In this document: positions 1 to 64,000 of the stretch, piece after piece | Layout: every line of letters starts with the position of its first letter | Numbering within the stretch: the first letter of the stretch is position 1 | Assembly (NCBI GenBank): GCA_021399435.1 | Contig: JAJTUP010000005.1 | Coordinates: forward strand, 558,001 to 622,000 | Reading direction: 5' to 3' | Source of the DNA: Diaporthe sp. PMI_573 | Taxonomy: Eukaryota > Ascomycota > Sordariomycetes > Diaporthales > Diaporthaceae | Length of the DNA: 64,000 nucleotides | The notes under the pieces: generated by a model | The model's input: only the letters and a program-made list of their open reading frames with translations | What the model was told of the DNA's origin: nothing | Databases searched by the model: none | Position numbers and translations under genes: made by a program

Positions 1-649
1 CGACGTCTTCAGGTGGTGGGCGTGTTCGCCACGGCCTTTATGTGAGTTTAGAAGTCAGAAGACTAGTGTTGTTTACAATGAGGCTGACGTTATCATTTCC
101 AGGGGTGTGGTTGCGAGCGCGTTGTCTCTGGTCTACAGAATCCAGCTGATCGATGCTGATGATACTCTGTGGCCACAAGCCATCACTTCCATCTGCGCGT
201 AGGCTCTTTCCGTCCTTTCACCCTGTATTCCTTTATTGGGGCCCGCACTGACGCAGCTAACACCGTTGACACCATCTAGTCTCATCGAGTCCAACGTTGC
301 CATTATTGTGGGATGCATGCCAGCATTCTCACAGTTCTGCAAACAGTATGCTGCCGGCTCCGGGCTGTTCAAGTCACTTCGATCCTATCTTCGAGAAAAG
401 GGCCCCAGCAGCAACAGAGTCTGTGGTGATGTAGACGAGAGCAGGAGTCCGAAGCCGGTGCCACAAGCTGTATTATCACCGCTTGAGAGACAGAGGATAT
501 CCTGCGATATTTCAGATGCAACCTTGTCTTATGGAATGTCTTTGAATGGTGAGCGTGATTCTCCGGGCTTATCAACAGACATTATTCATTCTACGGACAT
601 TTCTCAGTATTGGGAATTAGAGAATGATAGCAATGAATGTTTAGCCTAG
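1..649 (+). CDS. PTH11/rhodopsin-like integral membrane protein, C-terminal part (5' end outside window)
   Basis: The 3' end of a gene in three pieces: exons 1-41, 103-198 and 280-649, with introns 42-102 (GTGAGT...CAG) and 199-279 (GTAGGC...TAG). The joined frame stays open and reads like the last membrane segment of the fungal rhodopsin-domain (SAT4/PTH11-like) family: a hydrophobic run with GVFATAF, then LIESNVAIIVGCMPA, the family's usual final-helix signature. About 110 residues of hydrophilic, Ser-rich cytosolic tail follow, as is typical. These are seven-helix plasma-membrane proteins, some of which sense surface or host cues; the ligand is unknown here. The class assignment is fairly secure and any specific role is not. 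Confidence 0.8.
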
Positions 650-1196
650 AAAACGTGTGCTACGTATTCGGCCTGGGAACCCCATTTCGTTCCCAAGCGC
701 TGGAATCAATTCTCAACTATTTTCAAGGTGGCACTTATCATAATTGCATGTGCCTACATTGTGGAAGCACGGACGTGAGACTCTATGGGTGCGCTTCTGG
801 TTGCTTGAGCAAAACTTCGAGGGCCCCACAGCGTTGTTGAATTCTCTTGGCACATATCTCAGACTGTTTTGTCCAAGGAAATCGGAAGGACCCGCTCCAC
901 GCCGCAATTTCCAAGTGGTGGTACTGTACCTATGTACTGTGTGAGTGCGGCGCAGCTAGCCGCTTGGGTCAGTCTGTTGGGAGCCAGACGAAGTCCCAGG
1001 TCCATTTAAAAGGCGTCGCAGCCAACTCCCACAGGTGGACCGGCCAATGTCGTTGGCTTGCTTGCTTCCTCCCTGCAACTCAATCACCAGTTTCTCGATT
1101 CTGTCGACATCGAAAATATCGCGTATGAGCTTCATTGGCTCCTTCACATCCAATTGCGCTTTCCTTGGATTCTTCACCAACAAAAAGACAATTCAA
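650..1196 (+). other. Intergenic region upstream of the FAD oxidase
   Basis: No supportable gene. The only open frame of note is an in-frame upstream extension of the oxidase reading frame from about 1035. It has no convincing signal peptide or family similarity, so it was treated as leader. Confidence 0.5.
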
Positions 1197-2766
1197 ATGG
1201 CTGACAGCAATAGGCTACGTGCAGTACGTGCCAGGCCTGGTCATAGACATTCGGCTGTAACTTGCAAAGATCAAGACTGACCAGGCTTTACTTCTAGGTC
1301 GAAAGTTTGGTCACCCTGCTGGGGCCGGAAAAGGTGTCTCTACCAGGAAGTCCCGCCTATGATGCGAGTCTATCGTCTTATTTCGCCTTGCAGGCGTCCT
1401 CAATCCGTCCATTGTGTTTCGTTGTGCCGCATACGGCCCACGATGTCTCGGCCGTAGTCCAGTCACTAGCCGCTGAGACCGTCACGAACTCGTGCGGTTT
1501 CTCAATTCGATCTGGTGGCCACATGTGGAATCCGGGCGCATCTAATTCATCCGGCGGGGTGACAGTCGACCTGGCGAAGCTCAACTCGATCGATGTCAAC
1601 GCTGAGGACTCGACCGTGTCTGTCGGGCCGGCCGCAACATGGGATGCTGTCTTCGCCAAGCTCGACCCCTTGGGACTGAGTGTTGCTGGAGGCCGTGTCG
1701 CGGGCGTGGGCGTGGGCGGGTTGACACTGGGAGGTGGCCTTTCGCATTTCTCGCCTCGCTATGGGTGGACTTGTGACACGGTCACGGCCTTTGAAGTTGT
1801 CTTGGCCGATGGCTCCATTGTGGAAGCCAATGAGACGCAGAACACGGATCTCTTCCACGGTCTTCGCGGCGGATGCAACAACTTCGGCATCGTCACCCAG
1901 GTTGACCTGAAGACGTTTGATCAAGGCGCTGTGTGGGCTGCCACGATCTATAGCCCGCTCTCTACTGTAGATGACCAGATCCGAATCTTCGCCAAGCTTG
2001 CGACAGCTGAGAACTATGACGAGAACGCCTCGTTCTTCACTGGGTTTGGGTACTCGCAGTCTAAAAACATGACAGTCGTCACCAACGACCTGGTCTACAC
2101 GAAGGCGGTAGAAAGCCCACCGTACTACAAGGGCTTTCTCGATCAACCTTCATTCTACAACTCATCCTCCCTCACCAATATGACGGAGCTTTCTAAACAA
2201 AAGGCGAGCTATCTACCTCCGGGAAAGTCGCGGTAAGCAGTGTGAATCCCCGTTCCGAGGCATCACGTCGGTCACTGACCAGAGCTAGATATCTATTCGC
2301 AACAACAACTTTCCTACCGACCGAGAAGATGCTCCGCGCAGCATACGATGCATACAGCAGCAGCTTGGAAGGCGTCAAGGACATCAAAGGCCTCACGTGG
2401 TCCATGTCATTTGAGCCGCTGCCCCCTCAGATCTACCAACGCAACGCAGCAGTCAACTCACTGGGGCTGGCCGACCGCAGCGGGAGCCGCGTCGTCTGCC
2501 TCTTCTCACAGGCCTGGTCTGATGACGCAGATAACGAGCGCGCCACCGCCGCGTCTGCTTCGCTCGTCAGCGCCATCGAGAAGGCCGCTCGAGATCTCGG
2601 GGCCTACGATCCATTCGTCTACCTGAATTACGCCGGGGACTGGCAGGACCCGATTTCGAGCTACGGGGACGAGAGCGTCCAGCAGCTGCGGCAGCTACGA
2701 GGCAGAGTTGATCCTGATGGGGTGTTCACGCGTCTTGTCCCTGGTGGATTCAAGATGGGATCTTAA
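1197..2766 (+). CDS. FAD-linked oxidase, BBE-like (6-hydroxy-D-nicotine oxidase type)
   Basis: Three exons close in phase to 479 aa: 1197-1223, 1298-2232 and 2289-2766. Intron 1 starts GTACGT and has a GACTGACC branch site; intron 2 starts GTAAGC. The protein has the FAD_binding_4 fold motifs: RSGGH around residues 80-84 (His84 is the residue that usually carries FAD covalently), then the Gly-rich GVGVGGLTLGGG and GGCNNFGIVT. The C-terminal berberine-bridge element reads YLNYAGDWQDP...GVFTRLVPGGFKM. Members are usually secreted or vacuolar oxidases of sugars, alkaloids or pathway intermediates. No clear signal peptide is seen with this start, and an in-frame start at 1035 is an alternative, so location is uncertain. 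The substrate cannot be told. The 15-bp repeat element begins 7 bases after the stop. Confidence 0.88.
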
Positions 2767-2772
2767 ATATGT

Positions 2773-3017
2773 ACGAGCCTTGCTCGGGTGTCCGCTTCGC
2801 GGCCACAGCATCCATAGTGCCAACTACCCAACTTCTCCCTACCAAACCTCCCATTGGCCAACCTCCTATAGGCCAACCTCCCATAGGTTAACCTCCAATG
2901 GGCTAACCTCCTATAGCGTAGCCATCTATATTGGGGAAACCCTCCTATAGAATAACCTCCTATGGGAAGACCTCTACTCGGAAAGTCTTCTATGGAACGA
3001 CTTCCTATAGAATAACC
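2773..3017 (+). repeat. Dispersed element: conserved ~50-bp head plus degenerate 15-bp tandem repeats (copy 1)
   Basis: A head of about 50 bp (contains GCTCGGGTGTCCGCT) is followed by imperfect 15-bp units with consensus GGNNAACCTCCTATA, running to about 3017 with growing decay. The head recurs at 11236, again directly after a gene's 3' end. Most head differences between the copies are C/T, consistent with C-to-T mutation pressure. Not a known transposon to me: no terminal inverted repeats and no coding frame. Confidence 0.75.
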
Positions 3018-4080
3018 AGACCAGAGATAGGTGAGCTATGGAGGCTCCATAAGCCACAGGTACTCCGTAATGACGTTTTCGACTTTTTTCTTTTTTGAAT
3101 GTGACTGTGTTACCGTAATAATAAAGCAAGTTCCTCCTGATCTCATCATATCCTCGAAACTCCACTCCGCTCGGTACCGACCAGCGATTAATCATGGGTT
3201 ATACTCGTGTTTAGAGAGAACATGATGACAAAAAAGGGATATATTCACCGATATCAAGGCCTGCAACCTGCTAAATGGGCACGTCTCTCACTCATTCCAA
3301 CGAATCGACCATTATTGCCGTTGACCCAATTACTATGTACTTAGTCAAAAATTGCTCCCTGGCAGTTTATGTTCTCCCCTGGGATCTGAGCATGGCTTCC
3401 ATTCAACATCTGGTACACACTTTGAGCCAAAAGGTTGAAATCACTAAGAAATCTGTCTTCCCGCGGTCCTGGCACCAACTGTGTAAGTATCATTACACAC
3501 TGGTGGCTCGACTCAGAAATCGGGCCTGTCGTGCTAAGTATTTGAGATACACTTTCTTGAGGTCACTCACCAAGATAGATTTTCTTTCTCATATTCAATA
3601 TTCTTTGCGCCGGTAAAAGACATTCCACTAGAATGTATGCGCGACATGCTCACCAGGCATCATTGGTTCACTAGCAGCTGGCCCACTAAGCGTCGGACGT
3701 GTAGCGGAGACGAAGGTCCCACACGGGCAGCTGACAATCAATGACCCCTTGCCGTGGGATGGCTGGGGACTGCTCAGCCTCAACTTGCGTCGGTAAGAAC
3801 TTCCTCCCATCATACTCCCAGACCTGAGCGAAGAGGTAGCGATAGCCGCCAACTCTCCTTCATGCTGGGCTTCACAACTAACGTGGTCAAGTCGTGTCCC
3901 TTGTCCACGGCGTACATATTGTAGAACACCGTCCGCTGCCGTAATCAGAGTGCTGGAGCATCTGCCGTAAACCGCAGTTGAACCCTGTCCAGCTTTAGCA
4001 GCAACCCCAGCTGCACCACTCCTTTCCTGAAACCGCCTACACGTTAACAATTACCCAAAGCTGGCTGTAGGCTTCAAAAC
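3018..4080. other. Intergenic region, no gene seen
   Basis: The left part is AT-rich and the right part (3630-4050) is more GC-rich. A 140-codon open frame on the minus strand at 3628-4050 has no recognisable domain or splice partner and is not called. Confidence 0.5.
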
Positions 4081-7000
4081 ATGGGGACATCGGATTACAA
4101 CAGCAATCCGGGTAGTGGCTGGGATGCGAATCCGTCATTAGTCGCCCAGCCGGAGGTCAACGTCAACCGCTTTCAAGACGAGGTCGCGACTCCAGACTCT
4201 GTCGACGCCAATCGTCCGAATGGCGGTGGTGCCAGAATCGGCCGGCCTCCACAATGGACAGAATCACGGTCCAGGAAACTGGCCAGGCTGTACACGTACA
4301 CCACCCTACCAATGGAGAAGGTCATCAATAAGATCTTTCCCGATAAAGATGTGAAGTATGATCTCCGCAAAGTTGTTGCTCCGTCTTCTCCATTCCGTAT
4401 CTGATATTGACGATGGCCCAGAAAAGCCTCGACACGAAATTCCATGCACACGACGGCCGGTCATGGAGATAGTGACTACATTCTCGGCAAAGATATCAAA
4501 ATCTTGTCTAGACCACTCAGATCTCAATCACTCACTTCTAAGCCACAGCTCAAAATCGCACCTCCCACCAAGCCGCAATTAAAGGTGTCCCTGCGACCGC
4601 CACGCTTACCACAGACCGGTGAGTGTCCTGCACCCAGCAAGTTGCAGCATATGAGAGAAGCTCCACAGCCCTCTCCTTCGGCCGTCCTTCCATCTCACTT
4701 GGATCTCAGCGGAAGTGTCCCTCGAGATCCAAGAAACCTGAAAGACTCTGGAGATATAAGAGATCTAAGAGATGACCCGTATACTGTGCGTGCCGGCCGC
4801 AGGGAGAGTATTCCCCCAAGAGATCCGCGAGAGGAGCGGTATCTGCTCGAAACACAACGAATCGCGGCCGAATCAAGAATGTCAGCCGAACCTGGCATGG
4901 TCTTCGACCAACGCGATCCACGCGTCATGGGATATCCGAGCCACCAGCATTCTCACTGGCCTGGTGAGATCTCAGATTCGAATGACGCAGCCGCAGATCT
5001 TGAACCGAAGATCGAGACACCGTCAGGCGCGAGCGAGAAGTTGAGCGCCAGCATAAAAGGTAAGCCTCCTATAGCGTTCCTGTCCCCAAGTATGACTGAC
5101 TATTTATTAACACCTGTACAGCTCGATGGGCCAACGGCTCTAGTATGCGTCAAGCAGTGAACAAGCGCCAAGAGACGCTCGCGCGTGAGAAACAGAAACA
5201 GAGTGACGCGAACCTTCTTATCGCACGCTACAAGGAACGTGCACCAAAGCCCGACACCAGCGCTTTGGAGAAAGTTGGACAGTATCTAGACGGTCTTGAA
5301 TCGGATAACAGCGACTTATCAGATGAGGAAGAAGCCGGTATTGAGCAAACGGTCACTGAACTGGAAACTTTCCTCTTGCAGGGGAAACCATTCAAAGCTC
5401 TGAAATGGCACCTACGAAGCCTAATAATTCGGAACCAGCGTGTCGAACAGGTCAAAGCCTCTGCCGAACAGCTCCTCGATTTTATGCTTTGCAACCTTAA
5501 GCTCGAGGAAACCTTCGCCAGGGCTTGCAGCCGTATGCCTGATTTCAGCACATGGCTAGGGTTGAAAATAGGTGTTTTAACTGCGAGGCTGGAAACCGAG
5601 CTAAGGGCTACATCCCCTGTGACAGACTACCTACGCACCTATTCAGTCTATCTCTCGGCCCAGGTAGTCCATAAATTGAGTCAAAGACCCAACATCTCTT
5701 ATATGAAGACCTTGGAGTCTCACTGCTAAGAACAGGGCAAAGAGTACAGCACTGAACTCAGACCATCTCAAGAGATCCTAGAAGATATCATGGCCGAAAA
5801 GTTACCAAAAGTCTTTGGGGGAGAATTTTCTGAACAAGCCGCTTGGGCTGGGCTGATTTCCACGAAAGCGTTCCGTGAATTCTTCGCAGACCTTTCAGAT
5901 GCTGCTTATCCGACGTTCTTCTCCGAGTGCCGCAAAACCCTGAAAGCGGCAATCGACTCTGAGGTTGACGGACCTTCGCCTCAGTCTGAGGAGAGATACC
6001 TACTGTCAACGCTTATGGAGTTACAGTGGTGCTCGGCATGGCGTGGTTCGAAGTTCTCTATTTCCGTTGAGTCTTCCGACCGTGTGCCATGGATTGATCG
6101 GTTGAAGCTTGCCATCGAGAGAAGCAGTGAATCAGAATGGACTTGGTGGCCATTGTCACCGCCACCGAGGGCTCAATCACCTGCTCATGTCCAGCTCGAG
6201 CCACTCGATATGCGCCAGCAATTCTCAAGGGCTGCGTTGTTTTGTTTGGTGAGTTTCCCTAATAGTCTCTGCAACATAAGTGCCAGTTTTAGCCCAACTC
6301 CCCCCCCCCCCAAACCAAACTCAACAAATATTTCGCCCCCCTGCTTGGAAACCGAGGTAGTGGACACTGCACAGGCTTGCTGTAGTGGGCGATCTACCCA
6401 GCAGGCCCGGGGTTGACTTTCCGAAAGCTATCGTACACTCGTCCTCATGCTACCTCTGCATGAATCACGTAGGCTGACCAGCTCAGTCCTTGTATTTTGG
6501 CCTAGGAGTCACACAATTTGCGGCCAGCTTGATTCAACAGCACTTGCGAGTTTCCAGTCTTGGATCTTTCCAGCGAGATTTTCTCGTCCCTGCCATTGCA
6601 TATATTTTCTGTGGCATAGTAAGTGTCCAATATTAACCACCGTGATACTGAGACTTGACTGCTTTTCAGTTCCGGGGTGCTGACATAGCGAAGCTTCTAG
6701 ATGTTCTACTCGACATCGCGGCCGCGGCCATTGTACGTATTAGGGGAAATCTGTTCTTCAAAGGACGCCCGGAACCAATTCGAAGTCAAGGAGCACATGG
6801 AGACTGTGCGAAGGTCATATCGTGGACATGTACATGCGGCTCCACCCGTCGGGAGCTTGTTTCGCCCAAATATGCCAAACTATTCCAGCAATTCGCCAGC
6901 GAATATCCCACAGCACACTACGACAACAATCCAATCCAACTAGATAGCCTTACTGTTCCACAGACTCCATCTCAAACTCCCTCGAGGGACTCCTCTTCGT

Positions 7001-7886
7001 CTGCAGACACGCAAAGTGTGGACAGCTTGGATTCAACTGATGGGGGCAGCGGCAGAGCCTCTGTTTCGACGGCACCTAGCAGTATAGGCTCCACTGCCAT
7101 CACACTGGACTCTGACTCCCAAGCCTTCGTCCATTTGCTTGTTCGCAACGGAGATCGATATGTGATGTCCTCAATGAACGTCACCGACAAAGGCGCTAAG
7201 GGATTTTTTCCAAGATCTCATAGTCTGCTATCATCAACATCGAGGGTTCCTTCGCCGTATTTTTTCCATTTTCGTGTACAGTCATTGCAACTTCGTGAAG
7301 GTCAGTGCATCTGTGCCTCTCGAGGCTTTATACGCCAGTACTTATTGACGTCTAGGTAAAACGCCATCGCGCATATCCCTTCTCTCCGATTCCAGGATTC
7401 TCATTCCCCGAGCTGGGCAAAGACATCGAATACCATGAATACACATACAGCCCCCAGCCGATGACACAAGCCCCCATCACCAAGCACATGTTCAACGACT
7501 TCTTCTATTCCTGCTATGACAGCCACAATCTAAAGCACTCGTTCCTCCACAAGTTTCTTTCGTCCTGCGATGTCATTGAAACTCTCCCGCAAGGCCTTCT
7601 GGAAAATATGCCGAAACGTGATCGAGAGGTCATGGCTGGTGCGCAGTTCAGCAGGGTGGAGCAATTCTGGGGGATCGTGGCACGGGAGCAACGTTCGGCG
7701 TTAAGGGTTGTGCTGTACATGCTGCTGAGCCTTACGCCTACGATTTGGTTCACGTTCATGTGGCTGTTCTCTTGGGGCCATGAGGGAGACCTTCAAAATG
7801 CCACCGTCCCTGTGACAATCAGCATTGCTACTCTCAGTATGATCTGGGTTGTGGTATATTCTGGTGGTGAGGTGGAACACAAATGA
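4081..7886 (+). pseudogene. Conserved fungal protein with C-terminal membrane pair, reading frame disrupted
   Basis: Proposed exons: 4081-4355, 4422-5059, 5122-5663, 5745-6248, 6361-6618, 6670-7300 and 7356-7886. The N-terminus has the RSRKLARLYTYTTLP motif seen at the start of a family of large uncharacterised fungal proteins. Later come the ISWTCTCG Cys motif and, at the end, two hydrophobic segments around IWFTFMWLFSW and GDLQNATVPVTIS. Three oddities argue for decay. There is an in-frame TAA at 5727-5729, avoided only if a weak intron 5664-5744 is real. There is a TGA at 6475-6477 inside otherwise protein-like sequence. A +1 shift lies at a T6 run (7204-7209), after which the frame resumes with DFFQDLIVCYHQHRG. 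Sequencing error at homopolymers is the alternative. The function of the family is not known to me. Confidence 0.6.
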
Positions 7887-8210
7887 ATTTGTGTTGTGTA
7901 GGAAGAGCGGATGAAATATGAGGATAGTGTGTTCTCAAAAGAAAAATGTACAGCTTATTTAACGCTCATTTAGGTATAATATATGCATTGGTTTGTATAG
8001 AACTCTAAGCATATTGGGTGGGCCGTTGTATAGCTGACCTTTTAATCCAGAGCCTTTACACTCTCCCCATCATTTTGTCTCTACTTACTATTCCTGCCAT
8101 GGGTCCCTGGCCCCCGTCATCCCATTTCCTGTACTCCTCCTGCTCTACCTGATGGCCCCTCTCCTCATCCTTCGCGCGCCCTGCCTTTCCCGTTCCTTTC
8201 GCACTGACAC

Positions 8211-8430
8211 CTACTCCACACTAGCCAGAATCAACACACCGCCGAGCCAGCTCATCAGCCCGGGAATCAGCCCCCACAGCCCCCAGTCGAACGCCAGTGC
8301 GAACAGCATCTGCAAGTACACCAGGTTGAGCACCAGCATGCTCTTGAGGTGAGCCAGGCACACCGTGGGTAGGAACTGCATGGTGAAACAGTTCGCGTCC
8401 AGCAGGGCGACCGCGCAACGGGAGTTGACT
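8211..8430 (-). pseudogene. Fragment resembling the C-terminus of a drug/metabolite (EamA-type) transporter
   Basis: The minus strand reads an open frame ending LVYLQMLFALAFDWGLWG, then PGLMSWLGGVLILAS and a stop. This looks like the last two helices of a fungal DMT-superfamily permease. No matching upstream helices are found: the preceding ~200 bases hold splice-like signals but no membrane segments. It is best read as a relic left by deletion. The family call rests on one short stretch. Confidence 0.45.
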
Positions 8431-9387
8431 GACCTTCAATGTCGAAGCTACTGCCGGATGATGATAACTTCCATGCCCCGTTAACATACCATCAGTGATT
8501 GGAAGATCGGCCTTTGAGTGCCGCGCAGCTTGATCAGTCGGCGGGATGGGTATTCGTACTTCATCGTCCGATGCCATGTCTCGTGGTCCTTCATGAAAAT
8601 GAAAGAGCACCTACCTCGAGCGAAGTACATCCCTTGATGACAATAGAATATCCCAGATTCACTGGAATAAAGTAGCCGTTTTCCTGAAGTCTATTGGGAA
8701 CTTTTCCGACCTGTAAATAGGGCGGGTTCTATAAGCCCTGGCCAAGCTGGCGAGGAGTAGGTGAGCGACGCTTTTACTCGGTCACGCGACCAGCCTCCAC
8801 GTGTAGAGACTTGGGGTAATTAAAATTCACGCAGGTTTCCCCGGAATTTCCCCAAATTTTGCTTCTTCATGTTTTAGTTGTCCGCTTTGGGGATTCGGTG
8901 TGCTTCTGCAAGAACTTTGCTCGCTCAGTGTGACCACACCTTCACTACCAAGTCCAGGTTGTCACCAAAATCATTGGCAGAGCTCGAAACGGAAGTGCCT
9001 AAAATACGTTATGCCAATACTCTTTGATATGCACTCCCCGCACACAGCGGGGTACAATTGTGCATCTCTGCCCAAGTAGGTAGCCCAGACATGAGGTCTG
9101 CATCTAGCGTGAGGCACACGACCTCAGGCTGGTCCTCCACTTGAGACCTAGCCAATGGGCCCGATTTCTCCACATGTATTATATGGTTTTACTACCGTCT
9201 TGCAAAGCTCAGACAGCGCTGGCTCCGGTTTCCCAACAATGTCCTTCTTCATTCCCTCGGTCCCTCCTACTTATCGCCGGCTTTTGTATCTGGGTCTTCT
9301 TGGCTACGCGCAAGCCTTCTCCCGAAGTTCGAAACGCAAGCCGAAAAGCAGATATTGATACCTTAATGGTGTGTATCTACCTTATCC
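8431..9387. other. Intergenic region, no gene seen
   Basis: Apart from fragments that may belong to the transporter relic (to about 8610 on the minus strand), nothing supportable is seen. The right part is presumably the promoter of the hydrolase gene. Confidence 0.5.
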
Positions 9388-10950
9388 ATGGCGAATCACT
9401 CGTGGACCGATCTGCCTGCGCAGATCCAAAGTAGCTTCGAAAAGCTAAACGAGAGCCTGGCTTCGGATCCCCAGCTGCTGGCCTTTACAGACACCCAATC
9501 AGCCAGCGAGCCAGTCACCTACGGCTGGAGAGCCGCGGGATCTGACAATGCGGTTCTCTGTATCGTGTCCAAGGACTCGACGACGGTCAGGTCCGGCAAG
9601 ACATCCGAAGCTGTGTTTCTTTTGTCGGCGCTACCAGAGCAATGGTACGAATTCTACCAGCCCATGCCCAAGCCGCCCTTTCAAAGCTATTGGGGCATGT
9701 TCGGCATGAATGTTCACCAACAGGGCGTGGAGGTGCTGGGCAGCCAGGACCTATACATCAACTACACATCCATCTGGCGCCGCGTTCTCGAGCTTAGCCA
9801 CGCCGCCATTCACGGCCCTATGGTGGAAGACACGCTTCCAGAGCCTGTACTCGAAGACCCAATCGTCGGCCGCTACGTCTACGTGACGCCCCCGAGCTTC
9901 GGCCGCACCAAGATCTTCTACGAGCAGACGGGCAAGGTCGGCAACCAAGACATCCTGTTCCTCCACACGGCCGGAAGCGACTCGCGCCAATACCATGGAG
10001 TCATGACTGACCCGCGCATGCTATCACGGTGCCGCATGACGGCGTTTGACCTCCCGGGCCACGGGAGAAGTTTCCCATCCGAGACGCAAATCCCCGGTCG
10101 CCACCACAACACCGAGGATGCTTACGTCGGTTGCATCCGCGAGGTCATCCGCGCGCTTGGCCTCGTCAAGCCTATCGTCTGTGGAGCCAGCATGGGCGGC
10201 CACGTATGCCTGGCCATTGCTTTGAGGGCCGATGAGGTCGGCGCTGGTGCAGTCATTCCTTGTCAAGGGTTGGTCTTCCCGTCCAGTGGCGTCCTCCCAT
10301 CCTCCCAAATCAGAACATGATATGATTTGTGTCGTGTTACTGATTCTTATACCATCGTTGAATACAGATCCGAATACACCGGCATGGATCGGCAATCGTG
10401 GGATCGGTCACTGTTTGTCAACCAAACACTCTTCAATCCCGAATGGATTTACGGGGTAAGTGGATTTTCGGGCGCTTTATCGGGGCTTTCTTCCTTTGTG
10501 CCTGGCCGGATGGTGTATCCGCCATATACTGTTTTACCCCAGTCTCTGATCCGTGGTCTGTCTGGACATCCTATAGCTAATTTTCGAATCTGGTAGATGA
10601 TGGCGCCCACAGCCCCACGCATCAACCGCGACCTAGTCTGGCATCTCTACTCCGGGCAGGCTTATGGTATATTCCACGGAGATCTCGAGTTCTACTTCGG
10701 AGGTTGGGATGGCCGAGGCCGTGTCGAGCATATCGACACTGCCAGGTGTCCTGTGTACATGCTGACGGGTGAATACGACTGGAGCAATACGCCAGAGCTG
10801 AGTGAGAAGACGGCGGCTAAGATTCCAGGGGCCCGATTCACGAGAATGGAGGGTCTTGGGCACTTCCCCGCCACTGAGAACCCTCAAAGATTTGTCGGAT
10901 ATCTCATTGAAGCTGTTGATTATGTCACGAGCCAGATGGCCAGTAAATAG
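9388..10950 (+). CDS. Alpha/beta-fold hydrolase with an N-terminal accessory domain
   Basis: Three exons close in phase to 440 aa: 9388-10268, 10368-10455 and 10597-10950. Residues 1 to about 165 form a region without catalytic motifs (contains YGWRAAG and WGMFGM) that is often found ahead of the hydrolase in fungal homologues. The hydrolase core shows ILFLHTAGSDSRQY (oxyanion loop region), FDLPGHGRS, the nucleophile elbow GASMGG (Ser268), the acid-residue strand GEYDWSN and the catalytic-His loop GLGHFPATENP. The triad looks complete, so the enzyme should be active on an ester, lactone or similar substrate that cannot be named. Intron 1 uses a less usual GTTGGT donor, chosen because it alone keeps the frame. 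No signal peptide is seen, so it is probably cytosolic. Confidence 0.88.
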
Positions 10951-11235
10951 GCACAAGATCAACCACCGTGGCAGGATGGCCTGCCAGCATTCTGACTGCA
11001 ATTGAGACGATAAGGGTAACACCGACAACAAATTCGTACTCGGCCTTTCGGCGACATCTTCTGCGAATGGCTGGGCGAGGTTTGCTACCAGGGGCCTTGG
11101 TCTGACGGCCTTAAGTGCCTTGCTGTCATATGATATATGTACCGTGAATTTACGCCGTAATGGCGATTGCTTTTACGTGTGTTGTGCGGAGTTCTTTTTC
11201 GTGACACTTGCGGTAGCTAGTGCTGAGAAGTTTAA

Positions 11236-11570
11236 ACGAGCTTTGCTCGGGTGTCCGCTACGTGGCCATAGCATCTATCGCCAACCTCAGATATCATTTA
11301 ACCTTCTACATGTCGATCTCTTTTGGGATAGCCTTCTCTAGGGCAACCTCGTACAGGATAATCTCCAATGGGACAACCTCTTATAGGATAACCTCCTATA
11401 GGATAACCTCTTATAGGATAACCTCTTTTAGCATAGCCTCCCTTAGAAAACCCTCTACTGTGAATAGGATAACATCTGATAGAATAGTCTGTCTTAGGAG
11501 AATCTCTTATGTCAAAACCTCTTATGGGAAACCCTCTCATAGGAAAGCTTCTCATAAGAAAACCTTCTAC
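11236..11570 (+). repeat. Dispersed element: conserved head plus degenerate 15-bp tandem repeats (copy 2)
   Basis: The head at 11236-11284 matches the head at 2773 at roughly nine positions in ten. It is followed by 15-bp units (GGATAACCTCCTATA and close variants) that are cleanest at 11370-11420 and decay to about 11570. The 5-codon periodicity keeps frames open on both strands by chance, so apparent Arg/Ile/Thr/Ser-rich frames here are not genes. It begins 286 bases after the stop of the hydrolase gene. Confidence 0.78.
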
Positions 11571-11790
11571 TCTCCTTCGCTTCCGTTCCCGTATTTATTG
11601 TCGACATCAGTGCTGCGGGTAAATGGAGGATGGCCGGTCTGGGTGACTAATACAAATCGCCCGATTTAAGCATCCACCGACTCAGAGATCGTACCCTACT
11701 AGTATCTAGTCCTTCGAAACCAGCCCAAACTTCTCATCTAACGCCCAAGTCAGCCGGAGCCATCTCTGAGCTTTGGCTGGACCACACCTG

Positions 11791-11815
11791 AATTGGCCAC
11801 AAATATCTATAAAAG
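11791..11815 (+). promoter_or_regulatory. Core promoter: inverted CCAAT box and TATA box
   Basis: ATTGG (reverse CCAAT) at 11792-11796 and TATAAAAG at 11808-11815 lie about 170-195 bases ahead of the start at 11987. A pyrimidine-rich probable initiation region with CTCT motifs follows. A well-formed TATA box suggests regulated rather than housekeeping expression; that is inference. Confidence 0.6.
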
Positions 11816-11986
11816 CTACCCCGCGAGTGAACTCTTCGTGCTTTCTGCTCTGAAACTCTCAATCCACAGAATACTCAGTGCTCTAGAATTTGGTCTATAA
11901 TACTACCAGACCGGCCAAGCGGACACTGTCATCTTATCTCCATCAACTTGAAACAAGACTTTTGAGAAAACGTTTGGCACAGCAAG

Positions 11987-13438
11987 ATGGGTCTACCTAT
12001 GTCGAAGGCCAGCAATGCCAAGCCTCAGGCCGACTGCTATGTGGATGCAACAAACCCGGACGTGGAGAGCACAAAAATGTCTCAAGAAATCGAGTGTTGG
12101 GAGAAGACTTACCGGGAACGCTTCGGGCGAAGGGTTACGATTCCCTCCGTGTCCTACAGACCCGAGTTGAACAACAACCGCTGGTTCACATTTGACCCGC
12201 TCTGGGGATTGGTTGACAAGCCGGACGTCTTTAAATCTGCTCCGGAGGATGTGGAACGCCATATTGGGTTCCTTGGTCGTGTTGAAAATTGCTCTCCGCG
12301 CTATGCCGGGCCAACAGGGGAGCCATTGAGTGCGGAACTCAAAGCGAGGACAAGACAGGAATTGGTTCATTCTTTCCACAGGAAAATGGAACCTTATTTC
12401 CGGCAACACGTCAGGAGTTCCTGGCTCGGGGAGTGGAATCGTTTGAGTTCCACCTCTGTCCCCTTTGTTTTACCCTATTTGAATCATGGAGATGCTGTGC
12501 CCCCCAAGCTACTCGAGCAGCGTGTTCTTGGCAGCGAAATACTAGGTCAAATCACTGCCGTGTATTTCGAGCCAGGTTTTATGCGGTGTTTTGCCGGCCA
12601 GTGTTGGGACGACAGCGACGACAAGATGAAGGTGTACTATGGCAACGGCTGTGCTTACATAGGAAGAGCTATGCTGGCGGCGTGGCGGGAGGTCCACCAT
12701 TTCAATGGTGAGCTGGCAATTAGACAACAGAACCGCTGGTTCGCGAACACAATCGCACTGGAAGGACAACATGGCCCAGTTGGTCCTACTGAGGCTGTCA
12801 TACGCACACACAAGATTATTTGCGAAGAGCTGCAAAATGTACAGAACAAGCCGGTCAGTTCCGAAGATCCATACACGTGGGTCGAGCACGGTTTCGAGAT
12901 GGGGCCCATATACCGATCCGTGATTATCATTCTCGACAAACAGTTAGCCCTGGAACGAAGCGAAGACGAAGCCGAACTGTGCGATATCCTCTTCGAGCGA
13001 TGCAGCGTTCTGCTCGTCCGTACCGGGGATGAAGACCACCTAAGTGCGCCTATTGACTTATCTACGCTGAACGCTGCCGGGCTGACCCTGTCTCTTGATC
13101 GGAGCGAGGCAGCTATGATTGATCCAGTGGGAATGCAGCAAATCGTCCGGGTACGGCTGCGCACGGCGGTGCGCTTCATCATGGATCTTGAGAGGCGCGA
13201 GATCAATGCCTCATCGCGTCTAACAGCCCAAAAGAATGTTCTCGACGCGGACATGCTGCGGGAAGCGGAAGTCTGGGCCGAAGGCGCACTTGCTCATGCC
13301 GAAAGTAATGGCAGCATTGACCGCAATGTTGACACATGGGAAGCCGTCCGTCGGGCACAAGCGCACCTTGATGGAGATCGATGTGGCCTCGAAGTCAAGC
13401 CGTTCCAAGACTTTCTCCCCGCAGTTCGCTATTGGTGA
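11987..13438 (+). CDS. Uncharacterised 483-aa fungal protein
   Basis: A single uninterrupted frame from ATG to TGA. I recognise no domain. There is no signal peptide and no membrane segment. The protein is rich in charged and aromatic residues, with a central stretch that may be globular (IGRAMLAAWREVHHFNG; WVEHGFEMGPIYRS) and an Arg/Ala/Glu-rich, probably helical C-terminal third ending FLPAVRYW. The coding evidence is the length, the clear core promoter upstream and protein-like composition throughout. An alternative downstream start (MSKASN...) is five codons in. Function unknown. Confidence 0.72.
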   Translation: MGLPMSKASNAKPQADCYVDATNPDVESTKMSQEIECWEKTYRERFGRRVTIPSVSYRPELNNNRWFTFDPLWGLVDKPDVFKSAPEDVERHIGFLGRVENCSPRYAGPTGEPLSAELKARTRQELVHSFHRKMEPYFRQHVRSSWLGEWNRLSSTSVPFVLPYLNHGDAVPPKLLEQRVLGSEILGQITAVYFEPGFMRCFAGQCWDDSDDKMKVYYGNGCAYIGRAMLAAWREVHHFNGELAIRQQNRWFANTIALEGQHGPVGPTEAVIRTHKIICEELQNVQNKPVSSEDPYTWVEHGFEMGPIYRSVIIILDKQLALERSEDEAELCDILFERCSVLLVRTGDEDHLSAPIDLSTLNAAGLTLSLDRSEAAMIDPVGMQQIVRVRLRTAVRFIMDLERREINASSRLTAQKNVLDADMLREAEVWAEGALAHAESNGSIDRNVDTWEAVRRAQAHLDGDRCGLEVKPFQDFLPAVRYW

Positions 13439-13913
13439 TGATGCGAATGAATCCTCCGGAGAAGCAACACCACTTGCTTTTGATGCCATTTGTGTCCACG
13501 TGGAGAGGCACACTAGAGTGGGCGCATGAAAGTTTGGTCTAGAGTACCATCTCTCAAGCTGACTCTCGTGATATGCGAATCGTCCACGGGTATTAGGTTG
13601 AGCAGGGCATGGGATGAGAAACGGAGCTGAAGAAAGAGCCAAGGCTGCCAATCATACAGCTGTGGGTGGTTTTTGATTCATTATACAGGCAACACTGTCC
13701 TTGATAAGCCTCTATCCAGGCATCCATGTTCACCCCGCTTCAGGCTGTCAGCATCTGACCGCCAGCCACAAATTCTCACTGTTCACTCTTCTTGTTCGGC
13801 CGTTACCAATCATATCTATGGAAATATCCCCACGTGTCTGCTTATCATCGCAAATGCATTCATTGGAAACGTCAAGGGCTCCAGCCACGCGCAGTGGTGC
13901 GCCTTTTCTCCCA
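13439..13913. other. Intergenic region upstream of the HET gene
   Basis: No gene is seen on either strand. It probably holds the 3' flank of the 483-aa gene and the promoter of the HET gene. Confidence 0.5.
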
Positions 13914-16472
13914 ATGTCAGAGCCATGTTCTCTGTGTCTGCCTCTACATAGTTCGTGTAATCGGACCACCTGCCCGTCGTTGCTCCTGTTCCGCCACAAT
14001 CCCTCCAAAAAGGCCGACGTGCCATTGGATGATGAGTATTGGATTGTCTCGACTTGGGTTTTGGCACTGGAGGAATCAGCCTCGAGAGGGTGTGTGGTGT
14101 GCGCCACTCTCTATACGGGCCTCATGACAAATGGAAGGTGTTATCATTCCAGGCATTTCGCGCAGTTGAAAGTCGGGCGCAATGGGCATGTGTGTGTGAT
14201 TACAGACACGAGCGTCGGACACACGACAGAATTAAGCTTTTATACTACCAGGGACGCAGGTAAGAGCGGATTTGTCCTCTTCCCCACCGCCTCAAAGCAG
14301 CTCGAATGATATTCACAAGACTGCAGATGAACCACGAAAATGTCTGGCGTTTCCAGTCTTGGCTGGCTCCCTGTCAATGAACACAGGGTCCGAAATAAGT
14401 TTAAACCAGACTAAGGAATGGATGCAAATGTGTCAAACTCACCCGCATTGCTCAAGCGAACACGATTCAGTCTTGCCAACCAGAGTCCTCGACATAGGAG
14501 ATCGTTCAGTTAAGGCCATCCCACAATCCAGTGAGGTATTCATCTACATTGGAAAACTAACTTAGAGTAGGAACAAGATTTCCAGCTTGTCGAGACATAC
14601 GCGAAAGTCGAACAATACATCGCACTTAGCCACTGCTGGGGAAATTCTCCCATGATCCAGACAACCTCGGCGAACATTGCGGAAAGGAAGAGAGGCATCC
14701 CATTTTCGGAGATCCCCAAAACGTTTCAAGAAGCAAGCTCGCTCGCCCGCCATCTAGGGATTCGGTATCTCTGGGTCGATTCCCTCTGCATCGTTCAGGA
14801 CGACAAGCTTGATTGGCAACGAGAATCTGCACAAATGGCCAGTATATATGCCAAAGCTGCACTGACCATTGCTGCCAACGCATCTCAGGATTCCACAGGT
14901 GGTTGCTTCAGACCTACGCCACAGCTCTCTGGGTGTAACTCTTGGGAGATAGCAGTGGAATATAAAACATTGACTGAGGAGCCGGGTGAGGCAATAGGTC
15001 AGCGTGAATTATATGACGCCGACCGGGATTCTGAGGACCTTCGCTGGCTCGATGGCGACGAGATGGAACAGTACTGGGAACCATATGATTCACGAGGACA
15101 ATGGAGTTCAGGAGGACAGGTGCATTCAACTTTCGGTGGATCGACGCAGCAATCCTCGATCGTGCGTTTTTTGCCAGGATATGCCTCGCCAGGCTCACTC
15201 CCAAGCAAACATTCTAGCAGCAAACTCGATACCAACAATATCCGCAACATCGACAGAGACCGGAACGCATGCATCAAAGAGCAGCCAGACCAAGTTCAGA
15301 AGCCCTCAAGTTTCCGTGGAAGGGTTGAATCCTTAGAACACTCGACCGGCGTATACGTGCGGAACTTACTCAGTCATCTGGAGTTCGCGCCCGACAGAGG
15401 TTTTGTGCACCCGACCAAGCTCCCTCTCGCCAGTCGGGCATGGGCCTTTCAAGAGAGGCTACTATCTTCGCGCATCGTGCACTTCACTGCCTCGGAGCTT
15501 GTCTGGGAATGCACTTCTGAATCCTATTGCCAGTGTGGATTAGTAGGATGCGATGCACAATGGGGAGCCGGGTCTGATTCTCCATCTGCAAAGACACTGA
15601 AACTAGCCTTTGATCACGCCGTTCGTGAAGCGAGCGTTGGAAATCCGGAGCAGATCAAGGACATGTGGCAGAAGCTTGTGTCGAATTACACGCTGAAGGC
15701 ATTAACACACAAGACCGATCTCCTCCCAGCGGCATCCGGCCTCATGAAACGACTGCAGCAGGCTAACTTGGGAGAGTGCTTAGCAGGCATGTGGAGGAAA
15801 TATCTTCCGGAGCACATGACGTGGTCGGTGGCGGCGGCCAAGAATGAACACGCCCGGCACGAGACATATGTTGCTCCGACGTGGTCTTGGGCATCAGTCA
15901 CTGCTCCAGTGGACTTCCCAACGTATATCCACGCCGCTTCAACACTCATACTGCCAACTACACTACCCAAGCCTCTTGTGGTTGCCGAGATCATCGACGT
16001 GCAATGTACCCCCGCTGGGCTTGACACCACGGGCTCCCTATCCGACGGTGTGCTTACCATTCGCGCGCCTGCAGTGCCAGCGCTGCTGCTGAGCAGCCAG
16101 AGGGGGAAATTCGTACATGAATCGCCCGTGAGCTGTAACTTCGTCTGCGAAATCTACAGTCCACATAATGGGGCATTTGCTCGATTCCACCCAGACTCAT
16201 ATTCAGATATCGATGGCTCCATCGAGAGACAGGATGTACTGTGCGTCCAGTGGACAAAGACGATGGAGGAGTGCAGAGCACTTGAGTGGCAGGAAACGAA
16301 TGCAGAGTTTCTCGTTCTTCGAAGATCTCACAAAAGACCTGGCAAGTACGAGAGGATTGGCATGGTGACTGTCGCCTCGCACAAGAGGCCTGACTATCGA
16401 ACTACAGGCAAGCCAACCCCAATGGACAAGTGGTTTCAAGGAGCAAGCATCCAAACACTGGAGCTAGTGTAG
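13914..16472 (+). CDS. HET (heterokaryon incompatibility) domain protein
   Basis: Exons 13914-14259, 14327-14535 and 14586-16472 close in phase to 813 aa. Both introns have good donors and a CTAAC-type branch; the second is 50 nt. The N-terminus carries a Cys-pair region (EPCSLCLPLH, then GCVVCATLY) common to this class. The HET domain follows at about residues 195-260, with YIALSHCWG, then LGIRYLWVDSLCIVQDD, then ESAQMASIYAKAALTIAA. Further on come SRAWAFQERLLSSRIVHF and TWSWASV, both standard HET-protein motifs. HET proteins trigger cell death or growth arrest after non-self recognition, and many are orphans outside known het loci. An in-frame upstream ATG at 13818 is an alternative start. 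No NACHT or repeat partner domain is fused to it. Confidence 0.92.
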
Positions 16473-17078
16473 TTTTGGTACCTGGGGAAGGTGTTAGAAG
16501 ATCTGTTAATGTTGCATTCATTCTAAAACCTCTAGTGTGTCTCATCTTGCTCTTCATAATCTCAAGAACTCGCATTGCTAGCAATGTAAGAAGAAAATCC
16601 AGGCGTTCCAAACCATGTGAGAAGTTCAGTTGCTGATCACAAGGGCTTGGAACGGTCTCATTTGCAAGATATAGAAGACTCCACAGGGCGTCCCTGGCAA
16701 TCGTCACCTTCCTCTCTCCTACTGCTTCACATGTGTTATTACAGTAACACCGCCACATCTTCAAAAAGTCGCAGCACGTCATTTTGGATCCCCGTATGGT
16801 TCGAGTACCATCTACCTGGTTAGCTATACATATCCCACAGGAGGTTATCCTGAAAGAAGTTATATAGTGAGTACTGCCCGGGTGGTTCACTACATAGATA
16901 CTGTCGCCGCATGGCAGACAAACGAGCCAAGCGCGCGGTCATCAAATAGAATCAAGCTTCTCACATAACTCGTCCCAGCAGATGTTAATATTGTGAAATG
17001 CTTTTGATACGAACTCGATATCCTGATCTAATTGTGGGAGTCCCCCCCCCCCAAAACCCCCCTCGGCTTCGTTTTGTA
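16473..17078. other. Intergenic region between convergent genes
   Basis: Shared 3' flank of the HET gene and the zinc-finger gene. A run of 11 C residues lies at 17042-17052. No gene seen. Confidence 0.5.
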
Positions 17079-20000
17079 CTAACTGCCTAGCGCAGTCTGT
17101 GCCCAGATAACCTGGTCTTGATCCATCGTGGTGCCGTCCTCCCCGGTAAAGTGTTCCCCAGAGTACGCACCGACGTGGCCCGGTGCAAAGAAGGGTGCTA
17201 GCTCTTCGGCACATTCCTTGCAATACGTCTCAACTCTATTGTGGTGATGACAGAAGCCTGAAGCGGAGTCGTCTTGCTGGAAACTGCTCTTCAGTGCACC
17301 GCCCTGAATTGGGACTTGCTCCTGGAGTGGTCGGATTCCAGAATGCTTCATGCCCTCTGGTTGCTGCTGATAGAGTGGGTCTTCACTTGATGGACCGAAA
17401 AGACCACTCGGCAAGGTGACTATTTCAGGCAACTCTGACGGGGCAGAAGTCGGGTGCCAACTGAAAGCTGGTGTCACGGCGTAATTGTTGTCCCTGGCAT
17501 CATTTGAAGAGTTTCCTGTGTTTGGGGTGTCCGTCATCTCGGGCACGGAATATGTGCTGGAACTCCAAACCCGAGGTGACACGCCCTCTAGCTGCTTCAT
17601 GTCGTCCAATGGACTATCCCTCAGGGGCTTAGTCCCGGAAGAATGCTGAGAGAATGTCAGGTCATAGCTTGAGGAAGCTCGCTTTCTTATAGCTTCCAGA
17701 AACTTCCAATCTTGTTGCCTCCTTTCATCACAGTAAAGGTGCTTGAAAGTCTTTCTGACCTTTTTGAAGATCTTTACAATGTATCGGTATCCGTCCTCAT
17801 GCGTGGGATGAGAGAGTCTTTGAAAGAATCGGGTAATGTATTGCTCGTTGTAACACTTTTCTTGTACTTCTTCGAGCTCAATTGGCTCTTCAAAATCTTG
17901 AGAATCCGTTAAGTCAGCAGCGTCCAAAGAAATTTATGCGGTTCTACCATTGTGACAAACGAAGTCGCTACTCACGAGAATTTGGTACAACCTGATCGTC
18001 GGGAAACAGAAACTTGCACAGGGCATCCCATGTATCGACTTTGTCGCCCTTGCCCCTTTTAGTCAAGGCTTTGTACTTCTTCGCGCTGAGCCCATTCTCG
18101 GGTCTTTGTTCATCATCCTGACCGCTACGTTTCTCGCAGACATTTTCTTCGAGGAGATGTTCATCGAGCTCTTCACTTGTTTGGAAACAGCGGTGGCATC
18201 TCACACATTGATGCGCTTGGGTATCTGGCGTATGAAAGAGCTTGATGTGACGCCTGGAACTGCGCATGAGTAACCAAAATGATTCATGGGATAAGGGTCC
18301 TCGATCTTTGAGACTACTCACTTAAGCAAAGCCATGCTTGCAAACGTATTGAGCGCACATTGATGGTGCTCCCGAACGTTGAACTTGGTCGGATATCGTT
18401 TTCTGTATGGACATGGAAACTTTTGAAAGTCATCTATCCTGACTCTTTTTCTGTCTCCCGACCAACCGTCAGGGTCGTCGAAGTCGTCAGGGCCATCTCC
18501 ATTGGGGTATTGGTCATCGTTGTCATCCCTCTTCCGATGACGTCCGTGACCAGCACCTTGTTTTCTCTTTCCATTAGCACTCAAGACACGTGCAGCCTCT
18601 TGACCATCGATGTTGGAGCCGATATCTTCGCCGTCGGTACAAGGGGAGGTGAGTGAGACAGGCAACTTCCTCGTAATGTAGAGATCATCGTCGTGGCTTC
18701 GAATACTTTCCAAGTATACATGTGTGAACCTGACAATGGGCATACAATCGTCCTCGATATGTGCAACCCATTTCGACTTGAGAACTAAGTTGGTGATATT
18801 TTCCACAAGTTGCTCATACTGAAATTCGATGTCTTCTTCGGTCGAATGATAATCGTCTTTCGCCGAGGCGAAATGAGAATCCGGAGGCGAGGCCTGCGTG
18901 CTAGGGGTCTCAGGTATCACATGTGATAAAATGTGATCATGACCCTGTTGATCGCAGTCCTCCTGTTGAACATCACACAAAGCTCTACGAGTCCTCCAAG
19001 CAGCAGGATCCTCGCCTTCACAGGTCTCACCACATGGATATTCGTCGACTCCAGTGCCGGATACTCCGAGACTGGACGAATGGGTTTCACGCCATTGCCT
19101 CGCAGAAGTCTCCGATGGCTTGCATTCTGTCGTATGACACCATGAACATACACCCCCGCAGACGCAATGTGTGGTCGGGATTTGATTGAACTCAGTTGTC
19201 GGTCTAAGTGATTCGACTGAGGGACCTGGTTGATTGAGAGATAATCCATGTGACTCAAAGCTTGTTGAAACGTGCATATCGAAGTTGGCCATGTCGAATT
19301 CGTCATCCTGCGCCTTGGATAGTGCCATAGGCTTGACCCATGAGAAAGGAAGGGAAGAAACTTTTCCAAGGCTCGAGAAACCTTGAACAGGCTTCCAAGG
19401 TGTGCTCAAGTCGATATCAGACTCAGCCAATGAGGCTATGCCAGAGTCATTGGACTGCGGAGAATACCTAGGATTCAAGTGGTTGTGGGGTGCCATAATT
19501 CTGTCGGTCGAAGTATTCGAAGTATAAGTCTGGTCTTGTGGTGCTTGCAAAAATAGACTTTGAACTCGTTCGAGGAATTGGTGTGTTCTGGCTTCCCGAC
19601 TCAACGAAGGTGTATGCCCGTGTAGGTCCCGACACCTTTGTAGGGTGGAGGTGATGAAACCCATCGATTCATCTAATGCACGTTGGGAAAGCTCCCCAGG
19701 AGAAAGTTGAGGGCTGCTCAAAACGATCTGCTGAAAGGCTCGGGTCAAAAAGTCAAGACTTTCCGAACCGTAGCATCGTGTCTCGACCTCGTCAAGCTCC
19801 ACGGGTGGGTCAAAGTCTACACAAAGGACAACTTGAGTCAGCGCGAATCGGTATGGCAGGTTCCTCGAGTCCATGTCACACTTTGTTATGTCCAATCCAA
19901 CTTGCTGTTCCGCCTGCTTTCAAGCTCCGAGGACGATCTCACCTGGATATGGAATGTCTCGTTGCAAGTCTGGGAACAGAACAAGCCATACGTCATTCCA

Positions 20001-21546
20001 TGTTTGGACCTTCTTATCACAGAGCTTTTGTAAATCTGCGTGACTTATGCCATCCTCGGGGTTCCTGTTCCATGTGCCCAGCGTACACACCGTCGGCCGG
20101 TTTAGATGATCAAACAGATCCTCGGTTGTTTCGAACCAGGTACCACATCGACGACACCCTTCGCCCGATTTCAGATGGAAGGCTTTGATATGGCGCCTGG
20201 TCTTGGATCAGCATGAATTCTGAAAAAGAGATGCCAATAGCCATGTGATCACCTACTTGAGGTGAGTCATGCTCGGGAAGTCAGATAAAGCGCAGGAGGA
20301 ATGTGAGCGAACATTGAACCTGGTCGGGTTCCGCTTTCTGAAGGGGCAACTCATTATAATTTCATTAGCTGTGACTCTTCTGCGCCTTTTGCCAGTGTGT
20401 TCGCCCATTCTCCTGGGGGTACGTGAGTCATCATCGTCGCTGTCATCTTCATCAGAATCGTTGTGTTCACAATGCAGTCCCTGCTTGTTCTCATGCCCCA
20501 TAGTACTATGAAGACTTGACGTCTTTGGACTCGATGTAGTGGAGGCGTCTTCGCTTAAGCCAAATGTGTGGTAGATCACGGGTGTTGTATTCAAGGCGTT
20601 TGAGTCTCCGAGGTCGCGGGCAATATGCTCCAGGAAGATGTTCGCGTAATGGGTGATCGGTGCACTGAGCTTTCGGAGATCATTCTCGGTGAGGTGATTC
20701 GAGACCACATTGCAGATATCTTCAATCAACAAATCGTAAGGGTCGTCTCGAACGCCTCGACCTTGCTCGCCATCCTCATCTGTGAACCTAGAGAACTCGT
20801 GCACAGAACTTCTGGAGGAGAAGGTAGTGGACTCTCTGTCAAATAATTAGATGTGTTTGCGACTAATGATGTCTGTGATTGCTTACTTGCTACCATATTC
20901 GCTTGTAGGATGAGATGAGCCTTCTTCCGAGCTATTAGATGGGGCGAAGTAGAAAATTGGTGACCTTGAGGCACGTCAGCGAGTTGCGTATGGTTCAGAA
21001 GTAATCTCCAGGGTTCTTCACGTACCCGTTGCTCTTTTGGCCTCCGTTCCGCAGATTAGACGAGGTATTTATCGGATGAGATGTATTAAGTGTGTGACGA
21101 GGATTCAAATCCCAGGATTTGCAGTGAAGAGACCCGGCAATGTGCGCAGATGAACTTGGACTGGGGGGACATGAGTCGGTTGTGGTGCCGATGGAGAATA
21201 GAGAATCGGTCATAAGGGATCTGATAGATGAAGTGGAAGCAAATCTGAGAAGATCCATTGAGGCTTCGTTTATGAGATCGCTTGACATGACCGATTCTGT
21301 GTTGCACAATGGGGCTGACCGCGGCTGCAGCCCGATTTTGTCCCCTTCGAGAGCTGCAGTGGAAGCATTGTAGTTTTTACCTGCATGTGAATAGGGCACA
21401 TTCATAAAAGGCTTTGAGGGGACGTCCAGCCGCAAATTTGCCAAGCCCTCTCCGAGACTCGTGGTGGTGCATGCCGTTGTATCTGATGGGCTCTTGTTGT
21501 CTGAAGTCGGGGGCCGGGATGTCACAAAACCAATGTCAGAATCCAT
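17079..21546 (-). CDS. Large zinc-finger protein with a tandemly duplicated C2H2-like module
   Basis: Seven minus-strand exons (21546-21026, 20964-20887, 20835-20257, 20196-19943, 19816-18322, 18253-17976, 17896-17079) close exactly in phase to 1,340 aa. Two copies of one module are visible. Each starts CP[FY]RKR.PT[RK]FNVR, ends its first part with LKRHIK.FH (RHIK near residues 394 and 978), then has a Cys-pair finger (CRRCGTWF / CVRCHRCF), a VDTWD- or VQTWN-type segment with LFPD, and finally VELDEV / IELEEV with a helical region. Introns interrupt both copies at the same points (inside LK^RHIK and just before DF[DE].P), which is strong evidence for an internal duplication. The N-terminal 350 residues and the ~350-residue linker are Ser-rich and disordered. 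Single-module relatives are common, uncharacterised fungal proteins; a DNA-binding or regulatory role is inference. Confidence 0.85.
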
Positions 21547-24500
21547 GACTGATATTGGGATTTACATCCAATCCTTCTCACGAATATGAACGATCACCCT
21601 AAGAATATCAACAAGGAAGTGAAGTAGCTCCTCCAAACGTTGTCCTTCAGACTAAATATTCGGCACAGCTTACAATATACTATTCAGCAAAAGAAAGAAC
21701 AGAAAAAAGAGTTCACTCATCCATTTCGCAGAGCCCCGTGTGCTTTATGGGAGAATCGACATGGGTTTCCAATGCCGCAAGCCACCATCCAATACCTCCT
21801 TTCGACGACCCCAATTGTGCAGCACCGGTTTCATGGCGGCGAAAGTGCTGATTCCATTGGCACCGAGTCCTTCACTTGGCTGCAGCAAAGCCCTAGTCCA
21901 GGATTCGACCATCAGCTGGACAGGGGGTTTGCGAGCAGGCTATTCGTTGAGAAAGAGCATTTGTGGCATTTCATACAAATCTGAATGAAACGATGCGGAT
22001 TGAGGCATCCCAGTGCAATTCCACCTACCTCGGCAGCAATGAGAGCGTCCAACCAAAAAGTTTACTTCCTTTCGAAGCGACGGCATTGATGGTACTGCCT
22101 TACATGTGGGATTGGAAAAGTTGCCAGCATCGACTCATTCGATGTTGGTCGAAGGAAGCCTGCCACCAGCAGTAGCCTCGATAGTCACCATGGCTGCTAG
22201 TACAAGGCTCCCATCCAAATCTATGAACGAAGGCACGAAAAGGCCCTTCGATTCCCAAATAACCCCCACTTATTGCCTGTTATCTAGAACAGGAGAAAGT
22301 TTGCGAGCGTTGCAGTATTCAGCCCACTCGAGCAGGACATTCTATGTCATTCCGTACCGACAGCTTTTGTGGCTCCAAGTCTCCTGTTACTGAAACTCCA
22401 CGTGAAAGAGGGCAGCCAATTAGCTAACGTCCTGTTCAAATGCTGGTGCTGAAGCTGAGATTGAAGTGATCGTGCAATTCCTGACCAAGATATACTGTCT
22501 GGAATAAATGAGACCACATGCAGTCTCTCTACTACGCTGAATGCTCACGTGCCACTCTCCGAATCCCATCATGGAGGTCGCGTCTCGATCCAGGGTTTGA
22601 CCCTGACTGGGCACAACTCACTCGAAGAATCGCAAGTCGACTTCAATCACGTGGACCACACGGCTAGATGGATATTGTAAGTGTTGCCGTCTCCATATTT
22701 ACGATATTCCGAGTGGCTTGGGCGCTTACGCAGCGGCAGCGCAGCGCATACAAGCAACCACGCATATCAGCTGAGGCGTCAGTCAGGCAGCGTCCGCGAA
22801 TACGGGCGGGCGGCGGCGTCGGACTTACGTCAGGGCGACCCGCAATGCGTCAATCAGCTCTCGTAAGACACGAGAAAGCTAAAGCTAACCGGCCGACCGA
22901 CCCGAGCAAAGCAGGCCGCCAACCTCGCGGTCAAAGATTTCCCCGTATTTGCCGTCGCAGAGGTTTGTATAGATGAGCACTTCAATCAAACGCCACTCCA
23001 GTCCGTCCCGTAAATCCCGGGGCTGGGCTGGGGGAAGAAACGGCGTTGCATCGAACTTGCGGGCATTGGCATACCACCTTAGGTAGGTGGCATTCATTTG
23101 CAAACAAGGGGCCCAATTGAGCCGCCTTTCCCACCTTTCGCTCCGTGGCTGGTCGACTGGCCCCTTCTGGCTAGCGGCCGGCGGAACCATCCCTTTCTTT
23201 TGCTCAGGCCGTTCAGGGCCGTCCGTCCACCTTCCGCAAGAGACCCTGAATAGGAGGAGCGCGATGGCACGGGGAGGTGGCAAAAAAATGATTGATGGGC
23301 GGTTCGCGTTGTTGGTCATCTTAATGACTTATTACTCAGTACAAACTTCCGTTAGGAAATTTGGCCGTTTCAAGACCACACTGTGCGACCGGGGTGCTGC
23401 GGTGAGACCAACCGATTCCATGGGTTTCGCGTCTTAAGATTCCGGTGGCGGCAACGCGCGCTACTATAGCATACCAAGACGTGCTTAAGGGTTATTTTTT
23501 GCTGAAGCACCTCACCTACATTCGTGCGGCAATGCGCCAACGTTTTTTTTGCGCGGCTGTTTGGATTAGAGTTTCTGGCCGATGGGGAAGAAGGTTCGCG
23601 AACCCAAAACGTTGCAATGAGTCGAGATCTCTGGGAAAACCTTGGGCGAGTGTCCGGGTAGATGGGATGGAGATGTTTAACCTTTCGCACGAGGTCATGC
23701 CCCAGACAACGAGCTTAGACGGATCTGCCTGGTGTTGCAGGTTTTCTGGTGCTCGTACTTCGTGGGAGAAATTGAGTGGGCGCCGACAATCGAGGGCCTT
23801 GTCTCTGCTCGTCCTTGCTTGCGCCTGGTCGTTATTCGACACTCTTGAGTCGTCTTCGTCGTCGAGACATGTTTCAAATCTCTTGGAAACGAAAGGGGGC
23901 CCAAGCTGTCAAGGGAGGCAGGAAGGGATGGTCCCAGAAGGCAGTTATCTCCAGCACGGATGTTCGGTTCGGCGTGTTTGGTGGTGGCCTCAGGCACAAA
24001 CATTGCGGTAGGGAGGACCCGCCCCCTTTTCCCATTCTCGAAGCCACAACAACGTAGCAAGCGAGCTGGCTGGCGTAAGCGAGCTGCGCCGAACGCCAGC
24101 GAAACCTTCTCGAAGGTCGAAACTCCCCGTGGCGAACCCCATCCTGGCCCCATAGGATGGGCTCGCATCCGGAGCTGGCAGAGGTCCCACTTCACTCCTC
24201 TTTGTGCTGTCGTGCATTATCGCGCAGTGTCGTGCTGGTCTGGTCGCGCCAGTTCGTTTACCAGTTCGTGCCTGGCTTGGCCCCAGGCTGGAATGTGGAG
24301 TTGCGTGGACCCATCGCGGAGGGCGGGTTGAACGGCGAGCGGGGCCCGGGCTGCAGTTCCGGGGGGCTCCAGTGGCCATGACAGCGCACCACCGCCCGTT
24401 GGCGTAGGTTGTGGACTTGGGTGCTGGGGCGGGGACGACTCGTCCGAGCCCGTCGACGGTGAGTCGGGGGTAGTTGACCGCTGACTCGGCCCAGCCGATG

Positions 24501-26287
24501 TCCACGTCTTGGGGGTCGTGGCCCCGGGTCCGTGGGGACGAGGTTCGCTGGCGGCAGAAGGGCGGTGTTTGGTATCTTTTGCCATCACGTCCTGTCCTGT
24601 CCTGCGGTGTCTGTCAAGGGGTCATCTTGGATGTCGGTGTGCGATGCTGGTTGCTGGCGTGGACAGGACGGAGCATCGTCGCATGGACAGTGGGTGGTGC
24701 ACCTGGTCAACGACAGGCACCTAGTAAATGTAACATGCATCAACTAGATAGGCTGTCTAAGTGAGAGCATGACAGACAGGAAAGATAGTTCGTAGCTCTG
24801 TCAGGGTATGACGGAGCCTCAATATATTCCGGAGCATCGACAGACGGCAGCGTCGGCGGTGCGGGAGCTGAATACGCAGGAGCAAGTCCCGGCCAACCCG
24901 ATATCAAACCTCCTGAACAATAATAAGATGGGAGGATGCAAGGGGGGCAACCGCCAATCTAAGAGTCCTCTCCGCAATCCCGTATTGGATGTCGTGCTCG
25001 GAGCGGTAGGGCCTGGATGGCGGACGGTGGCAGCAAGTGGATGGGCGGACGCGGACAAGCTTGAGTGGCATCTGCCCCCCAGAATCCCAGATCGCTGTTC
25101 CGGCTCAGCATTCCGACTTCCCATTTGGGTGGTGCGGCTCCCAAACGGGCAGGGCTCCGTTTGCGGTCGAAATTGGAAACGGCCAAGTCCTTGTGCGTGC
25201 TGTGTGTGTGACAGCTACTGTATTAACTAACTAACAGTTGCCATGCCTGCTTGCTAAATACGGAGCACGACGGAAGTACGGAGTATGCTCATTCATTGTT
25301 TGGCCCGGCTCGATTCGAGTCGGATTGCGCACGATGATTAAGAAATGCCAGATCTTGGGTGGGATCGATCATAGTGACAGGCTACTAGAGATTAAGCTTG
25401 GGGCCCGCCAGCGCGTTGGTTGACTCAGTAGCCATTTCTGACCCGAGCCCGTCAGCCCATCAAGTGTCTGTGCCTGCGTGCCCGGGTCGGTGTTCAGTCT
25501 GTGTCCCTCTGCCCTCGTTTCGCGTCCGTGTGTGATGTGTCGCACTCTATTGGCCACCACCAACAAAATAGGCGCAGCATTGATTCATTGATCTCGCCTT
25601 TGGTCGGCATCTATCTAGTGCTGCACTTGTCACTGAGTCTTGTCCTACTATGCACCAAGCTACCGTATCGTGCGTATGTTGCGTATAGGCTACGAGTCCT
25701 GTCTCCGTCGATAAACTGGGTCATCTGCCCAGCTGCATCGTCCTTCCTTGTCCGTGATCCATAAATTGCTGCTTCCCCTGCATTTGGGGGGGCCAAACCC
25801 ACGCCTTGCCTCTTTGATCCACACCTCCCGATCCATCTTCCGCCCCTCAGGGTCCATCCACCAACCATACGCCAGTGTCGCACCTCCCTGCACATCAGCC
25901 GAGTCTCACCCGGGGAAGGTGACGACCCACAATTCCTGAGGATGAATGCCTCAGGCAGGTTCCTTCCCCCAGCCGGCGCGGGCCAAGCCCCAGGTCTCCC
26001 TTGGCCAGGGGCTTTGAAGGCCGCCCGGCTTGGGATAAAAAAGGCCACGTTGCCCCAACCTATTCAGAGGTAAGCACAGCCCAGCACAACCACGCTTGCC
26101 TCAGTAATCCGCCCAGGCAACAGCCAAAAACGCCAGTCGTTCTTTCTTTCCTTACTTGTTTTCCCCATACGTTATTATTATCTGCCTAGCATTGTTGCAA
26201 TCTGTCATTTCGAGAACGAGAACCAGAGCAGGAGAGAAGAAGCCACATCACACATCTTCACCTGTCACCAACCAAATCCCCACAATT
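21547..26287. other. 4.7-kb gene-poor region upstream of hacA
   Basis: Many overlapping GC-rich open frames occur at 22.7-25.7 kb on both strands. None shows a domain, consistent splice signals or one-strand dominance, so none is called. The right part probably contains the hacA promoter and a long 5' leader. Short pyrimidine-rich tracts (for example 26130-26165) fit a fungal transcription start region. Confidence 0.5.
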
Positions 26288-26302
26288 ATGCTGAATCCTT
26301 AG
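26288..26302 (+). promoter_or_regulatory. Short upstream ORF in the hacA leader
   Basis: ATG CTG AAT CCT TAG, a four-codon uORF 280 bases before the hacA start and in the same frame. The frame is then open without an ATG until the hacA start. Translational control of the leader is known for fungal HAC1/hacA genes; that this uORF acts in it is inference. Confidence 0.35.
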
Positions 26303-26581
26303 TTGAGACTCTCCAGCATCTCTCCTTACCCATCGAATCTGTGTAATTGTCCACCCGCAACTTCCACTCACCAACCATACTGCCGACTGTCTGGAGCATC
26401 AAACCCGCATCTCCACTATCAGCACCATCAACAGACGCAGAACATCGGACAATTCCAGTACCGCGAATCATACGCAGGATACCACCAGCCTTACCCCTAC
26501 GGCTACAACCTGCACGCCCAGAACCTCCAGTTTGGGCAGTTCCCGTACTTTCAACCACGCACACAGATCTCCAACCACATC

Positions 26582-27910
26582 ATGGAGGCCACACCAACGC
26601 CCTCGCCCCTCGTCAAGGACGAGCCCATGACCGAGTCTTACCAAAGCCTCTTCGCGGGCGAGGCATCAACACCAGAGACCATGGACCCGTCAGCACTCTT
26701 CTCGACCCCAGAGCCTGCGGACTGTTTTTCGCCTAGAGACTTCGAGACTCCAGGGCCTGATGACGAAAACACAGAAGAGTCATCCGACAAGAAGCCCACA
26801 AAAAAGAGGAAGTCGTGGGGTCAAGTGCTCCCAGAGCCAAAGACTAACCTGCCTCCAAGGTAAGGCCCAACCGTTTGGTAACCCAACTGCGGGTCCCCCA
26901 GTACTGACGGCTTGCAGGAAGCGGGCCAAGACTGATGACGAGAAGGAGCAGCGACGCGTAGAGCGCGTGCTCCGAAACCGCCGGGCAGCCCAGTCCTCCA
27001 GGGAGCGAAAGCGACAGGAGACTGAGGCCCTGGCACAAAAGAACAAGGACCTCGAGGCTGCCGTACTGGAGCTTCAGAGGGCCAACGCCATGTTGCAGCA
27101 GGAGCTGAAGAAGGTCAGGCCTGACCTGGGCGGCGCGGCTGCATCAACAAGCAGCAACTCCATGACCCTGTCGCAGCCCCTCTTCCCCTCCCACGAGATG
27201 AACGGCCTCCTCCAGCCCTCCCAGGCCAGTATGGACCTGATCGAGGAGCTGGTCAACAAGTCCAACCAGACGCCAAAGACCGTCAACCCGGCCTCCATCT
27301 CGCCCGCCCTCACCCCCGTCCCCGAGGAGCCCGAATTCGAGCCCGCCTCCGAAGAGCTGAACACAGCTGCTCCGCGCGCTGCCGAGGCCTCCCAGACTGA
27401 CAACTCCACCCCGATGACACAATATCCAGCAGCGGTATTGTGTAATGACCTGCAGTGTCTTCGGTTGGTGGAGATGTCTCCCTCTGGTCAGGCTTCGACG
27501 CAGTCGCTGCATCCAGCGCTGCTCATGCTCCAGCAACTCCTGTTGGTGGCGTACAGCTCTTCGACAACGCTCCTCTCCCTGTGGGAGACGCGTCCGTTGG
27601 CGATGATCTCAATGTCTATGAGAGCCTCCTCGCCTCTTCCCCCAACGCAAGCGATCTTGACCTCGATCATTTCTCTGGTGACCAACTCCATTTCGATACC
27701 GCCTTTGGCGTCAACCAAGACTTCGACGTCGAGCAGTGGCTCGAGTCCAACCCATTCGAAAACGGCGACGGCGCACTCGACAACCAGCAGCAGCTCCCGC
27801 TCCAAGACCCTGCGGCTCCGAACCCTGCGCAAGATTCTAACCTGCAACCGACAGCTGGCGCGTCCACTTCAGGATGCGACGCTCGAGGCATTGCGGTTGA
27901 GTCTCACTAG
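26582..27910 (+). CDS. hacA: HacA/Hac1 bZIP transcription factor of the unfolded-protein response (spliced form)
   Basis: Exon 1 is 26582-26859 and exon 2 starts at 26918 (ordinary intron GTAAGG...GCAG). Removal of a second, non-GT-AG intron at 27430-27452 gives 415 aa. The basic region starts at about residue 94 (KRAKTDDEKEQRR) and contains NRRAAQSSRERKR, the bZIP N-x7-R signature, followed by leucine-zipper heptads. The KKRKSWGQVLPEPKTNLPPR segment just upstream is diagnostic of HacA orthologues. The spliced C-terminus (from residue 264) is acidic and aromatic (FDVEQWLESNPFENG) and ends GIAVESH, the expected activation domain. It acts in the nucleus to induce ER chaperones, foldases and ERAD genes. 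Regulation is by Ire1 cleavage of the 23-nt intron plus the long leader. Confidence 0.93.
27430..27452 (+). promoter_or_regulatory. Ire1-type unconventional intron of hacA (23 nt)
   Basis: The 5' site sits in a 7-nt loop CAGCAGC (27427-27433). It is closed by a 10-bp stem pairing 27417-27426 with 27434-27443 (one G-U pair), and cleavage is expected after CAG at 27429. The 3' site sits in a loop CTGCAGT (27450-27456) closed by a GAC/GTC stem, with cleavage after CTG at 27452. Both loops fit the Ire1 consensus CNG|CNGN. Removing 23 nt shifts the frame into the conserved acidic C-terminus, which is the functional proof expected of a hacA intron. Confidence 0.92.
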
Positions 27911-28241
27911 GGCACGCGGTTCCCAACGGGTCACCGAGCACGAGTCTGCCAGCGGGTTGTCGTCTCTGCCATCGCCGGAGCGTCTCATCGCTCTCTTGTG
28001 GGCGATTCGCACCACGGTCAGGGGTATCGAGATCAAAGACCAGATCAAACAGAGGGGAGGACAGCAATCAAAGGGACTCGTGGGGGGACCCCGGAACAAC
28101 AACGCGTCGACCACTAGTAGAACTACTATTTTGTTTTCCAAGTCTGACAAGTTAGCCGGGAGTAAAAGGAAACGGGTTGGTGGAGGTGGTTCCATCAAGG
28201 ATGGCGTTCAGGGCAGGAGGTTCCGTGACCGGGCGGCCTAG
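27453..28241 (+). other. Alternative C-terminus of unspliced hacA (dual-frame coding)
   Basis: Without Ire1 splicing the upstream frame stays open through the 23-nt intron and on to a TAG at 28239-28241, giving a predicted 533-aa protein whose last 270 residues differ. This tail is Ser/Thr/Leu/Arg-rich and ends in a basic stretch with KRKR and RRFRDRAA. For 27453-27910 the same DNA is open in two frames. A longer uninduced HacA form is known in Aspergillus; whether this tail is translated here is not shown. Confidence 0.6.
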
Positions 28242-29536
28242 CTTTTGCTGAATGCGTTGATTTTGATATTGAAGTCGAAATCTTCAAATAGGAATGAAAT
28301 ACATCCTACACACATGACTGTTCCAGACTCGCTGCATTTGTCTTCCTCGTGACTGCTCTGTGACATGTAAAACTTCCCTTGCCCACCTAACCTTCTGAAG
28401 ATGCACGGGCTAATTTTCCAATTTCATGCAAGTTGGTTGACCTGGGTAACCGGCCTCGACTCGGGATTCTTGTGCACAACCTCAGCAGTTCACATACCAA
28501 CACCATCAAGAGCGCGTCAGCTTACGTGCGGCCCCAGCACCCCTCCTCGGCTGGCCGCCGTATCTCACGTAACCCCTTAGCTTGGCCGGCCCATCGTTGA
28601 TGGTGCCATCCATCCATCCTTTGATTGTTGGGTTCGTCAGATATCGGAAGCAACCGAGTTCCCTTGGGTGTGATCCTTTGGGGGGTGGTGTGAGTAATGG
28701 GTAGGGTCGATGTGCTGGGTTATTACTGTACGTCGCGGGATGGTGTGTTTTGTGCGACCGGGAGTCGTATGGATGCGCCTGTTATCCAGCTGGTCGGACC
28801 CAGATACCTACCTACCTGCATCTGGCTCCTCATATTCAGGCTCGGTGGAGTTGCTCATCGGAATGTGGGTAAATGCCTGGCAAAACCTTGGGCTTTCACG
28901 AGTGAGGCTTGCGTGGAAGTGGTGATTACCATTTCTGCGCGCAGCAGGGTTTTGGTTTGTGATCCATTCCTGTCTCTGTCACTGTGGTTTCGTGACCTAT
29001 CTATCAATCGCCCTACTATACACACAAGACAAAGAAGATGAAGAGGGTAAATATGTATGCCCATGCCGTCTCTCGGCTTGCTTGTGCGCTGTTGTTCCAT
29101 CCCCAGGGTATAAATTATCGTCTTCGCCCATCTGTATCCACCGAGTCCCGAGCTCACTGATGCCATCAGTCGACATGAACCAACTCTTCGCAATATGCGT
29201 CGTCTTGTAGCGAGTGAGCGAGCCCTTTCATGACCATAACGAGACCGGACGCCTCCCGTCTACTGCTGCTGATCGGAATAGACACCCCAAGTAGGACGCC
29301 CGTGTGCTGTTGCCGTCAAGCAAACACGGCACCGGCGTCAGTGTTTCGTGTATCCCTTCGTCAGCAGGGGCTAAATTAAGAAGACCCCGTAGACATGGGT
29401 TTTCAATATATCTCCCCGCCCCTTGCGCCGTCTCTAATTCCCCTTCCTGGACAGCCCACCCCAGTAGGACCCAGATTTGGAACCACCCACCCGTTGTGCA
29501 CACGAAACGATATCAGTGACGCACAAACCTGCCCCA
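28242..29536. other. Intergenic region between hacA and PEX16, no gene seen
   Basis: Presumed 3' flanks of the two convergent genes. No frame with protein-like content or splice partners. Confidence 0.5.
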
Positions 29537-31010
29537 TCACGAATCACTCGTGCTGAAGTAGTAGTTCTCCCACAGGTACTCGTAGTCCTCCAGTATCGTG
29601 CCCACGAACCCGGGCACCCGCCGCCGCACCCCGCCGACCACGCCCTTGACCACGTTCTCGTACGCCGCGCCGCGCATGAGCCACCACCACATCGCGCGGC
29701 CCCTGCGCGTCCACTCCTCCCTCTCGAGCGCCGTGCCACCAGCAGCGGCAGCGGACCCCCTCATCCCGTTCCCGCCGCCTTCGCGCGCCCGCGCAGCGAG
29801 CTGCCGCGCCGCGACCTGCACGCTCAGGCCGACCAGCCATGGCGCCCACGAGGTCCGGCGGCGGGCCGGGTCAGTCCTCGCGAGGGCGAGGGCGTAGATC
29901 AAGGGTGCTAGGATGTGCAGCACCTCGGCCGTGTGCGCCGACCCGGCCAGGCTGTGCAGGAGCTTCGTCGCGGGCTTGATGTCGTCGGCCGTCAGGACGC
30001 GGCTTAGGAGGTAGGTTGAGATGTCGCCCTTTGCGGGGAGGGAGGGGAGGGTTAGGCCTGTCCGGGGCATCGACCACTCCTTTTGTGGGTTGGTCGGGTT
30101 CGGTGGTGTTGGCGAGGTGTGGCCGTTTAGTTTGTGGAGGGTTCCGTTGCCGTTGCCGTTCATGTGTCCATTGCCATTGCCGTTCGTGCCGTCGTGCTTG
30201 ACGACGGCACCGTCCTCCCCGGCCGCAGAGCCGTTCGCGTGCCCATTCTCCCCAGCATGCCCTGACTCCCCCTCGCCCATGAGCTCGGCCAATGCCTTGC
30301 CGTCGTCCGCCGCCTCCTCCTCCTCCTCGTCGCCAGGATCAGGCACCTTCTCCCGCTCTGGCAGGACAGGCGTGACGAGGGGCCTGCTCCGCGTGATCCT
30401 GAGGAGGAGCAGCCGGCAGAACGCCTTGGCGGCCTCGATGATCACGACGACGCGCCACCGGACCGCCTCCCCGCGGCGCTTGGCCCACATCTCGAGCAGC
30501 AGCTCCGTGTATTGGACCATCTGCAGGACGATGGCGACGCGCCGGTACAGCGCCGACTTTGCGGTCCAGAAGCGGGTGTAGCGGGCGTGGAGGGACTTGC
30601 TCAGCGTGGTCGGGAACTTTGCTGCTGCTGAGGAGGTCGAGGGGGAGGGCGAGAGGGTCGCGCGGAAGAGGAGGAGGTCATGGTAGAGCGAGAGGAGTTG
30701 TACGGATGAGTGGATGGATTCTGTTGCTAGTTCGGCGTCGCGGAAGCGGCCTGCGAGTCGTGGGTGTGAGCACGAGACACGAACGGGGCGAGAGATGATC
30801 AGATGTGCAAAGATAAGGTATATCCGTACCTGGTATTATATACGTCAGGGAGCGCAGTGCAGACTCCAGCTGCGAGACTTGGCTCGCGTTCTTGGTGACA
30901 AAGTCATCGTACATGGCCAGCCATTTCGGCGGCAGCGCGAGGGTGTTGCGCAGGTTGGCCAGGGGAGGCGACCACTTGGTCTTGGTGTGTGCATCTGCCG
31001 GTGTCGACAT
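29537..31010 (-). CDS. PEX16: Peroxisomal membrane biogenesis protein PEX16
   Basis: Two exons, 31010-30830 and 30750-29537, close in phase to 464 aa; the intron donor is GTACGG. The N-terminal exon reads LALPPKWLAMYDDFVTKNASQVSQLESALRSLTYIIPG and exon 2 opens GRFRDAELATESIHSSVQLLSLYHD, which together are the classical Pex16 N-terminus. MVQYTELLLEMWAKRR follows, then a low-complexity acidic/Asn-Gly insert. The conserved tail has the WLVGLSVQVAARQL helix and FVGTILEDYEYLWENYYFSTS. Pex16 helps insert peroxisomal membrane proteins and, in filamentous fungi, affects Woronin bodies and peroxisome proliferation. The Asn-Gly repeat tract (HMNGNGNG) is a likely length-variable linker. The quoted stretches are discontinuous conserved blocks. 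Confidence 0.93.
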
Positions 31011-32685
31011 GACGGGCAGATGTGAATCAAGTCATGAAGAACGGCGAAGCGAGTTTGAGTATTTTGGAGAAGTATGGGGGCGTCGTTGTCAGTCGGTCAG
31101 GGCATCAATCAATCGCCCTCAAGGTTGAGGAGAGGATTGATTGAAGACGATGTCGTCAGTTGGAACGCGAGATAGCGCTGGGCTGTGGCTGGACCACTCA
31201 GTTGGCGCCCGTGGTCGTGCCTCGGCTCCACGGTTGGCGGGACTTTACCGGTGCCGTTAACGTGCCTCCACCTGCCTCGGGCGAAGGCCTGTTAGTTGCC
31301 ACTCACATGCCGACGCCAGCCTCAAATCCAGAGCCCACAGTACCATGTCGAACATGTCTTTTGTCACTTTCGTTTCCAGAATTTTTTATTATAATGAGTT
31401 GGTCTTCTCCATGGTTAGTTTGCACAGCCATGTCTGTTCTTCCTGGTCCAAGTAAAAAATGGGAAGGTAAACAAGATTTGGCTCCAAACCGTCAGGACTG
31501 CCCAGACCAAATTGCGACCACAACGGCAGCAATGGCAATGGGATCCGTGTATCTCGTACCCAAATTCTTGATGACGAAATTGCCGGTGTTGGGACGCAGA
31601 CATGCAGCAAAGAAAAATTTCCCATTATCTTCCCACGGATTATTCCAAAACAGGTGGTGAGTTGGGACTGTGGATCCCAGCATTAGCCCATCGGCCTTCC
31701 CCGGGGAATACTGAAGACAACGAACTCCATTTCACTGCATAGTCAGTGGTCATTCCGCTATAAAATGCTTCAAATATAGAGTGAATATGCATCTCAAGTG
31801 CCGAGAGATGATGGCACCTTGGTGTAGCCTCATTCATGTCGTGTAAGACAGGGTACTACCATACATGTAGATCTTCCCTCGCACACCGTCACACCAGTAT
31901 CAGTGCTTGTTCCTTTTGGATGCTGTCAGGGGCTTTCCCAAGTTGCTTCCAAGCACTGCGACTCCGACGAATGAATTCCAACTGTTGGCGTTGGGGGTTC
32001 TCCTCGCCGTCATTCTCTGAGGAGGCAACCAACGGGTACTCTCACGATGCGGCGCTCGAAGTGGTGTACATCACAGGTGGACGGCACCCAGGTTGGCCGA
32101 GAAGCCACACCAAGACAGAATCAATAAGCGAACATTAAATTTGCTTTTATTATCGTAGAACATGCGCAGCATGCCCTGTCCTGACCGGGGACCATTGGGC
32201 ACAACACTGAAAGTGCCCGCGCCCTCATGATCGGCCCCGTCGAATAAAACACTCCAAGCTGCCATTTCCCCTGCTGTTAAATAGAAAGAACGATGTTTTT
32301 CGTAATGTCATCAAAAAAGATCGCTTGGGTATTGTTGATATCATATGTCCCTGTGGCCAGTGCCACCTCCCACTTCTCCTCCCGTCGTACCTGAACAGGC
32401 AGCCCTCTGTAAATACATTCCAGCTCCTGCAAACAATTAGCCCTTCAAAGGGAACTTCGTCGAATTTCAACCCTCGCATCATTCGATTATCGTTAGTATC
32501 GCAACAGCTCCAAAAAGCTTCGTCCCCGCTAATGCTCATTTTCGACTTGCAGAACGCCGACATCTCCGGACTGTCAGTTGTTGCTCCAGCCCTGCCAAAT
32601 TTCATACTTGATTCCCCCGTCCCTGGCATTTTAAGACCCAGACGTAAGGGCCTGTGTGCAGCGTCAACCGAAAGAGAGAGGGCAC
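31011..32685. other. Intergenic region, no gene seen
   Basis: 1.7 kb between the PEX16 start and the 3' end of the acidic-protein gene. No supportable gene on either strand. The left part is presumably the PEX16 promoter. Confidence 0.5.
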
Positions 32686-33798
32686 TCATACGGTCGTTCG
32701 AGGTTTGAAATCATCATCCACATCCAGCTGCGCGTCCGAGATCAGGGGCTCTGATGGTCCGTCGAAGACCTCAGGCTTGGGCTTGAACTCGTCGCTCACA
32801 TCAAGCTGCACGTCGTCGATCAGGGGTTCCCGGCCAGTAACGGACGCCTCGCTGACGGTCGGGGCCTTGCTGGAGATGGTCTGGTCGTCCCGCACGATGT
32901 CCTCGCTGATCCGTGCGGCCTCAGCGGGGGGCGGCGCCTGGGCAGCACCGAGCTCCGGCTCCCTGTTCGGTATCATCTCGAACGGGGTCTCGAACGGGGT
33001 CTCGAATGGCGTCTCGAAGGGCGTCTCGAAGGCCGTTGGGAGCTCCTGAACGGGCGTGGCGTCTTCATCCTCGACCTCCTCCTCGGCCTCAGCCTCCTCA
33101 GCAATTGGTTCAGAAACATCTGACTCGACGCCCGCTTCAGAGCTCTCCTCGGCCTTGGGGGTGCCTGGAGCCTCCTCGGGTGCATCCATGCTGGCTGGTT
33201 CCGTGGTGCTGGCTGCCGCGAGCGATCCCCAGCCAGGGCCGCCCTTCTCCACGAAGGAGTTGATGATCGGCGACTCGAGGATGACAGCGCCCGAGTCGCG
33301 GGTGTTGTTGTGAGTGGGGAACTGGTCAATCAGGGCGCTCCGCTCAGACGAAGTAGGCGAGTCCTCATCGTTGTGGCGCTGGATGGGGTACTGTTCCGGC
33401 AGGACCGAGGCCCGGCGCAGCTCGTCCTCAGCTTCAGTCTCGTCATCATCCCCGACAGCGTCCGTACCGTCCACGACGTCGTCAGCTGCGGGGATCTGTG
33501 CAGCAGCAGCAGTGGGCTCAGCTGCAGCCGCGCTGAGGTGGGCCCCGCTCGTCTCGGCGGCCGGTGCAGGTGCGGGCGCCCGGGTTGGAGGCGAGTCGGG
33601 GTGCACGGGCACAAACTCGGCGGGCCGCCCGTAGATACTATTGGTGACGGGGAGCCTGATCTCCGTGGTCTCGACGATGCCCTTCTCGTGGAGGTGCCCG
33701 TCTTCCTTGGCGAGGTCCGGGTTCAGTCGCGGGTTCATAGACCACGGCCGTGGGTGGCGGCGCAGAGGGCGGACGCCGCCCCTGAAGAAGGGACTCAT
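32686..33798 (-). CDS. Acidic, disordered 370-aa protein with internal repeats
   Basis: An uninterrupted frame from ATG at 33798. The frame is open further upstream but holds no better start. The N-terminus is basic (MSPFFRGGVRPLRRHPRPW) and could be a mitochondrial or other targeting segment; the next ~60 residues (HEKGIVETTEIRLPVTNSIYGRPAEF) look conserved. The rest is Ala/Glu/Pro/Ser-rich and probably unstructured. It contains four to five ETPF units from a 12-bp tandem repeat. The C-terminus carries two near-copies of EPLI.D.QLDV.D.FKP about 30 residues apart. No known domain; function unknown. Codon usage matches the neighbouring genes. Confidence 0.65.
   Translation of the reverse strand: MSPFFRGGVRPLRRHPRPWSMNPRLNPDLAKEDGHLHEKGIVETTEIRLPVTNSIYGRPAEFVPVHPDSPPTRAPAPAPAAETSGAHLSAAAAEPTAAAAQIPAADDVVDGTDAVGDDDETEAEDELRRASVLPEQYPIQRHNDEDSPTSSERSALIDQFPTHNNTRDSGAVILESPIINSFVEKGGPGWGSLAAASTTEPASMDAPEEAPGTPKAEESSEAGVESDVSEPIAEEAEAEEEVEDEDATPVQELPTAFETPFETPFETPFETPFEMIPNREPELGAAQAPPPAEAARISEDIVRDDQTISSKAPTVSEASVTGREPLIDDVQLDVSDEFKPKPEVFDGPSEPLISDAQLDVDDDFKPRTTV
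32977..33036 (-). repeat. 12-bp tandem repeat (five units) inside the acidic-protein gene
   Basis: Five 12-bp units on the plus strand (CTCGAACGGGGT and variants) encode ETPF units on the minus strand. The first two units are identical and the others differ by 1-3 bases, a sign of recent slippage. Length polymorphism between strains is likely. Confidence 0.85.
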
Positions 33799-34887
33799 TG
33801 CTGTGCTTGGGTGGCCAGAGAGGTCGCAATTGCAACGTGGGGTTGCGGGTCTAAGCTTCTGGGCGCTGTGGGATTGAACGGGTCTGTGTCTCTCCAGACG
33901 GCACGAGCGCTCAGACGTGGTGTCACCCGCTGCTTTGGGTTGAAAGAACGACTGATTGATCGATTGACGAGCTCGTGGTGTGAGTGAGGTGTGTGTGATG
34001 GCTGGGTCTGAGAACCGGGATCGAAGATGAGCCTCACCCAGCAATCAGCTAACTACCAACCCGGCTTAGGTGTTGGATTTATCAGTGAGGAGCTGCAATC
34101 CTGCTGAGGAACAGGATGCAGTTGCGGGGGCCTGGCTGGCACCTTCCGGTTCTCAGTTACCGGTTTGAGGCAGTAGGGGCCACATGAGCTGGGCGGGAAA
34201 AGCCCCTAATGCAGGCCGAGCAAGGTTCGTGGAGCATTTGTACCATGTACACGCGGTGCGGTAGCATTGTGGTTGGAGATCTTTGTACCCCATCCCCAGC
34301 CTCCCGATCCCTCGGCAGGTACGTAGAGGCGACCGGCTGGCGGGAAGTAAGGAAGAGATTGGATGATGAGCTTGGGAGGGAACCCGAATTGCAACCTCGG
34401 AAGGGCACAGACAGGAAGCGGCTAGTCTATCCGACGGTGATGCTTCATTTACTTCATACGCCTCACTCACTTCGTGCACCACATTCAATTCACTTCCTCT
34501 TGTCCTCTCGGCTTCGCTGCTACCGTGTTGATCAGTTGTATTTCCAGCTATGGTTGGTTGTGTGATTGATTGATTGGTTCTGGCCCATGTGAACGCCCTC
34601 AGATGGCGTGGCCAGGCAGTCTCGATACTGCCTCCATTTCAAGATCCACAGACGGAAGGTTATTATGAAGCCAACGTTATCTCCCGCTCCCGCTGTTTGT
34701 TACATAGACAAAACGCCATTTCCCTCACATGCATCATCGCTCTCCAGGAGAATGGGTATCGTTTCAACAGTTGACACAAAGCAAAAATCATGACACTCTC
34801 TCCGAAAATGTGCTGTCCCCGCGCCTGGATGTTCCAGGCTGTATTCAAAGCAGACGCCTGCAACACCTTCAAATCCAACCCGGCGAA
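33799..34887. other. Intergenic region, no gene seen
   Basis: Promoter of the acidic-protein gene and 3' flank of the membrane-protein gene. Short overlapping frames on both strands carry no recognisable content. Confidence 0.5.
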
Positions 34888-36122
34888 CTAGTTGTGGACG
34901 ACCCCACAGGGTCCAGCAGCACCAACATCACTGGAGTGGTCCGAGTCCGTACTGAAGTAGACGGTCGCGCCATGTCCCGACGGGCAGGTCGAGTCTTTGT
35001 TGTCGCCCGTGTCCCAGCTAACGATCAAGGCGCACGAAGTGCCGGCGAAGCCAGTACTAGGCATGTAAGCCCACGAGTTGCAGCCATCCTTGTTCTTGTA
35101 GCAGCAGGCGCAGCAGTCCTGGGAGTTGCTGGCGGTGCCGCAGTAGCTCGTCTTCCAGCCGCCGTTGCCGGTGACTCCCATGAACGACACCGAGGTGAGG
35201 AAGTCGGACGAGTCAGCGCACTGGCTGGGGATGGGAGTCTGTTAAAAGAAGTAGGTCAGTTTCCAGCCGCATCAAGGGGTATCTAAAAGATGGTCACATG
35301 GGGAACAGAAGCACTACCTGGCTGGGCTGCCATGATGATGCCCTGAAGAAAGGGGGTGATGTCGCAGGGGTAGGGAATACAGAGAGAGAAGAGGTCGTCG
35401 AGGACGACGATGACTTCGACGACTTCGACGAAGACGAGGACACGGAATCGGAGCTAGTAACCGTAGAACGCACTGAAGATCCAGTAGCAGAAGCCGAAGA
35501 GCTGGTCGATGAGCTGCCGGTGCCGGTAGTCATGGTAGCAGTAGAGGAAGATGTAGCCGAGGTGCTGCAGGATATCATCGTCAGCCATGAACAAGATATC
35601 AGCATCTAGACAACAGGGAGCACCAGAATGCGACTCGGCCTGCAGTATAAGATAAAATACTCACCTGGGGCTGGCTCCAACCGATTGTCCCTTGTTGGAA
35701 TTGCTAACCACGACGCCGACAACAGTACCAACGAGAACAATGACGAGAACGATCAGGGCGACGATGACGGGGGCCCGGTACTTGCGCCAAAGGGTGGGCT
35801 TCTCGCCCACGTACACGATCGCGGACGGACGGTGGTCACTAATGTCGTCAGGTTGCACGACAGCGCGCGTGGACGAGGCCGTGTCGTCGCATTCCAGCTG
35901 GGCGAGGTTCGAGACGGGCTCCGGCTCCGCCACCACCGCGAGCTCGGGCAGAGGGTTCGCTATCGCCTCGGCGTACTGAGACTGGCGAAAGTTACGGCCC
36001 TGGGCAGGAGAAGAAGGGGTGCTGCTGCCGTTGGCCTGGCTCGAACCACCGCTGCCTTGGTCCTGCTGGGGCTGGTGCGAGCCGAGATCGCCGTTGGCGG
36101 CGTTGCCTGCTTGGTCCGCCAT
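34888..36122 (-). CDS. Single-pass membrane protein with Ser/Thr-rich stalk and Cys-rich ectodomain
   Basis: Three exons (36122-35665, 35564-35318, 35238-34888) close in phase to 351 aa. Residues 1 to about 110 are hydrophilic and cytosolic-looking, and WRKYRAP precedes a single membrane segment at about 117-139 (VIVALIVLVIVLVGTVVGVVV). Next is an ~80-residue Ser/Thr stalk, probably O-mannosylated. The C-terminal ~115 residues have ten Cys, including DCCACCYKNKDGCNSWAY and GTSCALIVSW, resembling PAN/apple-type or small Cys-rich surface domains. The topology is like fungal wall sensors of the WSC/Mid2 type, although the Cys-rich domain lies at the far end. A cell-surface adhesion or sensing role is inference. 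Confidence 0.8.
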
Positions 36123-37419
36123 CTTCGTTGGTGGGTGGTGATTGTCGACAGGCTGGCGGATGAAGCGAGGGGATGAAAGGTATGTGAGGATGTTTGAGTG
36201 ATGTCAGGCGAGGTAGGTCGCAAACTGGGACAGCTGCAGTGGTTCTTTCGTTGGAGGAGTGTGAGATGTGTGGCAGATTCGAAACGAGCGTCGCCGTGGG
36301 ACAGCAAAGATTGTGTGACCAAGTGTTGTTTGTGCAGTGAATGGGGGACCAGTAGATTTATGAGCCGGCCCGTGAAGCTTCAACCCTGCGCAAGACTGGA
36401 AGCAGCTGGTTTGTGTGCCCTAGATGGACCTGATTTGTGAAAGGGTCGACTGGCCATCAGGGGGTGATGCTGCATGTATGCATTCTATGCTATTTGTGCT
36501 GGGCAAACAATGAGCGAATTCTTGGGTCTCTGATGTAGAATCAGATGAAAAAGACCATTGTCGTATTCACTAGCGAAAATTCAAAGTTGACAACGCCCGT
36601 GGGCCATATATTTGCTGCTGTATCTGCCCGGTTGCAGCTTCTCTCGTCTCCTTGCCGCATCGATATGTAGTTTCCGCCGGCGGCTAATGGGCTTTTCCAT
36701 GCTGAACCTTTTGTCACAAAAGGGGTAAATGCCCTTGTAGGGTGCAACACTCGATCTGCTTCTCACATTCCCCCATGGCTGATTTGAATACGAATAACTC
36801 TGGCTATGCTCTATCCTGGGTAGTATGCTACATTAATGAGAGTGCAGCCGGTTCTCTGGCATTAGGAGCGACTGTGTCTAGACTTTGGCCTTCATAGATA
36901 CCTTGTAAACTGTGCAATCAGCCATGAATGTAGGCATCGTGCATATGTAATGTCGATGCAGATGGTACTCATAAGTCTGAAGTCTTGCTTCTTACCTCTG
37001 CACGCTTTTGCTACCACTCTTCCATAGGCATCATACACGAGATGGATCACTCCCCAGATGTGGTGCTCCAGGCATTCGGGTTGACTACTTCAACTTCACT
37101 TGTGCAGATGTCATAACTTGGTGAATATGGAAGGTCCGACTAGACTGGCCTTCCCGCACAAGTACAGTCCAAGAATTGAGGCAGTAAGCACCGGCTACTT
37201 GTTGTTTACTTGCAAAACATATCACACAAAACTGGATCACTGATCAGTTCTGCACTCCTGCTCATCACTTGAACATACATCATTGACAACAACTCAGCAA
37301 GGTCACATTCGACACTATCAACTCCCACCTTGCCGGCATCATTACGCATAGATTCCTTCATCCATTCTGCCTCAAGAATTCTGCTCTATTGCTCTCGAAG
37401 AGCCCATCTTGGAATCAAC
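36123..37419. other. Intergenic region, no gene seen
   Basis: Divergent region between two genes. Moderately AT-rich, with no frame worth calling. Confidence 0.5.
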
Positions 37420-37803
37420 ATGAACATGGACGACCCCAACGGTTCTCGTCGATTCGGCAAGATCCCACCGGCTCCACGAGGGCACCAGCCATCGCAGGAT
37501 CACGATCCACAAGCTTCAGACTCGGCGCAGAGGCAGCAACAAACTCATCCTCGGGAGTCAGACGGCACTTTCCCACCAAGTTACGGTAGTCAGCGTCAAG
37601 GCGTCGTAACTCGTGGTTTCCAGGCCATCAATGTCCCAAGAGATACAGGAGGCCCAAGTACACCTGCGACTCCAGTCAAGCACAACGAGTCCAATCGAGT
37701 CGACCCGCGAGACATTCCATTACGTTCCTTTCGCGAAATAGATTCGGAGGCTGGCATAGAGGCTGTCCCAGAGGAAGGTGTCCTAGAGGAGGTTATGCTA
37801 TAG
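37420..37803 (+). pseudogene. Small Pro/Gln-rich ORF truncated by the 15-bp repeat element
   Basis: An ATG at 37420 opens a 127-codon frame rich in Pro, Gln, Asp and Arg (SRRFGKIPPAPRGHQP; SDGTFPPSYGSQRQG) that looks coding. Its last codons (EEGVLEEVML) and the stop lie inside the 15-bp repeat tract. The natural reading is a gene whose 3' part was lost or replaced when the repeat arose there. An intact small protein is possible. No domain recognised. Confidence 0.4.
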
Positions 37804-37857
37804 GAGGTTGTGCTATAGAAGGTTGTGCTATAGAAGGTTGTTCTATAAAAGGTTGAG
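37783..37857 (-). repeat. 15-bp tandem repeat tract (copy 3, inverted)
   Basis: About five units. In reverse complement the consensus is CACAACCTTCTATAG, a rotation of the unit found at 2.8 and 11.3 kb. No conserved head was found next to it. Confidence 0.7.
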
Positions 37858-39108
37858 CAGTAATGAGTGCCCACGTGGTCTATTGGGCAAGCACCTACTT
37901 TAGTGCCCTCTACAAGGTTTGTGCAGGCTGTCACTTTATAGTATCGGTTGGGTGACCCATATAAATCTATACAGTCGTTTTTTCTCCAAGGGGGTCTTCA
38001 GAGGGGATGGTCTTTAGATTTCAGATTTTAAACCTACACTTCGGCATAGAACTAGTCGATAGAGATGTCTTCTCCTATTTCCCTAGTCATATTTCTTTAC
38101 TCTCCTATAGTTATAAGCTCCTAGTTACCCTTCTAATCAACTTTTGATTCCTTATTAGGATATCTTGACTTCCTTTTTAACCTCTTCTCCTACAGGAAGG
38201 AGTATTTTAGGTAGGTAAAAAGAGGTCTTTTTAGGAAGGGAAAGGTCTTTGAGTTACGAAGATTGATAAACAGATGGTCTTAGAGGAAATTGCTGTAAAA
38301 ACCTATGTGTTGCCCAACGGGGTATAGAATTGGGAGCGTTTTGCTGCCAAAGGGACTGATTTGCTGCCCGAGGGATGGTCTAGTTAGAATATGAAGGGGT
38401 ATTTGCAAATTTGGACAAGCAGCAGGACTTATATATCATGTTTTCTCACCTGCCAGAGTCGTTGTGGTGAATTTGGCTGTGTACAATGAAGATACAATTG
38501 CTTTGAATATCAACGGAATTGTACTCAACATGTAGTGGTTTTGCAAACGTGTCCCCCCCCCCCCCTCTCTTATGCATTATGTTACCTCACACGGCTCAAC
38601 ATGTTGAACATTACATAGATACCAATCAACAGGCACGGACAGCCAGGCACTCGGCTGTCGGGGCAACCTTTCCGGTCTACTGTGCTTCATGACTTAATTG
38701 AAAGGATTCATAATTTGCTCACCATGCGCAAGTATTGAGTGAGCTACCCAGTAGAATGCAGTCATGGTGGAGCACTACCTGGTTCAACTAAGCCTAAATA
38801 GACAGCACGGAACCTCGGGTTGAGGGGAACCTGGAAAACTCGCTCAGACTTATGAAGAGCGCAACATAATCTGCATATGTTTGAGCCGGTCTGTCCGGTG
38901 TCCCCTACCACAGATCATAGACTACAGACCAAGAGCCAACACGTAATCAAGGATTCGTGACGCAGGGAGGATGGCTTCACCTAATTTTGCCAGTGGGGTC
39001 GAGAGTATATACAAATAATCGTACACTCGCACCCAGTCTTGATGTTCGTGGTCTTTTTGGTCAGTTAGATATGTCAATACTTTGAAAAAGGGAGCGCTCA
39101 CCGTGACA
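37858..39108. other. AT-rich intergenic region
   Basis: No genes. 37950-38550 is distinctly AT-rich with many TA steps and may be mutated repeat remains. A run of 13 C residues lies at 38553-38565. Confidence 0.5.
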
Positions 39109-40709
39109 ATGAAGCGGATCCTTCCTTGGCACTCGCTGGCCTTCGCTGCAACGTCACCAAAGGCATGTGGCGCGAGCCATCCCGATGCCGCGCCGCCGGT
39201 GATTCCCACGACCTCAGGGAGAGTAAACGGAAGAGTGGACCCAGCTCTCTCAAATGTTCACCAATACCTCGGAATCCCTTACGCGGTACCTCCCGTAGGT
39301 GAACGGCGTTGGACAGCGCCGGAGTTGCTCAATCAACCCGGCTCGGACATCCAAGCCACAAGCCTGCCGCCGAGCTGTCTTCAATATTGGGACGCCCAAG
39401 TACCATCGATTTTCACCCAGGACGTTCTCGAATACAACCTCCAGGGACTAAACACAACTGGGGCCACCAGCGAGGACTGTCTTTCCCTCAGTGTGTGGGC
39501 CCCGGCCAACGCGACAGGATCTCCTGAAGGCGTGCCGGTTCTGATATTCATCTATGGTGGCGGCTTCGGCGTCGGTGGCCAAGACGTGCCATATCAGATA
39601 CCCGCACAGTGGGTAGACAGGAGCCCAGACCATATCGTGGTGTCGTTTAACTATCGCGTGGGTATCTTCGGGTTCCCTAACGCCGGCGGCCTGCCAGACG
39701 AGAACCTCGCGTTGCTCGACACACGAGCGGTGGTAGAGTGGTGTCGAGAGAATATCAGGGCGTTTGGGGGTGACCCAAGCCGAATGGTTTTGTGGGGTCA
39801 GTCTGCGGGCTCCATGATGGCTGATTACTACGGTTTCGCGTACCCTGAGGATTCTATTGTCACTGGCCTGATATTGGACTCCGGGACAGCATTCACACCG
39901 TTCTTCACGGTTAATGACACGGCACGGTCCAACTTCACATTCATCGCCGACCATGTAGGCTGTGCCGGCCTTGAGGGCGATCCAGATGAACAGCTCTCAT
40001 GCATGCGAAATGTCGATGGGAATGTGATCAATGACTTCATTGCAAATTATTCGGAGACGGGAGGGTTGCCAGGACTGGCTTTCGTTCCCATTGAGGACAA
40101 TTCTCTCATCTTTTCCAACTACACGCAGCGAGCCTTAGATGGACTGCAAGCCAAGATAGTAAGGCTCTTCAAATCTTTGGATCACTCCTTCATCTCGCTG
40201 CCCTTTGTCTCTAGAGACTGACATATCTCAAGCCCGCCATTGTCGGCACCAATGCCCTAGATGGCCTCGCTTTTGCCGAATACGATCCCAACGGCTCAGA
40301 TACAACGGTGGGCCTGGAATGGGATCTAGTCCTCTTCTCCTGCCCCGCGACCAATACGGTCCGCTTCCGACAGCAGACCGGCCTCGTGGCGTTCCGCTAC
40401 GTGTACTACGGCAACTTCACCAACGTCTCGCCGCGGCCGTGGATGGGGGCCTATCACGGTTCCGAACTGCCCATCCTGATGGGGACGCACCCGAACTACC
40501 GCGGGAACAGCACTCCTGAGGAGTATGAGACGAGTTTTGCATTCCAGGATGCGTATGTGGCTTTTGCTATTGACCCTCAGAACGGACTGGCAGGGCAGAA
40601 TTGGAAGCAGTACGTGACCCTGGGGAGTGAAAAAGTTAGGGGATTTGGGAAGGATGGGGTGGCGGTGCAGGATGTTAGCATCGCATCGAAGGAGGCACTA
40701 TGTGGATGA
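39109..40709 (+). CDS. Type-B carboxylesterase/lipase (alpha/beta hydrolase)
   Basis: Two exons (39109-40158, 40233-40709) close in phase to 508 aa; the intron has a GACTGAC branch. Family motifs in order: GRVNGRVDP...YLGIPYAVPPVGERRW, EDCLSLSVWAP, the oxyanion loop GGGFGVGG, GIFGFPNAG, and the nucleophile elbow GQSAGS (Ser232) after GGDPSRMVLW. Exon 2 has the VGTNALDG segment and a catalytic-His region GAYHGSELPILMG. Several N-glycosylation sequons (NDT, NYS, NFT, NVS) and paired Cys suggest secretion. The N-terminal hydrophobic stretch is weak, so a signal peptide is probable but not clear. The substrate is unknown. Confidence 0.9.
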
Positions 40710-41020
40710 ATCGTAGTCAAGGCAGTCATAGATGAGTAAGCCTGGGCATTGAATCATCCAGTGACGTCCAGTCGCGGCGGCATAAATTGTATAAGTATAC
40801 CAGTACAGTATGAAATTACAGTCATATTTTGGTACATGCCTTTGTTTCCGAAGTCACGAAAAGCAGTTGAGACGCCGCGCCATGTTGAAAATTTGCACTG
40901 TGTCACACGTGTTGCTTGAAGCAGAACAAACAGTTGTACTGTGGACTCACCCACGACCAGATATTACACCCTCGAGAGGGATGAGTTCCAAGTGAAGTTT
41001 GGAACAAGCCCCGTCATGCT
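40710..41020. other. Intergenic region between convergent genes
   Basis: 311 bases of shared 3' flank of the carboxylesterase and ERG4. Nothing else seen. Confidence 0.5.
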
Positions 41021-42680
41021 TCAAAAGATGTACTTCACGACTGTCAGTTGGGCTTCTCATTTTGCTCCGTCAAACGTTTGTACTCACCGGAAAGAACAGA
41101 TAAGGAACTTCCTTTTCATACTGAGTCCAAGCAGCGCCATACTTCCTGCGGCACCTTTCAATATCCCTGATAGCACGATGTACGATCATGATCATGAAGA
41201 AGATGAAGTAGAACCATGGAAAAGGGCTCCTAGAAATGGGAGGAGTCAATTACATGTTTCTCCTATTTGAGCATTGAGAAGCCACATCGATCGGAAAGAC
41301 TTACTTGAACCCAGTGATCAGCCCCCAGGACATGGAGAAGAACATGTCAGGGACGTAATTCGGCTTGCGAACGATAGCGAACCAGCCATCCACCAGGATG
41401 CGGTCTCCAGCGTCCGTCTCGATGGTCTTGGGGTTCTCGATGACAAGCCACGGAACCTGCGGGAATGTGTTGCGCTTGATAAGCTGGCCCCTTTCCTGTT
41501 GGCGGAAGGAGTTCTTCTGCCCGTTGGATGAGTCCCACATCCAGTACATGAAGAGGTACACGACGACAAGCGCGGCTAGAGCGTAGCGGTTCCAGCGGTA
41601 TTCAGACGGGTCGTTGTTCGCGAGGTAGAGAGCACAGTGGCAGTAGGTGAAGGGGACGCCGGCCATATTCCAAAAGGTAAGCATGAAGCCGAGTTTCTCG
41701 AAGTACATATCCCTGGAGGCAGGAAATGCTGTCAGTGAAAATGCTCCACAGATAACAAGGATATAGTACTCACCATGATGTGATAATCAGCTGCTCTCCT
41801 TTGGCACAGGCATTGGTGTAAAGGAAATGTGCCATGAGGAGGAACAGAACCTCGGCCGACACAAAGCTGTAGTCCTCATACTGGCGAGCAGCAACGGAGG
41901 CGGTGATTAGGAACAAGATGAACCACGGGATCCTGACCTCATAGAACATCTTGAAATCCAGGATCCCGATGCGAGGGTTCAACTCGATGCCCATGAAGAA
42001 GTCATACAGAGGGTAGCCGGTAGGACGGTGCGTCCTGCCCCTCACTATGGCTTGGATGTAGACGATGAAGCTGTTCAGGAAGCCAGAGATGATGGCCACC
42101 GTCATGATGGGGCCAAACTCATCGATGAGGGTGTAAAGAGGGAAAAGGCCCGTCAGGTGCAGGGCAGCGGCGATGGCGAGTGTTGCATACCAGCTGGTGT
42201 ACGCGGAGCAGTAGTACGGAAGCTTCTTTCCACCCTCGTGTCGCAACGGTCGGCCCTGGCTCATGACTCCCGGCATATAGCAATACCTTGCAACGTATTA
42301 GTGTCTGCCAGACGAAGGGACCGGACGTGGGCTAATACATACATGACAGCCTCGCCCAGAAAGAATGTCCAGAAGACAGCCCAGGCCTTGGCCGTAGGGT
42401 AGGCTCCTTCATAGACAAGGTGAGCCAGGTGACGGCCGAAGTCTCCCCAAGTCTGATCAGCAGCCGGCAAGGGCAATTGACCATCGTAGTAAGTCGCGCC
42501 GATCCACATGTACCACATCAGCAAGGGAAAGCTGATCATCAGCGCTGTGACTCCGAGGGAACCGCCAAATTCGAAGTCATCGGATTCGCCATCGGTGTAC
42601 TTTGAGGCCTGCTTCTCGGCTGCCCCATCGTCCGACTTCTCCGTCGGTGCGTTCCGGCTTCTGCTTCTTGCAGAAACCAT
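41021..42680 (-). CDS. ERG4: Delta(24(24(1)))-sterol reductase, last step of ergosterol synthesis
   Basis: Five exons (42680-42343, 42286-41774, 41712-41305, 41229-41088, 41032-41021) close in phase to 470 aa, the usual ERG4 length. The last coding exon is only 12 nt and supplies the terminal YIF after VPYLFFP. Signature stretches are [56 protein letters not shown], and [20 protein letters not shown] followed by SPFPWFYF. The end has [20 protein letters not shown]. It is a multi-pass ER enzyme that reduces the C24(28) double bond of ergosta-5,7,22,24(28)-tetraenol to ergosterol using NADPH. The specific C-terminal motif favours ERG4 over ERG24. It is divergent from a Zn2Cys6 gene. Confidence 0.95.
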
Positions 42681-43349
42681 CTTCACAGCCTCGGCAGATC
42701 AATTTGTTGACGGCTTCGTATAGTTTGAAAGAAAGTGTTGTGGTTATCTGTCTTCACGTCTCGCGCAGACAGCGAATGTGTCTAGAGTTCGAATCGAGTT
42801 GGTTGTCGTTATGGAGAAGACATTTCTCTGTGACGGCGGCAAGTGGTTGGTATTTAATGTTCGGGCTCAATTTCACAAAGTAAGGCCATGGCTGCAAGCT
42901 GGCAGCCCAACAGGGAGAACACCCTTCTCACGAGACCCATCTTGAAATTCAAGCTTCATTTCCGGAAGCAAGATGGTCGCAGCAGGAACATCAACGACAC
43001 GGCATATGAGATCCTGCCCGGAAGAGGGAAATTCATAGCGAGCTTAGTTCGGATCACACCCCGGCACATGTCGAGTGCTCGGAGAGCGGGATGAGAAGTT
43101 CAAAGCGAACCAATCGCCATCAGTACAGACAGGGTCCGCTTTTCCTCTTTTGGCCCGGCTCCTCCTCTTCCCTGCCCCATGCCTGGCGTAGCTCCTTTTT
43201 TCCTCTCGTACTCTTCTGGCCCGGCTGCTCTCTTCTTCCGCTCCACCGCAGCAGGTCAAAGCGATTGGCCAAATTCTCCCTCCTACATCAAACCATACCC
43301 ACGCCGACAGCACCCGACCTCCAAGGCTGTCAGGGGACAGTCTTGCACG
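42681..43349. other. Shared divergent promoter of ERG4 and a Zn2Cys6 regulator
   Basis: About 670 bases with start codons facing outward on both sides. It has pyrimidine-rich stretches (43140-43230) before the regulator. No clear sterol-response-type site was identified by eye. Confidence 0.45.
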
Positions 43350-45388
43350 ATGCCAGCAGCCAAGAAGCAACGCACAAAATGCTTCACTGGGTGCTGGACT
43401 TGTCGGTCCCGTCGGGTCAAGTGCGACGAGTAAGTGCGCCAACCATCCGTGAAGCCATCTCCAACTTTGTGAAGCTGTCACCACTCGCTGCAGTCGAAAG
43501 CCTCTGAGCAGCACACAATGTTCTGACTTCGACGCTTCCCAGAGAGACGCCATCATGCTCGCGCTGCCGTCAGATGGGTCTTCAATGTGAGGGCTATGGC
43601 ATCCGGCTGGCCTGGGTGACGTATAATCCTTACGCAGACATCGACGATCACGACTCTGTTGACGATCCGCCCCGGGACGGCAGGGCGTCCCGACGCTCAT
43701 TGCCGTCTTTTGGCGCTGCACCAGTCACCGTCCGTATGAATTCTCCGGACCTTGACGAATCGTTGACACAGATCGATGAGTGGTGCCCTGGGGAGTCTTC
43801 TGGACTCAAAAAGGGGGTCTTCTCGGTTTTCCCGGTCACCTCTTCGAGACATTGTTTCCCGGAATCCAACCGAGGCCGCCTGCAGTTGCTAGAATATGGC
43901 TCAACGCCGGTAGATACTCCTGGCGAGCTTTCTGCTGCCACTTTGGCCGACACACCAGGCCAGGCCACCACTGCAGATAATGAAGCAACGATACATTCTC
44001 CCCAGGCCTTTTGGGAGGGCTCAGTTACCGCTCTACCCACCCCAGATCCCTCTAGGGTGCGAAGCCGTAACTCTTTCAACGACGCTGTCCCCGCAGCTCA
44101 GCCAGTCTCACCATTTCACTCAGGCTACCAGAGTCGTGGAGAAGTGGACCAGGCATCTCAAAACACTTCCCAGGATGCGTCTCATCAGCGAATTGTTCAC
44201 GGCCCGCCGCGCCACCTGGATGCATTGCTTATGCCGTCAAAGCAGAAGCGCCTCATTCACCATTGGATCACCTTCACCAGTAGGAAGATTGTCCTTCTCG
44301 ACGAGCCGCACAACCCCTGCCGCACTATGATGCTCCCCATGGCACTGAAGGGCCTCGTATCCAAGGCCGGCGAATCCAATGCTGACGTAGCTATTTTCCA
44401 CGCCATCTGCTCCGCAGCTGCCTATAATCTGTTCGAACTCAGCGGGAGGAACACGGAACAGGACCATGTCTTGGCGCTACACCATGACAGCGAAGCCATT
44501 CGCCACCTCCGGCACAACTTGGCTAGGGCCGACGAGCACCAAGACCAGTCGTGCGCGATGGCCATAATGGCATGTATTGCTGTTGAAGCTGTCTCCGGCA
44601 CGACACAACGATGGCGTACCCACGTCTCGGGCGGTCTAGCCTATCTTTCCAAGTTGCAAGCCCGTGGTGTGGATGAGACAGCCGTGTCTCCGTTCAGACA
44701 ACACATGGTGAAGATGGCCATCCTCTGCGACTTTCCTGTGCCTGACGATCTGAAAGTCTTCTTGAGCGATGATGGAGGATCTGCGAGTGGCCTTGAGTTC
44801 ACTTTTCCATACTATGGGGTGTCAAAATCCACGTTGCAAGCTCACGACCGTATCAACACGCTGGCCACCGCTTCTTCGAACATGACTCCTCCCACGGATG
44901 AGGAACTTGACGCTTTTGAGTTGCAGTTGTATCTCCAGTTCCCAGGTCTCCCACCCCAGGTATTCAGCTCAGAAGCGTCCAAGCTGCATGCTGCTGTCGT
45001 CCACCACACGTCCACGGCATTCTATTATGCGGGGTTGGTCTTCTTCCAGAGGAGCATTCGTCGTTCACCAGTTGCTGCGGTACAGGAGCTGGTGGAGCTT
45101 GGTGTCCAGGAATTGGAAAACATCGAGCTCGCTGGGAAGGGTAAGCTGGGCTGCATGATGCTCTGGCCAGCCCTGGTACTCGGCGCCGAGTGCAACACTG
45201 CCGGCTCGCAGCGGCAAATGCGAGCCTGGTTTCAAAGTCAGCGGAAACTTGGCTTCAGGAATCTGGTTGTCTTGGAGGACCTCATCACCTCACTGTGGAG
45301 TGCTCGAGCTGATCCGGGTGCCCGAGTTAAGGAAGTGGATTGGCGTGATATGATTGCCCAGCAGCGGTTTGATGTGTTCCGGCTTTGA
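43350..45388 (+). CDS. Zn2Cys6 (Gal4-type) transcription regulator
   Basis: Two exons (43350-43429, 43543-45388) close in phase to 641 aa. The intron lies inside the zinc cluster, as is common. Joined, it shows the binuclear cluster with Cys at 15, 18, 25, 32, 35 and 42 (C-x2-C-x6-C-x6-C-x2-C-x6-C) and the basic tract RSRRVKC. The rest matches the fungal specific TF domain-2 type (DUF3468): RLIHHWITFTSRKIVLLD, NPCRTMMLPMALKG and VAIFHAICSAAAYNL. HVSGGLAYLSKL and the terminal WRDMIAQQRFDVFRL follow. Nuclear DNA-binding protein; target genes unknown. Its divergent arrangement with ERG4 makes sterol control worth testing but does not show it. Confidence 0.92.
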
Positions 45389-45821
45389 TCTAGAGGGTCA
45401 GAAAGATCGATCTGGGTGTTAGCTTTGCCACAGACGAGATCCCAAAGCTTGTGGCTCCTACTCTTGACCCATTGGGGCTGGAAAATAACAAACAGCACAA
45501 GTCACCTGGTTGCATCCCCTGTCACAGAACAACATCAGTTGCTGCTGTCTTGTGGTAGCCCCAGATTCACCACAGCGGACAGATACACCCGGGTAACTTT
45601 TGTCAAGCTGTTCTCTGTCTTCACCTGTTTCTCCCTTCCGACCACACACAGACACGGAGCAACTTCGACATCCTCCCATTCAGCCTAAGCCTGACATCGA
45701 TTTAGTCAGTCTCCTTGAACAAACAGTAGCTTGCCGTCGACAACTCATTTCTTTGTTCTCTCCCCCTACCACCCAAGGTCGCTTATTACATTACGGCGAC
45801 ACCAATCACCTCGTCTACAAG
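45389..45821. other. Intergenic region, promoter of the next gene
   Basis: No gene seen. It has C/T-rich tracts typical of a fungal transcription start region (45610-45660 and 45750-45780). Confidence 0.5.
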
Positions 45822-47820
45822 ATGGCAGATTCCAACCAGAACCACGTTCCCACTGCTACGGAGATCTACGATGCTGTTCGTAAGATCCGTGAGTCGAAGC
45901 CCGGCCTGGGCCTCAAGAAGGTCATCACCATCCTCAGGGACACGCACGGCTGGTCCATCAATGGATCACGTCTCCGAAAGCTTGTCGCCCCCGGCCATGG
46001 CACGAACAACAAGCACGGTAGGCTTCTAGTTCTATGCGGTGAAATGCCCTCCTCCCTCGGCGGAACATATACTGAGTACCCAATCTTTAGAGACCCCAAA
46101 GCTCGTGGCCCCAACTCTACATGGAGTCTTGAGCAACGCCGACATTCGCGGCCGAATTCTTGGACCGCTTCTTACCGTGAACGACGACACCATCAACACG
46201 CAGAGTTGGACCAAAAACTTCCCTGGTTTTGTACTGCTACACGTCAGTGCTGGCATTCGGAGGCTGGCCTGGGAGTTTATCCAGCAGAACAACATCTGGG
46301 TTCAGGCTCGATTCGTGTGGGACGCCGCCAATCTCGTCCAGCCCCTCCCCTCTTCCATTTTCCATCTTGCGAATTACAATGATCATACCCAGAGGGATCA
46401 TGTCCAGGCAATTTTGATTCCGGAGTTGTTTACTCCGGAGATGATCAGGGAGTTCCATAGCTCGATCGCCGTGACCATTTCCATTGGTCACTCACAAGGC
46501 CAGGGAAAGCGTGTGGACGAGGCCAAGGACGAGACTCTGTCTGTCTTTTTTGCTTTTCATCAGCAGAACTTCGAGCTCTTCATTCGCAGCCTGGCAGACA
46601 CAGTCGATCAATGGGGTTCCATGACGGTGGAGGTAAACCATGCGCACATCTACGAATTTCCCAGCACGATCCCTGTCGTGGTCGATCAGATAATTCCTAG
46701 TCTCGACCAGATACGTGAGGCCAACCGGGTCACGTCCACTTCATTGCTGAAGGACCCCATCGACCCTTTGGTCGACTTCAAGAAGATCGCCCAGGCCATG
46801 ATGGGCCCCAGAGAGGTCAAGTCCGAAATCCGCGCGAAGTTGCTGGAGTTTTACACCCGTGGGACCGAATCCGTGGATAAGGGAGAGTATCGCGAGGCAT
46901 ACGAGACCTTCCGCAAAGGCCACCAAGCTTACGACGCCTTTCGCCAGAAGAAGGAACCGAAGCCGAAGTGGGGATCCATCGAGAACAATGGGATCGAACA
47001 CGCCAAGGCTGACATCAACAGCATGGCTTCGGAATCGCTCAACCGTGAGATATCGGCTCGACGCAGCATGTCGACCGAAGGCTATGCCGGACCACGGCTC
47101 ATGGCGCGGGAGATAAAAGCTTGTGACCTGAGTCTCGCTGTCGGGCTTGCCGGATTTGCTCTCTCAACCCCGAGTCTCACGGATGATCGCCGTTTCTACG
47201 GCCACTACCGCCGTGCCGTTGCCTACGCCAACTTGGGCGACTTCTTGACGGAGCTGGGCACCGTGGTCCCCAAGTCCGAGCACGCGGCCATCCTCGCCGA
47301 TACCGTGGCGGAGTGGAATGACGCAGGGTTTTGCTACATGAAAGCCACACAGGATGCGTTCTACGCAGCCCACGTCGCCGGAACCGCCGGCTCGGAAGCG
47401 CCCCAGGAGCTTGTCGATGCCATGCACGCCCTCCGCCGCCAGATGTGCGGCAAGATTGGCTACGACGCAGACGAGCACCTCGACCAGATGCAGCGCGCCG
47501 GCCTGGCCAGGTTGCAGCTGCCCGTGCTGGGCCTTTGGGAGGGCGATCCGGTGCTTTGCGCGAAATGGGGGCCGCACCACATGATGCTTTTAGCACTGTT
47601 CCGTCAGTATGAGGGCTCCCGCGGACTAAACATCGCCGATCTGAATGAGGCGCTCGCCCAGCGGGGTCTCCGCTGGTTGTTCAACGAGGGCGGCGAGGTC
47701 TTCCTCGATGGGAACGTTGGTGCGCAAATGGAGCCGACCTGGGTTGTGCCGGACGACACCCGCGAGGGTTTGCTTGCTGAGGGTCTCACGGGAGACAGAT
47801 TTGAGATGGCCAGGCGTTGA
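45822..47820 (+). CDS. Uncharacterised 641-aa fungal protein
   Basis: Two exons (45822-46017, 46091-47820) close in phase. The N-terminus has a short helical region, AVRKIRESKPGLGLKKVITI followed by an LRKL motif. This resembles the small putative DNA- or protein-binding segment found ahead of other domains in some fungal proteins (for example beside MYND-type fingers), although no MYND finger is present. The middle has a helical TPR-like stretch (GTESVDKGEYREAYETFRKG). The C-terminal third is mixed, ending with a conserved-looking DDTREGLLAEGLTGDRFEMA. No signal peptide or membrane segment. Function not known; the coding call rests on length, a good splice junction and composition. Confidence 0.72.
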
Positions 47821-50003
47821 GCAAATGGCGTGTGGGAGCTGCTGCATTCGTATTACAATACTAAGAGCTGTGAGCAAGTTTTAGGTGCATTCTCCGATAG
47901 GTAAGCCCTAAAGAAAAATGCACCCAGAACCAGCCGCATTAACTAGCCTAAGGTACCCTTACACTGCTTGGTTTGTGCCCCATCTATAACTCAGGCATAG
48001 TGAAATAGAATAATTCACAGCAGCCAGGCTACTAGACAATGTAGGGTAGAAAGAGGTATTTATAGATATTGGCCCCCTATATTGTAAAAATAACAGCTTA
48101 TCAACCTACTCAGTACTCAGTACCTTTTCTTCTGTGCACATCAGAGTAACTGCGTTTCCTGCCTACTGACGACGAGATTCTGCACCTTCAACAAGACCAA
48201 GGCATCGACTTTGGGGCCTGGTGCAGGTTCCACAGATCATCGTGCGAAGACACTGCGGCGCTTGAAGAGTCAACCTTCCGTTTCCGTGCTGTCAAATTCT
48301 ATCGAAAACGCTGTCTCTTTTCGACGCGTGGCGGCCGCCTTGGACTTGGACCTAGGTCTATGAGGGCCGGAGGCGCGGTGTACCTAATATCTGGTGCACA
48401 AACACCCTACATTTTGCGCGGTACTAAGCGCGATGAAGGAAATGATGTGACAGAGAACGGCTGGAAATTCATCAGCGAAGCATATGTCCACGGCATCACG
48501 CATGGGAGGCAGCAGATGGCCTTCAAGAAGTAGACTGGAGCAACATTGAGCTGGAGCAGTAGCACCATCCCCAGGACCTCTACGGATATTAGACACACAT
48601 AACCTTTTTTGCTAGTCTTCACCATTCTCTCTTCGAAAGTGGGTCGCCAAGGGTGGACTACAGCCCTTCAGCTCCGCCGGGGTCAACAAATAACCTTTGG
48701 GACCCCTGAGAAGGTATATATTAGTTTGAAACTTCTAATTTCACGGAGAGCGCGCGCACTGATTGTTCTAGGAGGACCATCGCGGCGGCCGTAACGGAGA
48801 CCAGGATGGCGATCGTTCTGGAGAGGCAGGAAAAAATTACAATGGTTACTTGAGGCAGAAAACAGCCGGCCAGCCTGGCCGTCGTTTTCAGCAGGCGCAA
48901 GCCAGGCCCGCTTTAACCCAGCCCCCCCAGCCCATAACATGTTCTGCCATGCATCCACATACTAAGAAGCATCGCTGTAAGTCCGGCTACAGCCTAGAAA
49001 GTGTTAGTCCGCGGGCGCGGCGCGCCTGCCTATCTGGGCCTCGGGCCCAAACTAGAGTGGGTTAGTTTAATACACAGAAAATAGACAGGCACAAGGGCCC
49101 CAACTTGCTCCTTTTGTTTATGTCCAGCACAACACATGGCTTTGGACAGACATGCAAGAGACTACTTAAACAATAACCTGCGTTCCCCAGCTTTTCCACC
49201 ACTATTATGCTTAAGACCTAAGTAAGCTCCCACGTAAAGACACCACAACACGGTGCCTCGGCAATACCACCATCATCATAACATGCAAGCCAGTGAATCA
49301 AAGCACACTAGTAGGCCCAGAAGTTACAATTTAACATTTAGGATGCCTGTAAAGTGTATTTTAAGCCTATATCTCGTAAACTTTTCAATGATGAAACTTT
49401 GTCCAGGCCTCGTCGGGAGAAAAAGTATACATTAGCAACCCAGACCAGACCACCCAGGTCAACCCTATACTAGTGTGGTTTCTCCTAGAAGTATCTGATA
49501 TCATAGATTTATAGATAGGCTTGCACTAATAACTCAATTTTATTTACAGGAAAGTTAAACATTTCAGGTGTAGAATTGGAAAGTAATAGCACGGTAGTAA
49601 CGTGGTTTGTGAGTGCGCTGAGCCGGGACGCTTCTGATATAGTCAGAAACTAATCGTCTTGCCGTCTCCGTGGAGATCCACATAGACAAGGGTTATTACA
49701 ATAACCTTGTACAGCTTATCCAGGAGCTAGAAGTAGGTATACGCAATGTTCAACCGGAAGTGACGGAACGAGGCAGCTCCTAATCGGTTCTCTGACCGAG
49801 TTGCCGGTCGGAATCTTTACGTCTGCGACACGTCGTCGTGGCCGTCAGTGTCTAGATTAATGGGCATGATAGGATATACGCGGACCAATCAATAGAAAGA
49901 CACAATAATATAAATACGATGCACAATCCCCTCTGTTCCACCTCTGCTCAATCTCATCTCTTCAATCAATCCATTCCATTCCTACAGCTTCCTCTTCTTC
50001 TTA
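47821..50003. other. 2.2-kb gene-poor region
   Basis: No supportable gene. 47.9-48.2 and 49.1-49.9 kb are AT-rich. 48.76-49.07 kb is a GC-rich island with an open frame on the plus strand that may be degenerate repeat or gene debris. Around 49905 there is a TATA-like AATATAAATA ahead of the low-confidence frame at 50004. Confidence 0.45.
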
Positions 50004-50336
50004 GACTACGAGGACAACTACCGCGACCTCCTCACCGGCGTGCGCGACCAGCTCGGTTGGCGCGAGCGGCCTGCCCGTCAGAGGCCTCGCCTGTCCATTT
50101 GCCTGTGCTACACTCCGAACCATCCTAGGCGTGGGATATGGGCAGATGTTCCTGTGGGACAGTTCCTTTACCATGATGGGCCAAATCCATTCGGAGCGGA
50201 CGGGATGAATGCGAACAGGATACCGTGGGGTTGGGGTGGAGTCGTCAAGGACGCTGTTGACCCGGCATATGAGCGTCCTTGGGTTCATCCCAAAGAGCTG
50301 CAACGGCTTGGCTATACCACTGGTCGAGAGCGGTGA
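50004..50336 (+). other. Orphan open frame behind a promoter-like region
   Basis: A 110-codon open frame reads DYEDNYRDLLTGVRDQLGW and later NRIPWGWGGVVKDAVDPAYE, then stops at 50334-50336. It looks protein-like but has no ATG before residue 1. It follows TCTTCTTAG, which could be an acceptor site. It may be a gene fragment captured behind a promoter, or a degenerate exon. No family recognised. Confidence 0.3.
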
Positions 50337-50486
50337 AAGTTGGGTTCCACTGACTGCAAACGGATGTATTGGAAGAGGTGCTGGCGATACCATTGTCACG
50401 CTAAACCTCAAGCTTTTGGTAGAATGATGGGCAGCCTGGCTCTTCCCATCTCAAGAGGCGCTCAAACGCTACCTTTCCGGAGTGAC

Positions 50487-51586
50487 CTAGTCTACATTGT
50501 CCGGAACAGGACCCCCAATGAGCTCCTCCATCTTCTCCACAGTTGCATGGTTCCGTACCGGATCCACAACTTCACGAGTCCTCCGGATCATATCGCACGT
50601 CTCGTCATAACTCAGCTGATCTCCCAGCCTGTGCACCGAATCCAGCATGCAGGCAGCATCATAGCCAAACTCCTCATATTGCATTAGCCCATTAAAAATG
50701 GGAAGCTGGGGATTGCGGTCGCCGAATTCTTGGTGGCGCTCCTTCAATGTCCTCCGTGAGCAGAGGAGCCAAAGCGGCATGGCCTCCTTCTCTGCGTCAA
50801 TCACGACTTGGTAGTCTGTCAGCTCTGTTGGCGGGTCGGAACAGCTGGCTGGGTTCGGAACAAAGGATTTGGTGCGCACTGCCAGTGGACCGAGCGGTAT
50901 AACAAATCGTGGGAGCTGGGGATCTCTCGGCGTGGTTTCTGAAGATGCCTCTTGATAGATGACCTTGATAAGAGGCTCGGCTCGTTCATCAAAGGGTGTC
51001 ATGTCCCTTGGGCACATTACATATATCAAATGGTCTTCAAGATGCAGTGCGATTTGGTAGTCCTCGTCAGTCTTCTCGTCCCGGAATAGAGGGATTTTGG
51101 CTGGGAGATGCCCTGAACTGAATTTGAGTGTCGGAAATTGACTGCGGCTCAGACTGGCCAGCTTTCGACGCCAATGCTGAGCGTTAGGATTGCCGTAGAG
51201 ATGTTCATCCGATACGCTCCTGTCGCCCAGATGAAGGTGCGTATATGGATAGCCTTCTCCGGGCCACGTGTCGATGTATGGACTTTCGTAGTCAAGAAGC
51301 TGGTCCCAATGGTCTCCGTGCCATTGCAGCGGGTCCTCCTCGACGCTTCCCTCACTTAGGTTCGGTTCATCCCCGTCGCCCGCCTCCGAGGCACTGCTGC
51401 TGCTGCTACTGTTCTTTCTCCTAGAGTTCAGAGACTCTTGGGATGCTGAAGGCAATCAATTAGCAATTTTTCTTCAAAATAGATACTTCGAGACGACTTC
51501 ATAGACCAGAACGAGGCTCATTTGGGGTGACACCGACCTGGGGAGGCAAGCGGCTGCGGGGCTGGCGGTGGTCGCTGCGCAGCCAT
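50487..51586 (-). CDS. Uncharacterised 335-aa protein
   Basis: Exon 1 is 51586-51538 (MAAQRPPPAPQPLASP) and exon 2 is 51445-50487. The donor is GTCGGT and the acceptor TTCAG, and the join keeps frame. The first ~50 residues are Ser/Pro/Glu-rich and disordered. The remainder looks globular, with WRRKLASLSRSQFPTLKFSS, LHLEDHLIYVMCPRDMTPFD, IPLGPLAVRTKSFVPNPASC and EEFGYDAACMLDSVHRLGDQ. No signal peptide, membrane segment or known domain. Function unknown. Confidence 0.7.
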
Positions 51587-52276
51587 CTTGCTGTGGCTTG
51601 AAAGGCTCGTCTCTGTACGATGGCTTTTCAAAACAGGTTGGTATGATGGCGGAGGACGTGTTGCGTATTCGTAGTTGATGGAAGGGAAGAAGCGAGCTAC
51701 TTATACTTGATGAGTCGGCACTAGTACCCACTCGTGCCCGCAGACAGACCAATCACGATCAAGGCTTAACTGGGCCGATTCTGGACGACCAGATTCACTC
51801 TGCGCTGCCCAACACGCAGCCTGCGCATGCAGCCAGAATCTGTGCGTGGAGTCGACTAACTGGATTAAGATGCTTTCATTTCTCGAGTGAATTGGAATTG
51901 ATACGATGGTGCTCTTCATGGAACCAGCCCGGCCGTCTCAGATTTGGTCTGGTGGTCCAGAGGCCAGAGAAAACTGGCAGACATCACGACGTAGGCGATA
52001 CCCCGATGGTCTTGGCCACGAGATTGATAAATACCATGAAGCAATGACTTCCCAGTCCACATATTGGCATTCAAGTTTTACATTGATCTCAAACTTTGAA
52101 TTGCCATCTCTACACGCAATCTATATTCCATAACCACAATCAACGCAAGCAGTCGTGCAGCAACGCAAGCAGTCGTGCAGTCACCTGGAGCAGAGCCCAC
52201 TCAAACCCAATTCCATATATATTGCACCCTTCAAGTTGTTTCCAGATCAAATATTCTTTCTTTCATCGCCGAAAAA
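51587..52276. other. Divergent intergenic region
   Basis: 690 bases between two outward-facing genes. A direct repeat of CAACGCAAGCAGTCGTGCAG occurs twice in tandem at 52141-52180, just ahead of the next gene. Confidence 0.55.
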
Positions 52277-53566
52277 ATGTCTCAAATGTTTCAAATTGAA
52301 AACATCTACAACATGTTTGACAAGGACAACAAGGGAACGCAATATACCACAGCGATAGAACTTAGTCGGCTGGAGCAGAACTACGACATCGTCAGCGAAA
52401 CCGCAGCATCGCTTAAGAAATTACCGGATTTGTGGCTTCCAGATTTGGATACCACGAATTCGACTGCCTGATCAGAGACCTCAGGATAGTCCTCTCTCTT
52501 GTTCGGCGGGAAATGGGGATATCGGGGGACTCGACAGCACCACCTCAGGCGACATTGCCTGCGAGCTTCACCAGCGATACATTCAATTGTCTTTGCCCGC
52601 TCACAGTTCTGCTGCAAGCCGTTGCGGCGAGCCTTAGCAAATTGAATATTCAAGTTCGCGCGGACAACATGGGCAGCGCCACCCCTTTTTACAGGCTTCT
52701 CAACCTGACGGAACAAAAGCTGATAAAAGTGAACGGGGACGGGGATTTCTGTGCTGGCCTCGCGCATGCCATCACAATTCATGAGAAGAACTCGCGATTC
52801 ACCATCCAAGGCAGTGCGCCCCGTTACAGGCGGCTCAAAGGGCTCCAGTGGTTCGCGACCGACACGCGGAACAAATATCTGGAGAACTTGAAGTCTACGC
52901 TGCCTCAAGCAGTTTTGGATCGCCTCCAAGATGTCGAGGCTGTATCCAAGGGAATTTCCGAGGCCGCTAAAGGGGGGAATGCCCTAACCGAGCCACCGGC
53001 AGGCTACGTAAAAAATACCTCTCGATGGCACCAATATTACCGTCACAGCTAAAGGCCAATACAAGCCGGCATGCTTATCAGACTATCTGCGCCTGGCCAT
53101 CGCGACACCGCCTAAAGCCACCAAAGAAGAGGCCAGAATCCTGGTCGGTAAGAGGAAGGCGCAGAACTACAAGACCTGCGCTGAATGGCTGATGGTGTGC
53201 TACCTGTTTAGCTCCCCTGACCCAACAAGCCAGCCGTCCCGGGGTACACCCAAGCCCGGACACAGGAATTCAGACTCGTGGCCAAAAGATAAGGAGGCCG
53301 GAAGCTCACAGCAGGAGCAGCAGCAGCAGCAACAGCAGGCAAATCAGGGCGCTACCAACGCGGCTGGACGCCCCAGCAAGCTTCCACCACTCGGAACTCC
53401 CCAGGGAGGGAAAGGCAGGGCGCCATCGCCTCCTGGTGGTACCACAACTTTGGCAGACAGGACGAAGCGTACGGACACATCCGCGGATGGGAAGCCTCAA
53501 CCGAGTAGGAAGATCTCAGGTCAAGCTTCAGCATCAGCTGCGGACCCAAGAGGTGGCGGCAGGTAA
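52277..53566 (+). pseudogene. Uncharacterised protein with polyglutamine tract, reading frame disrupted twice
   Basis: The frame starts at ATG 52277 (MSQMFQIENIYNMF) and runs to about 52430. It then continues one base back as SRFGYHEFDCLIRDLRIVL to about 53010. It then returns to the first frame after an A6 run (53010-53015) as LDGTNITVTAKGQYKPACLS, ending GGGR and TAA. Between the shifts the translation is clearly protein-like (FYRLLNLTEQKLIKVNGDG; NKYLENLKSTLPQAVLDRLQ). No intron that would join the frames was found at the first break. A CAG/CAA tract at 53308-53338 encodes about nine Gln, followed by a basic, Ser/Pro-rich tail. Either a decaying gene or two base-call errors. No domain recognised. 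Confidence 0.5.
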
Positions 53567-53975
53567 TTTCAGAGGGACATCTCATATGTGTTGTACTTCA
53601 CTCAGTGCGCTGGTCGTATAGCTCGTCTTGTGGTCACCTATTACTCGTCCACTGGGTAGCAGCATTTATGTAAAATGTAAAGAATGCAGCGGACTGCTCT
53701 TGTCTGGTGGAAAGGGGGGCTTTTGGAGCTCATTGGGGACAAAGGGGGGGGGGCAGGGGCAGAGGGCATAAAGGCTGTCGGTGGCGAAATGAAAGGTCCT
53801 AGCGGTGTGTCTGTACCTGCCAGTGAGGCATAGAGTACGTTGATCTCTGAGCTCATCTTTCATTTCAAAATTCATTAGTCTTGTGCCTGATCTGATTCGG
53901 CATCATGTGCACCGTTCATTGCAGGCTTTCTCTCGCAGATGAATATAGTCACGATTCAAATTCAATGTGTAGCCC
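53567..53975. other. Intergenic region between convergent genes
   Basis: No gene seen; contains G-rich runs near 53716 and 53740-53755. Confidence 0.5.
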
Positions 53976-55820
53976 TCATACAGACGTCTCACTACGCACT
54001 TCTGCGCTGTTTATGAAGTTGCACCGCTTGAACAACCTTTCCCAAGCGACCGCTTTCTCAGCCTCTGTTGCTGTATTGTCGCCTTCGCCTGGATGTTCCC
54101 GCACGGTCACCTGTCTGTTTCCATATGGACCGCCGAACAGCTGCAAGGAGATGCTGCTCGGCAACTTGTCCTGAATATTGTCTTCGGCCTTCCCCTTGAA
54201 GGCCGGGGACCACTCCATGTCAGGTGCTGTTGAAGTGACGAACTTCACAATTCTCTTACTGATGGTAGCCGACAGGGCCAGTTGATCCGCTGAGTTATCG
54301 GCACCTCCGCCGAGGCTTTGACTGTTCAATACATATGGTATGTCACTTAGATGAGCGACCTTCCACATAGGTACGCCCATCAAAGCATAGGAGGGCGCGA
54401 ATCGTGTCGCGTTGTGCTCATAGAGCCGTACGTCGTACGAGTTATGTCGACCATACTGCCATGCGAAGTCCAAGACAGGACATGTAAACCAGAGGTCGCG
54501 GTTGATCTGTGCAGCACGATAATACTGTGGCGAAACGCCTTGGTCTTGGGCAATATAGTCAAAGTCTGATACGGGGTAGAGCTCCAACAACTTGTTGATG
54601 GTAGACTGAGTTAGCGTGAGGGAGACGGTAAAGCTGCTGATTACATCGTCGTCTGTCGCGGTCGTTGGTGGTGTGTACCATGCGCCGTCGTTGGTCACCC
54701 AAGCAGTAATGGCGGCAATATTCTTGACAACCTTTCCTTCTCGGATGAGTTTGGAGGGGCGATCCTGGATGAAGTCGCCGTCATACGTGGGGAAAAAGAA
54801 ACCCTCGCCGAACGGAGGCCTCGCTGCTCGCATCGCACTGACTGAGAGATTCGTCAGGACGTCAAAGGGGGCTTCCTTGAGACATTCAAGAATCGCGTCC
54901 GTCTGAGTATCTGCTCCATCCTTGACGCACCCCACCTTCTTCGCGATCATGGCCGTATTGTCCGCCACAAGACTCGACATCGTATTGAAGTTGAGCCCTG
55001 GCGCGCCGGACATCATCACGGCCTTCTGGAACGGCACGCCTTCAGCACCGCCGAACGCGGTCATTTGCAAGCCGATGTCACTTCCGCCCACACTTTGACC
55101 GATAGCTGTCACTCGCGTAGGGTCACCTCCGAATGAGTGGATGTTGTTCTGTACCCACTCCAGTGCTGCCCGCTGGTCCCGTAACCCCGCGTTTGTCTGA
55201 CCGGCTTCGATCATGGCTTGGCTTGTGGCGAAGCCGAAGAAGCCGAGCCTGTAGTTGATTGCAACAAAGATCAGCGGTTGGCCGTCTAGGCCAGCCTGAC
55301 GGAGGAGACCGTCCGGCTCGTACAGGATCTCCTCGCCCGAGCCCAGGGCATGCCCGCCCCCATGGATCCATACTGCAACGGGGAGCTTGGCGCCAGAACT
55401 TGTGCCGCTCAGTCTTGCGATGCGGAGACTAAGGCAGTTCTCGCTGATGTTACTGACACGTGAAGTAAAAGGCAGCACGTCGCCGGTGCCCTGAGGACAC
55501 CATGCTCCTGGCGTCGTGGCATCGATGACGGAGCCTCGGGGTGGGGTGACGGGAGCAGGTGGGGCGAAGCGGTTTGGGCCGGATGTGTCTTCGGCGTAGA
55601 AAATGCTGTGGAAGTGTTCCACTGCCAAGTCAGCGGACCGAGTGCCGATATACTTGACGTCGAGTGTCGAATCTGTGACGACTGGTGCCGGGACGAGCCG
55701 TGAGGGAAGGTAAGAGGCAACGGTGAGTAGGAGAGCTCGCGCGGACCCCAGTGATATGGCGGCAAGTCCGAAAAGGACGGCCCCAAGGCCAAGAAGTGTA
55801 ATTTGGGTGGTTCTGGCCAT
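53976..55820 (-). CDS. Type-B carboxylesterase, membrane-anchored or secreted
   Basis: An intronless 614-aa frame from ATG 55820. The N-terminus MARTT is followed by a hydrophobic segment (ITLLGLGAVLFGLAAISLG) that is a signal peptide or anchor. Motifs: ENCLSLRIARL, the oxyanion loop WIHGGGHALGSG, INYRLGFFGFATS, GLRDQRAALEWVQNNIHSFG, and the nucleophile elbow GQSVGG (Ser243), where the usual Ala after Ser is Val. The C-terminal half has LWFTCPVLDFAWQYG. In the usual catalytic-His position the sequence MGVPMWKVAHLSDIPYVLNS supplies His. Fungal members hydrolyse esters of phenolics, lipids or toxins, and some sit in biosynthetic clusters. It lies 1.3 kb from the RiPP-like genes; membership is only possible. 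Confidence 0.9.
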   Translation of the reverse strand: MARTTQITLLGLGAVLFGLAAISLGSARALLLTVASYLPSRLVPAPVVTDSTLDVKYIGTRSADLAVEHFHSIFYAEDTSGPNRFAPPAPVTPPRGSVIDATTPGAWCPQGTGDVLPFTSRVSNISENCLSLRIARLSGTSSGAKLPVAVWIHGGGHALGSGEEILYEPDGLLRQAGLDGQPLIFVAINYRLGFFGFATSQAMIEAGQTNAGLRDQRAALEWVQNNIHSFGGDPTRVTAIGQSVGGSDIGLQMTAFGGAEGVPFQKAVMMSGAPGLNFNTMSSLVADNTAMIAKKVGCVKDGADTQTDAILECLKEAPFDVLTNLSVSAMRAARPPFGEGFFFPTYDGDFIQDRPSKLIREGKVVKNIAAITAWVTNDGAWYTPPTTATDDDVISSFTVSLTLTQSTINKLLELYPVSDFDYIAQDQGVSPQYYRAAQINRDLWFTCPVLDFAWQYGRHNSYDVRLYEHNATRFAPSYALMGVPMWKVAHLSDIPYVLNSQSLGGGADNSADQLALSATISKRIVKFVTSTAPDMEWSPAFKGKAEDNIQDKLPSSISLQLFGGPYGNRQVTVREHPGEGDNTATEAEKAVAWERLFKRCNFINSAEVRSETSV

Positions 55821-57156
55821 AGCTATGATCGTAGCAACTGTTTGGAACCGAAAGGACGTGGATAGGGTTGACTTCACCACTCGTGTATGTTACAGGAGAG
55901 AGAGAGAGAGAGGAGGGACAAATTACCACATAGTCTCCAGTTGCTGACATCGGTGACTGAGGCTGGAAACCAGGAGCGAGTGACTAATGCCCTTGTACCA
56001 CCGACCCGAATGAGCAGATGTCCGATAAGCAGGCTCGCACTGTCACACTGCAGGCTGTTGGTTGGCAAAGCAAAAGGACCTGACTCCTGTTTGTTTGAAA
56101 CACACACATATATACGCACAATCACACACAAAGCGTAGATCACAGAGGATGAAGGAGCATGTGGGGGCGGGGGTCGCTCTGATTTGACATCTGACAACAC
56201 GACCAGCCTAGAGTCCAGAGGATCCGTCATTGGCCCCTATGTTACATGAGAAACTTCCATCCTCATAGGTTGGGATCTGAGCACACCCCGAGCTGAGGTC
56301 CCACTTGCCTCCCTTGCCTAACTAGGTAGCGAAGGGAGCTCGAAGGGAGTCAATAAATGTCTTGGGCCGATCTGGCTCTGAGAGTTGGTGATCATTAAGG
56401 AGTTGATAAGCAATGCCCAGCAGCACCTGCATGGATCGCCGACCGGTCAGCTGCAAGAGGATATAACTATCTCAAGACCACCAACCTGCCTCATGGCCTC
56501 TTGGCAAGACCCAATCTCACCACTACTGCATGAACCCGCGGAAGGTGAGAGCCAAAGCTGCACTTATAGAAATTCTTGCAGTCTGCTGCAAATGGATCCC
56601 TCAATGGCTCCCACATTTTGGCCCCAATGTGGCAACAAGGCTGGCAGTCGGACTTACTCTACGTGCACGGATTTTCCAATGCAACTGAACGCCCCTCTTC
56701 TTGCTGTGATAGGCGAGTGACATGGTTCACGAGTCCTATGAATCACCGCTGTCGTGCAAGCATATGCGAGTATGTCCTCTCTATGTATCTTATGACCGGA
56801 TGGGGCGGATTTAACCAAACAATGAGGGTACCAGCATGTGCAGATTCTGAACATTGACAGCAAAACGCGCTGGAGGTCACATTTCGGCTGTCCTATGGAC
56901 CAGTCCAGGCTGCGTTGCGGCTGAGAGCATGAACTAGTGTACACCATCTCAGTGCCTCTACCATTCGATTCTTTGATGATAAGCATCGGAAGAGTCCGCC
57001 AGTGAAAGAATGAAGCCACTCTGGCACAACAAAAGTACGTCTTGGCAAAGAACAACGCTGCGTCCTGGCGCAAGCCTTACAGATGATACGCACCCAAATG
57101 GCACCGAATTGGGCAATTCACCGGATGTTACCCGCCAAAAAAAGTCAATGACAAGA
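55821..57156. other. Intergenic region, no gene seen
   Basis: 1.3 kb with an AG repeat (55896-55913) and scattered short frames. No domain or splice pattern. Confidence 0.5.
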
Positions 57157-57994
57157 TTAATGCTTTTCTTGGTGACCTGGTTTGAAGTGGCCATGGTCTA
57201 GCCCAACGGCCAGAAATCCGCTCGCGTTGAAAACCCTTCTTTGCTCCACGAATTGTTTGAGCGCTTCGAAATCGGCACATTGACGCTTCAGCCCGCTCCC
57301 AAGAAATTGATGCACCTTATCATTGGCTGGCTCGATTGTGGTATCTGCCATGCATCTCAGGCCCTGCTGCAGGTAGTCGAAGCAATGGGCGATATGTGGC
57401 GAGCGATCCTGGCCAAAATCGAACTCCTCAAGCCCATCGCCGCTGGAGTAATATGCGCGGCGCAGAGTGTACAGACAGTGCAGCTGATGGAAAATTGTTG
57501 GTATCGACGTTTCAGGTGCGAGATCGGGGTCTTTGAAGTAGCCAAGGCCGTCTACGGCATGTACCCTCGGTAAGTATGCGTCGGGGCCCAGGGTGAGGGG
57601 GAAGGGGATGGTATGGTTCATGCCACGTACTCGGAATCAAAGAGTCCCATATTGGCTCCGCCTGTCGTCCTGACTCTGAGCCAACCGGTGGTTCTTTGGA
57701 GAACTCGGAGTCGTACGTGAAGACAGTTTCGAGGCTTGGCAGAGGAATCCGGCCTGCTAGTGTTGATGTCCCATGGTTACTCAAGGTCCAAATTGTTCCG
57801 TATGTGGATGAGAAACGTCCAGCGGTAAATCCACAGAAGACTGCTGCTACCAAACTCAACACGAAAAGCGCTCTACTCAAGTGGTGTCGTTGTGAGCGTT
57901 CGGACTTGAGAAAGGATGTGCTCGAGGCTGCTCTGAGCTCGCTCTCGGTGATAGCCTCATCGGAGTTTGCTGTAACCAACTGATAATTATGCAT
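57157..57994 (-). CDS. UstYa-family (DUF3328) oxidase, copy 1
   Basis: Exons 57994-57631 and 57551-57157 close in phase to 252 aa, the usual family length; the intron donor is GTACGT. A hydrophilic N-terminus precedes one membrane segment at about residues 42-60 (ALFVLSLVAAVFCGFTAG). Then come the family core motifs IWDSLIPNGLGYFKDP, FHQLHCLYTLRRAYY (HxxHC, residues 143-147) and HIAHCFDYLQQGLRCMADTT (HxxHC, 174-178). The two HxxHC motifs are the proposed metal-binding and catalytic residues. UstYa-type proteins carry out oxidative cyclisation or other oxidations in fungal RiPP pathways (ustiloxin, phomopsin, asperipin, victorin) and some other metabolite pathways. It is transcribed away from the precursor gene 1.2 kb to its right. 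Confidence 0.93.
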
Positions 57995-58447
57995 GTTGAT
58001 GTGAAGAGAATAAGGTCTTTAATTCGGGTGTGTTTGAATGAGTTGGGTCCGATGGTAGGCAACAGGCGTCAGAAAACCCATATTTAGTACCAAGACCCAT
58101 GGGCTTGTCCAGAGGAACATATAGTGAGTTCTGGGCAATCCCCAGCGTCAACCAATACGACCAGGCACTGAAATAGATAAGCAACTAATATGATGCATGA
58201 GAATCAACACAGTGTGAAGATATATTTATATACTTTGTTGTTGGTACTCAGCCATTGTGCACACGGGTTCACTGAACTCCGTCGTTTTGCCATCCTTGAA
58301 GAACTTTCTGGGCCGGCAATACCTAAGCACCCTGTCCACATGACTGCAGAAATCACACCGGCTGCAGCTTAATCTTTCCAGTCCGAGGTCAGCTACATCA
58401 GAATAAATTTTCGAGGCTGGATGCCAGTGGTCTAGAACCCTTCTGGT

Positions 58448-59041
58448 TCAGACAAGGCAAACCTGCATCTGCAACAACCATGCGTCAGCAAAGGAGTGTT
58501 GTGGTTCAATGATGAAAGCGAGACGCGATGACAAACTAGACATGGGCCACACAACGAGTGCGAGGACTAGGAAATAGGGCGAAATTGCAAGACCTGCAGC
58601 GAAAATTCTGCAAATCTCTACAGCTTTCGAAAGGACTAGCCACAGGGTATCACCGCATATTCCGCCCGAGACATTGCCCTCGTAACTGTGCCCTGGAACC
58701 GGGGACAGCCAAGTAGATGGCATGCATCCCCGTCTTAGCCTAGCCTTGCACTGAGGGTAAGCAATGGCAGCAACGACTTTGTAAGTGATCTGCACCGCCC
58801 CCAAGAGAGTAACGTTCCTATGCATATTGAACTCAACTCTTTCTTCCGAAGTCCGAGGTCTCACATACACTCTGTTTCGAGAGTCGAGTTGATCCCTTGG
58901 CGAACTGCGCCTCCTCCATGTCATGTGGGTACCTGACTGGACATCTTCCGTTGCCAGAGTGTGCCTACCTGAAAGTGTAACTAGTTGGTGTTGGAAAACT
59001 TCCCATTCAGGAATGGGAAGAAGCACGCCAAAATCACTCAT
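58448..59041 (-). CDS. Hypothetical protein, low confidence
   Basis: A 197-codon uninterrupted frame from an ATG, with two hydrophobic stretches near its C-terminus (ICRIFAAGLAISPYFLVLAL and neighbours). No family recognised. The composition (many Arg, Ser, Trp, Cys) is also compatible with a chance frame. It is listed because it is the only long frame between the UstYa gene and the precursor gene. Confidence 0.25.
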   Translation of the reverse strand: MSDFGVLLPIPEWEVFQHQLVTLSGRHTLATEDVQSGTHMTWRRRSSPRDQLDSRNRVYVRPRTSEERVEFNMHRNVTLLGAVQITYKVVAAIAYPQCKARLRRGCMPSTWLSPVPGHSYEGNVSGGICGDTLWLVLSKAVEICRIFAAGLAISPYFLVLALVVWPMSSLSSRLAFIIEPQHSFADAWLLQMQVCLV

Positions 59042-59104
59042 GAAGGGGTGCAGTCAAAGCCGGCGTAGCCTCACAAAGGTAAGCTGAGTCCTGGATGCCC
59101 AGTG

Positions 59105-59113
59105 CATAAATAG
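59105..59113 (+). promoter_or_regulatory. TATA-like box of the RiPP precursor gene
   Basis: CATAAATAG, about 120 bases before the start at 59228, followed by a C/T- and A-rich leader. Consistent with a fungal core promoter. Confidence 0.4.
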
Positions 59114-59227
59114 ACTGTTCCAATATCTACAGCCCGATGTCACTGCTGCTATTGCTTAGCATAGGATCATCAACTTCCAATCTCCCCAGAACAAGTCACA
59201 ACTTCCACACGCCCCAACCTGCCCAAA

Positions 59228-59562
59228 ATGCATTACTCCAAGGTCTACTTTATGCTTAGCATGGCTACGTCCGCCGTCTATGGCCTTGTCCCTCGTAATC
59301 AACAGCCCTTAGTCCACTGGCATGAATATTTCACTGACGCCATCTAGAAGTCCCGCGAAACCTGATAATTACTGACGCTTCCCATGAAGTGCTGCGTCGC
59401 GAAAAGGTTGACGTTGCAGTCGGCGATGGATTCAAGCGCGATGAGGTGGGAGTAGCATCCGTTGCTGATGGATTCAAGCGCGATGAGGTGAAAGTTGCCG
59501 TGGGTGACGGGTTCAAGCGCGATGAGGTGGGAGTTGCGGTCGTGGATGGGTTCAAGGCTTGA
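59228..59562 (+). CDS. Putative RiPP precursor peptide with four Kex2-type repeats
   Basis: Two exons (59228-59294, 59348-59562) close in phase to 93 aa. The intron (GTAATC...CACTGAC...CTAG, 53 nt) has good fungal signals. Exon 1 encodes a signal peptide (residues 1 to about 19; hydrophobic core VYFMLSMATSAVYG). A short leader follows, then four repeats from residue 41: each is an acidic/Val-rich stretch closing with Asp-Gly-Phe, three followed by Lys-Arg (52-53, 66-67, 79-80) and the last by Lys-Ala and the stop. Signal peptide, leader and KR-separated repeats are the architecture of UstA/VicA-type precursors, which are cut by Kex2 in the Golgi. UstYa-type genes on both sides support the call. 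There is no Tyr in the repeats; Phe is the only aromatic. Not matched to any precursor I know. Confidence 0.82.
59401..59559 (+). repeat. Four in-frame 39-42-bp core-peptide repeats of the precursor
   Basis: Units of 13, 14, 13 and 13 codons. The block GGATTCAAGCGCGATGAGGT recurs nearly unchanged (GGGTTC in one copy), encoding DGFKRDEV. The variable positions lie in the middle (VAVG, VASVA, VAVG, VAVV). The pattern, conserved flanks with drifting centres, is typical of fungal RiPP core repeats. Confidence 0.88.
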
Positions 59563-59855
59563 ACTACACTCATAGTTGACGCAACTGGCTGACTGACGTA
59601 GGGAGTGAGTGTTGCATCCAAACCCTGCACAATGTATTCATCCAACTCGTTGCAAACTAAGTGATCAGTTCTCCTGGGATAAGCGTATGGCTTACTGCCA
59701 CTCTGCCATCATGTACAAATTGTGATTCAGAGCTGCCAACTGATATGATCACAAGGAGTGGGACATCAGTCTAGCAACAGCTCTCTGTCACTCGTGGCGA
59801 TCGCAATGATACGTAGAGCATGGATTCCCCCTCTCCGATTTGATATATTCACTGC

Positions 59856-60695
59856 CTAACTATCTACCCGTCCATACGACTCCTCCGGCAGCCCCGTTGA
59901 CAACTCATCTGTAGGAACATATTTGTCCGAGATAACATAGCCGCTTCCTGGAGGACAGTGCTTGAACCTGTCCAATATAGGCTGGCCGTCTCTTTCCGGG
60001 TCCTCGGGGCGTTTATAGCAAGCCGTGTGTTGCAAGGCGAAAGTCTCAAGCTCCAGCCAGCTGCGACATTTCCGGTGTTGTCCGACCCCGGTGACAACTT
60101 CAATCCGCCGCTCAGTAGCCCTTGGTGTGTCGTCAGCATCACACAGGATCTGCCTGCGTAGTGCGTCCATACAATGGCTGATATGATGCCAGGACCGAGA
60201 CTGTGATAAACCGCGCCTGAACTCGCTGAGGGAGAGATATATAATCTTCAGACAGTGCAAGTTGTGAAAGCCGTGCAGAAGATAAATTCCTTTCGTCTGG
60301 TCCCATGGGAACCTTTGAGCTGTACGGAGGTTGTGCTCCGCCGCCCACTCGTCGGAAAGCGCGACGACACCAACGTCAATGTTAATGTCGTGCCACAATT
60401 GGTCTTGGAGGGTCAGGTTGTCGGAGGCGAAATCAGTCAGGAGGACATATGGCTGTTCGTCGTGGCTTTCGAGCTCGGCGAATATGGAGGGAGGTTCTGA
60501 GCTCGATGACGATTTTAGAGCAGAGATGAGTAGAATGGCATTAAGAGTCATAGAAACGAGTACACAGGATCCGATCACCAGTTGACGCCATCTTTTTCGT
60601 TTACTTGGTTGGCGAGAAAACTGTACGCCAGCTTGTGATACTTCATCGTCAGCGAGCAGCCTTTCGCAGTCTTCTTGCTTCTCTTGTGAGGCCAT
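59856..60695 (-). CDS. UstYa-family (DUF3328) oxidase, copy 2 (divergent, intronless)
   Basis: A single 279-aa frame from ATG 60695. The cytosolic N-terminus has a basic stop-transfer cluster (SKRKRWR). A membrane segment at about 39-59 (LVIGSCVLVSMTLNAILLISA) follows. The HxxHC core is HGFHNLHCLKIIYLSLSEF (HxxHC 144-148) and SWHHISHCMDALRRQILCD (HxxHC 171-175), then ADDTPR. Both HxxHC pairs are intact. It differs strongly from copy 1 and is longer at the C-terminus (extra ~50 residues with CPPGSGYVISD). Ustiloxin-type pathways usually carry two distinct UstY proteins (UstYa and UstYb), so two divergent copies flanking the precursor fits. Its promoter faces that of the PTH11-like gene. Confidence 0.93.
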   Translation of the reverse strand: MASQEKQEDCERLLADDEVSQAGVQFSRQPSKRKRWRQLVIGSCVLVSMTLNAILLISALKSSSSSEPPSIFAELESHDEQPYVLLTDFASDNLTLQDQLWHDINIDVGVVALSDEWAAEHNLRTAQRFPWDQTKGIYLLHGFHNLHCLKIIYLSLSEFRRGLSQSRSWHHISHCMDALRRQILCDADDTPRATERRIEVVTGVGQHRKCRSWLELETFALQHTACYKRPEDPERDGQPILDRFKHCPPGSGYVISDKYVPTDELSTGLPEESYGRVDS

Positions 60696-61320
60696 GACGG
60701 ATAGTGAATCCAGGATGTGCTGGGCTCCAGACTGCCACTACAATGTAATACTGGGCGGAGGGCAACGTCTGTGCCCAAATATGCCCGGAGGGGGAAGAGA
60801 CGGATTATGGACTTCCTTTCACCTTCGATCCACGGGAACCTTTGGGGGCGGAAGTCAGACAGTGCATGTACAGTGAGGGCGAAGTTGGTCTCGGAGCCTC
60901 ATTAGCGGTCCGGGCTGACGTGATCGCCCGCCAAGGTTTGTGATACCTCAAAAACCGGCGTGAATTGTTCTGTGCCGCCTCCTGCGCATGATGCTGCCTA
61001 TGGGTGGTAATGTGACTGATGCAGATACTGACGCACGGAAGTGGAGCCAATATTTCGAGATACTCGCGTCCGGTACTTCTGTCACAATTATCTCCTTGCC
61101 GGGCTAGGTCACATGTAATAAAAGGGATAAATTGTTAATGTTTCAATGCATGAGAACTGAGCTGAAATCAGCGTTCAGTCTACTCAAAACTCCCGAATGA
61201 TGGAAACTCGGCCCCAGATAAGACTAAGATTCCCGGTGCCATCCCGGCCCGCCGTACTGTTGCACGTCGCTACAGATGCTTTCTCCCAACCAACTTCCAT
61301 ATTGATCATTGTTCAGAGTC
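60696..61320. other. Shared divergent promoter region
   Basis: 625 bases between the UstYa copy 2 start and the PTH11-like start. No coding content. One region could co-regulate both genes. Confidence 0.45.
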
Positions 61321-62631
61321 ATGAATTACTCGGCACGTCTGGCTCTGGTCGATGACCGTGTTGGTCTCATAGTCATGGCCTGTTTCTTTACTGCCATTTC
61401 CATTGCTTCCGTGGGCCTCAGGTTGTACAGTCGGATGGCTACCAGTGCCGGCATCCGTTCTGATGATTGGTTCGCCATAGCTGCATTGGTATGGTTGCAA
61501 ACCCACGAAATGCATATCTTTTCCGTCGACGAAGGAGGATCCTAATCGAAACTCACAGGCTTTTGTCACGATTCTGAACGGCGTCTTCTTTGGGGGAACG
61601 ATACAAGGTGCAATCACGGGTCATTCACCAGTTGTCAACAATTGGCCCGTCACAACCGAACTCGAACATCTGGCACAAAAATACAAATATGGATTTCAGA
61701 CCACGGAGAAAATCGCGTTCGGGCTAATCAAGCTGTCGATTCTCTTTCTTTGGAAACGGCTATTTGGCCGTGTTCGATCCTTCTCTATATTCTGCTCAAT
61801 TATGATCTGGTTTATTGTTGCCTGGTCAATTGCATTTTTTTTCGCCACTATCTTCCAATGCGGTACGAGATGGACTTGGAATTGGGCTCCTATCATGATT
61901 TTTCTTACACAGTGCTCCAACACACTTAATATGCTCACTGTTTTTACCGCCACCGATGTTTTCACGGACTTTATTATCATGTTCATGCCGGTTCCAATCA
62001 TATGGAAGCTCCAAATGCCTCTGCGAAAGAAGCTAGGCGTCACAAGCATCTTCATGGTCGGCTTGTTGTGAGTTCAAATACTCAGATTCTTTTTCGTCGC
62101 CTTGTGTGGGTCAGACTAACTTAGTACAGCACTATCGGCGCAGGGATTGGGCGCATGTACATCTATCTCGTCACATCTTACGATAAAGAGAGCAACCCTG
62201 ACTTTATTGGGGACTTCACTCTTTTCATCCTATGGTCAGAGATCGAAGCCAATGTCGCTATGCTTGTATGCTGTATGCCGACGTTTGGACCAATCATTGC
62301 CAGATTCCACGAAAACTACACTGCCTACATTCGCAGTCGATCGAATGGAACAACAAAGAGCAAGTGGTCGCTACTTTCTCGAGACAAAGTACACAGAAGC
62401 CCAGAGTACCAATCTGATCTGGAGTTGAACAGTCCTTTCGGGCAGAGGGAAGATGTTTTGATAAATCGATCGGTAGAAACACAACATGGGCCCCCACAGG
62501 CATGGCTACACAATGGTGGATCTGTCATTGCAATTGGTACTTCCAATTTGGAAGCACAGCCTCATCATGGAAGCGGTATTCTGACCCAGACCGAGATCTC
62601 TAAGACAGTTCAACCCAAGTGTACGATATAG
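61321..62631 (+). CDS. PTH11/rhodopsin-like integral membrane protein (complete)
   Basis: Three exons (61321-61488, 61559-62067, 62130-62631) close in phase to 392 aa. The seven-helix pattern of the fungal rhodopsin-like domain is visible: LIVMACFFTAISIASVGLRL, then RSDDWFAIAALV, and TEKIAFGLIKLSILFLWKRL. Next are IFCSIMIWFIVAWSIAFFFA, FQCGTRWTWNWAP, and CSNTLNMLTVFTATDVFTDF with MPVPIIWKLQMPLRKK. The last helix carries the LFILWSEIEANVAMLVCCMP signature seen also in the gene at the left edge. A ~110-residue cytosolic tail follows. PTH11-like proteins are plasma-membrane or vacuolar receptors-in-waiting with few known ligands. Its position beside the RiPP genes may be chance. Confidence 0.9.
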
Positions 62632-62897
62632 CCCGAGAATATAGTGTGGTTTATTAATCAGAGTCGAATATTACGTGGGTTGCCATTCATAGCGGGATCG
62701 TTGATTTGAAACTTAGGGTGGCAGCCTGCAAGCTTCATGACGGCTTTCAAGGATATATGACACATGTAGCCGGACGGAACAGTTGTAAAAAGTTTTGACG
62801 AATAAGGTACCTGCGCAAGTATCCAGTAAATTCTCTTGGCTGATATTTCGTATACCTGAGATGGGTACAGCTTCCTTAATTTGGGAATAGGTCGCGT

Positions 62898-64000
62898 TCA
62901 CGAGTACAAATCTCCAATCATCTCGGCGCCACTTTCGTCGACCGCGTAGACCGTGCTCAGAATATTTCCCCTGGGCATAATAGGGAAAATGCTGGCATCA
63001 CAAATCCGCAGATTGGTCGTTCCGTATACTCGGAGCTCTCCATCCACGACGCCTCCGAGCTCAGCCCTAGCCATCGCACAAGTTCCACATGGATGATAGT
63101 TCGTCGCCCCATATTTCTTAATTGCTTCTTTTGCTTCTTCCGGTATCCTTAGGGCGTAGCTGAAGTCTGCCGGCAGGCGGTTGCCGCCCGGCTTGAGTAT
63201 GGGCGTGTACGTGGCCTGCTCAAGGAGTTGCTCAAGCTGAACAGCGTGACGAGCAAGTATCTCGGCATCCAATGGATGAGAGAGATAATTGCAGTCGATT
63301 ATTGGGGCTTCATGTGGGTTTGCAACACGAATGTGCGAGGATCCACGGCTGAACGGATGTGACAACATGGCCACGACTGTCATGTAGTTGCCCGGGGCCG
63401 CGCTGCCCGGCACGGTGTACCTCTGCATGCGTGTCATAAACACGGTAGCACTCGCTTCTTCTTGGTCCAAGATCATTCTTTTGACAAATTCGTGATGTAA
63501 TTGAGACTTTGAATTACCTGCTTCGCGATACTCGTCCAAGAGACGCTGCAAGTCTGCTTCCTCGGCCGTCGTGCCGAATAGCTGGAGCGGCCAGTAAGCA
63601 AAGCTGTACGCGGCTCCTTCCGAAAGAGGACCTGTTCGAAATTCCTCATACTCCTTTCTTCGTCTTTCCGTTGCTGCTGGGTCCCTGGCGGCCGTGTCCC
63701 CTGTCTCGATGTCAGGGTTGACTTCAACGCTTGGCCCGTAGTTGAGGTGATCCTGGAGATTCTCTAAATAAGTTCGTCAGATACAATTCGCACAGCCTTG
63801 CTTGAGATTCTTACCGCCTACCCCTGGAAGATCTGCCAAGCATTGGACACCCGCATTCTCGAGAATGCTTCTACTTCCAATGCCAGAGAGCTCCAGTATC
63901 TGTGGACTTCCAAAGACTCCAGCGCACAGGATAACCTGCTTGTTTGCCCTGGCAGACAACGTGATTCCTCCCTTCTCATACGTGACTCCAATGGCCTGTA
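62898..64000 (-). CDS. GMC oxidoreductase, C-terminal part (5' end outside window)
   Basis: Two minus-strand exons are visible: 64000-63815 (continues beyond the edge) and 63763-62898. The intron is GTAAGA...TTTAG and the join is in phase at GVG^ENLQDHLNYG. GMC signature 2 is present (GSPQILELSGIG). The C-terminal substrate domain has YHPCGTCAM with the catalytic His, then LRICDASIFPIMPRGN with the partner Asn. This is the choline dehydrogenase/alcohol oxidase-like fold with non-covalent or covalent FAD; fungal members oxidise alcohols, sugars, aryl alcohols or pathway intermediates. Several fungal metabolite clusters contain one. The stop lies 266 bases from the PTH11-like gene's stop (convergent). 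Confidence 0.92.

Follow-up and report, generated by a model that had tools for sequence, protein, structure and literature searches.

A candidate fungal RiPP locus in Diaporthe sp. PMI_573: a tyrosine-free repeat precursor between two UstYa-type oxidase genes

In the victorin pathway of Cochliobolus victoriae, a multi-core precursor is described as probably cut by Kex2, with the core closed through its C-terminal Phe, not a Tyr, and an internal Leu (PMC9233826); the product is chlorinated and extensively modified. Asperipin-2a of Aspergillus flavus is reported to require the UstYa-type protein AprY, and its small four-gene cluster pairs a repeat precursor with a UstYa-type oxidase and has no tyrosinase (PMC6514808). 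Its single UstYa gene is accompanied by a transporter and a reductase, and the core Tyr residues form ether links. The phomopsin and ustiloxin precursors are described with a signal-peptide-like leader and repeats before KR, and their clusters contain UstYa genes (PMC6514808, PMC7329392); Tyr-Ile links are formed, a tyrosinase is needed, and S41 peptidases occur in phomopsin-like clusters. On a wider scale, one survey reports DUF3328 neighbours for 1,758 repeat proteins, gives such a neighbour for 22% of its catalogued Kex2 repeat proteins and none for about 78%, and counts 2,560 of 7,878 catalogued repeat proteins as also stand-alone (Umemura 2020, PMC7329392). DUF3328 proteins are described in polyketide and NRPS pathways as well (PMC12048977).

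The window (the whole stretch of 64,000 nucleotides that was analysed) holds a repeat precursor gene with a UstYa gene on each side. The original prediction had placed all three genes correctly, and their features, together with one gene further right, are as follows.

57157..57551, minus strand: UstYa1 exon 2, the UstYa domain, with HQLHC at 57475-57489 and HIAHC at 57382-57396
57552..57630, minus strand: UstYa1 intron, 79 nt, GTACGT...GTAG, splice supported by the homologue alignment
57631..57994, minus strand: UstYa1 exon 1, N-terminal hydrophobic segment at about residues 38-62, then a WDSLIP stretch (translation, hydropathy, homologues)
59228..59294, plus strand: precursor exon 1, start and likely signal peptide by eye (translation, NCBI protein)
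59295..59347, plus strand: precursor intron, 53 nt, GTAATC...CACTGAC...CTAG
59348..59562, plus strand: precursor exon 2, short spacer, then four repeats, then stop
59401..59439, plus strand: repeat 1, EKVDVAVGDGF-KR, with RR in front
59440..59481, plus strand: repeat 2, DEVGVASVADGF-KR
59482..59520, plus strand: repeat 3, DEVKVAVGDGF-KR
59521..59559, plus strand: repeat 4, DEVGVAVVDGF-KA, then stop
59856..60695, minus strand: UstYa2, single exon, 279 aa, with HNLHC at 60252-60266 and HISHC at 60171-60185
62901-64812: GMC oxidoreductase

The precursor gene runs from an ATG at 59228 to a stop codon ending at 59562 and encodes a spliced product of 93 aa. The protein searches proposed with the original prediction returned, at 100% identity and 100% coverage, an identical spliced protein from the same fungus (NCBI F5883DRAFT_638510, ‘hypothetical protein’), in which the predicted 53-nt GT..AG intron is removed in the same way. 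Besides itself, the precursor had no match at E ≤ 10 among 62 candidates, and homologues of the UstYa proteins were found in many fungi. No Pfam family matched the precursor at E ≤ 0.1, the alpha-pheromone family model included, and some fungal pheromones may have no Pfam model. Judged by eye, a putative signal peptide, MHYSKVYFMLSMATSAVYG-LV, displays a short basic start, a hydrophobic stretch and a small residue before the likely cut; the peak 19-residue hydropathy of the precursor is a modest 1.27.

Tandem Repeats Finder detected 4.0 copies of 39 bp at 59398-59556, in agreement with the four Lys-Arg-associated repeats first noted. Each of the four comprises 13-14 residues including Lys-Arg, with the pattern ..V-A-V-x-D-G-F, and of the dibasic sites one is RR and three are KR, the last repeat ending in K-A-stop. 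With repeats of at least eight residues and dibasic Kex2 sites between them, the precursor has the repeat layout of a Kex2-processed repeat protein (KEP), the signal peptide expected of that class being a putative one here. Like the entries of the Umemura catalogue, it has repeats of at least 8 aa, KR breaks and a DUF3328 gene within 15 genes, the signal peptide here being a putative one judged by eye (PMC7329392); it showed no homologous repeat in the protein search, a comparison outside which the catalogue's own sequences lie. Since that survey lists 1,758 such proteins, the locus belongs to an already known and large class (PMC7329392).

Both flanking genes encode DUF3328 proteins (PF11807, cut-off 25), with UstYa1 exon 2 scoring 75.5 bits (E 6.9e-21) and UstYa2 69.4 bits (E 5.4e-19); UstYa1 exon 1 on its own gave no Pfam match. 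As had been claimed, each retains two intact HxxHC motifs, and their His and Cys columns are invariant in alignments of 26 UstYa2-type and 22 UstYa1-type sequences. The UstYa1 splice is supported because homologues read ..LIPNGLGYF across it, and a frameshift, considered on account of two ORFs in different frames, was discounted, as splicing out the 79-nt intron brings back both the reading frame and the consensus of the family. For UstYa2, the AlphaFold model (mean pLDDT 53.5, pTM 0.34) was too weak for a fold search; with modest confidence, it would put the HxxHC motifs close to where two adjacent helices (142-160 and 169-185) begin. No chain in the PDB matched the UstYa2 profile at E ≤ 1. 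UstYa-type oxidases use copper.

The locus resembles ust-RiPS loci in that a repeat precursor gene adjoins UstYa genes. It stands apart from the dikaritins in the strict sense (phomopsin and ustiloxin): there is no core Tyr and neither a tyrosinase nor an S41 peptidase nearby. The suggestion that such partners might lie to the right of 64000 did not hold, both being absent from the next 48 kb. Genome-wide, 57 exon matches to tyrosinase were found, the nearest on the contig starting at C163:1078822, about 460 kb off, and the only two S41 peptidase matches in the whole genome are on other contigs. Indeed, Tyr, Trp and His are all absent from the four repeats. The original prediction of a candidate RiPP locus stands as the best reading, backed by the homologue pairing and the UstYa2 paralogue described below, but its statement that ustiloxin-, phomopsin- and victorin-type pathways are built from ‘exactly these parts’ was too strong, because the repeats lack the Tyr used by ustiloxin, phomopsin and asperipin cores. 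We consider it probable that this is a compact ust-RiPS-type RiPP locus with a Tyr-free core oxidised or cross-linked at Phe, as in victorin, to which it is likened by description, not by gene sequence.

Alternatively, the repeat protein could be an ordinary Kex2-processed protein yielding linear, unmodified peptides (signals or effectors), with the UstYa neighbours acting elsewhere. We regard this as rather unlikely, even though some 78% of the Kex2 repeat proteins in the catalogue lack a DUF3328 neighbour (PMC7329392) and the residues that are usually oxidised are missing from the repeats. The precursor lies about 0.3 kb from UstYa2 and about 1.2 kb from UstYa1, so that UstYa genes stand on both sides within 1.3 kb. 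In the survey, pheromone-type repeat proteins, with three exceptions, have no DUF3328 neighbours (PMC7329392). Furthermore, the closest UstYa2 paralogue in the same genome (C113:280149-280814; 193 bits, 47% identity over query residues 27-253) sits in another repeat-precursor locus, where a precursor whose six repeats bear Tyr lies some 2 kb away. The gene ranking second in that search reached 126 bits summed, and in the 8-kb stretch around a second UstYa2 paralogue (C206) no repeat precursor was found. For UstYa1, the best single match, on C215 (48.3 bits), is inside a repeat-precursor locus, with C173 barely lower at 47 bits; summed over exons, a two-exon gene on C94 (66.8-97 bits) outscores the C215 gene, and the detector for Lys-Arg repeats saw no repeat precursor in the stretch around it (L019). 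Judged by these sequence matches, the paralogue test appears to favour the RiPP reading for UstYa2 only.

It is also conceivable, if improbable, that the UstYa genes serve an adjacent polyketide cluster as tailoring enzymes and that the repeat gene is a bystander. Families in the 48 kb to the right of the window include a GMC oxidoreductase, an SDR, a highly reducing PKS, a rhamnosidase, a P450 and an acyltransferase; those assigned to the cluster, the rhamnosidase not among them, are found at 2-44 kb to the right of UstYa2, and DUF3328 proteins are described from polyketide clusters (PMC12048977). The highly reducing PKS itself, however, lies 16-23 kb to the right, 16 kb separating UstYa2 from its near end, and the distribution of the UstYa pair in other fungi points to a self-contained module. 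At E ≤ 1e-3, the UstYa2 search returned 132 proteins, UstYa2 itself counted, and UstYa homologues were found in Xylaria-type fungi, Aspergillus, Penicillium, Stachybotrys and lichens. Identities were 39-63% for the UstYa2 type (one row of 78% apart) and 40-53% for the UstYa1 type (one row of 87% apart). In 24 of 55 UstYa1-homologue rows the contig was equal in length to that of a UstYa2 homologue among the best 120 of the 132, one such contig being 5,325 bases long; because these rows share equal-length contigs, the pair seems to travel together. Gene numbers were available for 21 same-contig pairs and differ by exactly two in 5, and by 20 in Anthostomella, where tags end in 0, which fits one gene between the UstYa pair. 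The remaining 15 differ by 5 or by at least 68; JGI gene numbers need not follow position, and these pairs hence decide nothing. For the middle gene of the homologous loci, scans with alignment A1 against the genome and viral contigs and with alignment A2 against viral contigs gave 19, 12 and 20 pattern stretches, of which none was confirmed, and no relatives were found.

That the repeat ORF is non-functional, either a tandem repeat that arose by chance or a precursor in decay, is very improbable, for although it has no homologue in the protein search, no Pfam family and only four imperfect repeats, its splice form is intact, the repeats of 13-14 codons are in frame, both UstYa genes read through without an internal stop, and the Lys-Arg-repeat detector, for which the precursor was the sole ORF found in 112 kb around the site, gave 0 matches when all 312 kb scanned were resampled 20 times under a first-order Markov model. 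Moreover, the repeats differ by 24 synonymous versus 19 non-synonymous codon changes (six non-independent pairs summed, one codon of repeat 2 omitted for alignment), a lean to synonymous change that was counted for the RiPP reading. The repeat pattern occurs once in the whole genome.

Returning to the RiPP reading, the likeliest product of the three-gene set is a short modified peptide that is new but of a kind already known in fungi, unusual in that the repeats lack Tyr. The repeat protein would enter the secretory pathway, where Kex2 would cut behind RR and KR and a carboxypeptidase would then trim the basic residues. About four peptides of 11-12 residues should result, each ending in Phe, though the fourth may keep a K-A tail, and the two membrane-anchored UstYa proteins would then oxidise each of them. 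For the linear peptides the calculated [M+H]+ values are 1106.536 (DEVGVAVVDGF), 1135.563 (both DEVKVAVGDGF and EKVDVAVGDGF) and 1165.537 (DEVGVASVADGF), and for trimmed forms 706.377, 664.330 and 765.378. Oxidation most likely falls on the Phe that immediately precedes the cut; this residue may be joined to a Val beta-carbon or hydroxylated, and the acidic D/E-E/K-V stretch may be a recognition spacer that is trimmed later. The putative product would be a small modified secreted peptide, probably cyclic.

More tentatively, the triplet of UstYa1, repeat gene and UstYa2 could be a conserved module shared from Diaporthe to Xylaria-type fungi, Aspergillus, Penicillium, Stachybotrys and lichen fungi, a possibility on the doubtful side, in which the oxidases are about 40-60% identical and the precursor has diverged beyond recognition, here to a Tyr-free core with Phe- or Val-centred cross-links made by an oxidase pair and no tyrosinase. 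Tyr is what the characterised ustiloxin-, phomopsin- and asperipin-type peptides use. A locus of only three genes whose core offers Phe alone would reveal how a UstYa pair acts without a tyrosinase, including possible non-phenolic side-chain oxidation, and if a conserved pair does hold a fast-changing precursor across fungal classes, it offers a ready natural substrate set for testing enzyme recognition.

Past the right end of the window, a segment 70-72 kb from its start was suspected to hold transposon remnants, but four pieces gave no Pfam match. In the Lys-Arg-repeat survey, an ORF in L020 and a second, shifted-frame ORF in L035 were judged spurious by eye. A phomopsin-type precursor is also present in the genome of Diaporthe sp. 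PMI_573.

The locus lies in an 83.7-Mb genome of 217 contigs, where the window corresponds to C163:558001-622000, and reads, from left to right, UstYa1, precursor and UstYa2:

57157-57994, minus strand, UstYa1, two exons
59228-59562, plus strand, precursor (repeat-protein gene), two exons
59856-60695, minus strand, UstYa2, one exon

After splicing, the precursor has 93 residues and, in the protein search, is identical over its full length to the deposited hypothetical protein F5883DRAFT_638510 from Diaporthe sp. PMI_573; hence the 53-nt intron of the original prediction agrees with the published entry, which is a gene model, not a transcript. The genome has a single copy of this protein, which matches no Pfam family at E <= 0.1. 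Against 5.8 billion proteins (E <= 10) it retrieved itself alone among 62 candidates, in a search where diverged relatives could be missed because common 5-residue words are needed.

Tandem Repeats Finder identified four copies of 39 bp each in the precursor:

Repeat 1, EKVDVAVGDGF-KR, with RR in front
Repeat 2, DEVGVASVADGF-KR
Repeat 3, DEVKVAVGDGF-KR
Repeat 4, DEVGVAVVDGF-KA

The repeats use V, D, G, K, A, E, F, R and one S; Tyr, Trp, His and Cys are absent from all four. Codon differences summed over the six repeat pairs, which are non-independent and for which one repeat 2 codon was omitted for alignment, comprise 24 synonymous and 19 non-synonymous changes.

Repeat ORFs were sought with a detector requiring at least three similar stretches preceding KR or RR, in 112 kb (the window and 48 kb to its right) and in 20 further 10-kb stretches that surround UstYa genes elsewhere in the same genome, mostly the highest-scoring ones. 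The precursor was the sole gene found in the 112 kb, and none of 20 resamplings of the full 312 kb under a first-order Markov model gave a hit. Clear repeat precursors were present in 4 of the 20 other stretches: L025 (C113), L026 (C142), L034 (C112, phomopsin-type) and L035 (C215). A hit in L020 and one shifted-frame hit in L035 were discarded by eye.

PF11807 scored well over cut-off on UstYa1 exon 2 and on UstYa2. A single hydrophobic segment is present at the N-terminal end of each protein. The UstYa1 splice, joining ..WDSLIP to NGLGYF.., gives the family consensus in the homologue alignment. In alignments of 26 UstYa2 and 22 UstYa1 sequences, which are chosen rows rather than every homologue, both HxxHC motifs keep their His and Cys throughout.

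These parts fit the ust-RiPS plan of a leader, Kex2-cut repeats and UstYa oxidases. With a signal peptide judged by eye, the precursor fits the definition of Kex2-processed repeat proteins that have DUF3328 neighbours; the locus falls outside the dikaritins in the strict sense. In the chemistry that we infer for the locus, the core would sit directly before KR, as it does in the phomopsin-type repeats of the same genome, and would end in D-G-F. The tyrosinase and S41 peptidase that might have lain beyond 64000 did not appear: no tyrosinase match occurs on C163 within ~460 kb of the locus, and no S41 match on C163. The phomopsin-type precursor on C112, by comparison, is accompanied by an S41 match at a distance of 3 kb (C112:918993) and by tyrosinase matches at ~20 kb (C112:892689, 895120). 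A Tyr-free, tyrosinase-free RiPP locus is plausible by analogy, since there are partial precedents. In victorin, the ring is closed by joining the C-terminal Phe to a Leu inside the peptide (PMC9233826), and the core predicted here likewise ends in Phe; asperipin-2a comes from a four-gene cluster with one UstYa-type protein and without tyrosinase (PMC6514808), resembling the present locus in lacking the latter.

Three genes to the right of UstYa2 are:

61.3-62.6 kb, fungal-rhodopsin-type membrane protein
62.9-64.8 kb, GMC oxidoreductase
76.7-83.4 kb, highly reducing PKS with KS, AT, DH, ER-type, KR and ACP parts

An SDR, a Zn-cluster regulator fragment, an FSH1-type hydrolase, a second GMC oxidoreductase, a rhamnosidase, a P450 and an acyltransferase also lie to the right; left-hand genes among those tested include carboxylesterases, a fungal transcription factor, ERG4/ERG24, Pex16 and HET. 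C163:634.7-662.2 kb (L010-L013), right of the window, looks like a polyketide cluster, with the highly reducing PKS, FSH1-type hydrolase, GMC oxidoreductase, P450 and acyltransferase.

Within the genome, the top UstYa2 paralogue (C113:280149-280814; 193 bits, 47% identity, query residues 27-253) adjoins a second UstYa gene, with a precursor bearing six Tyr-containing repeats ~2 kb off. The runner-up, on C206, reached a summed 126 bits, and the 8 kb examined there (L036) held no repeat precursor by the detector, even at two repeats. The best single UstYa1 match (C215:187541-187819, 48.3 bits) lies ~6 kb from another repeat precursor, but a match on C173 scored almost as high, 47 bits, and a two-exon gene on C94 scored higher, a summed 66.8 bits (97 in another search), the detector finding no precursor in its stretch.

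The phomopsin-type precursor (L034:1210-1746, C112:915210-915746) matched the core pattern 12 times. L025:7820-8158 (C113:282820-283158) encodes six copies of the SAEEPGPGYGL-KR type; two UstYa genes are close by and, by eye, an acetyltransferase-like gene lies between. L026:5564-5920 (C142:60564-60920) is of the RYEGDTEDEIK-KR type; the region around it is rich in UstYa and includes a tyrosinase match at C142:79386. L035:431-781 (C215:181431-181781) is of the NAWPAVEPEENN-KR type, with several UstYa matches nearby. The UstYa2-like gene of L036 (C206:198019-198582) looks decayed, with a stop within one of its two matching parts and, by eye, a conserved Cys replaced.

UstYa2 has 132 homologues at E <= 1e-3, itself included; among the 120 listed, the closest other protein shows 77% identity, and many are from Xylaria-type fungi, Aspergillus and Penicillium (~53-73%). 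UstYa1 has 55, of which 24 lie on a contig equal in size to one among those 120. No size is repeated inside either list, and equal size served as a stand-in for the same contig; since most contigs are long, it does not by itself imply adjacency. One shared contig has only 5,325 bases. Gene numbers, available for 21 of the 24 pairs, are exactly two apart in five (Penicillium robsamsonii, P. concentricum, Rostrohypoxylon terebratum, Aspergillus venezuelensis and A. filifer), and sequential tags two apart suggest a single gene between. The Anthostomella pinea tags end in 0 and differ by 20, and those of Hypoxylon crocopeplum differ by 5; two further pairs are 68 and 69 apart, and in the other twelve the gap is far larger. 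JGI-style gene numbers need not follow position, so large gaps neither support nor refute the pair. A search for relatives of the locus among bacterial genomes and viral contigs, made to find the middle gene, yielded none.

Another repeat protein with DUF3328 neighbours is to be expected: Umemura (2020) reports 7,878 repeat proteins from 1,461 strains, 1,758 (22%; Table 1) with DUF3328 neighbours and 2,560 without any homologue (PMC7329392). Published antiSMASH-type counts give one 'Fungal-RiPP' cluster each for D. amygdali and D. eres (PMC9409727), and ustiloxin-like clusters are noted in some Hypoxylaceae (PMC8403587); these may or may not correspond to the present locus. Among the papers listed on UstYa, RiPPs and Diaporthe, mostly outside subscription journals, no title or abstract opening describes it. 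Its less ordinary features are a Phe-only core and the wide distribution that the UstYa pair seems to have. P0122, a 5,677-base metagenome contig, encodes a protein 95% identical to UstYa1 across 52% of its length, perhaps from a close Diaporthe relative, and might reveal a sister species' precursor.
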